The position numbers were made by a program, and so were the translations under genes. Below the pieces are notes generated by a model. The model ran no database searches. It saw nothing but the letters and a program-made list of their open reading frames with translations, and was not told the DNA's origin. Positions 1 to 46,696 of a stretch of 46,696 nt of DNA are shown piece after piece (the stretch's first letter is position 1; the number at the start of each line of letters is the position of its first letter). The DNA comes from Bryobacterales bacterium (GTDB lineage Bacteria > Acidobacteriota > Terriglobia > Bryobacterales > UBA6623), in the NCBI GenBank assembly GCA_026713545.1, contig JAPOOG010000017.1, positions 1-46,696 of the forward strand, written 5' to 3'.

Positions 1-246
1 GCCCACGGGCTGGGCTGGGACGGAGCGCATATCTGGTGCATGTTCTCGAACGATTTCCGCATATTGAAGTTCGACATCGAGAGCGGGCAGGTGCTGGAAG
101 CGATTCAACTCAACCGGGATGATCCGGACCCGCACGGCATGACCTGGTGGCACGGCAGCCTGTACTACTGCGACGCGGGCATTGCCCCGGGGCATCGACA
201 GAATACCAGCCCCTACGCCGGCTACATCTGTAAGATCCATGCCTGA
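1..246 (+). CDS. C-terminal end of a beta-propeller-like protein (partial)
   Basis: The reading frame is open from the first base and ends at the TGA at 244-246, giving the last 81 residues of a protein whose start lies outside the window. The visible part reads as propeller blades: HGLGWDG, then a strand ILKFDIESGQVLEAI, then HGMTWWHGSLYYCDAG. This pattern occurs in NHL, SMP-30 or quinoprotein-like beta-propellers that bind a ligand or act on lactones. No catalytic residue can be assigned from this fragment. The substrate and cellular location cannot be judged because the N-terminus is missing. The next gene on the same strand starts 131 bp downstream, so the two may not be co-transcribed. 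Confidence 0.6.
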   Translation, partial: AHGLGWDGAHIWCMFSNDFRILKFDIESGQVLEAIQLNRDDPDPHGMTWWHGSLYYCDAGIAPGHRQNTSPYAGYICKIHA

Positions 247-377
247 TGGACTGACGATAAAGTTCTTGTAACATCAAGATGCGTATGGGTCACGGCCCAG
301 TCCCTCAGCGGCAAGGGGGAAAGCCGATCCATGCCCGTTTCAGGAGCATCATACTAACAGCCGGAGGTCGGAAAGTC

Positions 378-1037
378 ATGCGAGCGGTCTGCGTTTGTTT
401 GGCCATGGTTCTGGGGGCACCGCCGGGCCTGCTGCAAGCCGATGAGATTCCCGAAGGCTTCACGCAGATTTTCAATGGCGCCAATCTCGCCGGCTGGCAC
501 ATCAGCATGACGAATCATCATGGCAACACCTCGGAATGGCGTATTGACAAGCGGGTATTGACTGCCCGCCAGCGACCCGTCGGCAATGGCGGCGTGCTGC
601 TCACAGATGACCGCTACCAGGACTTCGAGGTTTATCTCGAGGTCAAGCCTGACTTCGGATGCGACGGAGGCTTGTTCCTTCGCTCCAACGCCAACGGACA
701 GGCTTATCAGGTGATGATCGACTATCGCGAGGGTGGAAGCATCGGCGGAATCTATGGTGAGCGGCTCAAAGGAGTCAAGAGGACAGACTCTCAGGACTGG
801 CAGACTGTCTGGCGCAACGACGATTGGAACGCACTGCTCGCGCGCATCGAGGGCGAAGCACCGCGAATAACCGTCTGGCTCAACGGCACAAAGATCACGG
901 AATTTCAAGACACGGCGAACCATGCCGCTGGTGGTGCGCCCGACGGAATGATCGGTCTCCAAGTGCACGGTGGAAGCGGCTGGGTCGAGGGTGGGTTTCA
1001 CCGCTTCCGCAATATCGCCGTAAAGCTGCTGAACTGA
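378..1037 (+). CDS. Exported DUF1080 (3-keto-disaccharide hydrolase-like) protein
   Basis: A protein of 219 residues. I chose the ATG at 378 because GGAGG at 363-367 sits 10 nt upstream and the protein then opens with a signal peptide (MRAVCVCLAMVLGAPPG, predicted cleavage after LLQA). An upstream in-frame ATG at 279 would bury that signal. After the signal the fold begins FTQIFNGANLAGWHIS, the classic opening of DUF1080, a concanavalin-like jelly roll; later come GGLFLRSN and ITVWLNGTKITEF. Family members are secreted, and some hydrolyse 3-keto-glycosides made by sugar dehydrogenases; the substrate here is unknown. The gene ends 12 bp before the histidine kinase start, so read-through into the kinase is plausible. 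A second DUF1080 gene lies at 28975-29685. Confidence 0.85.
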   Translation: MRAVCVCLAMVLGAPPGLLQADEIPEGFTQIFNGANLAGWHISMTNHHGNTSEWRIDKRVLTARQRPVGNGGVLLTDDRYQDFEVYLEVKPDFGCDGGLFLRSNANGQAYQVMIDYREGGSIGGIYGERLKGVKRTDSQDWQTVWRNDDWNALLARIEGEAPRITVWLNGTKITEFQDTANHAAGGAPDGMIGLQVHGGSGWVEGGFHRFRNIAVKLLN

Positions 1038-1049
1038 GTCAGAGGAGGC

Positions 1050-2561
1050 ATGCCTCCGAAGCATCGCAAACCGAACAGACTCCGCCGGCGGGTCGGCCGG
1101 TTGTTTGGTGACCTGCGCATCCGGCCGAAACTGATTGTCCTCCATAACCTTTTCTTCCTTGTCCTTACCTGTACTGCGTACTTCTCACTGATACCTCTGA
1201 TCGAAGAGCAGATCACGACGGCTCGCAAGCGTGAGACCACTCTGCTCCATGAGATGTTCGTGAAGCGCGGCAGCGGCCCCACGCAGCCGCGGATGGAAAT
1301 CTATGAGCACGTTGAAGGGACGGCTGAGGAACTGGAAATCGCCACCGATTTCAAGGAGTGGCTCGACCGACATCCGGGTGAAGTGCGGCAGGAACCGGGA
1401 ACGCCGGATCGCTTGTACCGCAAAAACCCGGCGGCGGACACATATGCCCGGCTGACGATCTCGTCGGAATTCTACGAAAACGCGATCTACCGCGCCAAGA
1501 CCGTCCTGTTGACCGTGCTCGCGAGCCTCTATGTTCTCGCCGTTCTGCTCCTGGAAACAGTGATTATGCCGAGGTACGTCTACCGGCCGATCCGCGTCAC
1601 CTTGGAGGCCGACTCAGCCGTGCTCGAAAACCAAAGAGCCCGGGAAATCATCGACCAGACGGAGATCCTCGGAGATGAGATCGGCGACATCATGCGTTCG
1701 CGTAACGCCACCGTGATGAACCTCCGAGAAAAGGAGGCGAGCCTCGAGCGCACCCTGGCAAGGCTCGAAGAGTTGGCGGCGGACCTACGCAAAAAGAACC
1801 GGATGCTCGAGGAAGCCAAGACGAGAATGGCTGCCCAGGACCGGCTCGCCAGCATCGGCCTTCTGAGCGCGAGCGTGGCCCACGAGTTGAACACGCCGCT
1901 CAGCGTGCTGGGTGGTTCTATCGAGAAGTTGCTCGAAACCGTTGATGATCCCACTGCGCGGCGGCGGCTGGTTCGCATGCAGCGCGTCGCCGCCAGGCTC
2001 CGGCAGATCAGCACCGGACTGTTGAACTTTTCCCGACCTTCGGACGAAGCGATGGAGGCGGTGGAACTCGCGCCAATCATCGAGGAGTCCTGGAACCTGG
2101 TAGCCATTGACGAAAGAGCTTCCCGAGTCACATTCGAAAGCGATGCGGACGGACGGCATGTCGTTAAGGGCAGCCGGGATCGGCTGATCCAACTTTTTGT
2201 AAATCTGCTGAAGAACGCCTTGTACGCAATCGACGGCAGCGGCACCATTGTCGTGCGAGTGTGGCAGGAGGCACTGAACCATCGTTCAGACATCGTAATC
2301 ATGGTTGAGGATGACGGTGTGGGCATTCCGGAAGAAGTGCTGCCCAACATCTTCGACGCATTTGTAACCAGCCGGCTCGATGCGCGCGGGACCGGATTGG
2401 GGCTCACCGTCGCGGAAGGAATCGTCCACCAACACGGTGGCGAGATTCGCGCTGCGAACCGTCCTGAGGGTGGGGCCGTGATCGAAGTGCGACTGCCCGA
2501 GATGACAACAGGTGCCGAGCGCATTATGGACGCGGCATTACGACGGGCCCGCGAAGTGTAG
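1050..2561 (+). CDS. Membrane sensor histidine kinase
   Basis: A 503-residue inner-membrane kinase that would sense an extracytoplasmic signal and phosphorylate the adjacent response regulator. There is a membrane segment near residues 28-50, an external loop of about 100 residues, and a second membrane segment near 151-173. A charged coiled coil follows at about 215-265. The HisKA box is SVAHELNTPL with His278 as phosphoacceptor. The ATPase domain shows the N box (NLLKNALYAI), G1 (DDGVGIP), F box (FDAFVTS) and G2 (GTGLGL). All catalytic boxes are intact. The Shine-Dalgarno GAGGAGG (1042-1048) lies only 1 nt from the ATG, so the true start could be slightly later, but no better ATG exists before the first membrane segment. 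Only 14 bp separate it from the regulator gene. Confidence 0.93.
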   Translation: MPPKHRKPNRLRRRVGRLFGDLRIRPKLIVLHNLFFLVLTCTAYFSLIPLIEEQITTARKRETTLLHEMFVKRGSGPTQPRMEIYEHVEGTAEELEIATDFKEWLDRHPGEVRQEPGTPDRLYRKNPAADTYARLTISSEFYENAIYRAKTVLLTVLASLYVLAVLLLETVIMPRYVYRPIRVTLEADSAVLENQRAREIIDQTEILGDEIGDIMRSRNATVMNLREKEASLERTLARLEELAADLRKKNRMLEEAKTRMAAQDRLASIGLLSASVAHELNTPLSVLGGSIEKLLETVDDPTARRRLVRMQRVAARLRQISTGLLNFSRPSDEAMEAVELAPIIEESWNLVAIDERASRVTFESDADGRHVVKGSRDRLIQLFVNLLKNALYAIDGSGTIVVRVWQEALNHRSDIVIMVEDDGVGIPEEVLPNIFDAFVTSRLDARGTGLGLTVAEGIVHQHGGEIRAANRPEGGAVIEVRLPEMTTGAERIMDAALRRAREV

Positions 2562-2575
2562 ACTGCTTACTCACC

Positions 2576-3220
2576 ATGAGAATTGCCACTCGCACGAGTA
2601 CAAACCGGAACAAGCAAGCGAGCGTTGATATTTCCGTCCTTGACGACGATTCCGATTTCATCCAGTACATCGAGGACTTCCTCAACGATGAGGGCCTCTA
2701 CACCGTTCGCACATTCACGCACCCGGACAAGCTTTTTTCGAGCTGCCGTGAACGAGCGCCCGAGATCATCCTTCTCGATATGAAGATGGGGCCTTTTCAG
2801 GGTCAGGAAGTACTTGAGAGACTACAGCAGAGCCACCCCGGCGTCTGTGTGATCATCGTCACCGGCTACCCGTCTCTCGAAGACATGCGGGCGACCTTCA
2901 AGCGTCAGGTTTTTGACTATCTGGCAAAGCCGTTTTCGCTCGGGCAGCTCCGCCAGACTCTCAAGAACGCCATCGTGGCCCGAGGCCTCGGGCGTACGCC
3001 TCAGGATCTGGTGCGGGACCGCCTTGGGCACCGACTGAAGCTGTTGAGGGCGGAGCGCAACTGGTCATTGAAGGACACAACAGCCCAGACGGGCATCAGC
3101 ATCTCCCAGCTCAGCTCGATCGAACGCGGCGCACATATGCCGAGCATCGAGAGTCTGCTGGCACTGTGTGCGGCCTACGAAATGAAGCCCTCGGAGTTGC
3201 TGGCCGCGATCGATTTCTAG
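2576..3220 (+). CDS. Response regulator with receiver domain and XRE-type HTH output
   Basis: A 214-residue cytoplasmic regulator, probable partner of the kinase 14 bp upstream. The receiver domain spans about residues 18-135: acidic pocket Asp23-Asp25, phosphoacceptor Asp68 in LLDMKMG, Thr96 and Lys118 (LAKPF). The output domain at about 150-210 is a Cro/C1-type helix-turn-helix (LKLLRAERNWSLKDTTAQTG, then ISQLSSIERGAHMPSIESL), which resembles phage-repressor and XRE regulators. Common output domains are OmpR, NarL or Fis types, so this fusion is uncommon. Phosphorylation may control dimerisation on an operator. No target is visible; the neighbouring DUF1080 gene and the divergent oxidoreductase cluster are candidates only by position. 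Confidence 0.92.
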   Translation: MRIATRTSTNRNKQASVDISVLDDDSDFIQYIEDFLNDEGLYTVRTFTHPDKLFSSCRERAPEIILLDMKMGPFQGQEVLERLQQSHPGVCVIIVTGYPSLEDMRATFKRQVFDYLAKPFSLGQLRQTLKNAIVARGLGRTPQDLVRDRLGHRLKLLRAERNWSLKDTTAQTGISISQLSSIERGAHMPSIESLLALCAAYEMKPSELLAAIDF

Positions 3221-3331
3221 CTTGCATTTTCCTCGTCTCGCGGCGAAGAAAAGTGAGCGAGAGAGTCGCCAAATGGCGAGATCAGTAGGCCCCTTGTTGC
3301 TGCCGTTCAGAACCGGCTTGACCGGCCGGTC
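3221..3331. other. Convergent intergenic spacer with a possible degenerate repeat
   Basis: This 111-bp gap separates two convergent genes. Its first part (about 3222-3270) reads like a decayed left arm of the palindromic element found at 23227 and 42761: a TTGCATTTTCCTC segment followed by GCGGCGAAGAAAAGTGAGCGAGAGAG. A small hairpin (TCGCC, loop AAAT, GGCGA) follows at about 3266-3279. The similarity is partial and I cannot score it. No T-tract terminator is evident. Confidence 0.3.
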
Positions 3332-4078
3332 TCAGGCTCGCTGCGATAGGCCACCGTCCACTGCAAGGAGTTGTCCGGTGACAAACTTCGAGCCGGCTAG
3401 AAAATGGACGACCGCCTCGGCGACCTCTTCCGCGCTGCCCGGACGCCGCATCGGCGTCACCGAGACGAGCCGCTGCACCTTGGGCGGTATCTCCGGGTCG
3501 AATTGGATCACGCCGGGCGCGACCGTATTCACTGAGATCTTCGGTGCCAGCGCTTTAGCCAGCGTACGCGTCATGTGGATCACGCCCGCCTTCGAGGCGC
3601 AGTAGGGAACATGCCGCGTCCACGGGCGGATGCCGCCGAGCGAGCTGATATTGACGATCCGCCCGCCGGTCCCTTTGAGCATCAGATTGGCGGCCGATTG
3701 GCAGGAGAAGAACACGGCTTTCAAGTTGATGTCGTGAATCTCGTCCCAGTCGTCTTCAGTCAGCTCGAGAACGTCCATTTCCCGGTAACGGGCCGCATTA
3801 TTGACCAGACAGTCGAGCTTGCCGTAAGTGTCTTCAATCTGGCCGTAAAGTCGCTGGAGTTCCGACACTTGCGTCAGATCGGCTTGAAAAACCTTCGCGC
3901 CGCACTCCTCGGCGGTCTGTCGCGCCTCGGTTTCAAAGCGGCGGTAGTGAACAGCAACCTGTGCGCCCTCCGAAGCCAGTCGCAGGGCTATCGCGCGACC
4001 GATCCGCCGGGCAGCCCCGGTAACAAGTGCGACTTGGTTGTTCAGCGGCTGCGGCATGGGGAACGCCTGACACGGCAT
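3332..4078 (-). CDS. SDR-family NAD(P)H-dependent oxidoreductase
   Basis: A 248-residue classical short-chain dehydrogenase/reductase. The Rossmann nucleotide motif is TGAARRIG near residues 20-27, followed by NNAARY, the serine region IVNISS, and the catalytic pair in YCASK. The C-terminal GQLLAVDGGLS is the usual FabG-like ending. The TGAARRIG form with HYRR after the second strand resembles pteridine-reductase-like and FabG-like members that prefer NADPH; the substrate is not predictable. The ATG at 4078 is preceded by TAGAGG at a good distance; a second ATG at 4057 is also possible. It is the last gene of a minus-strand run (Gfo/Idh, GMC oxidoreductase, small subunit, SDR), with 9 bp after the small-subunit gene, so it is probably co-transcribed and may reduce a product of the GMC enzyme. 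Confidence 0.9.
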   Translation of the reverse strand: MPCQAFPMPQPLNNQVALVTGAARRIGRAIALRLASEGAQVAVHYRRFETEARQTAEECGAKVFQADLTQVSELQRLYGQIEDTYGKLDCLVNNAARYREMDVLELTEDDWDEIHDINLKAVFFSCQSAANLMLKGTGGRIVNISSLGGIRPWTRHVPYCASKAGVIHMTRTLAKALAPKISVNTVAPGVIQFDPEIPPKVQRLVSVTPMRRPGSAEEVAEAVVHFLAGSKFVTGQLLAVDGGLSQRA

Positions 4079-4087
4079 GCCGTGCCT

Positions 4088-4720
4088 CTATAAGAGTGGT
4101 TTGATGAAATCCAGGGCTTCCTTGGGCACGGTGTACTCCGAGTAAGCGCCGTTGCCCTGGTAACGCAGGTCTTTTATACCGATCTCGCTGGAGTAGTAGG
4201 CGTCGACCGACATCTTGCGAATCCAGTCGAAGAACCGGATGCCCGGGCCAAGCTCGCTGTCAACTTCCGATTCCTGTCCTGCTTCTTCTACGGCGACGAT
4301 CGCATCGAGCATCTCGGTTTGCTGCTGCTCGGTCGCGTCGATAAAGCTCGTGTCGTAATGCTGCCGCATCCATGCATCGAACCAGCCCAGCCCGCCGCTA
4401 TAGATACGGCCGAGTTGCTCGTTCTCACTGCAGAGCACGTCGATGAACTGCGGCGAGCCGGCATCTACGGCACTGCCTCCTCGCTCGTCGGCGGGAACGA
4501 TCAGCTCCGCCAGCCGCGCCACGGTCCGGTATTCATGCGGGTTGAGGAACTTCGCTTTGTAGACCCCACTCGGCGACGCGCTCCGAGCAGCGTGATGGAC
4601 CTGCTGCGCCGAAGCCAAGTCGAGTGATCGTGCCCCGACCGCTGTCAGAGCCAGCGCGATCCGGCGCAGAGCGTCGCGCCGCGAAACATCATCGACCTGG
4701 AGCAGGCTTGAATCAGACAT
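4088..4720 (-). CDS. Gluconate 2-dehydrogenase subunit 3-family protein
   Basis: A 210-residue small subunit of a membrane-associated, FAD-dependent sugar or polyol dehydrogenase. The N-terminus holds a twin-arginine-like leader (SRRDALRRIALALTAVGA) that could carry the partner flavoprotein across the membrane. The mature part contains the family core FLNPHEYRTVARLAELIVPAD near residues 58-78, then a helical region ending in the glycine/tyrosine-rich GIKDLRYQGNGAYSEY. Its ATG overlaps the stop of the upstream GMC gene by 8 nt (4713-4720), strong evidence of translational coupling and a 1:1 complex. In known enzymes of this type a cytochrome c subunit completes the complex; none is adjacent here. 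Confidence 0.88.
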   Translation of the reverse strand: MSDSSLLQVDDVSRRDALRRIALALTAVGARSLDLASAQQVHHAARSASPSGVYKAKFLNPHEYRTVARLAELIVPADERGGSAVDAGSPQFIDVLCSENEQLGRIYSGGLGWFDAWMRQHYDTSFIDATEQQQTEMLDAIVAVEEAGQESEVDSELGPGIRFFDWIRKMSVDAYYSSEIGIKDLRYQGNGAYSEYTVPKEALDFIKPLL

Positions 4721-6425
4721 CGCCCTTTCTCATTGCCTCAGCCAGATAGTCCGCCGCGCGCCAGGAGAGAGCGTTGATCGTAAGTGTGGGATTCTTGTCT
4801 GGGTTGGTGACAAAGCACGAGCCGTCGGTCACGAACAAGTTCTTTACTTCGTGCGCCTGACAGTAAGGATTCAGAACCGACGAGCGCGGGTCCGTCCCCA
4901 TGCGGGCCGTTCCGACCTCGTGGATGATGCTTCCGCCTATCGAGATCCCCGACTTTTCCCAGGCGTTCCCCACTCCGGTGACCCGCCCACCGAGCGTTTC
5001 AATAATGCCCTTGAAAGTTTCCTCCATGTGGCGCGCCTGCTTCCACTCGTAGTCGCTGAACTTGAAGTGGAAGCGAAGAACCGGAATACCCCAGTCATCG
5101 ACGATGGCCGGGTCGATTTCACAGTAGGAGAAGCGATTCGGAATCATCTCGCCGCGCCCGGCGAACCCGACACGCGCACCGTACTCCTGCCGCATCCATT
5201 CCTTGATCCTCTTGCCGTAGCCGGCCCGCCGCGCCGCGTTATGACCGGAATGAACACCGGGCATACGAAAGCCGCCGCCGAACTCGATGTGATAGCCACG
5301 CGGAAAGCCGAGCTTGGCATGATCGTTGTATCCCCACCAAGGCGCGTAAAGGTGCGAGCTGCCGAAGCCGTCGGTGTTGTAGACCGGCATGCCTTCGAGC
5401 GCAGGGACATAGCCGGAGACACTCAAGCCGACGGTGTCCATCAGATTGCGTCCGACCATGCCCGAACCGTTGGCGAGGCCGTTGGGGAATAGCTTGGATT
5501 TGGAATTGAGCAGGATGCGGGCCGATTCGCATGTGCTCGCGGCTAGTACCACTGCTTTGCCAAGCACCCGCTTCACTTGGCGTGTATTACGGTCAATGTA
5601 CAGTACGCCCTCCGCCTTGCCGCTCGCATTGGTGAGAACCTCGCGTGCCATCGCATCGGTAAGCAGAGTAAGATTGCCGGTCTTGAGCGCCGGGAAGACG
5701 TCGACCTGACTGGCAGAATAAGCGGACGCCGTCAGGCAACCGCGTCCGCATTGGCCACAGTAGTGGCAAGCAGCGCGTCCGTTGATGGAGCGCGTGATGA
5801 CCGCACGGCGATTGGCGATAAAGGGGATGCCGAGCTTCTTTCCGGTAGTCTGGACTAGGAGCTCGTGAGCCTTGGGCGGCGGCGGTTCGTGAAAGACACC
5901 GTCCGGTGCGGATGGGATGCCTTCGTGCGTCCCGGTGACACCGATGAACTTCTCCGCTTTGTCGTAATACGGCGCAAGGTCCACGTAGCCGACAGGCCAG
6001 TTCGGCCCGACGCCGTCACGGTCTCGTGCTTTGAGATCCCATTCCGACAACCGGAACGACATGCGGCCGTAGTGATTGGTCCGCCCACCAACGATGCGGG
6101 AACGGAACCAAACGAACTCGCTGCCTGCACCGATGGTGTAGGGTTCGTCAGGAAGCTCCCAGCCGCCGCTGGTTGTGCGCATGAAGCCAAAGGGCTTGCC
6201 CCTCCCGAAGTAGCCTGCTCCCCCGGGACCGGCTCCGCGGTGATCGTAATGGTACGGCCAGTCGTGCTCTTTGAACTCCTCCTCGGGAACGAGCTTGGGG
6301 CCGGCTTCAAGAAGCGCCACCTTGGCGCCCTTGCCGGCCATAACACGGCTCATCGTGCCGCCGCCAGCCCCGGCTCCGACAACGACCACGTCGAACACAT
6401 CAGACTTCGAAGACCCTTGAGTCAT
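4713..6425 (-). CDS. GMC-family FAD-dependent oxidoreductase
   Basis: Large subunit of a GMC-type sugar/polyol dehydrogenase, 570 residues from the ATG at 6425. The FAD dinucleotide fold opens with VVVVGAGAGGGTMS. A cysteine cluster, CHYCGQCGRGC, lies near residue 220. Related FAD-dependent glucose dehydrogenases carry cysteines in this region that hold an iron-sulfur cluster, so one may be present here (inference). The catalytic His is in HEVGTARMG and the partner Asn in NPTLTINAL near the C-terminus. An ATG at 6440 is an alternative start; the open frame to 6623 lacks family sequence. The enzyme likely works outside the cytoplasm, exported with the small subunit whose gene overlaps it by 8 nt. 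The Gfo/Idh gene ends 195 bp upstream on the same strand. Confidence 0.92.
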   Translation of the reverse strand: MTQGSSKSDVFDVVVVGAGAGGGTMSRVMAGKGAKVALLEAGPKLVPEEEFKEHDWPYHYDHRGAGPGGAGYFGRGKPFGFMRTTSGGWELPDEPYTIGAGSEFVWFRSRIVGGRTNHYGRMSFRLSEWDLKARDRDGVGPNWPVGYVDLAPYYDKAEKFIGVTGTHEGIPSAPDGVFHEPPPPKAHELLVQTTGKKLGIPFIANRRAVITRSINGRAACHYCGQCGRGCLTASAYSASQVDVFPALKTGNLTLLTDAMAREVLTNASGKAEGVLYIDRNTRQVKRVLGKAVVLAASTCESARILLNSKSKLFPNGLANGSGMVGRNLMDTVGLSVSGYVPALEGMPVYNTDGFGSSHLYAPWWGYNDHAKLGFPRGYHIEFGGGFRMPGVHSGHNAARRAGYGKRIKEWMRQEYGARVGFAGRGEMIPNRFSYCEIDPAIVDDWGIPVLRFHFKFSDYEWKQARHMEETFKGIIETLGGRVTGVGNAWEKSGISIGGSIIHEVGTARMGTDPRSSVLNPYCQAHEVKNLFVTDGSCFVTNPDKNPTLTINALSWRAADYLAEAMRKGDV

Positions 6426-6619
6426 CGGTGTGTTCAGCATATCGCAGGAGGCATCAGCAAATGAATGAAAGACTACAACCAGCGTCGCCAGACAGCCGTA
6501 GCAAGCTGTTCCACAGACTCGTCCAGCAGGCGGTCCGGAGTCGATCCGCCGCACTGCCCCTCTATCGTCTGCAACCGGGAACCCGAGACACCGTGGTGTT
6601 CGAAACTGTCCGGCCTGGC

Positions 6620-7840
6620 TCAACCCGGGCGGATCTTTCGGGCTTTGGGGTCGTGGAGCATGCGGCGGCCTCGGATGAGGCTTTCGTCGGACATGATGAC
6701 GGCGACGGAGTGGTCATAGCCGGCCTGGATAGGGGCGTTGGGAGTCTCGCGCGTACGCAGGCATTGGAGCCAGTCGAGCATATGCGGAGTACTTTCACCC
6801 TCAGGGATGAAGGCGTCGGGTAGGATGCGGTCGTCCTCTTGCGACTTCTCGCCGCTGATCAGGAAGGGCTTGGACCAGCGTGAGCCGTCCATGACGCCGC
6901 GCCTGCCGAAGAACTTCAGATAGTTGTTGTCGGGGATGCCGTACATGGTGCAGTAGCGCACCAGGAAACCCTGTTCCGGGTATTCGAGAACGGTCTCGAC
7001 CGAGTCGGGCGCCGTGCGGACGTCTTTCCAGCGGTAGGTTCCGCCCATGGTCATGACGCGCGCGGGTGCGGACGCGCCAGTGATGTAGTGGACCAAGTCG
7101 ATGAAGTGCACCATCAGATTGCTGTGAGGGCCTCGTGAGAATTCACGGTAGCCGAACCAGGCGGCGTACTGATCGGCGTCCCAGGGCCGGTATTTCCGGT
7201 GCATGAGGAATTCGCGCCAGTTCGTATCGGACTCGGCGATGGAGCGCTCGCCGTAGCGGTGCCAGTAAGGTCGGTAGCTGTTGCGCGACTGCTCGATCTT
7301 GAACACCTTGCCAAGGCCGCCGGACTGCACGAAATCGCGGGCCCCTTTGGCGCTGGCATAGCTGCGCACCTGCGTTCCCATCTGGACGACGCGGCCGGAA
7401 TTGTTGACGGCGTCGACGGCGCGGTTGAGTTCCTTCATGTCCATGGCGAGGGGCTTTTCGACATAAGCGTCCTTGCCGGCCTTGACGGCGTCGATGAGTT
7501 GAGTACAGTGCTGATGGTCGGGCGTGCCGATCAGTACGGCGTCGATATCGGGCGAGGCGAGCAGGTCGCGGTAGAGCTCGGTTTGTTTCGGCTCCGGTCC
7601 CCCGGCGGCGGTGACCGCATCCGCAGCTTTCTCGCGCTGTTGCCGCCAGATGTCGCAGACGGCGCGGACTTCGACGTTGGTCCGGCCGGCAAATTCGAGA
7701 ACCCTGCGCAGCAGGTTTCTGCGGCCGCAGCCGATCACCCCAATGCCGATGCGATCATTGGCTCCGATAACGCGATTGGCTTTGAGACGGCCGGCGGCAG
7801 AAAGGGCCATGGACGTGGTGACGAAAGAGCGTCGGGTCAT
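6620..7840 (-). CDS. Gfo/Idh/MocA-family oxidoreductase with exported leader
   Basis: A 406-residue NAD(P)-dependent sugar oxidoreductase. The start at 7840 gives a twin-arginine-like leader (MTRRSFVTTSMALSAAGRLKA); the longer frame to 7957 adds only low-complexity residues. The Rossmann fold begins IGIGVIGCGRRNLL and continues with AVCDIW. Next come the family signatures GTPDHQHC and YVEKPLA, the latter holding the catalytic-region Lys. This exported subclass is common in Acidobacteriota and Planctomycetes and is thought to use tightly bound cofactor outside the cytoplasm. It heads the minus-strand oxidoreductase run. The 188-bp gap to the divergent S58 peptidase gene (7841-8028) should hold both promoters; I see no strong consensus there. 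Confidence 0.92.
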   Translation of the reverse strand: MTRRSFVTTSMALSAAGRLKANRVIGANDRIGIGVIGCGRRNLLRRVLEFAGRTNVEVRAVCDIWRQQREKAADAVTAAGGPEPKQTELYRDLLASPDIDAVLIGTPDHQHCTQLIDAVKAGKDAYVEKPLAMDMKELNRAVDAVNNSGRVVQMGTQVRSYASAKGARDFVQSGGLGKVFKIEQSRNSYRPYWHRYGERSIAESDTNWREFLMHRKYRPWDADQYAAWFGYREFSRGPHSNLMVHFIDLVHYITGASAPARVMTMGGTYRWKDVRTAPDSVETVLEYPEQGFLVRYCTMYGIPDNNYLKFFGRRGVMDGSRWSKPFLISGEKSQEDDRILPDAFIPEGESTPHMLDWLQCLRTRETPNAPIQAGYDHSVAVIMSDESLIRGRRMLHDPKARKIRPG

Positions 7841-8028
7841 AATGGCGCCATGGTAACACCGCAGCGCCGCCACGGGCCGCGTTGTTCTACCCGTTCCGGC
7901 ACGCCGCGTCTGAGTACCCGGGCATCCGCGACTTGGAGAAGGCCGCACAGATTGCACACTTCCTTTCCGAAAACATGCGGCGGGCTCCTGGCGACTCTCG
8001 ATGCAACGCGGCTTTACAATGGGACGCG

Positions 8029-9144
8029 ATGAGCCTGATGGTGATGCGTTGGATTAATGTTTGCGTGGTTCTGGCTATGTGTGCTTTTGCCCAAGAAGAA
8101 CGGCCTCGGGCGAGGGATCTGGGGATTGCTCCTGGCGTGATGTCCCCGGGGCCGCTGAATGCGATTACGGATGTGGCAGGGGTCAAGGTCGGACACCGCA
8201 CTGTGGTCCGCGGTGATAGCGTTCGGACCGGGGCGACGGCGATCTTGCCTCACGACCGAAACCTGTTCCAGGAGAAAGTCCGGGCCGCAACGTTTGTCTT
8301 CAATGCTTTCGGGAAGTTGATCGGCTCAACGCAGGTCGAAGAGCTGGGAGTGATCGAGACACCGATCATGCTCACGAATACCCTTGCTGTTTGGAAAGCG
8401 GCTGACGCTTTGAAGCATTACACGCTGCATCAGACGGGCAACGAGGATGTTCGCTCGATCAACCCGGTAGTCGGAGAGACCAACGACGGCCGGCTCAATG
8501 ATATTCGGGGCGAGCATCTCAAACGCGAGGATTTCTTGGCGGCGATTGAAACGGCCGAGAGCGGTCCGGTCGAGGAAGGATCGGTGGGAGCGGGCACCGG
8601 GACGCGCGCGTTCGGGTTCAAGGGCGGCATCGGGTCGAGCTCGCGGCTGTTGTCTGAGCGGCATGGCGGCTATACCGTCGGCGTTCTGGTGCAATCGAAT
8701 TTCGGCGGGCTGCTGACCGTCGATGGAGTCCCCGTAGGCGAAGAGCTGGCGGCGGAGCGCAGCCACGCGAGGGTCGAATCCGAAAAAGACCTTGATTTGG
8801 CCGACGGTTCGATCATGATGATCGTCGCGACGGACGCACCTGCGGATGCGCGGCAACTCAAACGAATCGCGCGCAGGGCGAGTTTCGGGCTGGCCCGGAC
8901 CGGTTCTTCGGGCGGGCATGGAAGCGGTGATTTCGTGATTGCGTTCTCCACAGAGCGAGACCCGTCGAAATACCTGGAGGATGGCCGGCTCGGGCCACTG
9001 TTTCAGGCGACGATTGAAGCGACCGAAGAAGCGATCCTGAATTCGATGCTGCGGGCGACGACGGTGGAGGGGCACCGCGGAAACCGAGCGGAAGCGATAC
9101 CGATCGGGCGGTTGCGGGAAATCCTGGCAAAACATGGCCGCTAA
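8029..9144 (+). CDS. Exported S58-family (DmpA-type) aminopeptidase
   Basis: A 371-residue N-terminal nucleophile hydrolase of the DmpA/BapA family, which releases D- or L-amino acids or beta-peptides. The start at 8029 gives a short signal peptide (VCVVLAMCAFAQ); the frame to 7882 upstream is not family sequence. Family landmarks are LGIAPGVMSPGPLNAITDV near the N-terminus, FKGGIGSSSR in mid-protein, and QSNFGG. DmpA is made as a precursor that cuts itself before the catalytic Ser in a GSI..VATDAP sequence; here that is Gly260-Ser261 (GSIMMIVATDAP), leaving a C-terminal chain of about 110 residues. The gene overlaps tgt by 11 nt, so a periplasmic peptidase is translationally coupled to a tRNA-modifying enzyme, probably a chance operon arrangement. 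Confidence 0.92.
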   Translation: MSLMVMRWINVCVVLAMCAFAQEERPRARDLGIAPGVMSPGPLNAITDVAGVKVGHRTVVRGDSVRTGATAILPHDRNLFQEKVRAATFVFNAFGKLIGSTQVEELGVIETPIMLTNTLAVWKAADALKHYTLHQTGNEDVRSINPVVGETNDGRLNDIRGEHLKREDFLAAIETAESGPVEEGSVGAGTGTRAFGFKGGIGSSSRLLSERHGGYTVGVLVQSNFGGLLTVDGVPVGEELAAERSHARVESEKDLDLADGSIMMIVATDAPADARQLKRIARRASFGLARTGSSGGHGSGDFVIAFSTERDPSKYLEDGRLGPLFQATIEATEEAILNSMLRATTVEGHRGNRAEAIPIGRLREILAKHGR

Positions 9145-10306
9145 GAAGGCGGAAGAGACGCTGCGGCAGGAGTTGCCTGGACCGTTCCGTTTTGAGGTGG
9201 TAGCTGAATGTTCTTACACGCGGGCGCGCGCTGGACTGCTGCATACGGCTCATGGGGCGGTCGAGACGCCGGTGTTCATGCCGGTCGGGACGCAGGCGAC
9301 TGTCAAAGGGTTGACACAACGGATGTTGGCCGAGGAGTTGCAGGCGTCCCTGATCCTGGCGAACACCTACCACCTCTATCTTAGACCCGGCCACAAGGCA
9401 ATCGAAGAACTGGGCGGCCTGCACCGGTTTATGGGGTGGCCGCGCGCCGTACTCACTGACTCGGGCGGTTTCCAGGTTTTCAGTTTGGCGGGTCTGCGAA
9501 AAGTAACTGCAAGCGGGGTTGTCTTTCGGTCGCACCTGGATGGGTCGGAGCACCTGTTTACGCCGGAGTCGACCGTCGATGCCCAACAGTCGCTCGGTAG
9601 TGACATCATGATGGTGCTGGACGAGTGCACCGAATACCCGGTGAGCCATGAGCGGGCGCGGGCGTCGATGGAAACGACGCTGCAGTGGGCGGAGCGCGCG
9701 TTTGAGCACTGGAAGAACAGCCACGACGAAAGCCGGGCTCTGTTTCCGATCGTTCAAGGGTCGATGTTCGAGCATTTGCGGCGGGAGTGCGCGGAGCGGC
9801 TGGCCATGTTGAATGCGCCGGGATATGCGATCGGAGGGTTGTCGGTGGGCGAACCTCGAGCGATGAGCTACGAAATGGTCGAGGCTACGGAGCCCATGCT
9901 GCCAAGGGACCGGCCGCGCTATGTCATGGGCGTGGGGATGCTCCATGAGCTGGGGGAATACGTGGCGCGGGGTGTCGATATGATGGATTGCGTTCTGCCG
10001 ACGCGGAATGCGCGCAACGGCTACCTGTTCACGAGCTCCGGTCCGGTGGTGATTAAAAACGCCGCGTGGTCCCGTGACTCTCGTCCCGTGGACGAGAAGT
10101 GCTCGTGTTACACCTGCCGGAACTTCTCTCGGGCATACTTGCGACACCTGTTCCTGGCGCGAGAGATGCTGTTCGGCACATTGGCGACGTTACACAACGT
10201 ATCTGTCTACCTTGACAGGATGAGGAGGATTCGCGAAGCTATACTGTTTGGGGATTTTCCCGAGTTTTTGGCCCTGATTCGCGCTAAGGAAGAGAAGCGC
10301 TCCTAG
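9134..10306 (+). CDS. tgt: Queuine tRNA-ribosyltransferase (tRNA-guanine transglycosylase)
   Basis: A 390-residue cytoplasmic TIM-barrel enzyme that exchanges guanine-34 of GUN-anticodon tRNAs for the queuosine precursor preQ1. Diagnostic segments are DSGGFQVFSL (substrate pocket), FPIVQG, AIGGLSVGE and GVDMMDCVLPTR, where Asp285 aligns with the catalytic nucleophile. The zinc site is intact: CSCYTC with a downstream His in LFGTLATLHN. The length is close to the usual 370-390. The gene starts 11 nt inside the upstream peptidase gene. The order tgt-yajC-secD-secF is an ancient conserved cluster in bacteria and holds here. Confidence 0.97.
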   Translation: MAAKKAEETLRQELPGPFRFEVVAECSYTRARAGLLHTAHGAVETPVFMPVGTQATVKGLTQRMLAEELQASLILANTYHLYLRPGHKAIEELGGLHRFMGWPRAVLTDSGGFQVFSLAGLRKVTASGVVFRSHLDGSEHLFTPESTVDAQQSLGSDIMMVLDECTEYPVSHERARASMETTLQWAERAFEHWKNSHDESRALFPIVQGSMFEHLRRECAERLAMLNAPGYAIGGLSVGEPRAMSYEMVEATEPMLPRDRPRYVMGVGMLHELGEYVARGVDMMDCVLPTRNARNGYLFTSSGPVVIKNAAWSRDSRPVDEKCSCYTCRNFSRAYLRHLFLAREMLFGTLATLHNVSVYLDRMRRIREAILFGDFPEFLALIRAKEEKRS

Positions 10307-10411
10307 CCCGAGTCTTCGAGGCGTTCGTTTCGATTCCGATTTCCCTGTTGCAACGCTGAAGTGGAAAAGCTATGGCCACTCTTGACGGGCCTGCTGGGGA
10401 TCAGTTTGGAC

Positions 10412-10768
10412 ATGCGTTCGTTGTTGGAAGTGACATTTTCGGCCGGGTCGAACCCGGCTCCGGCGTTGTTCCTACTGCAAGCGAGCCCGCTGTCGACCCC
10501 TTTCGTTCCCATCATCTTGATGGTGGTGATTTTTTACCTTGTGCTGTTTCTGCCGATGCGTAGGCGGCAGAAGAAGACAGACGAGATGCTGCGAAACTTG
10601 CAGAACGGCGATCGCGTGGTGACGAATGGCGGCGTCATTGGTACGATCGTGTCACTGGGTGAGAAAGACAACACGGTCACGCTACGTGTAAGGCCGGACA
10701 ACGTCAAGATCCAGTTCTCACGGGGCGCTGTGACGGCACTGCTTTCGCAGAACGAGGAAAAGAAGTAA
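10412..10768 (+). CDS. yajC: Preprotein translocase subunit YajC
   Basis: A small Sec accessory protein of the inner membrane that forms the SecDF-YajC complex assisting protein export. It has one membrane helix (FVPIILMVVIFYLVLFLP) followed by the basic stop-transfer MRRRQKK and the conserved cytoplasmic domain DRVVTNGGVIGTIVSL. I prefer the ATG at 10412, giving 118 residues, close to the 110 of the family; a GTG at 10361 in the same frame would give 135. It lies between tgt and secD, and secD starts 40 bp after its stop. Confidence 0.93.
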   Translation: MRSLLEVTFSAGSNPAPALFLLQASPLSTPFVPIILMVVIFYLVLFLPMRRRQKKTDEMLRNLQNGDRVVTNGGVIGTIVSLGEKDNTVTLRVRPDNVKIQFSRGAVTALLSQNEEKK

Positions 10769-10808
10769 GACACAATCAGGGCTCGCCGCTGAGCGGTATT
10801 TCGACCTT

Positions 10809-12443
10809 ATGAAAGGCAATCTGCGAAATCGGTTGTTGATCGCCCTGGCGGTGGCCCTGACCGCTATTTACGGCGTCGTCGGGCTGCCGACCTCCCTACA
10901 AGATGTCTACGACCATCTGGAAGAGAAGGTCACCCTGGGTCTCGATCTGAAGGGCGGCGTCCATTTGATTCTTCAGGTGCAGGTACAGGAAGCGCTACGT
11001 GCAGAGGCGGATCGTACGATCCGGCGGTTGCAGGAGGAACTCGGCGACTTGCCAGTGCCGCTGACTCCGGATTCCATCACGAGAAACAACCCCGAAACGA
11101 TCGAAGAAGCTGACGACATCATGATCACGGTTGAGGGGGTGCCGGCCGAACGGGCTTCGGACTTCCGGAACACCGTCGAGCAATACTTCCCCAATTGGCT
11201 GCCGTCAAGCCGATCATCTGCCGTCTGGGAATTGCGCATACGGCCTTCCTCTCTGGCACTTCTCAAGAACGACACGGTGACTCAAACGATTGCAACCGTT
11301 GAGAATCGCGTCAACAGCCTGGGATTGACCGAACCGACCATCCAGCAGCACGGGCGGGCAGACGCGGAATACGAAGTCCTGGTGCAGTTGCCGGGGCTCA
11401 GCGATCCGGCCCGCGTGATGCAGATCCTGTCGATGACGGCGCAGCTCGAGATCCAGGAAGTGCTTGATGCGACTCCGTATCCTGACATCGATTCGGCGCG
11501 GGCGGCCCACAACGGCGTGATGCCGCCGAACAGCGAGTTGAGGTTGCACCAGAGGCCGGCCGTAGGCGGTGTGGAGAACGAATGGTACGTCTTGAACGCG
11601 GTACCCGTGATTACCGGCTCGGACTTGCGGAATGCCGTTCCCGGGCGCAACCCTGAGGATCAGACTTGGGAAGCAAGGTTTGTTCTTTCACCCGAGGCAG
11701 GGAGCCGTTTCGGGGACTATACGGGGGCGAATGTCGGCAACCTCCTGGCGGTGGTTCTGGACGATCGTATCAAGAGCGTGGCGGAGATTCGGTCCCGGAT
11801 CACAGACCAGGGCAGCATCAGTGGGTTGAGCGGTCAGCAGGAGGCGCAGGACTTGGCTCTGGTGCTGCGGGCGGGTTCTTTGCCGGCTTCGGTCGAGTAC
11901 CTGGAGGAGCGGACGGTTGGCGCTTCGCTGGGGGCGGATTCCATCCGGCAAGGCGTCAGGAGCGCGTTGCTGGGATTGGCGCTCGTCGTTTTCTCGATGC
12001 TGGTCTACTATCGCCGAGCCGGCATCAATGCCGTACTGGCCCTGATGCTGAACCTGCTCATTCTGTTGGCGATGCTGAGCTACTTCAGCTTTACGCTGAC
12101 ACTGCCGGGCATAGCGGGAATCATCTTGACGATCGGCATGGCCGTGGACGCCAACGTGCTGATTTTTGAGCGCATTCGCGAGGAGTTGCGGGCTGGCAAG
12201 GGGGTAGTCGGCGCCCTGAATGCGGGATTCGCGAAGGCCTTCCTGACATTGATTGACACCAACCTGACTACAATCATTGCCGCCGCATTCCTGTTCCTGT
12301 TCGGCCGCGGCCCGGTGCAGGGCTTCGCTGTGACCCTGGCGATCGGCTTGGTCGCAAATCTGTTCACGTCCGTGTTCGTATCAAGGCTGATCTTTGATTT
12401 TGCCTTGGCAGGCAAGAAGCAAGTCAAGGAGTTGAGTATCTGA
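10809..12443 (+). CDS. secD: Protein translocase subunit SecD
   Basis: A 544-residue RND-type inner-membrane protein that uses the proton gradient to pull preproteins out of the SecYEG channel on the periplasmic side. There is an N-terminal membrane helix (LLIALAVALTAIYGVVG), then the conserved LGLDLKGGVHL motif near residue 43. A large external domain of about 330 residues follows, including GLTEPTIQQHG and EVLVQLPGL. A C-terminal bundle of five or so helices (from about residue 390) holds GMAVDANVLIFERIREE, which carries the conserved acidic residues of proton transport. secF is encoded separately 95 bp downstream; that gap contains a 23-bp tandem repeat. Confidence 0.97.
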   Translation: MKGNLRNRLLIALAVALTAIYGVVGLPTSLQDVYDHLEEKVTLGLDLKGGVHLILQVQVQEALRAEADRTIRRLQEELGDLPVPLTPDSITRNNPETIEEADDIMITVEGVPAERASDFRNTVEQYFPNWLPSSRSSAVWELRIRPSSLALLKNDTVTQTIATVENRVNSLGLTEPTIQQHGRADAEYEVLVQLPGLSDPARVMQILSMTAQLEIQEVLDATPYPDIDSARAAHNGVMPPNSELRLHQRPAVGGVENEWYVLNAVPVITGSDLRNAVPGRNPEDQTWEARFVLSPEAGSRFGDYTGANVGNLLAVVLDDRIKSVAEIRSRITDQGSISGLSGQQEAQDLALVLRAGSLPASVEYLEERTVGASLGADSIRQGVRSALLGLALVVFSMLVYYRRAGINAVLALMLNLLILLAMLSYFSFTLTLPGIAGIILTIGMAVDANVLIFERIREELRAGKGVVGALNAGFAKAFLTLIDTNLTTIIAAAFLFLFGRGPVQGFAVTLAIGLVANLFTSVFVSRLIFDFALAGKKQVKELSI

Positions 12444-12448
12444 ACCTT

Positions 12449-12494
12449 TACCGGGAACTTTGCGACGCACGTACCGGGAACTTTGCGACGCACG
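12449..12494. repeat. Two-copy 23-bp perfect tandem repeat between secD and secF
   Basis: The unit TACCGGGAACTTTGCGACG plus CACG occurs twice back to back, at 12449-12471 and 12472-12494, with no mismatch. It begins 6 nt after the secD stop and ends 44 nt before secF. It has no obvious dyad symmetry and no ribosome-binding site. A recent slippage or replication duplication is the simplest origin; a binding-site pair is possible. Confidence 0.9.
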
Positions 12495-12538
12495 CCGGTG
12501 TCTAGAGATATCGGAATCCGTTCCACGCTGAATCATTC

Positions 12539-13711
12539 ATGCAGCTTCTGAAAGAGACGAACATCGACTTCATCGGCCGGCGGAAATACTTCCTCGGACT
12601 TTCACTACTGCTCATCGTGGCGGGCGGCGTGAGCCTTTTTCTCAAGGGCGGGCCAAAGTTCGGCATTGATTTCAAGGGCGGCACGCTCGTTTACGTGAAA
12701 TTCAAGGATGAGCCTCGATTGGATGAAATCCGAAAGGCGCTGACCGGCGAGGGGCTCAACGTGGCTGCGCTCCAGCCCTTCGAGGAGGGACCCGACAGCC
12801 ACGAGTTGAAAATCGATCTCGATCTGACCGAAGAGGAGGCCCTCACATCGGGGCAGGACAAGATTGTGGCGACTCTGCGCCGGCTCTACGGAAGCGAGGA
12901 ATCGAAACTGGATTTCAACAACGTCGGCTTGGAAACCCTGGCTGACCGGGTGGTCTCGAATCCCAAGATCGCCGAGTCTCCGTTGACGACCGAGGAGATC
13001 ACGGAAGAGGTCCGAGCGCTATTGGCGTTTCGCGATCAGGCTCCGCAATCGGGCCTGGTAAGAGATTTTTCATTATTGACTTCCATTGAGGGGGTCAATC
13101 CTGATATCATATCGGCGCTTGAGGAGGAGACTTACCTCGGAGCGTTTGCGATCCGCGGGGGAGGGTACGTCGGACCGAAAATCGGTAAAGAGCTTCAGTG
13201 GCAGGCGATCAAAGCAACTCTGTTCGCTCTGGGCGGGATGCTGGTCTACATCGCATTTCGTTTTGAGTGGATTTACGGGGTCGCGGCGGTCGCGGCGGTC
13301 TTCCACGACGTTTTGATCACACTCGGATTCTTCTCGCTTTTCAACCGGGAGATTGAGTTGACAGTCGTTGCGGCTTTTCTCACCCTGGTAGGTTATTCGA
13401 TGAACGATACGATCGTGATCTTCGACCGTGTGAGAGAAAACCGCAAGTTGACGCGGCGTCAGCCGTTGGCGAGCTTGCTGAACCTGAGTGTGAACCAGAC
13501 GCTGGCGCGAACGGTTTTGACTTCCGGGCTGACTCTCATCGCCGTCCTGTGTCTGTTCGTTTTCGGTGGCGAGGTGCTGAGAAGCTTTTCGTTCGCCTTG
13601 GTGGTCGGCGTGTTGATCGGGACTTACTCCTCAGTGTTCGTTGCCAGTCCGATCCTGTTATGGTGGCAGGGTAGGGCCGTCGCGGTTGGAGGGCAGTCGC
13701 GCCGAAAATGA
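12539..13711 (+). CDS. secF: Protein translocase subunit SecF
   Basis: A 390-residue partner of SecD. It opens with DFIGRRKYFLGLSLLLI (first membrane helix) and the signature FGIDFKGGTLVYVKF. The C-terminal half holds the helix bundle with FEWIYGVAAVAAVFHDVLIT and GYSMNDTIVIFDRVREN, which contain the conserved residues of this RND family. The segment between the first helix and the bundle is about 185 residues, longer than in enterobacterial SecF (323 residues in all), with an acidic insertion around residues 85-165. I see no ribosome-binding site before the ATG at 12539. The next gene, tonB, follows after 104 bp and may have its own promoter. Confidence 0.96.
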   Translation: MQLLKETNIDFIGRRKYFLGLSLLLIVAGGVSLFLKGGPKFGIDFKGGTLVYVKFKDEPRLDEIRKALTGEGLNVAALQPFEEGPDSHELKIDLDLTEEEALTSGQDKIVATLRRLYGSEESKLDFNNVGLETLADRVVSNPKIAESPLTTEEITEEVRALLAFRDQAPQSGLVRDFSLLTSIEGVNPDIISALEEETYLGAFAIRGGGYVGPKIGKELQWQAIKATLFALGGMLVYIAFRFEWIYGVAAVAAVFHDVLITLGFFSLFNREIELTVVAAFLTLVGYSMNDTIVIFDRVRENRKLTRRQPLASLLNLSVNQTLARTVLTSGLTLIAVLCLFVFGGEVLRSFSFALVVGVLIGTYSSVFVASPILLWWQGRAVAVGGQSRRK

Positions 13712-13815
13712 GGTAAAGTCATTGCGTCCGAGCCTTGAAGGGAGCTAGCATAGATCGGGTCGAGCCGGGCGTGCATGGATAGGTTTGGGAATCGACAGAA
13801 GAGAGGGCTTAAACC

Positions 13816-14568
13816 ATGTTTGAACAAAGCATGCTTAATACGGGGAAGACAAAAACACCTTGGACGGTGGCGGTCTCGTTCATCATCCAGGCCTTGGTGC
13901 TCGGCGTGATGGTCCTCATCCCGCTGCTCAACTACTACGAACTCCCGGCGACGGAGTTGATGACGTTCCTGGTGGCTCCGCCTCCGCCTCCGCCTCCGCC
14001 TCCGCCTCCGACGGAGATGATAGTTAAAAAGGTGATTCCGCGTGAATTCGACGCCGGCAAGTTGGTGCAACCAACCGCCATTCCCGACGAGATCGCGATC
14101 ATCAAGGAAGAAGACATGCCTCCGCCGGCTGCGACCATCGCCGGTGTTGTCGGAGGTGTTCCGGGCGGTTCAGTCGGTGGCTCGCTCGGTGGTGTGATCG
14201 GTGGCATCGTTTCGAATCAACCGATCGTCGCGCCCCCGCCGCCTCCGCCGCCCGTGAAGAAAAAGAAAGCGACCCCGAAACGCATTCGCGTGGGCGGAAG
14301 CGTCCAGAAAGCCCGCTTGGCGAAACGGGTCGCCCCGAGATATCCACCCCTCGCTCGGCAGGCGCGCATTCAGGGTGTCGTGAAGCTTTCTGCGATCATT
14401 GCCCGAAACGGATCGATCCAGAAACTGGAGGTAAACAGCGGTCATCCGCTGCTGGTTCCGGCCGCGCTGGAAGCTGTGAAACAGTGGCAATACAAGCCGA
14501 CCTTATTGAATGGCGAGGCGGTGGAAGTTGTGACTCAGATTGACGTGATCTTCAAATTGACCGGGTGA
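13816..14568 (+). CDS. tonB: TonB-family energy transducer
   Basis: A 250-residue periplasm-spanning protein that passes energy from ExbB/ExbD to outer-membrane transporters. It has an N-terminal membrane anchor near residues 15-38 (VAVSFIIQALVLGVMVLIPLL), a run of 11 prolines, a glycine-rich linker (VVGGVPGGSVGGSLGGVIGG) and a second proline run before a lysine cluster. The C-terminal TonB fold starts at APRYPPLARQARIQG and includes SGHPLLVPAALEAVKQWQY. The proline tract is encoded by a CCTCCG hexamer array (13975-14010), prone to slippage. GAGGG stands before the ATG. It is followed by exbB and two exbD genes, so the module is complete. Confidence 0.94.
   Translation: MFEQSMLNTGKTKTPWTVAVSFIIQALVLGVMVLIPLLNYYELPATELMTFLVAPPPPPPPPPPPTEMIVKKVIPREFDAGKLVQPTAIPDEIAIIKEEDMPPPAATIAGVVGGVPGGSVGGSLGGVIGGIVSNQPIVAPPPPPPPVKKKKATPKRIRVGGSVQKARLAKRVAPRYPPLARQARIQGVVKLSAIIARNGSIQKLEVNSGHPLLVPAALEAVKQWQYKPTLLNGEAVEVVTQIDVIFKLTG
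13975..14010 (+). repeat. CCTCCG hexanucleotide microsatellite inside tonB
   Basis: Five perfect CCTCCG units (13981-14010) follow one imperfect GCTCCG unit. They encode alternating proline codons, so a gain or loss of units keeps the frame and would only change the length of the periplasmic spacer of TonB. Confidence 0.9.
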
Positions 14569-14572
14569 GCGT

Positions 14573-14584
14573 GATCACGTGATC
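14573..14584. promoter_or_regulatory. Perfect 12-bp palindrome between tonB and exbB
   Basis: GATCACGTGATC is a perfect dyad beginning 4 nt after the tonB stop and 75 nt before exbB. It could be an operator for a dimeric regulator of the exbBD part of the module, or chance. There is no U-tract, so it is not a typical intrinsic terminator. Confidence 0.35.
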
Positions 14585-14659
14585 TATTGCGAATAAGATT
14601 CCGATCGAAGCAACGGCGGAGCGTTCGCGCACTTACGATTCAGAGGAGGAGAACATTTT

Positions 14660-15391
14660 ATGTTTGCTCAGTTGTCGGTTTGGGGCATGATGCTGCTCCA
14701 GCAACAAGAAGTCGGTTTCGATATGGTTTCCATGTGGAACCAGATGGGGTTTGCGGCGCGAGCGGTTGTCATCGTCATGTTTGTGATGTCTGCTTGGTCG
14801 ATCGGCGTGATGATTGATCGCTACTTGGCCTACAACTCGGCTCGAAAACAGTCGCGTCAGTATGCGCCGGCCGTCGCTGGCGCTTTGCGCGAAGGCAAGT
14901 TGGACGAAGCCGTGAAAGTGTCCGAGCGGTATAAGAAGAGCCACTTGGCAAAGGTTGTGGTGGCGGGCCTGCAAGAATTCCAAGCACACGAAATGAGCTC
15001 GGAAATCCCGGGTGAGACGATTGAGTCGTCGAAGCGTGCTCTCGATCGTGCTCAAGCCATCACGCATGCCGAGTTGAATCGCGGACTTAGCGGCTTGGCA
15101 ACGATTGGTTCGACGGCGCCCTTCGTGGGGTTGTTCGGAACGGTAGTCGGAATTATTAACGCGTTCGAGGGCATTTCGTCCGAGAAGTCAACCGGTCTCG
15201 GCGCAGTCGCCGGCGGCATTTCTGAGGCTCTGGTCGCGACCGCGATTGGTCTGTTCGTGGCGATCCCGGCGGTGTGGATGTTCAACTACTTCAACACCAA
15301 AGTGGAAGCGTTCGATGTCGAGATGGACAACTCCAGCTCGGAACTGCTTGACTACTTCCTGAAGAAGACCCAAAAGGCTGCCGCCAGCTAA
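14660..15391 (+). CDS. exbB: MotA/TolQ/ExbB-family proton channel protein
   Basis: A 243-residue inner-membrane protein that with ExbD converts proton flow into movement of TonB. There are three membrane helices: near residues 30-52 (GFAARAVVIVMFVMSAWSIG), 145-170 and 190-213. The signature LATIGSTAPFVGLFGTVVGI spans the second helix and GISEALVATAIGLFVAIPAV the third. A cytoplasmic loop of about 90 residues separates the first two helices, as usual. AGAGGAGGAG precedes the ATG at a good distance. Two exbD genes follow. Confidence 0.94.
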   Translation: MFAQLSVWGMMLLQQQEVGFDMVSMWNQMGFAARAVVIVMFVMSAWSIGVMIDRYLAYNSARKQSRQYAPAVAGALREGKLDEAVKVSERYKKSHLAKVVVAGLQEFQAHEMSSEIPGETIESSKRALDRAQAITHAELNRGLSGLATIGSTAPFVGLFGTVVGIINAFEGISSEKSTGLGAVAGGISEALVATAIGLFVAIPAVWMFNYFNTKVEAFDVEMDNSSSELLDYFLKKTQKAAAS

Positions 15392-15412
15392 ACCGGATCG
15401 AACCGAAGCGAT

Positions 15413-15432
15413 GGCGGGCTTTTACGCCCGCC
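15413..15432 (+). other. Strong hairpin between exbB and exbD
   Basis: GGCGGGC (15413-15419) and GCCCGCC (15426-15432) form a 7-bp GC-rich stem with a 6-nt loop. It lies 21 nt after the exbB stop. No T-run follows, so partial termination or mRNA processing and stability control is more likely than full termination. It covers an in-frame ATG at 15411, an argument for a later exbD start. Confidence 0.55.
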
Positions 15433-15461
15433 GCCTTCAGTTTTCGACCATGGAGTTCGGT

Positions 15462-15905
15462 ATGGAAGAAGAAAAGAAAAGTAGGTCAATGGGCGCCATT
15501 GTGGATATCAATGTGACGCCGATGGTAGACGTGATGCTCGTGTTGCTGATCATCTTCATGGTCATCACCCCGATGTTGAGCAAGGGTGTCAGCGTTGACT
15601 TGGTGCGCACGCGCAACCACATCGCGATGGACGAGGCTGATCAGGAGGACGCCATCTTGGTCGCTGTGACGCGCGAGGGAAGCGTGTTCCTGGGTCGTGC
15701 TCGTATTGAGGCAAACCTGCTAAAGAACGAAGTTGAGGACATCTTGACGACCCGCATCGACAAGACTGTGTACGTCAAGAGCGACGCACGGTCTCGTTAC
15801 GAGCGGGTCGTCGAAGTCGTCAACATTCTTCGCTCCGCGGGCTGTGATCAAGTGGGCCTTCTGACGGAGAAGCTGGAAGATACACGCAGCCGGGCAGCTC
15901 AGTAA
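15462..15905 (+). CDS. exbD: ExbD/TolR-family biopolymer transport protein (first copy)
   Basis: A 147-residue single-pass membrane protein of the TonB motor. The N-terminus is cytoplasmic and acidic/basic (MEEEKKSRSMG), then DINVTPMVDVMLVLLIIFMV forms the membrane helix with the conserved Asp of the proton path. The periplasmic domain ends with the typical DARSRYERVVEVVNILRSAG and VGLLTEK. I chose the ATG at 15462 because GGAG lies 6 nt upstream; ATGs at 15450 and 15411 are in frame, but the last sits in a hairpin. A second ExbD is encoded 91 bp downstream and differs clearly in its periplasmic part, so the two may form a heteromer or serve different TonB systems. Confidence 0.92.
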   Translation: MEEEKKSRSMGAIVDINVTPMVDVMLVLLIIFMVITPMLSKGVSVDLVRTRNHIAMDEADQEDAILVAVTREGSVFLGRARIEANLLKNEVEDILTTRIDKTVYVKSDARSRYERVVEVVNILRSAGCDQVGLLTEKLEDTRSRAAQ

Positions 15906-15916
15906 ACGCCGTATAA

Positions 15917-15944
15917 GAGCCCTGGCCCGTACGATGTAGGGCTC
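15917..15944 (+). other. Hairpin between the two exbD genes
   Basis: GAGCCCT (15917-15923) pairs perfectly with AGGGCTC (15938-15944) across a 14-nt loop. It starts 11 nt after the first exbD stop. No T-tract follows. A role in setting the relative output of the two ExbD proteins by attenuation or RNA processing is possible. Confidence 0.45.
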
Positions 15945-15996
15945 GGCAACGCTGCTGGACAGAAAACAGACGGAATTAGAGTAAAGGAGAAACGCC

Positions 15997-16428
15997 ATGG
16001 CAATGGATGTAGGTGGAAGCGGCGGTGGCCCGATGGTCAACATCAACATGACGCCGCTGATCGACGTCTTGTTGGTATTGTTGATTATCTTCATGGTGAT
16101 TACGCCGCTGACCCCAAAGGGTTTGGAGGCGCTGGTCCCGCAGCCCAACCCCGACGCGCAGCAGCAGCAGCAGGAATCCAATACCCGAACGATTGTCGTT
16201 TCGATCAACGCAAACCGCGGCATCATGATCAATCGCGATCCCACCGCGAAGGACCTGTTGGGAGACCGGCTCCAGGACATCTTCAAGACACGGGCCGAGC
16301 GAGTGATGTTCGTTAGAGGAGCGCCGGCTCTGGAATTCATTGAAATAGCCGAGGTCATTGACATTGCCAAGGGTGCCGGCGTCGACAAGATCGGGTTGCT
16401 TACCGAGGACCTAGAATCGGGCGGCTAA
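15997..16428 (+). CDS. exbD: ExbD/TolR-family biopolymer transport protein (second copy)
   Basis: A 143-residue ExbD paralogue. It has a glycine-rich start (MDVGGSGGG), then VNINMTPLIDVLLVLLIIFM with the conserved membrane Asp. The periplasmic part differs from the first copy: it carries a polyglutamine stretch (QQQQQ) after PNPDA, and a FVRGAPALEFIEIAEVIDIA helix. A strong AAAGGAG precedes the ATG, a better site than that of the first copy, suggesting higher translation. Its stop lies 34 bp before the TPR lipoprotein gene. Paired exbD genes after exbB are common in Acidobacteriota and Myxococcota. Confidence 0.93.
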   Translation: MAMDVGGSGGGPMVNINMTPLIDVLLVLLIIFMVITPLTPKGLEALVPQPNPDAQQQQQESNTRTIVVSINANRGIMINRDPTAKDLLGDRLQDIFKTRAERVMFVRGAPALEFIEIAEVIDIAKGAGVDKIGLLTEDLESGG

Positions 16429-16462
16429 GAACCACCCAGCCGGAGAGACGGAGCGGAAAACC

Positions 16463-17269
16463 ATGAGACGGTTTCTACAAGTTCTTCTATTGCTTGCCCT
16501 GGTGGGAGGCGTTCTTCTCACCACCGGGTGCATGGACAAGATCAACTACCTCAGGGCGCGGAATGAATTGAACCACGGCGTGCGCGCATTCAGTCAGTCC
16601 AACTATCAAACCGCTGTTCAGCGCTTCGACCAAGCCATCGAATATGATCCGGATCTGTTGGCGGCCCGTTCCTATCGCGCGTCGTCGTTCATGATGCAAT
16701 ACATCCCGGGCGGCGAGTCCGAAGAGAACATGCAAATCGCCAGGATGGCACTGGATGGCTTCCAGGGGGTTCTTGAGCGTGATGAGAAGAATGAAATCGC
16801 CCTCGCCAGCATTGCGTCTCTGTACTTCAGCATGAGGGAGTTCGAGTTGTCCAAAGAGACGTACCGCGCTCTGATTGGCGTCAATCCGCAGAACAAGGAA
16901 GCGCACTACACGATCGGAGTCATCAACTGGTCGATCACTTTTCCGCGAGACATGCAGGTTCGGGCAGAGATCGGCATGCAACTCGACGAGCCTGGTCCGA
17001 TCAAGGATGAGGAAGCTCGCCAGGAACTGGCCGAGGAGAACCTTCCGTTGATCGAAGAGGGACTGGGAGCCCTCAATGCGGCCATCGAGATCGATCCCCA
17101 ATACGACGATGCGATGGCCTACGTAAACCTGCTCTACCGCCGCTGGGCCGACATCGCGGAATCCACAGAAGAATACGAGAAGTACACGACGATGGCCGAC
17201 GAGTGGGTCCAGAAGAGCCTGGAAACCAAAAAGATCAAGGCGGAAGCGGAGATCCAGGAGTTCCAGTAG
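16463..17269 (+). CDS. TPR-repeat lipoprotein
   Basis: A 268-residue protein with a lipoprotein-like signal: a hydrophobic stretch (FLQVLLLLALVGGVLL) and a cysteine at position 23 in LLTTGC. The mature part is helical with tetratricopeptide repeats, e.g. AVQRFDQAIEYDPDLLAA near residues 51-68, a central repeat ending ALIGVNPQNKEAHYTIG, and ALNAAIEIDPQYDDAMAYVN near 208-227. TPRs bind proteins, so this may be a periplasmic scaffold for the Ton machinery encoded just upstream (inference from position). GGAGAGACGGAG precedes the ATG. A hairpin 18 bp after the stop probably ends the tonB-exbBD-TPR transcript. Confidence 0.85.
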   Translation: MRRFLQVLLLLALVGGVLLTTGCMDKINYLRARNELNHGVRAFSQSNYQTAVQRFDQAIEYDPDLLAARSYRASSFMMQYIPGGESEENMQIARMALDGFQGVLERDEKNEIALASIASLYFSMREFELSKETYRALIGVNPQNKEAHYTIGVINWSITFPRDMQVRAEIGMQLDEPGPIKDEEARQELAEENLPLIEEGLGALNAAIEIDPQYDDAMAYVNLLYRRWADIAESTEEYEKYTTMADEWVQKSLETKKIKAEAEIQEFQ

Positions 17270-17280
17270 AACGACGGTTT

Positions 17281-17286
17281 TATAAT
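17281..17286 (+). promoter_or_regulatory. Perfect TATAAT hexamer upstream of rel
   Basis: A consensus -10 hexamer lies 72 bp before the rel ATG, just ahead of the hairpin at 17288-17319. No good -35 is visible at the usual spacing. If active, the leader of the rel mRNA would begin inside the hairpin. Confidence 0.3.
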
Positions 17287-17287
17287 T

Positions 17288-17319
17288 GAGCCCTGAGGAG
17301 CATGTGCTTCTCGGGGCTT
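17288..17319 (+). terminator. Long hairpin between the TPR gene and rel, probable terminator
   Basis: GAGCCCTGAGGAGCA (17288-17302) and TGCTTCTCGGGGCTT (17305-17319) can pair as RNA over all 15 positions with three G-U wobbles, leaving a very tight turn (in practice a 4-nt loop). CTTGTATCTGT follows, only moderately U-rich. Position after the last gene of the Ton operon supports termination, though attenuation of rel is an alternative. Confidence 0.6.
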
Positions 17320-17357
17320 CTTGTATCTGTCATGGCGGATTGCCCGGCAGGTTTGCG

Positions 17358-19562
17358 ATGTCAACGTCTCCCGTTGCCGCTGACCGACCCCTGCTCCCCG
17401 ACTCCCTCCTTCAGCGCTTCGACGCCTTGGAAGCGAAGCTCCGCAAAGCCCGTCCACACGACGACCTGAAGCCGCTGCGAGAAGCCTTCGAGTACGCCGC
17501 CTGCCGTCACGAGTCCCAGACGCGCGCTTCCGGCGAACTGTATATTGCGCACCCCCTGGAAGTGGCCCACATCCTTGCCGACCGGCGATTGGACAGAGTG
17601 TGCCTGATCACCAGCCTGCTCCATGATGTCGTCGAGGATACCGCCGCCGGCTTGGACGAGATCGAGCGTCGCTTCGGACCTGAAGTCGCAGGGTGCGTAG
17701 ACGGCGTCACCAAACTCAGCCTCCTTGATTACAACTCGACCCATGCCCAGCAGGCTGAGAACTACCGCAAGATGCTGCTGGCGATGGTCCGCGACATTCG
17801 TGTGATCCTCGTTAAGCTCGCCGATCGTCTGCATAACATGCGGACCTTGGAGTATCTTTCCGAAGAAAAACAACGACGAATAGCCCGGGAAACGCGGGAG
17901 ATCTATGCACCGATCGCCCTGCGTCTCGGGATGGGCCGAATATGGGGCGAGCTAAGAGACCTCGCCTTCGCCTACCTCGAGCCCCAGGCCCATCGAGAGA
18001 TTGCTGCGTACATCGAGTCCCGGCGAGAGGTCGATGACAATTTCCTGCATCAAGTAAAGGAAATCATCTCCAGGCTGCTTGATGAAGCGGGTGTGCCCTG
18101 TACGGTCGAGGGAAGAATCAAGAGCCCTTCTTCGGTTTACGAAAAAACCAAGCGTGGCGTGCCGCTGCCTCAGATGTACGACCTGCTGGCCCTTCGGGTG
18201 ATCACTGACACCGAGAAAAATTGCTATGCGGCTCTGGGACTCATCAACAACCGCTGGACACCGGTCACGGGTACGATCAATGACTACATTTCCCGCCCGC
18301 GGCCGAACCTCTACCAGTCGCTGCATACTTCCTTGATCACCGACAAGGGCCAGAAGTTCGAGGTCCAGATCCGTACCTGGGATATGCACAAAATGGCGGA
18401 GGAAGGAATCTGCGCCCACTGGAAATACAAAGAAGGACGGATCGGAGCCGATGCCGATGATCAGCGGATGGCTTGGCTGCGGCAGCTTGTCGAGTGGCAA
18501 CAGGACATGCCGGATCCGACCGACTTCATGTCAACTCTGAAAGTCGACTTGTATCCGGAAGAGGTCTATGTCTTCACTCCGAAGGGCAAGTTGCTGGTCT
18601 TGCCGCAGGGAGCCACACCAGTCGACTTTGCTTATCTGATCCACACGGAAGTCGGCCATACCTGCGTCGGCGCCAAGGTGAATGGAAGGATCGTTCCCCT
18701 CAAGTACAACCTCTCCAACGGAGACACCGTCGAGATCATCACGCAAGCCGGCCATGCTCCGAGCCGTGACTGGCTGAGCTTCGTCAGGACATCGAGGGCG
18801 CGAAACAAGATCAAGCATTGGCTTAACACACACCGTCGTAAGCGGGCCGAAGAGATTGGCCTCAAGCTTCTCGACAAAGAAGCGAAACGCATGCGCATCT
18901 CGTTGAAGAAGATTGATGATGGGATCTGGGAAAGGGTCTGTCGGGACTATGGTTTCTCCAAGCCGGCGGATCTGTACGCCGCGTTGGGTTATGGACGCTA
19001 CTCGGCCAAACAGATTCTGTCGAAGTTCCTGCCGGAAGACGATCGGCAATCTGCTCGCACGGCACCTACCCAGCCCAAACCGGCGGTCTCCAGGCGTCCC
19101 GGTGCCTCGCCTGGCGAGTCACTGATCGTCAGCGGTATCGACGACATGCTCGTTTACCGCGCCGGTTGTTGTAATCCGATTCGAGGAGAGCCGATCGTCG
19201 GCTATGTTACACGCGGCAAGGGGGTTGCTGTCCACGCAACCAGTTGCGCGAACGTCGAAAACCTGATGTACGATGCCGAGCGCCGGATCGATGTCCAGTG
19301 GGCGAATGCCGAAGCGGAAGAACTGAACTACGAGGCCAAGTTGGAGATCCGGGTCGACGATCGCCCCGGACTGCTGAACGAGATTACCTCCATCCTTTCG
19401 GACGAAGGCATCAACATTTCACAACTCTCGAGTCGAGCGCCGACGCGCGGGGGACCTGCACTGATCGATACCACGATCTCCGTACGGGATCTGGCTCAGC
19501 TCACTCGCGTTATTGCGTCAATCCAACGCGTCCCGCACGTGAGTGAAGTCAGACGTAGCTGA
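17358..19562 (+). CDS. rel: Bifunctional (p)ppGpp synthetase/hydrolase (RelA/SpoT family)
   Basis: A 734-residue stringent-response enzyme that makes and degrades ppGpp. The start at 17358 begins MSTSPVAADRP; a TTG at 17286 in frame would place the start in the hairpin. The N-terminal HD hydrolase domain has H-x-V-A style HPLEVAHILAD and LLHDVVEDT (His89-Asp90), so hydrolase activity should be intact. The synthetase domain shows IKSPSSVYEKTKRG, DLLALRVI, YISRPRPNLYQSLHTS and EVQIRTWDMHKMAEEG. TGS follows (VYVFTPKGKLLVLPQGATPVDFAY written in part), then a cysteine pair in AGCCNPIRGEPIVGYVTRG, and a C-terminal ACT domain (IRVDDRPGLLNEITSILSDE). It appears to be a single long Rel of the usual length. 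Confidence 0.96.
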   Translation: MSTSPVAADRPLLPDSLLQRFDALEAKLRKARPHDDLKPLREAFEYAACRHESQTRASGELYIAHPLEVAHILADRRLDRVCLITSLLHDVVEDTAAGLDEIERRFGPEVAGCVDGVTKLSLLDYNSTHAQQAENYRKMLLAMVRDIRVILVKLADRLHNMRTLEYLSEEKQRRIARETREIYAPIALRLGMGRIWGELRDLAFAYLEPQAHREIAAYIESRREVDDNFLHQVKEIISRLLDEAGVPCTVEGRIKSPSSVYEKTKRGVPLPQMYDLLALRVITDTEKNCYAALGLINNRWTPVTGTINDYISRPRPNLYQSLHTSLITDKGQKFEVQIRTWDMHKMAEEGICAHWKYKEGRIGADADDQRMAWLRQLVEWQQDMPDPTDFMSTLKVDLYPEEVYVFTPKGKLLVLPQGATPVDFAYLIHTEVGHTCVGAKVNGRIVPLKYNLSNGDTVEIITQAGHAPSRDWLSFVRTSRARNKIKHWLNTHRRKRAEEIGLKLLDKEAKRMRISLKKIDDGIWERVCRDYGFSKPADLYAALGYGRYSAKQILSKFLPEDDRQSARTAPTQPKPAVSRRPGASPGESLIVSGIDDMLVYRAGCCNPIRGEPIVGYVTRGKGVAVHATSCANVENLMYDAERRIDVQWANAEAEELNYEAKLEIRVDDRPGLLNEITSILSDEGINISQLSSRAPTRGGPALIDTTISVRDLAQLTRVIASIQRVPHVSEVRRS

Positions 19563-19573
19563 CCTGAAACATC

Positions 19574-19646
19574 CCCCTGATCAAGCCGCGTTGACACCGG
19601 TCGGGTGTTTCCCGCTTGGATGATCAACGCAGGCGGTGGAAAAACC
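19574..19646. repeat. Dispersed palindromic repeat B, copy 1
   Basis: This roughly 73-bp segment after rel is related to 44438-44512. Shared blocks are CCCCTGATCAAGC, CGTTG, TGTTTCC-GCTTG, ATGATC and GGAAAAAC, in the same order and spacing. CAAGC near the left and GCTTG near the right can pair, with flanking GAT/ATC. It lies 12 bp after the rel stop, between convergent genes. Confidence 0.65.
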
Positions 19647-19798
19647 AGCCGTCAGACGCTGCACGTTTCTTGCCGGGCGTCGGCTTCTGCTGTTCAGCCG
19701 GGTTCACTCCACGTTCTCCCACTGCAATTCGCGAACGGCGGCGTGAGTCCATGGATTTACATCCACGGCTGTTCGGTGGGTGAGTGCGGCAGGCGCCA

Positions 19799-20251
19799 TC
19801 AATCGACGTAGGCGATGCAGTCGATCTGGAGCAGTTGACCGGGGCGCCGGAAACCGGTCGCGCCGAAGTAGTTTCGCGCGGGCTTCGGATCAGGGAAAAA
19901 GGTGTTGTAGGTCTCCGTCATCGGCCCCCAGTTGTTCACGGGGTCGACGAGCGAGACCTGCACCTTGAGCACGTTGGCCATTGAGGAACCGGCACGCTCC
20001 AGCGATTCCTTCATGAGCGTCAGGCAATCGGCGGTTTGTTGCTGGACGTCACCGGGACCGTCCGGGCGCCGTCTCGGATACCAGCCGCCGATGCCTCCGA
20101 GGAACAGCAAGTGACCGGAGCGCAAAGGACCGCCGGTGCGCTCCTTCTTCGGTGTCCAGTCATCGGCGGCCTGTGCGGAAGAAGCTCCCGCAAGGCCGAG
20201 CGCCACGGCCATCATGGCTTCGCGGCGTGAGTTGGATTTCCCATCGGGCAT
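19799..20251 (-). CDS. Exported RidA/YjgF-family protein
   Basis: A 150-residue protein of the RidA family, whose cytosolic members deaminate reactive enamine/imine intermediates from amino-acid metabolism. Unusually, it begins with a twin-arginine-like leader: SNSRREAMMAVALGLAGASSAQA, ending in an A-x-A cleavage site. The core shows SGHLLFLGGIGGW, DVQQQTADCLTLMKESLERAGSS, VLKVQVSLVDP and PARNYFGATGFRRPGQLLQI, where the Arg before NYFG aligns with the substrate-carboxylate-binding Arg. AGAGGAGGA precedes the ATG. It is divergent from the biotin carboxylase gene across 125 bp. Extracytoplasmic RidA homologues occur in Acidobacteriota but their role is unknown. Confidence 0.85.
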   Translation of the reverse strand: MPDGKSNSRREAMMAVALGLAGASSAQAADDWTPKKERTGGPLRSGHLLFLGGIGGWYPRRRPDGPGDVQQQTADCLTLMKESLERAGSSMANVLKVQVSLVDPVNNWGPMTETYNTFFPDPKPARNYFGATGFRRPGQLLQIDCIAYVD

Positions 20252-20376
20252 GGCTAGATCTTCCTCCTCTGTACTGCTCGGTTGTAAGGGTCCTCACAAA
20301 ATAGCACAGGAACGGAGAGCTCCTGCGCGTTGCTACAATCGGCGTCTGCCCGCGCTCCGAGCCGGGCTGGGTTCGC

Positions 20377-21876
20377 ATGTTCCGAAAGATCCTGATCGCT
20401 AATCGCGGAGAAATAGCAGTCCGGGTGATCCGCACCTGCAGAGCGATGGGCATCACGGCGGTGGCCGTGTACTCTGACGCCGACCGCGCGTCACTGCACG
20501 TGCGACTCGCCGACGAGGCCTTGCGGATCGGACCTTCGCCAGCCCACGAGAGTTACCTGAATATAGAAAGGATTCTCAAGGCCGCGCGTGATTCCGGCGC
20601 CGATGCGATCCATCCGGGGTATGGGTTTCTCAGCGAGAACGCCGAGTTCGTCGAGGCCTGTGTCCTGGCAGGGTTGACGTTCATTGGGCCGACAGCGTCC
20701 GCGATGCGGCTGATGGGTTCGAAGACGCGCGCACGGGAGGCGATGAGGGCCGCCGGAGTCCCCGTCGTACCCGGCACGGCCGAGCCGGCAGCGAGTTTCG
20801 ATGAAGCTCTGAAGGCGGCCAGCACGATTGGCTTTCCCGTCATGCTCAAAGCTGCCGCTGGCGGCGGCGGCAAGGGCATGCGGTTGGTTGCGTCGGCGGC
20901 CGAGATGGCGCCGGAGTACGAACAGGCTCGCGGCGAGGCCCAACAGGCTTTCGGGAACCCGGAAATCTATATCGAGAAGGCGATGGTCAAACCGCGTCAT
21001 ATCGAAGTCCAGGTCCTGGCGGATGGATGCGGCAACGTGATCCATCTTTGGGAAAGGGAATGCTCATTGCAGCGGCGCCATCAAAAAGTCTTGGAGGAAG
21101 CGCCGGCTCCCCTCGTCGATGAGCACCCGTCATTGCGAGAGCGGATTACGAAGGCCGGCGTTGAGGCGGCCTCGGCAGCGGGTTATGTGAACGCCGGGAC
21201 CGTGGAGTTTCTCGCTGACGCGGAAGGACGGTTCTACTTCCTCGAAATGAATACCCGCCTGCAGGTCGAGCACCCCGTCACGGAGATGATCACCCGGCTT
21301 GATCTGGTGCGTGAGCAGATTCGCATTGCCGCGGGCGCGAAGCTTCCCCTTCGGCAAGAGGATGTCGGGTTGCACGGTCACGCGATCGAATGTCGCGTCT
21401 ACGCGGAGGATCCTGACAATCAGTTCTTTCCCTCACCAGGCGAAATCACTTCGCTGACCGAACCGGGAGGGCCGGGAGTACGCGTCGATTCGGGATCGTA
21501 CGAGGGCTGGTCGGTGCCCATGGAATACGACCCGCTCATTGCGAAGTTGGTCGTTTGGGACAAGGATAGGGATTCCGCAGTAGCACGCCTGCGCACTGCT
21601 CTTCGGGAATACAATGTGACGGGAATCCGGACGACACTCGGCTTCTTCCGGGACATCATTGAAGATGAGGAATTCCGTGCGGGACGGATCGACACCGGTT
21701 TTATCGGCCGCTGGATGGAGCGTAGAGCGTTGCCGCGGTCGGACGAATCAGCGCGGAGGATCGCTGTCGTCGGCGCCGGCGTGCGATTTCTTCGGACCGC
21801 CGCTCAGAGCACGAGAAAGTCTGGGCTGCCCGCCAGCGCCTGGAAGCGGGCCGGCCGGGACGTGTTGCTGCGGTGA
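20377..21876 (+). CDS. Biotin carboxylase subunit of an acyl-CoA carboxylase
   Basis: A 499-residue ATP-grasp enzyme that carboxylates biotin on a carrier protein, the first half-reaction of acetyl- or propionyl-CoA carboxylase. It opens FRKILIANRGEIAVRVIRTC. The glycine-rich ATP loop is KAAAGGGGKGMR near residue 162. Next come ERECSLQRRHQKVLEEAP and the metal-binding FLEMNTRLQVEHPVTE with the catalytic Arg after it. The last roughly 50 residues (after GFIGRWMERR) extend beyond the core AccC and resemble the linker of propionyl/methylcrotonyl-type subunits. A separate biotin carrier gene follows after 27 bp. No carboxyltransferase gene is in the window. That set suggests an acyl-CoA carboxylase of the degradative type rather than fatty-acid synthesis AccC; I cannot decide the substrate. 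Confidence 0.93.
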   Translation: MFRKILIANRGEIAVRVIRTCRAMGITAVAVYSDADRASLHVRLADEALRIGPSPAHESYLNIERILKAARDSGADAIHPGYGFLSENAEFVEACVLAGLTFIGPTASAMRLMGSKTRAREAMRAAGVPVVPGTAEPAASFDEALKAASTIGFPVMLKAAAGGGGKGMRLVASAAEMAPEYEQARGEAQQAFGNPEIYIEKAMVKPRHIEVQVLADGCGNVIHLWERECSLQRRHQKVLEEAPAPLVDEHPSLRERITKAGVEAASAAGYVNAGTVEFLADAEGRFYFLEMNTRLQVEHPVTEMITRLDLVREQIRIAAGAKLPLRQEDVGLHGHAIECRVYAEDPDNQFFPSPGEITSLTEPGGPGVRVDSGSYEGWSVPMEYDPLIAKLVVWDKDRDSAVARLRTALREYNVTGIRTTLGFFRDIIEDEEFRAGRIDTGFIGRWMERRALPRSDESARRIAVVGAGVRFLRTAAQSTRKSGLPASAWKRAGRDVLLR

Positions 21877-21903
21877 GCGGATGAGCCCCGCTGCGTGACC
21901 GCG

Positions 21904-22404
21904 ATGAAGCTGCTTTCGACAATCGGTGACAAGCAAGTGACCTTGGAGTTGCAGCGCGATTCCTCGTCTTTGGTCAGCTTTCGAATCGACGATGAAGCCG
22001 GCGAAGCCGACATTCGGGAGATCGCGCCTCTCACTTACTCTGTCATCGAGGCCGACCGCCATTACGATGTGCGCATCCACGAACGCGGCAACGATATGTT
22101 TGACGTTGCCGTCAACGGAGCGGCGTATCCGGTTACAGTGACCGATCCGAGGCGCTGGACTCCGTCCGGGGGCGCATCGGACGCCTCCGGACCCCGGAAA
22201 GTAAAAGCGTCCATGCCCGGCAAGGTCGTCAAATTGTTGGTTCAGGAAGGCGAAGAAGTCGACGCGGCGCAAGGACTCGTCATCGTGGAGGCGATGAAGA
22301 TGCAGAATGCGATGAAGTCGCCGAAGGCCGGTAGGGTCGCCGTCATCGAAGTGGCGGAGGGCGGTTCGGTAGCCCCTGGCGAGACGCTTGTCGTCATCGA
22401 ATGA
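21904..22404 (+). CDS. Biotin carboxyl carrier protein
   Basis: A 166-residue carrier for the carboxylase encoded upstream. The C-terminal biotinyl domain starts at ASMPGKVVKLLVQEGEEVD and contains EAMKMQN, whose Lys (residue 132 from the ATG at 21904) is the biotinylation site; the domain ends GETLVVIE. The N-terminal 90 residues form a small domain (TYSVIEADRHYDVRI, MFDVAVNGAAYPVTV) of the type that docks carrier to carboxylase in propionyl-CoA carboxylases. A GTG at 21895 is an alternative start adding three residues. The DnaC-like gene begins 12 bp after its stop. Confidence 0.92.
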   Translation: MKLLSTIGDKQVTLELQRDSSSLVSFRIDDEAGEADIREIAPLTYSVIEADRHYDVRIHERGNDMFDVAVNGAAYPVTVTDPRRWTPSGGASDASGPRKVKASMPGKVVKLLVQEGEEVDAAQGLVIVEAMKMQNAMKSPKAGRVAVIEVAEGGSVAPGETLVVIE

Positions 22405-22416
22405 AGGATAGAACCA

Positions 22417-23181
22417 ATGCCTGCACGACCGGATTGTCCTTCATGCGGCGGAACCGGATGGATGGAAGTTGACAAAGGCGGTGTGGCCGCAGTTGTCCGT
22501 TGCGGCTGTGCGGAGGCACAGCGTCAGGGGACCTTGCTGAAAAGGGCGGGCATCCCTGAGCGATTCCAGCAGGCGAGCTTTGACAACTTCAGACTTCCCC
22601 GTGATAACCCGATCCAGAACCGTGCACTGGCGGAAGCGATGATCGAAGTCAAGGGCTATGCGCGGGAGTTTCCGCTGGCCCCAAAACCAGGATTGATGCT
22701 GCAGGGGACGCCGGGCGTCGGCAAGACCCACCTCGCCTGCGCCGTGCTGCAGGGTCTCGTCGAGCGGGGCTTCGAGGGGTTGTTCTTTGACTACCAGAAC
22801 CTGCTGGACCGGATTCGCGCGGGGTACAACCCGGCGGCCGGCACGAGCGAGCGCGAAGCCTATCGGTCGGCGCTCGAGAGCGAGGTCCTGCTGCTCGACG
22901 ACTTGGGCTCTCACCGTGTAAGCGATTGGGTGGTGGACGTGGTGACGAGCATTATCAACCACCGCTACAACGCCAGGAAAGCCCTCATCGTCACCACCAA
23001 CCTTCCTGACGAGGACTTGGGAGACCGCAAGAGCGCCAAGAACCCTGAGACCGGCCATTATCAAATCAAAGACACGCTGGCCCAACGGATCGGCCCGCAG
23101 GCACGCTCCCGGCTGTTCGAGATGTGCAAAGTGGTGCGGATCGTGGCCCGCGACTACCGTCTGAAGGACGTGCGTCGGTAG
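22417..23181 (+). CDS. DnaC/IstB-like AAA+ ATPase, possible helicase loader
   Basis: A 254-residue ATPase. The N-terminus has a zinc-ribbon-like motif (CPSCGGTGW with CGC about 20 residues on). Then comes RFQQASFDNF, typical of DnaC/DnaI-type loaders. Walker A is GTPGVGKTH near residues 98-106, Walker B VLLLDDLGS near 155-163, and a sensor-1-like LIVTTNLP follows. The C-terminal R-rich RIGPQARSRLFEM fits the arginine finger region. Such proteins load the replicative helicase or serve transposons. It is not next to an istA gene and is clearly different from the IstB at 37450-38220, so a chromosomal loader is more likely. It is only 12 bp downstream of the biotin carrier gene. Confidence 0.87.
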   Translation: MPARPDCPSCGGTGWMEVDKGGVAAVVRCGCAEAQRQGTLLKRAGIPERFQQASFDNFRLPRDNPIQNRALAEAMIEVKGYAREFPLAPKPGLMLQGTPGVGKTHLACAVLQGLVERGFEGLFFDYQNLLDRIRAGYNPAAGTSEREAYRSALESEVLLLDDLGSHRVSDWVVDVVTSIINHRYNARKALIVTTNLPDEDLGDRKSAKNPETGHYQIKDTLAQRIGPQARSRLFEMCKVVRIVARDYRLKDVRR

Positions 23182-23226
23182 ACATCTTCCGCCTCTTCCG
23201 CCCGAGCGCCCGTCGCATCAAGGTCA

Positions 23227-23405
23227 GCCTGCATTTCTCACCACGTGGCGAGGCGAAGTGCGTGAGAGGGCCTGTCAGGATGAGGCGCGAGCCGCTTGGC
23301 GCGCGCAGGTGTACTTGACCGTACATCGAGCACGGCAAGCAAGCGCAACGAAGTCATGGCGGTCGTATCGCGTGCTTCGGCCGTCGGGTGGTGAGCAATG
23401 CAGGC
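23227..23405. repeat. Palindromic intergenic element A, copy 1 (179 bp)
   Basis: The element is bounded by inverted ends GCCTGCATTTCTCACCAC (23227-23244) and GTGGTGAGCAATGCAGGC (23388-23405), which match at 17 of 18 positions. The stem can extend inward: the left CGAAGTGCGTG and right CGCGTGCTTCG pair fully as RNA if G-U wobbles are allowed. A GTAC-ttgacc-GTAC mini-hairpin lies in the middle. The element fills the space between two convergent genes; its right end is 3 nt from the stop codon of the beta-helix gene. Short open frames across it are artefacts. It lacks a transposase gene, as MITE- or REP-like elements do. Confidence 0.85.
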
Positions 23406-23408
23406 CAG

Positions 23409-24692
23409 TCATTTCAGGCTCCCTTCGTAACCCCTCTCGATGGCGTTCAGTCCGGCGGTGACCTCCTCCGCCCCGCTCATGTCGAACGCCGGTAGCTTCT
23501 CCCCGCGTTTACGCCCCAGGTCGGCGGCCACGTTCCCGGCCAGGGCGATCCGCACGCAGCGGCCCTTGGTGCGGACGGCTTCCTCGATCAGCCCGGTGAA
23601 CAGGTTGCCCGTAATCGCGATGTCGGTCGTGCCTTCGAGCTCGATTCCTGATGCATAGACTTTCTGCGGCCACTTGGCTTCGTAGTCTTCCTCTCGGCGC
23701 GTGCCGGGGCCGTTGTGACTGTTCGAAAACGCGTTTCCGGTGATGCTGATGCGGCCGCTATGCGGACCGACGCGTACCGCCGGGTTCGGCATGATCGTGA
23801 AGGTGTTGGCCGACACCGAACTGCCCCAGGCGTCGCGCAGGTCGACGCCGCCGCCCTGGTTGTGCGCAATCACGTTCGACCCGATGGTCACGCCGTAAAC
23901 ATCACGATCGAGGACGATCGCCGTCCCTTGGCACTCTTCGATCATGTTCCCCGAAAGAACCGAGCCGTAGGTGTTCTCGATGACCACGCCGTGGCGTAGG
24001 TGGTCGTCGATGTTGTTGGCGTTCATGCAGAGGTTGAACCCGTCGATACAGCGAAGCGCGTCCTGGTTCTCTTCGAACTGGTTGCCGTTGACGACGATGT
24101 CGTGTCCACCCACGAGATTGACTCCGGCCTTCGCGTTGTAGGTGAAGATCGAATCGTTGATGCGCGGGTCTTCGTAGCAGTCAATGCAGTTGAGGCCGTG
24201 ACCGCCGTTGCGGTCGATCGACAGGCCGTGGATGTAGATCTCGTTGATGCCCTCGGCATGGATGCCGTGACCGCTTTTGGGATTGCCGCTGATGCGGAAG
24301 TCGGCGAGTTGAACCCGCCACAGGAACGATTCGCGGCGATCCTCACGGGATTGGGCAGACTCGCGCTTCGGGTGGCGGACAATCAGCGCCGGCTCGCCCT
24401 CTTCGTTTCGATTGCGGATGTGGGTCGCCGCTCCGGAGCCTTCCACGCGCGTCTCGGGCTTCGACAGGACGAGTGGCTCGGTGATGTCGTAGTTCCCTGG
24501 CGGAATGCGCACCACGCCGCCTCCTTCGGGCAGCGCGTCGAATGCCGCTTGAAGATCAGGATGATCGGCCGCGTTGATCGTCGCGGGTGAGCCGGGCGCC
24601 TGAGCACCGGCGGGATGGGACTGGCCGAGCCAAAGCGCCCCTCCAAGTCCTGCGGCGAGGCACCATAAAACCACGATACGAGAGCTACTCAT
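23409..24692 (-). CDS. Exported right-handed parallel beta-helix protein
   Basis: A 427-residue secreted protein. The ATG at 24692 follows AGGGAGG and gives a clean signal peptide (IVVLWCLAAGLGGALWLG, cleavage near AGAQA). The mature part opens with the pectate-lyase-like start INAADHPDLQAAFDALPEGG and VVRIPPGNYDI, then at least eight beta-helix coils marked by asparagine ladders such as HDIVVNGNQFEENQDALRC, NTYGSVLSGNMIEECQ and GRISITGNAFSNSHNG. This fold binds or cleaves polysaccharides; NosD/PelB-like repeats fit. No catalytic set is evident, so lyase activity is not claimed. Cysteines in LNCIDCYED could form disulfides. It stands alone on its strand with a 360-bp upstream region. Confidence 0.88.
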   Translation of the reverse strand: MSSSRIVVLWCLAAGLGGALWLGQSHPAGAQAPGSPATINAADHPDLQAAFDALPEGGGVVRIPPGNYDITEPLVLSKPETRVEGSGAATHIRNRNEEGEPALIVRHPKRESAQSREDRRESFLWRVQLADFRISGNPKSGHGIHAEGINEIYIHGLSIDRNGGHGLNCIDCYEDPRINDSIFTYNAKAGVNLVGGHDIVVNGNQFEENQDALRCIDGFNLCMNANNIDDHLRHGVVIENTYGSVLSGNMIEECQGTAIVLDRDVYGVTIGSNVIAHNQGGGVDLRDAWGSSVSANTFTIMPNPAVRVGPHSGRISITGNAFSNSHNGPGTRREEDYEAKWPQKVYASGIELEGTTDIAITGNLFTGLIEEAVRTKGRCVRIALAGNVAADLGRKRGEKLPAFDMSGAEEVTAGLNAIERGYEGSLK

Positions 24693-24715
24693 GACATCCT
24701 CCCTGAACGGTGAAC

Positions 24716-24725
24716 TGTGATCACA
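24716..24725. promoter_or_regulatory. Perfect palindrome TGTGATCACA upstream of the beta-helix gene
   Basis: A 10-bp perfect dyad 24 nt upstream of the ATG, inside the probable untranslated leader or promoter. The TGTGA/TCACA half-sites resemble CRP/FNR boxes, but their usual 6-bp spacer is absent, so assignment to that family is not supported. Confidence 0.3.
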
Positions 24726-24778
24726 AAGCGGGACTATCATACGGCTTCGGCCTCGACCATGACAAATGCAAAGCCGTT

Positions 24779-24804
24779 TGCAATACGTCAGCCTGACGAT
24801 TGCA
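24779..24804. promoter_or_regulatory. 12-bp inverted repeat with one bulged base
   Basis: TGCAATACGTCAG (24779-24791) and CTGACGATTGCA (24793-24804) are complementary except for one extra A in the left arm, around a single central base. It lies about 90 bp upstream of the beta-helix gene. An operator for a dimeric repressor is the likeliest role. Confidence 0.4.
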
Positions 24805-25052
24805 GTAAGGTCGCGGATTTCCTCTCGGCACTCCGATGGGGGTGTTTGCTGCACTTTTGCGCACGTATTGCATATCCTTGTCGTCAACAACGAGTGCAGG
24901 TGCCGCCTGGCCGTGTATCTTGACAAGCAGCTCTCGAAGGCCGTGCATGGAGTCGGTAACAGCCAGCGCGGCTCGGGAGATTTGAAAGCACCCCCGCACC
25001 CAACAGGTCGCCCCCTTTTGCCGCCGCAGCGATTCAGTATCATGAGCTATTC

Positions 25053-25949
25053 ATGAGGGCGTTTTGCTGTTTCCTGCTGTTGGCCGTGCCGCTTGCGGCC
25101 CAGCACGGGCGCTACGACAAGGAGTCGAACCACCCGGCCATCGGCGACCCCGTGCAGATTGCGGCCGGTGAAAAACTCTACCAGCGGTCCTGCGCCGGCT
25201 GCCACGGCCCGGACGGCAGCGGCGGACGCGGTCCCAACCTCGTGGTGCGGCCGATGTGGCACCCGCTCAGTGACGAGAAGATCTTCTCGATGATCCGCGA
25301 CGGTATCCCGGGCACGGTCATGCCGCCCACGAATCTGTCTGATGATGAGAGTTGGCAGCTCGTCGCTTTCATTCACGCGTTGATCGGACCGGCGGCCGAA
25401 AATCCGCCGCCCGGCGACGCAAGCGCCGGCGAGAAGATCTTCTGGGGTAAGAAAGCCGATTGCTCGAGTTGCCACACGATCCGTGGCAAGGGCGGATACC
25501 TCGGCCCGGACTTGACCAACATCGGCGGCATGCGCCCCTTGGCCGTCATTCGGGAATCCGTCCTTGAACCCTCGGAGGAACTCTATCTGCTCGAGAAGGA
25601 AGCGGTAACGGTAAAGCTGAAGAACGGCGAGACCATCCACGGCGTGGCGCGCAACCGCAACAACTACTCACTGCAGATCATCGAGCGGGATGGGGGTCTC
25701 CATCTCCTCTCGATGCGCGACGTCGCCGAGCTTGAAATCCTCGAACGCTCCGCCATGCCCGGCGACTACGGCGAGAAGCTTTCGGCCGAAGAACTCGAAA
25801 ACCTGTTCGCTTTCCTGGCCCGGCAGAGTCTTCGCGGCACAGCGGAGGCGGCTCACTCGCGAGGAAGTCCTCAGACCGACAAGCCGGTCAACGAATCGCC
25901 GCGTCGACTTGACTCGAATGTGAACCTTGGCAGCGAAGAAAAAAACTAG
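25053..25949 (+). CDS. Exported diheme cytochrome c
   Basis: A 298-residue periplasmic electron carrier with a signal peptide (CFLLLAVPLAAQ). The first heme site is CAGCH (residues 47-51) with axial Met90 in PGTVMPP; the second is CSSCH (137-141). A C-terminal domain (LKNGETIHGVARNRNNYSLQIIERDG, then LEILERSAMPGDYGEKLS) is the beta-rich segment that follows heme domains in large PVC/Acidobacteria cytochromes. The PQQ dehydrogenase starts 61 bp downstream, so this is its likely electron acceptor. Oddity: the last 28 residues come from the first copy of an 84-bp tandem duplication whose second copy holds the start of the dehydrogenase gene. The tail is therefore probably a recent, non-functional extension. 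Confidence 0.92.
   Translation: MRAFCCFLLLAVPLAAQHGRYDKESNHPAIGDPVQIAAGEKLYQRSCAGCHGPDGSGGRGPNLVVRPMWHPLSDEKIFSMIRDGIPGTVMPPTNLSDDESWQLVAFIHALIGPAAENPPPGDASAGEKIFWGKKADCSSCHTIRGKGGYLGPDLTNIGGMRPLAVIRESVLEPSEELYLLEKEAVTVKLKNGETIHGVARNRNNYSLQIIERDGGLHLLSMRDVAELEILERSAMPGDYGEKLSAEELENLFAFLARQSLRGTAEAAHSRGSPQTDKPVNESPRRLDSNVNLGSEEKN
25863..25947 (+). repeat. Tandem duplication, copy 1 (in the cytochrome 3' end)
   Basis: This 85-bp segment, GGAAGTCCTCAGACCGAC... to GAAAAAAACT, recurs 5 bp further on at 25953-26035. Both share long identical blocks, e.g. GCGTCGACTTGACTC and GTGAACCTT, with scattered substitutions and three single-base gaps. This copy encodes the C-terminal tail of the cytochrome. 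Confidence 0.85.
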
Positions 25950-25952
25950 CGG

Positions 25953-26035
25953 GGAAGTCCTCAGACCGCCAAGCGGGGCAATGGACCGTCGCGTCGACTT
26001 GACTCAAACGTGAACCTTAGCGAGCGAAAAAAACT
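25953..26035 (+). repeat. Tandem duplication, copy 2 (at the PQQ dehydrogenase start)
   Basis: The 83-bp partner of 25863-25947. It contains the GTG at 26010 used as the longest start of the PQQ dehydrogenase; copy 1 has the equivalent GTGAACCTT at 25920, which there is out of use. Confidence 0.85.
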
Positions 26036-27632
26036 GATGCGTGTGCTGGCGTTGCTTCTCACGGTCTGTGGCCTTGCGGCCGGCCAGGTTCGTTACGAAG
26101 ATATCCTGAATGGCCCCGGCAAGGACTGGCTGACTTACGCCGGAAGCTACAACGGCTGGCGCCACAGCCCGCTGGACCAAATCACACCGCAGAATGCCGG
26201 CTCGATGGTCCCCAAGTGGGTCTATCGAGTTCCCAACTCGGTTCGTCTGCAGACTTCGCCTGTCGTTTACGACGCCGTCATGTACGTGACCGACACGAAC
26301 GCCGTGTATGCGCTCGACGCGCGCAGCGGCCGGTTGATCTGGAGCTATGTCGACGGACGCGCCGAAGAGTCCGGGCCCAATCGCGGGCCGGCGATTCTCG
26401 GAGATCGCATCTACTTTACAACCAGCGACAACTATCTCACCGCTCTTGATCGGCGGTCGGGAGGCGTCCTCTTCAGCGAGAAATTCGCCCGTGTCGAGGA
26501 CGGCGTCACTTCGACGTCCGCCCCTTTCGCCGTCAAGGACATGGTCATCGCCGGCAGCGCCGGTGGCGACTACGGCGTTCGTGGTTTTTTGGCCGCCATG
26601 TCGGCTGAAACGGGCAAAGAGATCTGGCGTACCTACACCGTCCCGGCCAGGGGCGAGCCCGGTTCGGAAACCTGGGGTGATCTCATCGAGTGGGGAGGCG
26701 CGGCCACTTGGCTCTCCGGCACTTTCGATCCCGAGCTCAACACGCTCTATTGGACGACCGGCAACCCCTGGCCCGACTTCAACGCCTCCGTGAGGCCGGG
26801 TGACAACCTCTTCAGTTGCTCGCTGCTGGCGCTCGATCCCGAGACCGGCAAGATCAAATGGTACTTCCAGTTCACTCCGCACGACACCCATGACTGGGAC
26901 GCCCAGAGTTGGCCGATGCTGGTCGACTTGGAGTGGGAAGGCAAGCCGCGCAAGCTCGTCCTGCACGCCAACCGCAACGGGTTCTTTTACATCCTCGACC
27001 GCGAAACCGGAGAGTTTCTCCAGGCTACCAAGCTTACGGACAGCGTCGATTGGGCTACCGGCATCGACAAGAACGGCCGTCCCATCCTTGTTCCCGGCAA
27101 GGACCCGACAATCGAAGGCAACTGGGTTTGCCCCAGTGTCAAAGGCGCAACGAACTGGATGGGCCAAACCTTCCATCCCGATACCGGGCTGCTCTACGTC
27201 CTCACGTTGGAGCAGTGCGGCTGGTTCACTACGTCCGAGCAAGAGCCCCTCCCGATGAAGAACTTCCCCGGCGGCGGCGCCACCGAAGAGGGAGGTCAGG
27301 TCATCCTGCGGGCCATCGACCCGAAGACCGGCGAGCGCGCTTGGGAATATCCCATGACCGGCTTCGGCCGCATGTGGACCGGCACGGTCTCGACGAAGAC
27401 GGGGGTTCTGTTCTCCGGCGACGACGCCGGACAGTTGATCGCGCTTGAAGCCAGGACCGGCCGCCACCTGTGGAACTTCAACATGGGCGAACTTTCGACC
27501 GCTTCGCCCGTCATCTATGAAGTCGACGGCAAGCAGCACGTCGCCATCGCCTCCGCCACCGCTATCTTCGCTTTCGGTCTCTTCGAACCCGTCGAGCCAA
27601 TGGACTTGCCCAAGATCAAGACCCGGAAATAA
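26010..27632 (+). CDS. PQQ-dependent (quinoprotein) alcohol dehydrogenase-like enzyme
   Basis: A 540-residue exported eight-bladed propeller that oxidises alcohols or similar substrates with pyrroloquinoline quinone. A signal peptide (MRVLALLLTVCGLAAG) follows a basic segment. The start may be the GTG at 26010 or the ATG at 26037; neither has a clear Shine-Dalgarno. Family marks are TYAGSYNGWRHSPLDQITPQ near the N-terminus, tryptophan-docking blades such as AAMSAETGKEIWRTYTV and LLALDPETGKIKWYFQFTPH, then DTHDWDAQSWPML in the region that supplies the catalytic Asp, and GAFGRMW-type GFGRMWTG. The vicinal cysteine pair of methanol dehydrogenases is not seen. Electrons would pass to the diheme cytochrome encoded upstream. 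Confidence 0.92.
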   Translation: MNLSERKKLMRVLALLLTVCGLAAGQVRYEDILNGPGKDWLTYAGSYNGWRHSPLDQITPQNAGSMVPKWVYRVPNSVRLQTSPVVYDAVMYVTDTNAVYALDARSGRLIWSYVDGRAEESGPNRGPAILGDRIYFTTSDNYLTALDRRSGGVLFSEKFARVEDGVTSTSAPFAVKDMVIAGSAGGDYGVRGFLAAMSAETGKEIWRTYTVPARGEPGSETWGDLIEWGGAATWLSGTFDPELNTLYWTTGNPWPDFNASVRPGDNLFSCSLLALDPETGKIKWYFQFTPHDTHDWDAQSWPMLVDLEWEGKPRKLVLHANRNGFFYILDRETGEFLQATKLTDSVDWATGIDKNGRPILVPGKDPTIEGNWVCPSVKGATNWMGQTFHPDTGLLYVLTLEQCGWFTTSEQEPLPMKNFPGGGATEEGGQVILRAIDPKTGERAWEYPMTGFGRMWTGTVSTKTGVLFSGDDAGQLIALEARTGRHLWNFNMGELSTASPVIYEVDGKQHVAIASATAIFAFGLFEPVEPMDLPKIKTRK

Positions 27633-27802
27633 CGGCTGGCTGGTCTGGGAGCGCGTACGAAAAAAATCCTGGACACATCACCGGCGGCGGAACAATAACG
27701 TCCGGCGGCCATGGGTTACGCCCCTCCATTTGTGTTGATTCGTGTCCATTCGTGGTGTCGTTCGAGTCCTTCAGAACCACGCAACCGCCTGGCCTCCCTG
27801 CT
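27633..27802. other. Convergent intergenic spacer with ATTCGTG-type motif
   Basis: A 170-bp gap between convergent genes. GATTCGTGTCCATTCGTGGT occurs near 27738-27757, a repeat-like word whose relatives appear at 44695-44712 and, inverted, in 32417-32436 and the window end. No clear terminator stem with a T-run is seen. Confidence 0.45.
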
Positions 27803-28888
27803 TCAGTGCACCGCAACGTCGCGTACCTTCGTCCGGCGCGAGCTTCCGGCCGGCCCTTCGACCCGCAGGGTGACGACGTACTCTCCCGCCTGCCCATAGG
27901 TGTGCAGGGGATGCTGCTCGACGGATCTCGAGCCGTCGCCGAAGTCCCACTTCCACGATTCGACATCTCCCTCCGACATGTCCTGAAACGCGACCAGACG
28001 GCGCTGCATGTCGAGCACCCGGAAGGCCCACTTGGCATCGAGCGGCTTGCGGAATCGTTCGTCCAACGGCATGAGCCGAAAGGCGACCAGATCGGATGCG
28101 TTGCCGTACATCGTCGTCTTGTGGGAAAGGTTCCAGAATCCCTCGTAGTCCTCCTTGTTCACGTCGTCGTAGTCAAGGATCGACCACGACATCCCGATGA
28201 CCTCGTTTTCCATCAGCTTCGATACGACGGCCCGGGCCGGCTCGGGCGGGGCGTAGTCGAACGGTGTCATCCAGAACTCCAGGATCAGCTTGCCGCTCTC
28301 ACCCGGCTTGAAATCGTAGGCGTATGCCGCATTCGCCCACGGCAGCTCTTTGACCCAGGGCTGGCTGCCCCACACGAACGCCCAGTCCTGGCCTTCGTGC
28401 GGCGTCATGATGTGGTAGTTCTGTGCATGGAGGCCGTGAAAGAGGAAGTGCGCCTTCATCTTGTCGAGCTTCTTGTAGGGGTGCTCGGTTTTGATGAAAG
28501 GTCCTCCTGACAAGTCGGCATCGACAACCAGCTCGAAAATGTCGTTGTACCGGCCGGCTCGGGCAAAATCCCAATAGTTGTCGAACGCCTCGTACAGGAA
28601 GTACAAGTGAGGCATTCCCTTCACCCAGCCGACCGTAACCTTCACATCCAGGTTTGACGGATCGATGTTCCTGCCGTGGCCCTTGACCGTGTCGGAGAGT
28701 TGATCCGTGCCGATCCTGAACGAATCGGGCACGATCGCCCAGTCGTCGGTCTTCGCGTCGATGCGCGGAATCTTGTCCGGCGGAAACTGGAAGATCTTGA
28801 ACTCGACATCGGGTCGTTCCAGGGCCAAAAGCCCCCCGGCATGGCCGAGGACGGCGAGTGTCAAAACGAAGAATGGTTTCATGCTCAT
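27803..28888 (-). CDS. Exported protein with C-terminal PKD domain
   Basis: A 361-residue secreted protein. GGAGGAG precedes the ATG at 28888, and MKPFFVLTLAVLGHAGGLLA is the signal peptide. The bulk (about residues 30-250) is a beta-sandwich-like region beginning DKIPRIDAKTDDWAIVPDSF, which resembles carbohydrate-binding (CBM9/DOMON-like) modules found in extracellular redox and glycoside-active proteins. The last 90 residues form a PKD domain, SWKWDFGDGSRSVEQHP and HTYGQAGEYVVTLRV. It is the last gene of a four-gene minus-strand run and ends 171 bp from the convergent PQQ gene. No enzymatic motif is seen; a substrate-binding or adhesive role is an inference. Confidence 0.8.
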   Translation of the reverse strand: MSMKPFFVLTLAVLGHAGGLLALERPDVEFKIFQFPPDKIPRIDAKTDDWAIVPDSFRIGTDQLSDTVKGHGRNIDPSNLDVKVTVGWVKGMPHLYFLYEAFDNYWDFARAGRYNDIFELVVDADLSGGPFIKTEHPYKKLDKMKAHFLFHGLHAQNYHIMTPHEGQDWAFVWGSQPWVKELPWANAAYAYDFKPGESGKLILEFWMTPFDYAPPEPARAVVSKLMENEVIGMSWSILDYDDVNKEDYEGFWNLSHKTTMYGNASDLVAFRLMPLDERFRKPLDAKWAFRVLDMQRRLVAFQDMSEGDVESWKWDFGDGSRSVEQHPLHTYGQAGEYVVTLRVEGPAGSSRRTKVRDVAVH

Positions 28889-28974
28889 GGACTCCTCCAG
28901 GAAGCGAGCAGGGCAGTTTCAGGGGTTTGGGCAGATCAAATCCGTGCGGCAGCAAGCCGCAACAGAACGTGACG

Positions 28975-29685
28975 TTACGGGATTGCACGCATGCGCAGGC
29001 TGCGATACCAGACGGGGTCATCGTGGTCCTGCAGATGCAAAAAGCGGCCGCGGTCCGTCACCTCCCCGCCCCGCTTCCGCAGCCGCTCGACCAGGTCTTG
29101 CAGTGAAGGGTCGGTGTAGTCGATGTCAACGACCTTCTCGCCGTTGAGCCAGTGCTCGATGCGCGTGCCATGCCCCACGATGCGGCCCGTGTTCCACTCT
29201 CCGGGTGGCTTGGTGGTGTCCTTCGAAGGCGCGAACGCGTAATAGAGCGCGGCGGCGTTGGTGCGCGGGTCTCTGCCGTCGCCGTGCAGCTCGTTGTCGA
29301 GGATCTGGTATTCGTATTGTCCCGGCCGGTAGTAGACGCCGCTGTTGCCGCCTGGTGAAATCTTCCATTCGAACCGCAATTCGAAATCATCGGGCACTCT
29401 CTCGACGGTGTAGTCGATGCCGCCGCCCGTGCCGGTTCGTTCGATGGCGCCGTCCTCCGCCTTCCAGTTGCCGCCCGGCGCCTCCCAGCCGCTGAGGTCC
29501 CGGCCGTTGAAAAGGAGCTTGAAGCCGGCGGCTTTCTCCTCGGCGGTAAGCGAATTGGGCTCGCTGGCGGCAGGCCCCTGCGAAGCCTGGTCACCTTCCG
29601 CTTCGCTCGGAACCGTGTTGTCCGGCCCGCAAGCCGGACCCGCCAAGAGACCGATGACCATGGAAAAAAGGAGTGAAAGTTTCAT
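28975..29685 (-). CDS. DUF1080-family secreted protein (second copy)
   Basis: A 236-residue protein. GGGAGGG before the ATG at 29685 sets the start; the frame to 30264 upstream overlaps the neighbouring gene and is rejected. The signal MKLSLLFSMVIGLLAGPAC may be a lipoprotein signal, although the residues before the Cys are not a perfect lipobox. The fold begins FKLLFNGRDLSGWEAPGGNW and continues GNSGVYYRPGQYEYQILDNE and NPPGEWNTGRIVGHG-like KPPGEWNTGRIVGHG, all standard for DUF1080. Family members cleave 3-keto-glycosides or bind sugars. It lies 47 bp downstream of the toroid protein gene and 86 bp before the PKD gene, so all may be one operon. Confidence 0.88.
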   Translation of the reverse strand: MKLSLLFSMVIGLLAGPACGPDNTVPSEAEGDQASQGPAASEPNSLTAEEKAAGFKLLFNGRDLSGWEAPGGNWKAEDGAIERTGTGGGIDYTVERVPDDFELRFEWKISPGGNSGVYYRPGQYEYQILDNELHGDGRDPRTNAAALYYAFAPSKDTTKPPGEWNTGRIVGHGTRIEHWLNGEKVVDIDYTDPSLQDLVERLRKRGGEVTDRGRFLHLQDHDDPVWYRSLRMRAIP

Positions 29686-29732
29686 GTGCCCTCCCGAGGC
29701 CCTGTACTGGTTTATATCCTTCGCGTGCAAGA

Positions 29733-30776
29733 TCACTCCACTGCTTTGCCGCCCGCTTTCGGCGCTGTCGGCTCTTCCGTGAGCACCAGCGCTATCGTGG
29801 CCCAGCTCGTGGCGCAGATCGAGATCCACTGGTCTTTCCCGTGAGGAAAGCCGCTCTCGAAGTACGGCTGAAACGGCCGGGCGCGCGACTTCACGTACCA
29901 GGAACCGTCCTCTCGCTGGGTGTCGAGCAGGTACTGCAGTCCGCTTTGATAGGCGCTGTGAGAGGGCGGCATCCCTCCACCCAGACGAAGCGCCGCCAGA
30001 ACCTGCCCCGTCGCGTAGGCATCGCTCTCGAGAGTCGGAAACTGCGCCCAGCCCCCGTCCGGACGTTGCCGCTTCAGCAGCTCTCTCATCGGTTCCATGG
30101 TCCTCGAGACCTGCGCCCCCGCCCAACCCAGGCCCAGCAGCCGGAAGGCGGCCTCTTCGGTCGCGACGGGCGATCCCGCCGCGATGAACCAGTTCATGGC
30201 GCGCCTGACCCGCTCGTCGAACTCCTCGCGCCGGCCCTCCGGCGCATACTTGCGCAGGCTCCACACGCCCAGTGCGGTGGTTGTGTAGTCGCTGTACTGA
30301 ACCGGCGGGCGGTCCGGCGCCGTGCTCCAGTAGCCGTCCGGCATCTGTCCCTCCGCCATGTGGATGGTCATCGCATCGGTGAGCGCATCGGCGGGCAGGT
30401 CCTGCGCGGCCATTCCCGCCAAAGTATACGCGATGGAGTGGTGGCCGGCGCCGTCCGTCATCGCCTGCAGCATCGTCTCGCGCCGGGCGCGCATCATCGT
30501 GCCGACCGTCTGGTTCAGTTCCCGCGCTTTCTTGTCATCCACCGCAAATCCCCGCTCACGGGCAAACCCGACGGCCATTGCCGGAAGCGATTGGTGATGG
30601 CACGACACGCAGCCGGCCTTCTTGAAAAAGATCAGCGGGCTTTGCTGAATGAGAACCATGCTCTTGCCGACGGCGGCACGGACTTGCTCAACGCCGATCT
30701 CGGCGGCCCGCAAAGAGCTCGGCATTGCGGCGCAAGACAAGACGCCCGTCAGCAACAGCCGGCTCAAAAACTTCAT
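29733..30776 (-). CDS. Exported alpha-toroid (terpene cyclase/prenyltransferase-like) protein with CXXCH
   Basis: A 347-residue exported protein (signal FLSRLLLTGVLSCAAM). A single heme-type motif CVSCHH is at residues 56-61, close behind an N-terminal helix. The rest consists of repeats of the alpha/alpha-toroid fold of squalene-hopene cyclase and prenyltransferases, e.g. MPDGYWSTAPDRPPVQYSD, RQRPDGGWAQFPTLESDAYA and REDGSWYVKSRARPFQPYFE. The cyclase DXDD acid motif is not visible, so cyclisation is unlikely. The toroid may bind a ligand or partner and present a heme. Its ATG overlaps the stop of the ankyrin cytochrome gene by 4 nt (ATGA), implying translational coupling and joint function. 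Confidence 0.82.
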   Translation of the reverse strand: MKFLSRLLLTGVLSCAAMPSSLRAAEIGVEQVRAAVGKSMVLIQQSPLIFFKKAGCVSCHHQSLPAMAVGFARERGFAVDDKKARELNQTVGTMMRARRETMLQAMTDGAGHHSIAYTLAGMAAQDLPADALTDAMTIHMAEGQMPDGYWSTAPDRPPVQYSDYTTTALGVWSLRKYAPEGRREEFDERVRRAMNWFIAAGSPVATEEAAFRLLGLGWAGAQVSRTMEPMRELLKRQRPDGGWAQFPTLESDAYATGQVLAALRLGGGMPPSHSAYQSGLQYLLDTQREDGSWYVKSRARPFQPYFESGFPHGKDQWISICATSWATIALVLTEEPTAPKAGGKAVE

Positions 30777-32104
30777 TTCTTGCCCTTCTCCGCCTCCAGA
30801 AGAAGCCGGACGATTTCAGTGTTGCCACGCTTGCGGGCCAGACGCAAAGCGGTCTCGCCGTCCAGGCCCTTCGGAGTGATGTCGGCTCCGGCCGCCAGCA
30901 GGGCTTTGACGGTTTCGGCATCGACGTAATCCGAGCAGGCCGCCTGCATGAGCGCCGTATAGCCCATGGCGTTGCGCGCCTCGATGTCGGCGCCGTGATC
31001 GATGAGCGCTCGCACGATGCCGGGCGCGCCCCGGGCAGCCGCCATGGTCAAAGCGCTGTCCTTGCTGTTCGAGCTGACGCTTTCCCCAGCTTGGATGTTC
31101 ACGTCGGCGCCGTGCTTCAGCAGGAACCGCACGGCCTCCTGCTTGCGCGACCGCACCGCGGCCATCAGCGCGGTGCGGCCATTCCTGCGCCTCTCGTTGA
31201 CCTCGGCGCCCGCTCCGATCAGAACCCGTATCGAGTCGAGGTCGCCCGCCCGCGCCGCTTCCATCAGTGCAGTCACGCCGCGCACGTCCTTGACATGGGG
31301 ATCGGCGCCAGCCGCGAGCAGGTCCCCGACGGCATCCCCCGCGCCGGGACGCCGGGCGGCAATCAGCAGTGCGGTGCGGCCCAGTTGAGAGCGCTTGTCC
31401 ACCTGCGCCCCGGTCTCCATCAGCAACCGCATCTTGTCACGATCGGCCGTCGCCCGCATCAGCGGCGTGGCTCCTGCAGGATTGGCCTGCTCGGGGTCGG
31501 CGCCGTGCTTCAGGAGCCTTTCCAAGACCTCGGGGCCGGCATGAAGCGCGGCGTGCATCAGCGGCGTCTCTCCGAACGGGTCCGTTGCATGGACATCGAT
31601 ATCAGACCCGAGCAGGCGGCTGACCTCGCTCAGGTCGTTTCGCCGGATGGCCGCGAACAGCTTTTCCAGGGTTTCACTCAGCCCGCTGCTCTCGCCGGCA
31701 GAGGGCTCCTCGGCCGGCGGATCGTTGGGCCAGTCGGCGCCCTGGTCGATCCAGGTTCGCAGTAGCTCGATCTCTCGGGAAGGCAGCGCTCCGGTCGGCG
31801 GCATGCGGAGGCCCGGCTCCGACCCCGTGATGCGCCGGATCAGAAGGCTCTCGGCGGCGTTGCCGGGCAGGATGACCGCTCCCGAGTCGCCTCCCCTGAA
31901 GGCGGCTTCCTTCTGATCAAGGCGCAGGTTCGCCGTCTGGAACGACGCGTTGTGGCAACCTGCGCAGCGCTCGTCGAGCAGCGACCGCGCCTGGCGGCTC
32001 AAGTCGGCTCGGGGCGTGTCATTGTCGGCGGCGATCGCAGGAAATCCTGCCGCACAGCAGACCAACAGCAGCCCGTTGAAGAGGCGATTCGTGGCGACAA
32101 GCAT
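30773..32104 (-). CDS. Exported cytochrome-like protein with ankyrin repeats
   Basis: A 443-residue protein. From the ATG at 32104 it has a signal peptide (FNGLLLVCCAAGFPAIA); an ATG at 32143 is in frame but falls inside repeat element A. A planctomycete-type cytochrome domain follows: CAGCH at 47-51, LRLDQKEAAFRGGDSGAVIL and the typical RITGSEPGLRMPP and ELLRTWIDQGADWP. From about residue 150 at least seven ankyrin repeats run to the end, e.g. TPLMHAALHAGPEVLERLLK and TALMEAARAGDLDSIRVLIG. Ankyrin repeats bind proteins, so this may dock a partner to a heme domain. The next gene, overlapping by 4 nt, also carries CXXCH. Similar pairs occur in Acidobacteriota and Planctomycetes without assigned function. 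Confidence 0.85.
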   Translation of the reverse strand: MLVATNRLFNGLLLVCCAAGFPAIAADNDTPRADLSRQARSLLDERCAGCHNASFQTANLRLDQKEAAFRGGDSGAVILPGNAAESLLIRRITGSEPGLRMPPTGALPSREIELLRTWIDQGADWPNDPPAEEPSAGESSGLSETLEKLFAAIRRNDLSEVSRLLGSDIDVHATDPFGETPLMHAALHAGPEVLERLLKHGADPEQANPAGATPLMRATADRDKMRLLMETGAQVDKRSQLGRTALLIAARRPGAGDAVGDLLAAGADPHVKDVRGVTALMEAARAGDLDSIRVLIGAGAEVNERRRNGRTALMAAVRSRKQEAVRFLLKHGADVNIQAGESVSSNSKDSALTMAAARGAPGIVRALIDHGADIEARNAMGYTALMQAACSDYVDAETVKALLAAGADITPKGLDGETALRLARKRGNTEIVRLLLEAEKGKK

Positions 32105-32137
32105 CGGCCGTGTCCAGGGTCCCGCGGACCCATTATC

Positions 32138-32398
32138 CTGCATTCCTCACCACGCGGCGAGGCGAAGTGCGTGAGAGGGCCGTCAGGACGAGGCGTGAGC
32201 CGCTCGGCGCGCGCAGGTGTAGTGGCCATATCGCCTCCTTCATCCTTCGGTTCACGAAACACGGCCTGTACGGTTCACCGGCCGTCAGACATTTCTTTCT
32301 GGAGCGGACCAGGCCCCACCAGAGCTTTTTACTAATAACTAACGAACCACGGCCTTTTTCTCGCGTGCTTCGGCCGTCAATCGGGGAAAAATACAGGC
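32138..32398. repeat. Intergenic element A, variant copy 3 (left repeat flanking VapBC)
   Basis: The left 85 bp (CCTGCATTCCTCACCACG... to GCAGGTGTA, 32138-32222) match element A copy 1. The middle is replaced by a different segment: GGCCATATCGCCTCCTTC, CGGTTCACCGGCCGTCA, CATTTCTTTCTGGAGCGGAC, CTAATAACTAAC. The right end returns to CGCGTGCTTCGGCCGTCA. The 3' part from about 32200 to 32386 is nearly repeated in direct orientation at 33411-33600, on the other side of the VapBC genes. This copy covers most of the 332-bp gap between vapC and the ankyrin cytochrome gene. Confidence 0.8.
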
Positions 32399-32436
32399 TA
32401 GGCCCCCTCCCATGGTTTTCACGAATCACGGCCTTT
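32399..32436. repeat. Short CACGAATCACGGC motif
   Basis: TTTTCACGAATCACGGCC near 32415-32432 matches 46433-46470 and 46648-46668 and, inverted, 45642-45662. It runs up to the vapC stop codon. It may be part of the variant element or an independent small repeat. Confidence 0.45.
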
Positions 32437-32850
32437 TTATTTGTGTCCTTCGCCGGGGATCGACCAGTCCTCGCAATGGAGACCCTCCACCCGAACGAAC
32501 TCCTGGGTGTTGGCGGTCACCAGGATCAAACCACGCGCCAGCGCTTGACCCGCGATCAAGGTGTCAAGCGGCCCGATGGGGCGTCCGATTGCTTCGAGGT
32601 TCGCCCGAACCGCACCTGCCTCACGGGCGTCCGCGGCATCGAAAGGTACGACTTCGAACGCGATGTGATCGAGCAATCCGAGGTTCCGATTCGTGTATCT
32701 ACTTTTGAAGGCGCTGTAATAAAGCTCGTAGCTCACCGGAGCCGGTAACCCGAATTCTGAAGATGCGTGGCGACGCACTCGATCAACGAGCGAGGCAGGC
32801 CGGCCGTTCAGTAACGCAATGCAAGCGTTTGTGTCGAGCAGATAGCGCAT
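32437..32850 (-). CDS. vapC: VapC-type PIN-domain ribonuclease toxin
   Basis: A 137-residue PIN-domain toxin; such enzymes cut initiator tRNA or 23S rRNA and arrest translation. The acidic metal-binding quartet is visible: Asp6 (LLDTNACI), Glu42 (PVSYELYYS), Asp96 (GPLDTLIAGQAL) and Asn/Asp at 114 (LVTANTQEF). The length is standard. The gene starts 15 bp after the antitoxin stop, so both are made from one transcript. All active-site residues are present, so the toxin looks functional. The pair is bracketed by direct repeats (see 32138 and 33401). Confidence 0.92.
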   Translation of the reverse strand: MRYLLDTNACIALLNGRPASLVDRVRRHASSEFGLPAPVSYELYYSAFKSRYTNRNLGLLDHIAFEVVPFDAADAREAGAVRANLEAIGRPIGPLDTLIAGQALARGLILVTANTQEFVRVEGLHCEDWSIPGEGHK

Positions 32851-32865
32851 ACCGGCGACAACACA

Positions 32866-33114
32866 TCACTCGAAGGCGGCATCGAGGGCAGGCCGTGCCT
32901 GATGCGCCTGCTGTTTGCGCCCTTCGGCGAAGAAATCTCCTGAGAACTTCCCTTCGATGGCGTCGAGCCACGCCCAATCGCTGACAACAGGTTCGAGAAC
33001 GACGGACGCCCCCTGCTTGCGGATGCGTACTTCCTTGCCGTCCATGCGGAATTCCTTTGGCAGACGAACGGCCTGCGAACGCCCGCTCCAAAACAGCTTT
33101 GCCGTCTTTGCCAT
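32866..33114 (-). CDS. vapB: VapB-type antitoxin
   Basis: An 82-residue antitoxin. The ATG at 33114 is preceded by AGGGGGTTTCC and starts MAKTAKLFWSGRSQAVRLP, the swapped-hairpin (AbrB/MazE-like) DNA-binding fold of VapB, followed by EVRIRKQGASVVLEPV. The C-terminal DWAWLDAIEGKFSGDFFAEG wraps the toxin in known complexes. An ATG at 33144 in frame lies within the promoter. The VapBC complex usually represses its own operon; the AT-rich dyad at 33147-33156 is a candidate operator. Confidence 0.92.
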   Translation of the reverse strand: MAKTAKLFWSGRSQAVRLPKEFRMDGKEVRIRKQGASVVLEPVVSDWAWLDAIEGKFSGDFFAEGRKQQAHQARPALDAAFE

Positions 33115-33120
33115 GGAAAC

Positions 33121-33160
33121 CCCCTGGCTATTGGTATATAGCATAGTAATATATTATTCC
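33121..33160 (-). promoter_or_regulatory. AT-rich promoter/operator region of vapBC
   Basis: An unusually AT-rich stretch in GC-rich DNA, directly upstream of vapB. It contains a perfect palindrome TAATATATTA (33147-33156) and on the minus strand reads TATTACTATGCTATATACC, which offers -10-like hexamers. Autoregulation by VapBC would fit this position. Confidence 0.5.
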
Positions 33161-33400
33161 GGTAACTGCCCAGATCAACGCTCGCGCACTGATGGTCCTC
33201 AAGCCGGCAAAGTCAAAGACGGGCTCCTGCTCATCCTCGGCGCGAAGTGAGGAGGACCTCCGATCCGGGTGATCTCCTCCTCGCGAAGGAAAAGCGAACG
33301 ACAAAGCCGACGATCTTAGGCGGTCGTCTCCGTGGTCGCGTTGGGCGGCAAGCTCGGAACCGCCGTTGGAACAAAAAAATGTCCGTCGCCCGAAGGGTTA
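33161..33400. other. Non-coding segment upstream of vapB
   Basis: No credible gene. A dyad of GAGGAGGA and TCTCCTCCTC lies near 33249-33281. GCGAAGGAAAAGCGAA near 33283-33298 matches a word inside element A copy 2 (42892-42907), so another fragment of that family may be present. Confidence 0.45.
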
Positions 33401-33603
33401 CGCGCCGCTTCCGCTCGGCGCGCAGGTGTAAGTGGCCATATCGCCTCCTTCATCCTTCGCTTCACGAAATAGAGGCCTGTACGGTTCACCGGCCGTCAGG
33501 CATTTCTTTCTGGAGCGGACCAGACCCCCGCCAAAGGTTTTCACTAATAACTAACCACTGACCACGGCCTTTCTATCGCGTGCTTCGGCCGTCAGGTGGG
33601 GAG
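33401..33603. repeat. Intergenic element A, variant copy 4 (right repeat flanking VapBC)
   Basis: Starting in CCGCTCGGCGCGCAGGTGTA, it repeats 32200-32386 almost base for base, with the same order: GGCCATATCGCCTCCTTC, CGGTTCACCGGCCGTCA, CATTTCTTTCTGGAGCGGAC, CTAATAACTAAC, CACGGCCTTTCT, CGCGTGCTTCGGCCGTCA. It lacks the left TGCATT arm. It ends 9 bp before the DUF1501 stop codon. The two copies are in direct orientation about 1.2 kb apart. Confidence 0.8.
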
Positions 33604-33612
33604 AAGTGTCGC

Positions 33613-35031
33613 TTAGGCGAGGATTTCGTTGACAACCCGTCCGTAGACATCGGTCAGCCGGAAGTCCCGCCCGCTGTACCGATAGGTCAGGCGCTTGTGA
33701 TCGAGTCCGAGCAGATGCAGGATCGTGGCGTGCAGGTCATGCACGTGGACTTTGTCCTTGACTGCTTGGAACCCGAACTCGTCCAACTCGCCGAAAGCCG
33801 TTCCGCCCCGGACGCCGCCTCCGGCCAGCCAGGCGCAGAACCCGTACGGATTGTGACCGCGTCCGAACGTATCGGGCTTCCCCGCGCCATCTTGCAAGTC
33901 CTGATAGTGCGGCGTACGCCCGAACTCTCCTGACCAGACAAGCAGCGTTTCGTCGAAGAGGCCGCGCGCCTTGAGGTCCTGTATCAGCGCGGCGATCGGC
34001 TTGTCCACCGACCGGCATCGCTCGGGATGCGCCTTCCGAATGTTCGCGTGGCTGTCCCAGCCGTTCGAAGTGATCTGAATGAACCGTACGCCGGCTTCCG
34101 CAAAACGCCTCGCTAGCAGACATTGCCTGCCGAAATCGTCTGTCGGTTTCGTGCCGATTCCATACAGCTCCAGCGTGGCTTGGGATTCGCCCTTGATGTC
34201 GACCAGTTCCGGCACTTCCGCCTGCATCCGAAAGGCGAGTTCGAACGACTCGATAACGCCCTCGATCTGCCGGTCGGAGTGGAGCCGGTCCAGGTGCGCG
34301 CGATTCATCTCCTGGATCAGGTCGAGTTGGCGCCGCTGGATTTCGGGCCGCGTCGACGGGTCATTGAGGTAACCGATCGTGGCTTGGCGCGCTCCGGTCG
34401 CGGAACTGCCCAGGGCCGTGCCCTGGAAGACTGCGGGCAGGAACGCGCTGCCGTACAGTTGCACGCTGCCCCCGTCACCCGTGACATTGGGGGCAATGGT
34501 CACGAACGCTGGTAGGTTGCGGTTCTCCGTGCCCAGGCCGTAGGCGACCCACGATCCGATCGAGGGCCGCACGAGCTGTGTCGCGCCCGTGTGCAACTGG
34601 CGGACTGCCGGTGCGTGCGCCTCGCTGTCGGCTACCATCGCCTTGAGCAGGCATATGTCGTCAACGTGGCGGCTCAAATGGGGCAGGAGATCGGAAACCG
34701 CAAGCCCCGATTGGCCCGCCGGAGAGAACTCCGCGATCGAGCCCATCAACCTCGAGTAGGCTACGCCGGGCATCGAGCGGTTCGATGGCAGCGAGTACGG
34801 GATCTCCTCGCCGTCGCGCCGGGTCAGCAACGGCTTCTGGTCGAACAAGTCGACTTGGGAAGGGCCGCCTTGCATCCACAGGAAGATCACGCGCTTCGCT
34901 CGCGGGGCGTGATGCGGAGACTTGGGTCCGAGAGGGTCGGGTTTCGCAGCCGCCGGCTCCGCCAGTAGCGAGCGCAAGGCGAGCATCCCGAATCCGCATC
35001 CCCAATTGCCAAGCCACTCTCTCCGATTCAT
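33613..35031 (-). CDS. DUF1501-family exported protein (partner of the split PSD1 gene)
   Basis: A 472-residue sulfatase-like protein. A twin-arginine leader starts it (MNRREWLGNWGCGFGMLALRSLL). The alkaline-phosphatase-type core shows RVIFLWMQGGPSQVDLFDQKP with metal-binding residues, LPHLSRHVDDICLLKAM, WDSHANIRKAHPERC, and LVWSGEFGRTPHYQ. The C-terminal DKVHVHDLHATILHLLGLDH and YSGRDFRLTDVYGRVVNEIL are family signatures. The function of DUF1501 proteins is unproven; they are always paired with PSD1 proteins and predicted secreted. The gene lies 18 bp downstream of the C-terminal fragment of the PSD1 gene at 35050. As the upstream gene is split by an IS, its expression may depend on IS-borne or internal promoters. 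Confidence 0.92.
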   Translation of the reverse strand: MNRREWLGNWGCGFGMLALRSLLAEPAAAKPDPLGPKSPHHAPRAKRVIFLWMQGGPSQVDLFDQKPLLTRRDGEEIPYSLPSNRSMPGVAYSRLMGSIAEFSPAGQSGLAVSDLLPHLSRHVDDICLLKAMVADSEAHAPAVRQLHTGATQLVRPSIGSWVAYGLGTENRNLPAFVTIAPNVTGDGGSVQLYGSAFLPAVFQGTALGSSATGARQATIGYLNDPSTRPEIQRRQLDLIQEMNRAHLDRLHSDRQIEGVIESFELAFRMQAEVPELVDIKGESQATLELYGIGTKPTDDFGRQCLLARRFAEAGVRFIQITSNGWDSHANIRKAHPERCRSVDKPIAALIQDLKARGLFDETLLVWSGEFGRTPHYQDLQDGAGKPDTFGRGHNPYGFCAWLAGGGVRGGTAFGELDEFGFQAVKDKVHVHDLHATILHLLGLDHKRLTYRYSGRDFRLTDVYGRVVNEILA

Positions 35032-35049
35032 GGCTGCCCCCTATGAAGC

Positions 35050-35847
35050 TCAGCTCCGAAACATGAATTCGCTCGAGGCGAACACGGCGTGACAGTACCG
35101 CGCCCAAGCCTCGGCTTGCCCGAAGCCCGCTTCAGTATCGCGCAGGAACGAGGTCGCGCGTTGCAGGTCGCTGTCCGACGTGGGTCGGCCCAAAGCTCGT
35201 AACAGGAAAGTCCGCACCCGTTGCTCCTCCGTGAGACCGTTATCGGCGAGCAGAGCCTGGGCCACGGCCCGGGACTGTTCGATCAGGAAAGGAGAGTTCA
35301 TCAGGTACAGGGCCTGCGTGGGTACGGTCGTGACGTCCCGATTTCCCTTGACGGTGTTCGGGTCCGGGAAATCGAACAGATTCAGTACATCGACCTCCGC
35401 AAGCTGAGACTTGCGCAGAGTGGGCAGGTAGATGGTGCGGCGGAAGCGGACCGAGTCGTCCAGCTCCAGCTTGGGCGCCAGCAGTGGTGGCTGTCCCATG
35501 CGCACGCTGCCCCGCGAATTCAGTGGCAGGCTGGGACCGCCGCCGCGGAAATCCAGAGAGCCGCTGACGAACAATACGGCGTCCCGAATCGTCTCCGCTT
35601 CCAGCCGCCGCCGGCGCGAACGCCACAGAAAGCGGTTCTCGGGGTCGGCAGCGGCGGCTCGCTCGCCATGGGAAGCCGCCAGTCCGTACGTGCGAGACAG
35701 CACGATTTCGCGAATCAACGACTTGACAGACCAGTCGAGATCCTGGAGCCGGAGCGCAAGGTGATCGAGCAATTCCGGATGGCTGGGACGCTCCCCGAGC
35801 AAGCCGAAATTGTCAACGCTGGCCACGATCCCGGCGCCGAAGAGGTG
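35050..35847 (-). pseudogene. PSD1 (DUF1549/DUF1553) gene, 3' part, separated by IS21-family insertion
   Basis: This is the last 265 residues of the protein whose first 568 are encoded at 38299-40002. The fragment resumes HLFGAGIVASVDNFGLLGER and includes PSHPELLDHLALRLQDLDWS, REIVLSRTYGLAAS, DAVLFVSGSLDF and the DUF1553 ending TLRKSQLAEVDVLNLFDFPD, VPTQALYLMNSPFL. Removing the IS and one copy of its 7-bp target repeat restores one frame: IWH from the 5' part continues straight into HLFGAG. The total would be 833 residues, normal for the family. No frameshift or stop is seen on either side, so the insertion looks recent. Confidence 0.9.
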
Positions 35848-35854
35848 GTGCCAG
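35848..35854 (+). repeat. Target-site duplication, left
   Basis: GTGCCAG directly precedes the IS left end and is repeated at 38299-38305. With one copy removed, the PSD1 frame is restored. Confidence 0.9.
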
Positions 35855-35892
35855 TGGCCGACGACAATTACTCTGGCCGGTCGCGACCACTA
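35855..35892 (+). repeat. IS left terminal inverted repeat
   Basis: 38 bp, exact reverse complement of 38261-38298. It contains the inner perfect palindrome GGTCGCGACC. Confidence 0.95.
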
Positions 35893-35928
35893 GAAAGTCC
35901 GCTTGAGCCTCGCGGTTGGTGGCTAGAC

Positions 35929-35951
35929 TCGCCCTTCGTTTTGGAGGGCGA
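35929..35951 (+). other. Hairpin over the istA ribosome-binding site
   Basis: TCGCCCT (35929-35935) pairs with AGGGCGA (35945-35951); the right arm overlaps the GGAGG (35943-35947) that serves the istA GTG start at 35957. It could lower transposase translation, or block it in transcripts reading in from outside. Confidence 0.5.
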
Positions 35952-35956
35952 AGACA

Positions 35957-37453
35957 GTGATCACGGACCAACAAGTGAGGCTATTGATGAAGGAACTAGG
36001 ACGGAACAAGCCGCTGACGACAGCGGCGGCGAAGGCGGACATCAGTGAGCGGACAGCCCGTCGGTGGCGTCAGCGCGGGGTGCTCCCGAGCGAGACGGTC
36101 AAGCCACGGTACTGGCGGACCCGGGAGGATCCGTTCGCGGACGTCTGGCTGGAAGTCGAGGCGATGCTGGATCTGGATGCGGGGCTGCAGGCGAAGCTGA
36201 TCTTCGAGCAGTTGCAGAAGCAGCATCCAGGGCGGTTCGAGCCGGGCCAGCTGCGCACCCTGCAGCGGAGGATCCGGCGCTGGCGGGCACTGCGCGGCCC
36301 GGACAAGGAAGTGTTTTTCCCGCAGGAGCTGGAGCCGGGCTGGCAGTGCCAGTCGGATTTCACGGACATGGGACGGCTGGGTGTGCAGGTCGGGGGCCGG
36401 CCGTACCGGCACCTGGTGTATCACTTCGTGCTGGCGTACTCGAACTGGGAATGGGTGCGGATCGCACACTCGGAGAGTTTCGAAGCGTTGGGGGAGGGCT
36501 TGCAGGAGAGCCTCTGGGTGCTGGGGTCGGTGCCCCGGGAGCATCGGACCGACAATCTCTCGGCCGCGACGCACGAGCTGAAGACGAGTCACGGGAGAGC
36601 CTACAACGAGCGCTACCTCGAGATGCTGGGCCACTACGGGATGAAGCCGTCGAGGAACACGCCGGGGCGGGCGCACGAGAACGGAGACATCGAGGCGGCG
36701 AACCAGCACTACAAGCGGGCTGTGAGGCAGCGGCTGATGCTGCGGGGGTCGCCGGCATTCACGAGCGAGGAGCACTACGGGCGGTTTCTACGGGCAGTGG
36801 CGCGCGGGCGCAACGAGGGGCGCTGGAAGCGGCTGGAGCAGGAACGCAAGCGCATGCGGGAGCTGCCGGCAACGGCGTTGCCGGCGTACAGGACGGTGTT
36901 CGCGACGGTGACGAAGTGGAGCACGGCGCGAGTCAGCGGCAAGGCCTACTCGGTGCCGTCGCGTTTGATCGGGCGGCGTGTGGAAGTGCGCCTGCGGGCG
37001 TCGCAGGTGGAGTTCCGGTTGGATGGGGAGCTGGTGGGGGAGTGCGAGCGGATCGTGGGCGGGCGGCCCTGGAAGGTGGACTACCGGCACGTGATTGGCT
37101 CGTTGCTGCGCAAGCCGGGGGCGTTCCCAAGGTACGCCTACCGCGAGGCGCTGTTTCCGACGCTGGTGTTCCGGCAGGCCTATGACGCCTTGAGCGAGAG
37201 CGGCAGGAGCGGGGCGGATCTGGAGTACTTGCGCATCCTGCACTTGGCGGCGACGACGTTGGAATCGTCGGTGGAAGCGGAGTTGCGGCGGCAGCTGGAG
37301 GCCGGGCAGCGACCGGACAGCGAGGCGATCCGGGCAATGCTGGAGCCAGCCAGGCCGTCCTCTGCGGCAGCGGTCGCCATGGCGCCGTTGCAGCCGGAGC
37401 TGAGCTCGTACGACGAGTTGCTGGAGACGGTGACAGTGAAGGAGGCGGGATGA
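35957..37453 (+). CDS. istA: IS21-family transposase IstA
   Basis: A 498-residue DDE transposase. The N-terminus is a helix-turn-helix (AAAKADISERTARRWRQRG). The rve integrase core holds the catalytic triad: Asp in WQCQSDFTDMG, Asp in EHRTDNLSAA, and Glu in NTPGRAHENGDIEAANQHYK. A C-terminal beta domain follows (TKWSTARVSGKAYSVPSRL, VEVRLRASQVEFRLDGE). It cuts and joins the IS ends; strand transfer needs IstB. The GTG start at 35957 has GGAGG 9 nt upstream. The last 4 nt overlap istB (ATGA), the usual coupling in this family. Confidence 0.96.
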   Translation: MITDQQVRLLMKELGRNKPLTTAAAKADISERTARRWRQRGVLPSETVKPRYWRTREDPFADVWLEVEAMLDLDAGLQAKLIFEQLQKQHPGRFEPGQLRTLQRRIRRWRALRGPDKEVFFPQELEPGWQCQSDFTDMGRLGVQVGGRPYRHLVYHFVLAYSNWEWVRIAHSESFEALGEGLQESLWVLGSVPREHRTDNLSAATHELKTSHGRAYNERYLEMLGHYGMKPSRNTPGRAHENGDIEAANQHYKRAVRQRLMLRGSPAFTSEEHYGRFLRAVARGRNEGRWKRLEQERKRMRELPATALPAYRTVFATVTKWSTARVSGKAYSVPSRLIGRRVEVRLRASQVEFRLDGELVGECERIVGGRPWKVDYRHVIGSLLRKPGAFPRYAYREALFPTLVFRQAYDALSESGRSGADLEYLRILHLAATTLESSVEAELRRQLEAGQRPDSEAIRAMLEPARPSSAAAVAMAPLQPELSSYDELLETVTVKEAG

Positions 37454-38220
37454 GCAAGGCGAGGGAGAGAGCCCAGCGGCTGGAGCAGCGACTGCGGGAT
37501 CTCCGCCTGCCGTCGTTTCTGGCTCACTACCAGGACCTGGCCGCCAAGGCACGGGATGGGCAGTGGGAGCCGGAGCGCTATCTGGACGAACTGCTGGAGC
37601 TGGAGGCCAGTGAGCGGACGGACCGCCGCATCGCGCGGTTGCTGCGGGAATCGAAGCTGCCGCGAGGCAAGACGCTGCAGACGCTGGAACTGGGGCGGCT
37701 GCCGGAAGCGGTGCGGGGCCGGACGCGCTGGCTGTGCACGGGGGAGTTCCTCGAGGACGCCACGAACGTGTGTGTGTTCGGGAACCCGGGTGTGGGCAAG
37801 ACGCATCTGATGGCAGCGGTGGGACGGTCCCTGGTGGAACGCGGGCAGCCGGTGCTGTTCGTGGCGGTGCAAGCGCTGGTGGAGCGGCTGGTGGAGGCGA
37901 AGCGGGACTTGCGGCTGGCGCGGGAACTGCGACGCCTGGACCGCTACGCCTGTGTGTGTCTCGACGATATCGGCTATGTCCGGCAGGACCGAGCAGAGAT
38001 GGAGGTGCTGTTCTCGCTGCTGGCGGAGCGCTACGAGCGGCGTAGCGTGATGATCACGTCGAATCTGGTGTTCTCGCAGTGGAATCAGATCTTCCACGAC
38101 GACATGACCGCGGCGGCCGCAATCGACCGGGTGGTGCATCACTCGGTGATCTTGGAACTGACCGTGCCGAGCTACCGGGCTGAGGCCGCGAAAGCTCGAA
38201 CGCAAGGAGAGGAGGCGTGA
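37450..38220 (+). CDS. istB: IS21-family helper ATPase IstB
   Basis: A 256-residue AAA+ ATPase that selects target DNA and activates IstA. It begins with the helical LEQRLRDLRLPSFLAHYQDL region. Walker A is GNPGVGKTHLM near residues 114-124, Walker B VCLDDIGY near 172-179, sensor region SVMITSNLVFSQW, and the C-terminal AAAIDRVVHHSVILEL is the IstB/DnaC-like signature. The gene is full length with a 4-nt overlap to istA and ends 40 bp before the right inverted repeat. Confidence 0.96.
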   Translation: MSKARERAQRLEQRLRDLRLPSFLAHYQDLAAKARDGQWEPERYLDELLELEASERTDRRIARLLRESKLPRGKTLQTLELGRLPEAVRGRTRWLCTGEFLEDATNVCVFGNPGVGKTHLMAAVGRSLVERGQPVLFVAVQALVERLVEAKRDLRLARELRRLDRYACVCLDDIGYVRQDRAEMEVLFSLLAERYERRSVMITSNLVFSQWNQIFHDDMTAAAAIDRVVHHSVILELTVPSYRAEAAKARTQGEEA

Positions 38221-38260
38221 ACAGAGTACAATGAACACCGCCGCGAGGGGCCGGCCACTT

Positions 38261-38298
38261 TAGTGGTCGCGACCGGCCAGAGTAATTGTCGTCGGCCA
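38261..38298 (-). repeat. IS right terminal inverted repeat
   Basis: 38 bp, exact reverse complement of the left end at 35855-35892. Confidence 0.95.
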
Positions 38299-38305
38299 GT
38301 GCCAG
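38299..38305 (+). repeat. Target-site duplication, right
   Basis: GTGCCAG directly follows the IS right end, identical to 35848-35854. Confidence 0.9.
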
Positions 38306-40002
38306 ATTCTGTTGGCCATGACCCGGGCGGTCAGCGGATTGTCAGGCTCTGTCAGCCAGCGAGCCAGCTCGAGGCGTCCGCTGCTCTTCTGGAAACCGAT
38401 GCCGATCAAGCGTCGATTCGCGATCTTGGAATTCGGATCGAGAGGGACGAGGGAGAGGAAACCCCTGGGTATTTCGTCACCGAGGCTGCGCGGGTTGCCG
38501 CCGAGGCAGATCCGGGCGTTCTCGGGTTCCGGTTCGTCGGCCAGCGCCAGAGCCATTGGCGGTGCGGGCTTGCCGTAGTGCAGTATCCGCGCGGCTTCGG
38601 TCTTGGCAGTCGTCGCGTCCTTGCGCGCGCCGGCCAATTGATCGTTCAGGCCATTGATTGAATCTCGGTCCGGCCCCTCTCCTTCCAAGGCCTTCACCTT
38701 GGCCTGTAACTCCTTGACGAGGCTCTCGGCCTTGGCCTGCTCGGCCAGGGCCCGCCGGTACTCCCCGTGCCAGGCCTCCAATGCCTCGGCGCGCTCCCGG
38801 AGTTCTGCGGAGCTCTCGGGGAGCGGCATGCGATGGACGTCGCTGAAGACGCCTGACATCCTTGCCTCGAGGGTCCTCGTGCTACGGAAAATCCCGGCCA
38901 GCGCATAGTAGTCTCGCTGCGGTATCGGGTCGAACTTGTGGTCGTGGCAGCGGGCGCAGCCGACAGTCAGGCCGAGGAAGGCTCTGCCCAAGGTGTCGAG
39001 CTGATTGTCGATGATGTCCATCCGGAGCTGCACTTTGTCCTGGTCCACGAGTGCCCATGGACCAATGGCCAGGAAGCCTGTCGCGACGATCTGCTCGCGC
39101 CGCTGGGTGTCGTCCCGGAATGCAAGCACATCCCCGGCGACCTGTTCGCGCACGAAGCGGTCATACGGCTTGTCGTGGTTGAACGCGTCGATGACGTAGT
39201 CGCGGTAGCGCCATGCGTGCAGCGACGGAATTCGCCGCCCGAGGCCCAAGGTGTCCGCATATCCAGCCAAGTCCAGCCAGTGACGGCCCCATCTCTCGCC
39301 GAAAGCCGGCGAGGCCAGGAATCTGTCAACGGCTGTTTCGATCGCATTCGGCCAAGGCGCCCTCTCGAATTCCTGGATCTGGGCCGGCGTTGGGGGCAGG
39401 CCGGTCAGATCGAGCGCCAATCGCCGCAGCAGGGTGTATCGATCGGCCTGCTCGACGGGAGCTAGGCCCTTGCTCTCCAGCTTGGCGAGCACGAAGCGGT
39501 CAATGCTTCCAAGGGGCCAATCGGTTCGGGTTACCTTCGGAGGCGCCCTGCTGGTGAGCGGCTGCCATGCCCAATGGCCGTCCTCGACCTTCGCCGCGTC
39601 AGCGGAGGCGTTCGCGGATGCGTCGGGGCCGGCCTCCGGCCAGGGCGCGCCGAGACGCACCCATTCCGTCAGCGCTTCAATGTCCCGGTTTCCGAGCTTC
39701 CCTGTCGGCGGCATGGCGATTCCTTCGGAGTCGTAGCGCACGGCCCGAATCAAGCGGCTTGCTTCCGGATCGCCAGGGACCACGGCGGGCCCGGATCGGC
39801 CCCCTTTGAACAGCGCCGCGGCGCTGTCAAGCCGGAACTCCCCGAACACGGTGGCTGCCTGGGAACTGTGGCACGGATAGCAATGCGCGGCCAGCAGCGG
39901 GCGGATGCGCTTTTCGAAGAACTCGATATGCTCCGGGTCCACCGCATCAGCCTGCGCGCCGGCGGAAGCGCAGATCAGCAATGCGAGAAACCATCGAGGC
40001 AT
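38299..40002 (-). pseudogene. PSD1 (DUF1549/DUF1553) gene, 5' part, interrupted by IS21-family insertion
   Basis: The first 568 codons of a large exported cytochrome-like protein. From the ATG at 40002 the signal is MPRWFLALLICASAGAQA; an ATG at 40032 is also in frame. Heme site CYPCH is at residues 41-45 (PSCyt1), followed by FRLDSAAALFKGGRSGPAVV and GKLGNRDIEALTEWVRLGAPWP. DUF1549 has TLLRRLALDLTGLPPTP, RHWLDLAGYADT and the second motif CARCHDHKFDP. A coiled-coil segment (AEQAKAESLVKELQAKVKAL) precedes the break. After IWH the frame runs into the IS and stops at 38260 after 13 foreign residues. The remaining 265 codons are at 35050-35847. The divergent copy at 40180 is intact and may compensate. 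Confidence 0.92.
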
Positions 40003-40179
40003 GAACTTCACGGCATTCTCGTCGATGACCATAGTGTAGGAAATCGACGTAGCAGCCGGATCGCGTCGGTCAGGCGAACGACGCCGGAACACCACCACGC
40101 GGTTTCGCAACCGCTCACCTCCTCTCTGCATGGGGAATGGTTGCGCTAGTAGAATGGGAACCGGTCGAACGGTTTCGCC
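40003..40179. promoter_or_regulatory. Shared 177-bp divergent promoter region of two PSD1 genes
   Basis: Both PSD1-DUF1501 units are transcribed away from this gap. It contains the hairpin GCGGTT-TCGC-AACCGC (40099-40114) and a related imperfect dyad AACCG-GTCGAA-CGGTT near 40160-40175, both carrying CGGTTTCGC. These may be operator sites for one regulator acting on both units. No -35/-10 pair is certain. Confidence 0.45.
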
Positions 40180-42756
40180 ATGGTTCGGTGCCCGGTGCGT
40201 TGGTTCCTTCTAGCCTGCTTTGCAGTGTCAGCCGGTTCTGCGGCGGATTCGCCGCCGGCGTCATCCGGCAGGGTCGACTTTGCACAGGATGTAGAGCCGA
40301 TCTTTCATCGCAATTGCTACGCCTGCCATGGGCCGTCGATGCAGATGAATGGGCTGCGGCTGGACCAGCGGGCTGCGGCCTTCGAGGGGGGCCACTCGGG
40401 GCAGGCGATCGTCCCTTCGGACAGCGAAGCGAGCTTGCTGATTCGGCGGGTTTCGAGCGCCGACGCGAAGCTCAATATGCCGCCCGGGGATGTACGGCTT
40501 TCCGATGGCGAGATCGGCGTGCTTCGGGCTTGGATCGATCAGGGTGCGGAGTGGCCGGAAAAGGCGGAACCCGTCGAGACGAAGCGCTCGGAGGCGGCGA
40601 AGCATTGGTCGTTTCAGCCGGTGAGGCGGCCGCAGCCGCCCGAGGTTTCGCAGCGGACTTGGGTTCGCAATCCGATCGACCGCTTTGTTCTGGCGAAGTT
40701 GGAGGCAGAAGGGATCCGTCCTTCGGTGGAGGCCGGCAAGGTCACGCTGCTGCGGCGTCTGCATTTCGACCTGATCGGGCTGCCTCCCGGGCCCGGCGAG
40801 ATCGACGAGTTTCTGTTGGACAACGCGCCGGGCGCGTATGAGCGGCTCGTCGATCGGCTGCTCGACTCGCCCCATTACGGCGAGAAGTGGGCCCGGCGCT
40901 GGCTCGATTTGGCGCGCTACGCCGATAGTGACGGCTTCGAGAAAGACCTCGACCGGCCGCATTCCTGGCGCTGGCGGCATTGGGTGATCGAGGCGTTGAA
41001 CCGCGACATGCCTTTCGATCAGTTCACGGTGGAGCAGATCGCCGGTGATTTGCTTCCGAACGCCGCGACGGCGCAGCGCGTGGCGACCGGGTTCCATCGC
41101 AACACCTTGAAGAACCGCGAAGCGGGCGTGAAGCGTGGCGAGGCCCGGTTCGAGGAGTTGGTCGACCGGACGCACACCGTGGGAACGGTTTGGCTGGGCC
41201 TGACGGTGGGTTGCGCGCAATGCCATGACCACAAGTTCGATCCGATCAGCCAACGGGAGTTCTATCAGCTCTACTCGTTCTTTGACGCTGCCCGTGAAGC
41301 GGAGATCATGGCGCCGCTGCCGGGTGAGTTGGGTCCGTATCTGCAAGCCCTGCCGGAGTACCAGCGCAAGCGGCGGGCGCTGCTCGAGGAGGTCGAGATC
41401 CCGCGTTTGCAGCCGCAGTGGGAAGCCAACATCGTGCGGGCCATGGACCATCCCGGCGAGAGCACGGAATGGGATTTTCAGGTCACTTCCATGCGGGCCA
41501 TGCTTGACCACGCGGACCGGCGGCTGCACACGCCTCCCGCGGAGCGTTCGCAGCGCGAGCGGCAACGGGTCACGGACTACTTCATTCAGCGCTACGGACC
41601 GGAACTGGCGAAGGATGACTGCGCCGTCGAGGCCTTCAAGGAGTTGCGCCGAAAGCTGAGCGAGCTGGAAGAGGCATTGCCGCGGCCGAGCGAGGCATAC
41701 GTGCTGGAAAAGGTCCCGGAGGCGGTGACGACGCATATCGCGGTGCGCGGAGACTGGCGGCGTCCGGGCGTCGCCGTGCAACCGGATGTTCCGGGCGTGC
41801 TGCCCCCGTTGGCGGAGGGCGCCGAGGCGGCTCGATTGCGATGGGCGCGCTGGCTCGTGGATGAGCGGAACCCGCTCACGCCGCGTGTGACCGTCAACCG
41901 CATGTGGCAGGAGTTCTTCGGGACGGGCCTGGTGGCGACACCCGGTGACTTCGGCGCGCAGGGAGTGGCGCCCTCTCATCCGGAGTTGCTGGACTGGCTG
42001 GCCTCGGAGTTCCGGCGGGTCGGCTGGAGCATGAAGCGGATGCACAAACGGATCGTGATGTCGGCGGCCTACCGGCAGTCGTCGCATGCACGCAGGGATT
42101 TGGAGTCGCGGGACCCGAACAATCGGCTGTTGGCGCGGCAGTCGCGGCTGCGGCTGACGGCGGAGCAGATTCGCGATGCGGCGCTGACGGCGAGCGGCTT
42201 GCTCTATGACGAAGTGGGCGGGCGCAGTGTGCGGCCGGTGCAGCCGAAGGGAATCGCCGAAGTGACCTACGGGAGCTCGAAGTGGGTCGAGAACGAGGAC
42301 AGGAATCGCTATCGGCGAGGCCTCTACATTCAGTACAAGCGGACCGCGCCGTACCCGATGCTGGCGAATTTCGACGCGCCGAACTCGACCCTGAGCACTC
42401 CCCGTCGGCGGCGGTCGAATACGCCGCTGCAGGCCCTCAACCTGTTGAATGACCCCGTGTTCTTCGAGGCGGCGCAGGCGTTGGCGGTGCGTGTGCTCCA
42501 GGAGCGCCCGGCGTCCGGAGGCGATCGATTCTCCTATGCGTTCCGGCTTTGCCTGGCGCGTGATCCCGACAGTCGCGAGAAGGATATGCTGCAGACGTTC
42601 TGGCAGGGGCAAAAGGAGCTTTTCGAGCGGGAGCCGAAGGCGGTCGAGGCCGTGATTCCCTATAAGCTGGCGGGCGAGGAACCGGCGGAACTGGCGGCCT
42701 GGGTGACGGTGGGACGAGGTTTGATGAATCTGGATGAGTTCATCACCAGGGAGTAG
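40180..42756 (+). CDS. PSD1-family protein (PSCyt1 + DUF1549 + DUF1553)
   Basis: An 858-residue exported cytochrome-like protein. The signal is VRWFLLACFAVSAGSA. The PSCyt1 heme motif CYACH is at 46-50, followed by LRLDQRAAAFEGGHSGQAIV, LNMPPGDVRLSDGE and VLRAWIDQGAEWP. DUF1549 contains VTLLRRLHFDLIGLPPGPGE, RRWLDLARYADSDG and the second motif CAQCH (345-349) in GCAQCHDHKFDPIS. DUF1553 follows: RWLVDERNPLTPRVTVNRMW, FGTGLVATPGDFGAQG, RRGLYIQYKRTAPYPMLANF and NTPLQALNLLNDPVFFEAA. The proteins are presumed secreted redox or degradative factors; reaction unknown. The partner DUF1501 gene follows 226 bp on, with element A copy 2 in between. Confidence 0.94.
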   Translation: MVRCPVRWFLLACFAVSAGSAADSPPASSGRVDFAQDVEPIFHRNCYACHGPSMQMNGLRLDQRAAAFEGGHSGQAIVPSDSEASLLIRRVSSADAKLNMPPGDVRLSDGEIGVLRAWIDQGAEWPEKAEPVETKRSEAAKHWSFQPVRRPQPPEVSQRTWVRNPIDRFVLAKLEAEGIRPSVEAGKVTLLRRLHFDLIGLPPGPGEIDEFLLDNAPGAYERLVDRLLDSPHYGEKWARRWLDLARYADSDGFEKDLDRPHSWRWRHWVIEALNRDMPFDQFTVEQIAGDLLPNAATAQRVATGFHRNTLKNREAGVKRGEARFEELVDRTHTVGTVWLGLTVGCAQCHDHKFDPISQREFYQLYSFFDAAREAEIMAPLPGELGPYLQALPEYQRKRRALLEEVEIPRLQPQWEANIVRAMDHPGESTEWDFQVTSMRAMLDHADRRLHTPPAERSQRERQRVTDYFIQRYGPELAKDDCAVEAFKELRRKLSELEEALPRPSEAYVLEKVPEAVTTHIAVRGDWRRPGVAVQPDVPGVLPPLAEGAEAARLRWARWLVDERNPLTPRVTVNRMWQEFFGTGLVATPGDFGAQGVAPSHPELLDWLASEFRRVGWSMKRMHKRIVMSAAYRQSSHARRDLESRDPNNRLLARQSRLRLTAEQIRDAALTASGLLYDEVGGRSVRPVQPKGIAEVTYGSSKWVENEDRNRYRRGLYIQYKRTAPYPMLANFDAPNSTLSTPRRRRSNTPLQALNLLNDPVFFEAAQALAVRVLQERPASGGDRFSYAFRLCLARDPDSREKDMLQTFWQGQKELFEREPKAVEAVIPYKLAGEEPAELAAWVTVGRGLMNLDEFITRE

Positions 42757-42760
42757 AGAC

Positions 42761-42963
42761 TAGCCTGCATGTCTCACCACGTGGCGAGGCGAAGTGCGTG
42801 AGAGGCCCGTCAGGACGAGGCGCGAGCCGGGCGGAGGAAAAAGGCGCGCGCAGGCGTACTTGACAGTACGTCGAGCACGGCAAGCAAGCGTTGCGAAGGA
42901 AAAGCGAAGTCATGGCGGTCGTATCGCGTGCTTCGACCGTCGGGTGGTGAGACATGCAGGCTA
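42761..42963. repeat. Palindromic intergenic element A, copy 2 (203 bp)
   Basis: The ends are 20-bp perfect inverted repeats, TAGCCTGCATGTCTCACCAC (42761-42780) and its complement at 42944-42963. The inner sequence matches copy 1 (23227-23405) with two small insertions of purine-rich sequence (GGAGGAAAAAG and GAAGGAAAAGCG). The arms extend by wobble pairing (CGAAGTGCGTG with CGCGTGCTTCG). It lies inside the PSD1-DUF1501 transcription unit, 4 bp after the PSD1 stop and just before the DUF1501 Shine-Dalgarno (GGGAGG, 42970-42975). In mRNA it would form a long stem. Confidence 0.88.
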
Positions 42964-42982
42964 ACTCCAGGGAGGCAGAGAT

Positions 42983-44431
42983 ATGGACCGGCGGCAATTC
43001 CTGTACACCCAGACCCGGCGCGATTTCTTCCGGCGCTGCGCCGGCGGCGTCGGGACGATGGCGCTCGCAGAACTGCTGGCTGCGGATGGGCTGACGGCGT
43101 CGGCCGCCCTGCCGAAAATCAACCCGCTTGCGCCCAGGGAGCCCCACTTCGCGGCCAAGGCAAAGCACGTCATCTTCATGTTCATGGAGGGCGGCCCGAC
43201 GCAGTTCGAGCTGTTCGACGAGAAACCCACGCTGGCGAAGTATGACGGGCAGCCGCTGCCGCCCTCGATGACCAAGGATCTGAAGCTGGCCTTCATCAAG
43301 CCGAACGCGGCGGTGATGGCCAGTTCGTTCAAGTTCCGGCGCTACGGGAAGTCGGGCATGGAGTTGTCGGAGCTGCTGCCGCACCTCGGCTCGTGCGCCG
43401 ATGACATTTGCCTCGTGCGGTCGATGCGCACCGACGCGATCAACCATCACCCGGGGCAGCTTTTGATGTTCAGCGGCTCGATCCAGCCGGGCCGGCCGTC
43501 GATGGGCGCGTGGACCATGTACGGGCTGGGCAGCGAGGCCGAAGACCTGCCGGGCTTCGTCGTGCTGCCGTCGGGACGCGGGACGAGCGGCGGCGCGTCG
43601 AACTACTCGAGCGGCTTCATGCCGTCGCACTATCAGGGGAGTCTGCTGCGGAATCAGGGTGATCCCATTCTCTATTTGTCGAACCCCGAAGGGATCAATC
43701 GTGAGTCGCAGCAGGCGACGATCGACCTGGTTCGCGGGCTGAACGAGAAACGCTACCACGACACCGGCGACCTCGAAGTCGCGTCGCGGATCGCATCGTA
43801 CGAGTTGGCCTTTCGGATGCAGATGTCCGCTCCGGAACTGCTCGACTTTTCCAAGGAGCCGCAGAGCGTCCGCGAACTGTACGATCTCGATAGCGGCGAT
43901 GACGACACCCGCGAGTTTGCCCGCAACTGCCTGCTGGCGCGGCGCATGGTCGAGCGCGGCGTGCGATTCATCTTGATGATGGATGCGAGTTGGGACGACC
44001 ACACCTCGTTGAACAGCAAGATTCCCAAGCGTTGCCGCAAGATCGACAAGCCGACCGCCGGTTTGATCAAAGACTTGAAGAACCGCGGGTTGCTCGACGA
44101 CACGCTCATCGTGTGGGGTGGCGAGTTCGGGCGCACCCCGATGGTCGAGCACCGCAAGCCGGAAGACCGCTCCAACGCGGGCCGCGATCATCATCCGAAT
44201 GCCTACAGCATGTGGCTGGCCGGCGGCGGCGTCAAGGGTGGTCAGGTCGTCGGCGAGACCGATGATCTGTGTTTGAACGTGGTGCAAGATCCGGTGCACG
44301 TCCACGACCTGCAGGCGACCCTGCTGCACTGCCTTGGCTTCGACCATACGAAGCTCACCTACAAGCACATGGGGCGCGAATTCCGCCTGACCGACGTGTC
44401 GGGCCGGGTCGTGCAAAAGCTGCTGGCCTGA
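42983..44431 (+). CDS. DUF1501-family exported protein (partner of the intact PSD1)
   Basis: A 482-residue protein of the sulfatase/alkaline-phosphatase-like DUF1501 family. The leader has a twin-arginine motif (QTRRDFFRRCAGGVGTMALAEL). The core shows HVIFMFMEGGPTQFELFDEKP, LPHLGSCADDICLVRSM, GQLLMFSGSIQPGRPSMG, WDDHTSLNSKIPKRC and LIVWGGEFGRTPMVEH, with the family ending DPVHVHDLQATLLHCLGFDH and MGREFRLTDVSGRVVQKLLA. GGGAGG lies 7 nt before the ATG. It is homologous to the minus-strand copy at 33613 but clearly diverged. These proteins are usually the secreted partners of PSD1; the reaction is unknown. Confidence 0.94.
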   Translation: MDRRQFLYTQTRRDFFRRCAGGVGTMALAELLAADGLTASAALPKINPLAPREPHFAAKAKHVIFMFMEGGPTQFELFDEKPTLAKYDGQPLPPSMTKDLKLAFIKPNAAVMASSFKFRRYGKSGMELSELLPHLGSCADDICLVRSMRTDAINHHPGQLLMFSGSIQPGRPSMGAWTMYGLGSEAEDLPGFVVLPSGRGTSGGASNYSSGFMPSHYQGSLLRNQGDPILYLSNPEGINRESQQATIDLVRGLNEKRYHDTGDLEVASRIASYELAFRMQMSAPELLDFSKEPQSVRELYDLDSGDDDTREFARNCLLARRMVERGVRFILMMDASWDDHTSLNSKIPKRCRKIDKPTAGLIKDLKNRGLLDDTLIVWGGEFGRTPMVEHRKPEDRSNAGRDHHPNAYSMWLAGGGVKGGQVVGETDDLCLNVVQDPVHVHDLQATLLHCLGFDHTKLTYKHMGREFRLTDVSGRVVQKLLA

Positions 44432-44437
44432 AGCTCT

Positions 44438-44512
44438 CCCCTGATCAAGCGCCGTTGGTACCCGTCTGGATGTTTCCTGCTTGCATGATCCGCACGCGGG
44501 CGAAGGAAAAAC
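44438..44512. repeat. Dispersed palindromic repeat B, copy 2
   Basis: Related to 19574-19646: TCCCCTGATCAAGC, CGTTGG, TGTTTCCTGCTTG, ATGATC, CGCACGCGGGCG and GGAAAAAC in the same order. It begins 6 bp after the DUF1501 stop. CAAGC and GCTTG can pair. Confidence 0.65.
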
Positions 44513-44677
44513 TGACCTGCCTGTCGCGCCAAGTGAGGGGACCAGGCGCCCCCCTGGGAGCGCGCGGGTGCCGTCTGGGCTCTTGCCCGCATCACTCCTC
44601 TGTCCGAAAAACCGTTGCCCAAGTAGTAGGAAATGCGGGCTGAGCCATCCTGTCAACGGAACCGCTGGAAATCGTGC

Positions 44678-45634
44678 ATGAGGAGCCGCGTCAATTCATG
44701 TCAATTCGTGGTCGTCGCGGTGTTCGCCTTGCTGTTCGTCGCAATACGCCCAAGCCCCGCCCAACTCCACGATTGGCGGTTTCAGGGCCGTTTCCAGGCG
44801 CATGGAACCCACGACCCCTTTTCCGGTAACCGCTCCTTCGTGCGCCGCGCCCGCATCTGGGCGGACGGCTTCTTCCTCCCCAAGACCAGCACCCGCTTCC
44901 AATACGACTTCAGGACCAGGAGCATCTGGGACTTATGGGTCTCGTACCACCCCACCGAGCACCTGGAGGTCCGCATGGGGCGAAGCTGGCTTCCCTTCGT
45001 CGGCGACTACACCGAATCGCCGTTCTTCCTCGACATGATCGACTTCCCGGCCGCCTGGGTGCTCTTTCCCGTGCGCGAGCACGGTGTCTTCTTCGTGGGC
45101 GATGCGGGAGCGGCGGCTTACAGCATCAACATCGTGCAAGGCAGCGGTTTTCGAAGCGACTCCAACCGCTGGAAGGACGTTTTCGGACATGTCAGATCGC
45201 CGTTCTTCAACGATCGGCTGACCCTTGGATTCGCTCACTACGAAGGGCGCGACGGCGAATCCGGGCAGCTTCGGCTCAAGCGCCGCGTCACCGGCGACTT
45301 CATCTTGAAAGTTCATTCGCTGTTGACGGTGAAGGGCTCTTATCTTGCGGGCAGGGATGGCGAAGTGAGCAGCCGCGGCTGGTGGGGCCGCGGTCTGGTT
45401 CACCTCTCCAGGAAGGTCGATGTCGTGGCGGAGATGAACGATTTTTCCAGGGGAACGGCGGCAGCCCGCTATCTGACCTGGGGCGCGAACTACTATTTCC
45501 CGTGGGGACTGACGCGCCTCAAGTTCAACCACCGCTACTTCTTCGAGCCGCCCTCGGTGAGCGAGTTCAAGCTTCAGTTGCAGATCTTCCTGGAAGAGAA
45601 GTGGCGGAGCCGGGGTCGCAGCAAGGGACGGTGA
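44678..45634 (+). CDS. Outer-membrane porin-like beta-barrel (phosphate-selective porin O/P type)
   Basis: A 318-residue protein from the ATG at 44678 (a start at 44633 is in frame). The signal is FVVVAVFALLFVAIRPSPAQ. The mature part alternates short aromatic-rich strands with turns, as in 16- to 18-strand barrels: WRFQGRFQAHGTHD, ARIWADGFFLPKTSTRFQYD, LWVSYHPTEHLEVRMGRSW, GLVHLSRKVDVVAEMNDFS, and the final LKFNHRYFFEPPS and FKLQLQIFLEEKW. The order resembles OprP/OprO-type porins, with VRMGRSWLPFV close to the usual LRVGQFKTPFG segment. The first codons overlap an ATTCATGTCAATTCGTGGT repeat word, so the start and early signal may derive from a repeat. Confidence 0.72.
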   Translation: MRSRVNSCQFVVVAVFALLFVAIRPSPAQLHDWRFQGRFQAHGTHDPFSGNRSFVRRARIWADGFFLPKTSTRFQYDFRTRSIWDLWVSYHPTEHLEVRMGRSWLPFVGDYTESPFFLDMIDFPAAWVLFPVREHGVFFVGDAGAAAYSINIVQGSGFRSDSNRWKDVFGHVRSPFFNDRLTLGFAHYEGRDGESGQLRLKRRVTGDFILKVHSLLTVKGSYLAGRDGEVSSRGWWGRGLVHLSRKVDVVAEMNDFSRGTAAARYLTWGANYYFPWGLTRLKFNHRYFFEPPSVSEFKLQLQIFLEEKWRSRGRSKGR

Positions 45635-45762
45635 TTCGGGAAAGGCCGTAAAGGCCATGATTCGTGATGTGGGAAAAGCTGGGTTTCGTGTCTCGTGTTT
45701 CGTGATGCTTGGCGCTGGCGGAGAGAGGATTGAGAAAGGCCCTGAAGTGCTATCCTGCATCC
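45635..45762. other. Intergenic spacer with ATTCGTG repeat words
   Basis: GGCCATGATTCGTGAT near 45652-45667 and TTTCGTGTCTCGTGTTTCGTG near 45683-45703 (20-base core) form the inverted counterpart of the CACGAATCACGAGTCACGAG words at 46436-46460. No gene is seen. Confidence 0.5.
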
Positions 45763-46059
45763 ATGCCTGCCTCGACTGCGGCTCCCGAACCGCCCGTCGA
45801 CGCCATCTACCGCGCCTGGCGGGCCGCCCGGGTGGACCCCGACCTCGCACATGAAGCCGTCGAGCAGGTTCGCGCGCAAGCCGGTCGGAACGTGATCGAT
45901 ATCATGGAGTCACGCTTCGCTGCCGTCGAATCCGTCATGGAGTCACGGTTCGACGAACTGAATACCGAAATCCGGGTTCTCCAGCGCGTCATCTGGCCGC
46001 TCATCGGCATCCTTGCCACCACCGTCTTCGGCCTGCTCTACCGAACCGTCGCCCCATAG
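45763..46059 (+). CDS. Small coiled-coil protein with C-terminal membrane anchor
   Basis: A protein of 98 residues from the ATG at 45763 (45709 is in frame but adds non-conserved residues). An N-terminal helix with VDAIYRAWRAARVDPDLAHE is followed by a heptad-like coiled coil that repeats MESRFAAVESVMESRFDELN, and then a C-terminal membrane helix (VIWPLIGILATTVFGLLY). Small tail-anchored coiled-coil proteins of this kind are frequent near repeats and toxin-like loci in bacteria, but I do not recognise a named family. Function unknown. Confidence 0.6.
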   Translation: MPASTAAPEPPVDAIYRAWRAARVDPDLAHEAVEQVRAQAGRNVIDIMESRFAAVESVMESRFDELNTEIRVLQRVIWPLIGILATTVFGLLYRTVAP

Positions 46060-46270
46060 CCAGCTCCGGAACTCCCTGTTCCCTTCCCGTAGCGGCGAAT
46101 CTGCTTGAAAACCCTCCGCTTCCGCTGGCTTCCGCTGAGGGAATCATCCGGGAATCCCCGTCCGAAACAATGGGAGCAGAAAAAGTACCCGGATCCGGCT
46201 GTCGGCGCAATGGGAGAAGCTCCCCTGGAGAGCAAAGTAAAATGTTCCCTTTCGGCTCGATGTACTGAAA

Positions 46271-46325
46271 AGTACTGGAGGCCTTCAGTCTTGTTGTTAC
46301 CGCCCCGGCCTGCCTGGCCTGAGGA
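46271..46325 (+). repeat. Repeat C, copy 1
   Basis: AGTACTGGAGGCCTTCAGTC, then T-rich sequence and CCGCCCCGGCCTGCCTGGCC, TGAGGA. The same order is found at 46499-46553. CTGGAGGCCTTCAG is close to a dyad. Confidence 0.75.
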
Positions 46326-46498
46326 AAGAAGAGCCGTCACAAGTGATGCCTGATCCGTGGAGCAAACGAAAACAAGGTTCACCGGTCCTCCGGCGTTTCC
46401 GGGTAGGGCAACCCCAAGCCCGGCCAACGGTTTTTCACGAATCACGAGTCACGAGACACGAATCACGGCTTTTGTGTTTTTGACGAATCGTTGCACTG

Positions 46499-46553
46499 GG
46501 GTACTGAAGCCCTTCAGTCTTTTTTTTCCGCCCCGGCCTGCCTAGCATGAGGA
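46499..46553 (+). repeat. Repeat C, copy 2
   Basis: GGTACTGAAGCCCTTCAGTC followed by eight T and CCGCCCCGGCCTGCCTAGCA, TGAGGA. CTGAAGcCCTTCAG plus the T-run looks like an intrinsic terminator, so the repeat may work as one. Confidence 0.75.
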
Positions 46554-46630
46554 CAGGATGTCGGGAATCATCCGGATCGACTTGCCCTCGGCCCGGCGCT
46601 CGCTGGGGCGGCGGCCGCCCCCCGCGCCGG

Positions 46631-46696
46631 CAATACGGCCTGTAAGGTTTTTTACGAATCACGGCTTTTTTGGCCTTTTCCGTTCACCGGCCGTCA
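46631..46696. repeat. Fragment of variant element A at the window edge
   Basis: AATACGGCCTGTAAGG, an inserted ACGAATCACGGC word, and CCGTTCACCGGCCGTCA match the middle of the variant copies (32268-32287 and 33472-33498). It continues beyond the window. Confidence 0.6.

Follow-up and report, generated by a model that had tools for sequence, protein, structure and literature searches.

An ankyrin cytochrome and a heme-motif alpha/alpha toroid encoded as a split gene pair in a Bryobacterales bacterium and as a single chain in most relatives

In the relevant sections of He et al. (2017, PMC5615132), PSCyt-domain proteins are described as abundant proteins of PVC bacteria, Verrucomicrobia included, to which no function has been assigned. 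The PSCyt1 domain (PF07635) of the multi-domain cytochromes of Planctomycetes and Verrucomicrobia treated there is the same heme domain as that of the first gene described here, and it is likewise joined to protein-interaction and Planctomycete-specific domains; however, the interaction domains in the figure of that paper are Big_2, WD40, and F5/F8 C, ankyrin is absent from its main text, and no toroid partner is seen in those sections. A second point of comparison is Cj1386, the Campylobacter heme-trafficking protein cited in PMC11442138, which, like the pair described here, is an ankyrin protein tied to heme, but which, in the account given there, is cytoplasmic, binds heme via Tyr57, and hands it to catalase; the likeness is one of theme and is not evidence of homology. 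A third is provided by the squalene-hopene and other class II terpene cyclases (8paj, 8pak, 7xq4, 2sqc), which likewise form a complete alpha/alpha toroid with QxxDGxW repeats (Z 23–25), but which differ from the toroid described here in that the latter lacks DXDD, is exported as judged from its N-terminus, carries CxxCH, and is coupled or fused to ankyrins and a cytochrome. The PSCyt1 domain, the ankyrins, and the toroid fold are each known. As to their combination in a widespread family, we found no paper describing ankyrin, PSCyt1, and toroid together in the open-access literature, in agreement with an original prediction that had matched the locus to no described system, and no NCBIfam or Pfam model spans the combination.

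The window, by which we mean the whole 46,696-nt stretch of DNA analysed, is contig 155 of a 5.6-Mb genome that is 99% complete, and the gene pair is present in it as listed in Table 1. The PSCyt1 domain of gene 1 scores 63.6 bits with Pfam (curated cut-off 22), and the ankyrin repeats that follow score 176.9 bits with Ank_2 and match Ank in 7 stretches, with 8 repeats recognised by our own HMM. We place the start of gene 1 at the ATG at 32104, and not at 32143, because the frame in the sister genome opens just 3 codons upstream of the same Met. The toroid encoded by gene 2 carries CVSCHH and toroid repeats and matches Pfam SQHop_cyclase_N at 27.8 bits (cut-off 26.2). The N-termini of both proteins resemble Sec signal peptides, as judged by inspection. 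The original prediction had described an ATGA overlap, a CAGCH cytochrome domain joined to at least seven ankyrin repeats, a CVSCHH toroid without a cyclase acid motif, export of both proteins, and DUF1080 and PKD genes next on the same strand; all are recovered here, the overlap also in both congeners, the domains above Pfam cut-offs, the toroid as a modelled squalene-cyclase-type fold with DXDD missing, export as signal-like N-termini, and the neighbours as PF06439 and PF18911 matches.

Table 1. Features of the gene pair and its immediate downstream neighbours
Feature	Position in window	Strand	Basis
Gene 1, exported PSCyt1-ankyrin protein, 443 aa	30773–32104	-	ORF, Pfam PSCyt1 and Ank, sister-genome start
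Gene 1 putative signal peptide	about 32027–32104	-	N-terminus, by inspection
PSCyt1 heme c domain	31790–31966	-	PF07635, E 2.6e-17
CAGCH of PSCyt1	31952–31966	-	PSCyt1 heme motif, gene 1
Distal Met (RMPP) of PSCyt1	about 31802–31804	-	gene 1
Ankyrin solenoid, 7–8 repeats	30791–31672	-	Ank_2, Ank; own HMM
ATGA overlap, gene 1 stop / gene 2 start	30773–30776	-	kept in two congeners
Gene 2, exported heme-motif alpha/alpha toroid, 347 aa	29733–30776	-	ORF, AlphaFold2 model, fold match
Gene 2 putative signal peptide	about 30705–30776	-	N-terminus, by inspection
CVSCH, predicted heme c attachment motif, toroid loop between helices 1 and 2	30597–30611	-	conservation and modelled helices
DUF1080 / 3-keto-disaccharide hydrolase-like protein	28975–29685	-	PF06439, E 1.2e-41, 143 bits
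Exported protein, C-terminal PKD domain	27803–28888	-	PF18911, E 1.1e-14

The window pair is a split version of a protein that is a single chain in most relatives. A homology search with the toroid found matches in 125 of 150 relatives, with up to nine matches per genome, many of them in open frames of 600–800 residues; these long frames reflect the fact that relatives mostly encode PSCyt1-ankyrin-toroid or ankyrin-toroid as a single polypeptide. In a first set of 85 toroid copies, taken from the window and 80 loci of named genomes, our own HMM found ankyrins in the same chain in 68, an adjacent ankyrin gene in 10, and no ankyrin in 7; Pfam recovered ankyrins in 3 of these 7, and 2 others end at contig edges. 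A second set, of 40 lower-ranking copies and without overlap with the first, has 38 fused, with one more recognised by Pfam. Pooled, 110 of 125 toroid copies carry ankyrins in the same chain, 10, the window included, have them in an adjacent gene, and 5 have neither, 2 of these 5 being cut by contig ends, where the counts are of copies, not of independent events, and some sets hold near-identical species pairs. The pair is thus normally one protein, which answers the question, attached to the original prediction, of whether the two genes keep together across genomes. That the PSCyt1-ankyrin and toroid proteins work together is strongly supported. The part of the original prediction that proposed a multiprotein complex therefore stands insofar as the two proteins act together, being a single chain in relatives, but not as to the DUF1080 and PKD proteins, whose partnership is not general (see below). 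PSCyt1 is also present in about half of the toroid copies in both sets, and a second heme would thus not be essential for the toroid. A phylum-wide profile search, in which 7 candidates were scored per genome, found at least 12 of 297. Homologues were also found in Planctomycetota and Verrucomicrobiota, and in a few MAGs whose labels, Bacteroidota or Actinomycetota, can err; a toroid-only homologue is present in Zavarzinella formosa (L107).

We consider it fairly probable that the pair, taken as a whole, acts in the periplasm as a di-heme protein for redox chemistry or sensing; our confidence is greater for the linkage of the toroid with the ankyrin part alone. The predicted architecture is a PSCyt1 heme c domain, an ankyrin solenoid, and a heme c carried on a squalene-cyclase-type alpha/alpha toroid, here in a translationally coupled split. 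Export of both parts would use Sec, the Ccm system would attach their hemes, and the ankyrin solenoid would hold the toroid beside the PSCyt1 domain; the predicted structure of a natural fused relative (mean pLDDT 86.5, pTM 0.85) suggests that the three parts hold a fixed arrangement. The PSCyt1 heme, with His/Met ligation, would serve electron transfer. The toroid heme would be placed on the rim of the barrel, next to the conserved RPP, DGGW-DAYATG, and FQPYFESGFPHGxDQWIS loops, and would be the working heme, since no Met or His apart from the motif His is invariant as a candidate sixth ligand in the 83 aligned toroids (M43 is present in 62 of 83, H288 in 61 of 83). It could act on or sense a small molecule, with electrons exchanged via PSCyt1 and soluble periplasmic carriers. 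We offer tentatively the suggestion that the protein represents a periplasmic heme enzyme or sensor of a new class, in which a covalently attached heme c with an open site on a toroid rim is connected through an ankyrin solenoid to the electron-transfer heme of PSCyt1.

The main rival is that the protein is a scaffold or adaptor, in which the ankyrins are the working part and bind partner proteins, and the toroid and PSCyt1 domain are non-catalytic relays or structural modules. Several observations fit such a role: ankyrins are protein-binding repeats; the domain order among relatives is variable, comprising C-A-T, A-T, T-A, and A-T-C (C, PSCyt1; A, ankyrins; T, toroid); and both the number of toroid matches per genome and the lower identity of the later ankyrin repeats (0.34, vs 0.50–0.54 elsewhere) fit diversified binding. 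However, conservation of the toroid is close to that of the PSCyt1 domain and above that of the later ankyrins, and it is the toroid that is found alone in a sister subfamily. Specifically, weak profile matches led to stand-alone CxSCHNNGD toroids of Acidobacteriota (L190–L193, L198–L202), in whose chains no ankyrin was found; these share the toroid and, in 9 of 9 members examined, the position of its CxxCH, but form a clearly separate subfamily with about 30% identity to the ankyrin-linked toroids. On balance, we regard the scaffold role as rather unlikely. Domain order also varies at one contig of a relative (L047/L132; G044 contig 23), where three toroid-ankyrin genes lie in tandem, two of them in reversed order, with the toroid preceding the ankyrins.

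The toroid CxxCH lies in an exported-looking protein, as judged from its N-terminus, of an organism that bears Ccm genes: CcmE and CcmF-type assembly genes are present in the window's genome. The two Cys and the His are invariant in 83 of 83 toroids, a set fetched partly by a pattern containing CxxCH. Fairer tests are the 30 loci from a search not keyed to the motif, all 30 of which have CxxCH, and the 40 lower-ranking copies, all 40 of which have it, with 19 different XX combinations; conservation at this level in both is not due to chance. The motif is thus kept in homologues, including the ankyrin-less sister subfamily, as the original prediction required. In PSCyt1, CxxCH and the distal Met are invariant in 33 fused relatives. 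Heme attachment to the toroid is, from these sequence patterns, probable, and the competing idea, in which the cysteines of the toroid would make a disulfide or ligate some metal that is not heme iron, is improbable: it draws on the fact that a CxxCH motif, and no detected heme, lies behind the toroid assignment, and on the presence of CxxC pairs also in the ankyrin region of 24–28 of 33 fused copies, but in all copies the His is kept as strictly as the two Cys, the residues follow the usual heme c signature, and the protein looks exported in a genome with Ccm genes. The ankyrin-region CxxC itself (A3 columns; residues 293 and 296 of L068) may be an additional disulfide or metal site.

The AlphaFold2 model of the toroid, built with 83 sequences, has a pLDDT of 93.7 and a pTM of 0.93, and comprises twelve main helices; CxxCH falls in the loop that joins helix 1 to helix 2. 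The model matches 8paj_A (Z 24.9, 270 residues, rmsd 3.4); among solved folds, squalene-hopene cyclases and drimenyl diphosphate synthases are nearest (Z about 24–25), followed by GH105/GH88-type hydrolases and complement C4 (Z about 20–22). These top matches, together with a weak TIGR01787 match in all 83 toroids, could indicate that the toroid is a genuine class II terpene cyclase and carries CxxCH incidentally. We consider this highly improbable: DXDD is missing from 82 of 83 toroids, the single D.DD string lacks the cyclase D.DD.A context, DCTAE was not seen in the toroid alignment, the TIGR01787 score is far below the curated cut-off (31.7 vs 322.7 bits), the proteins look exported and are cytochrome-fused, and alpha/alpha toroids also occur in the hydrolases and complement proteins of the same fold list. 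Beyond structural QW-type motifs, no invariant catalytic residue set was found in the toroid alignment. On the CxxCH side, loop conservation exceeds that of the opposite rim (2.60 vs 1.94 bits, p 0.03), a modest effect with rim sides assigned from helix order, and also that of the helices (p 0.008). A resemblance of the CxxCH site to the thioester site of A-macroglobulin/complement TED toroids, which would put both at the same helix 1–2 loop, was considered and is an idea only: the folds match at Z about 20, but the profile alignment is non-significant and its register is shifted.

In an 85-row maximum-likelihood tree of the toroid copies, the split or fused state has changed at least six times, and split copies are scattered, with L074, for example, placed with full support beside the fused L072 and L127; the window groups with its two congeners, L061 and L062, in a single clade of split pairs. 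The split toroids for which a start was read each have their own signal-like N-terminus, and the ATGA layout is common to the three species, at 67–93% protein identity. With a toroid dN/dS of 0.25 against L061 and 0.17 against L062, and a PSCyt1-ankyrin dN/dS of 0.19 against L061, the split form in the three congeners is, by these ratios, under purifying selection. The idea that a frameshift broke a fused gene and left the window pair in decay, as fusion in most relatives might suggest, is refuted by these ratios, by the separate start and signal-like peptide of the second gene, and by the conserved ATGA layout, and retains almost no probability.

In a homology search of 81 loci, DUF1080 and PKD genes were detected next to the pair in the window, L061, and L062 alone, and a four-gene complex is thus not general and at most a feature of the genus. 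Clustering of flanking ORFs across the 81 loci brought out no partner beyond the ankyrin gene. Within 8 kb of the pair, PSCyt2-PSD1 genes occur in 13 of 81 loci, DUF1501 in 11 of 81, and kinases at a similar frequency, which we judge, informally, to be not clearly above the background expected of gene-rich families. PADLOC matches on the ankyrin part are generic repeat matches and do not indicate a defence role, and the window gave no match indicating a plasmid location.

Other features of the window were noted in passing. A VapC-like PIN-domain protein (32440–32850, minus strand; 63.5 bits) is encoded just upstream of the pair. On the other side lie a PQQ-dehydrogenase-like gene (26010–27632), nearest to, and below the cut-off of, TIGR04528 'acido-empty-quinoprotein group A', and, upstream of that gene, a cytochrome c gene with two CxxCH (25053–25949). 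A dispersed intergenic repeat of roughly 120–300 bp occurs at 32134–32433, 33431–33618, and 42761–42966, and has at least 40 genome copies at 78–100% identity (215 candidates at first look). An IS21-type element (istA, istB, 53-nt inverted ends; 35849–38304) splits a PSCyt1-PSCyt2-PSD1 gene (38263–40131 and 35050–35826) that is an unbroken 843-residue frame in the sister genome (L039/L061). Elsewhere in the window's own genome (contig 22; L058 5689–11328), a large protein with two CxxCH and an approximately 443-aa protein, which by eye resemble PSD2-5 and DUF1552, are followed by an exported-looking protein with about eight ankyrins.

The toroid-ankyrin family is a small and readily testable system of one or two soluble proteins, with two predicted hemes and a well-predicted fold, for which nature supplies both the split and the fused form. 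Heme c binding by the toroid, if real, would add an unusual scaffold to heme biology and would place ankyrin repeats in an extracytoplasmic redox protein.
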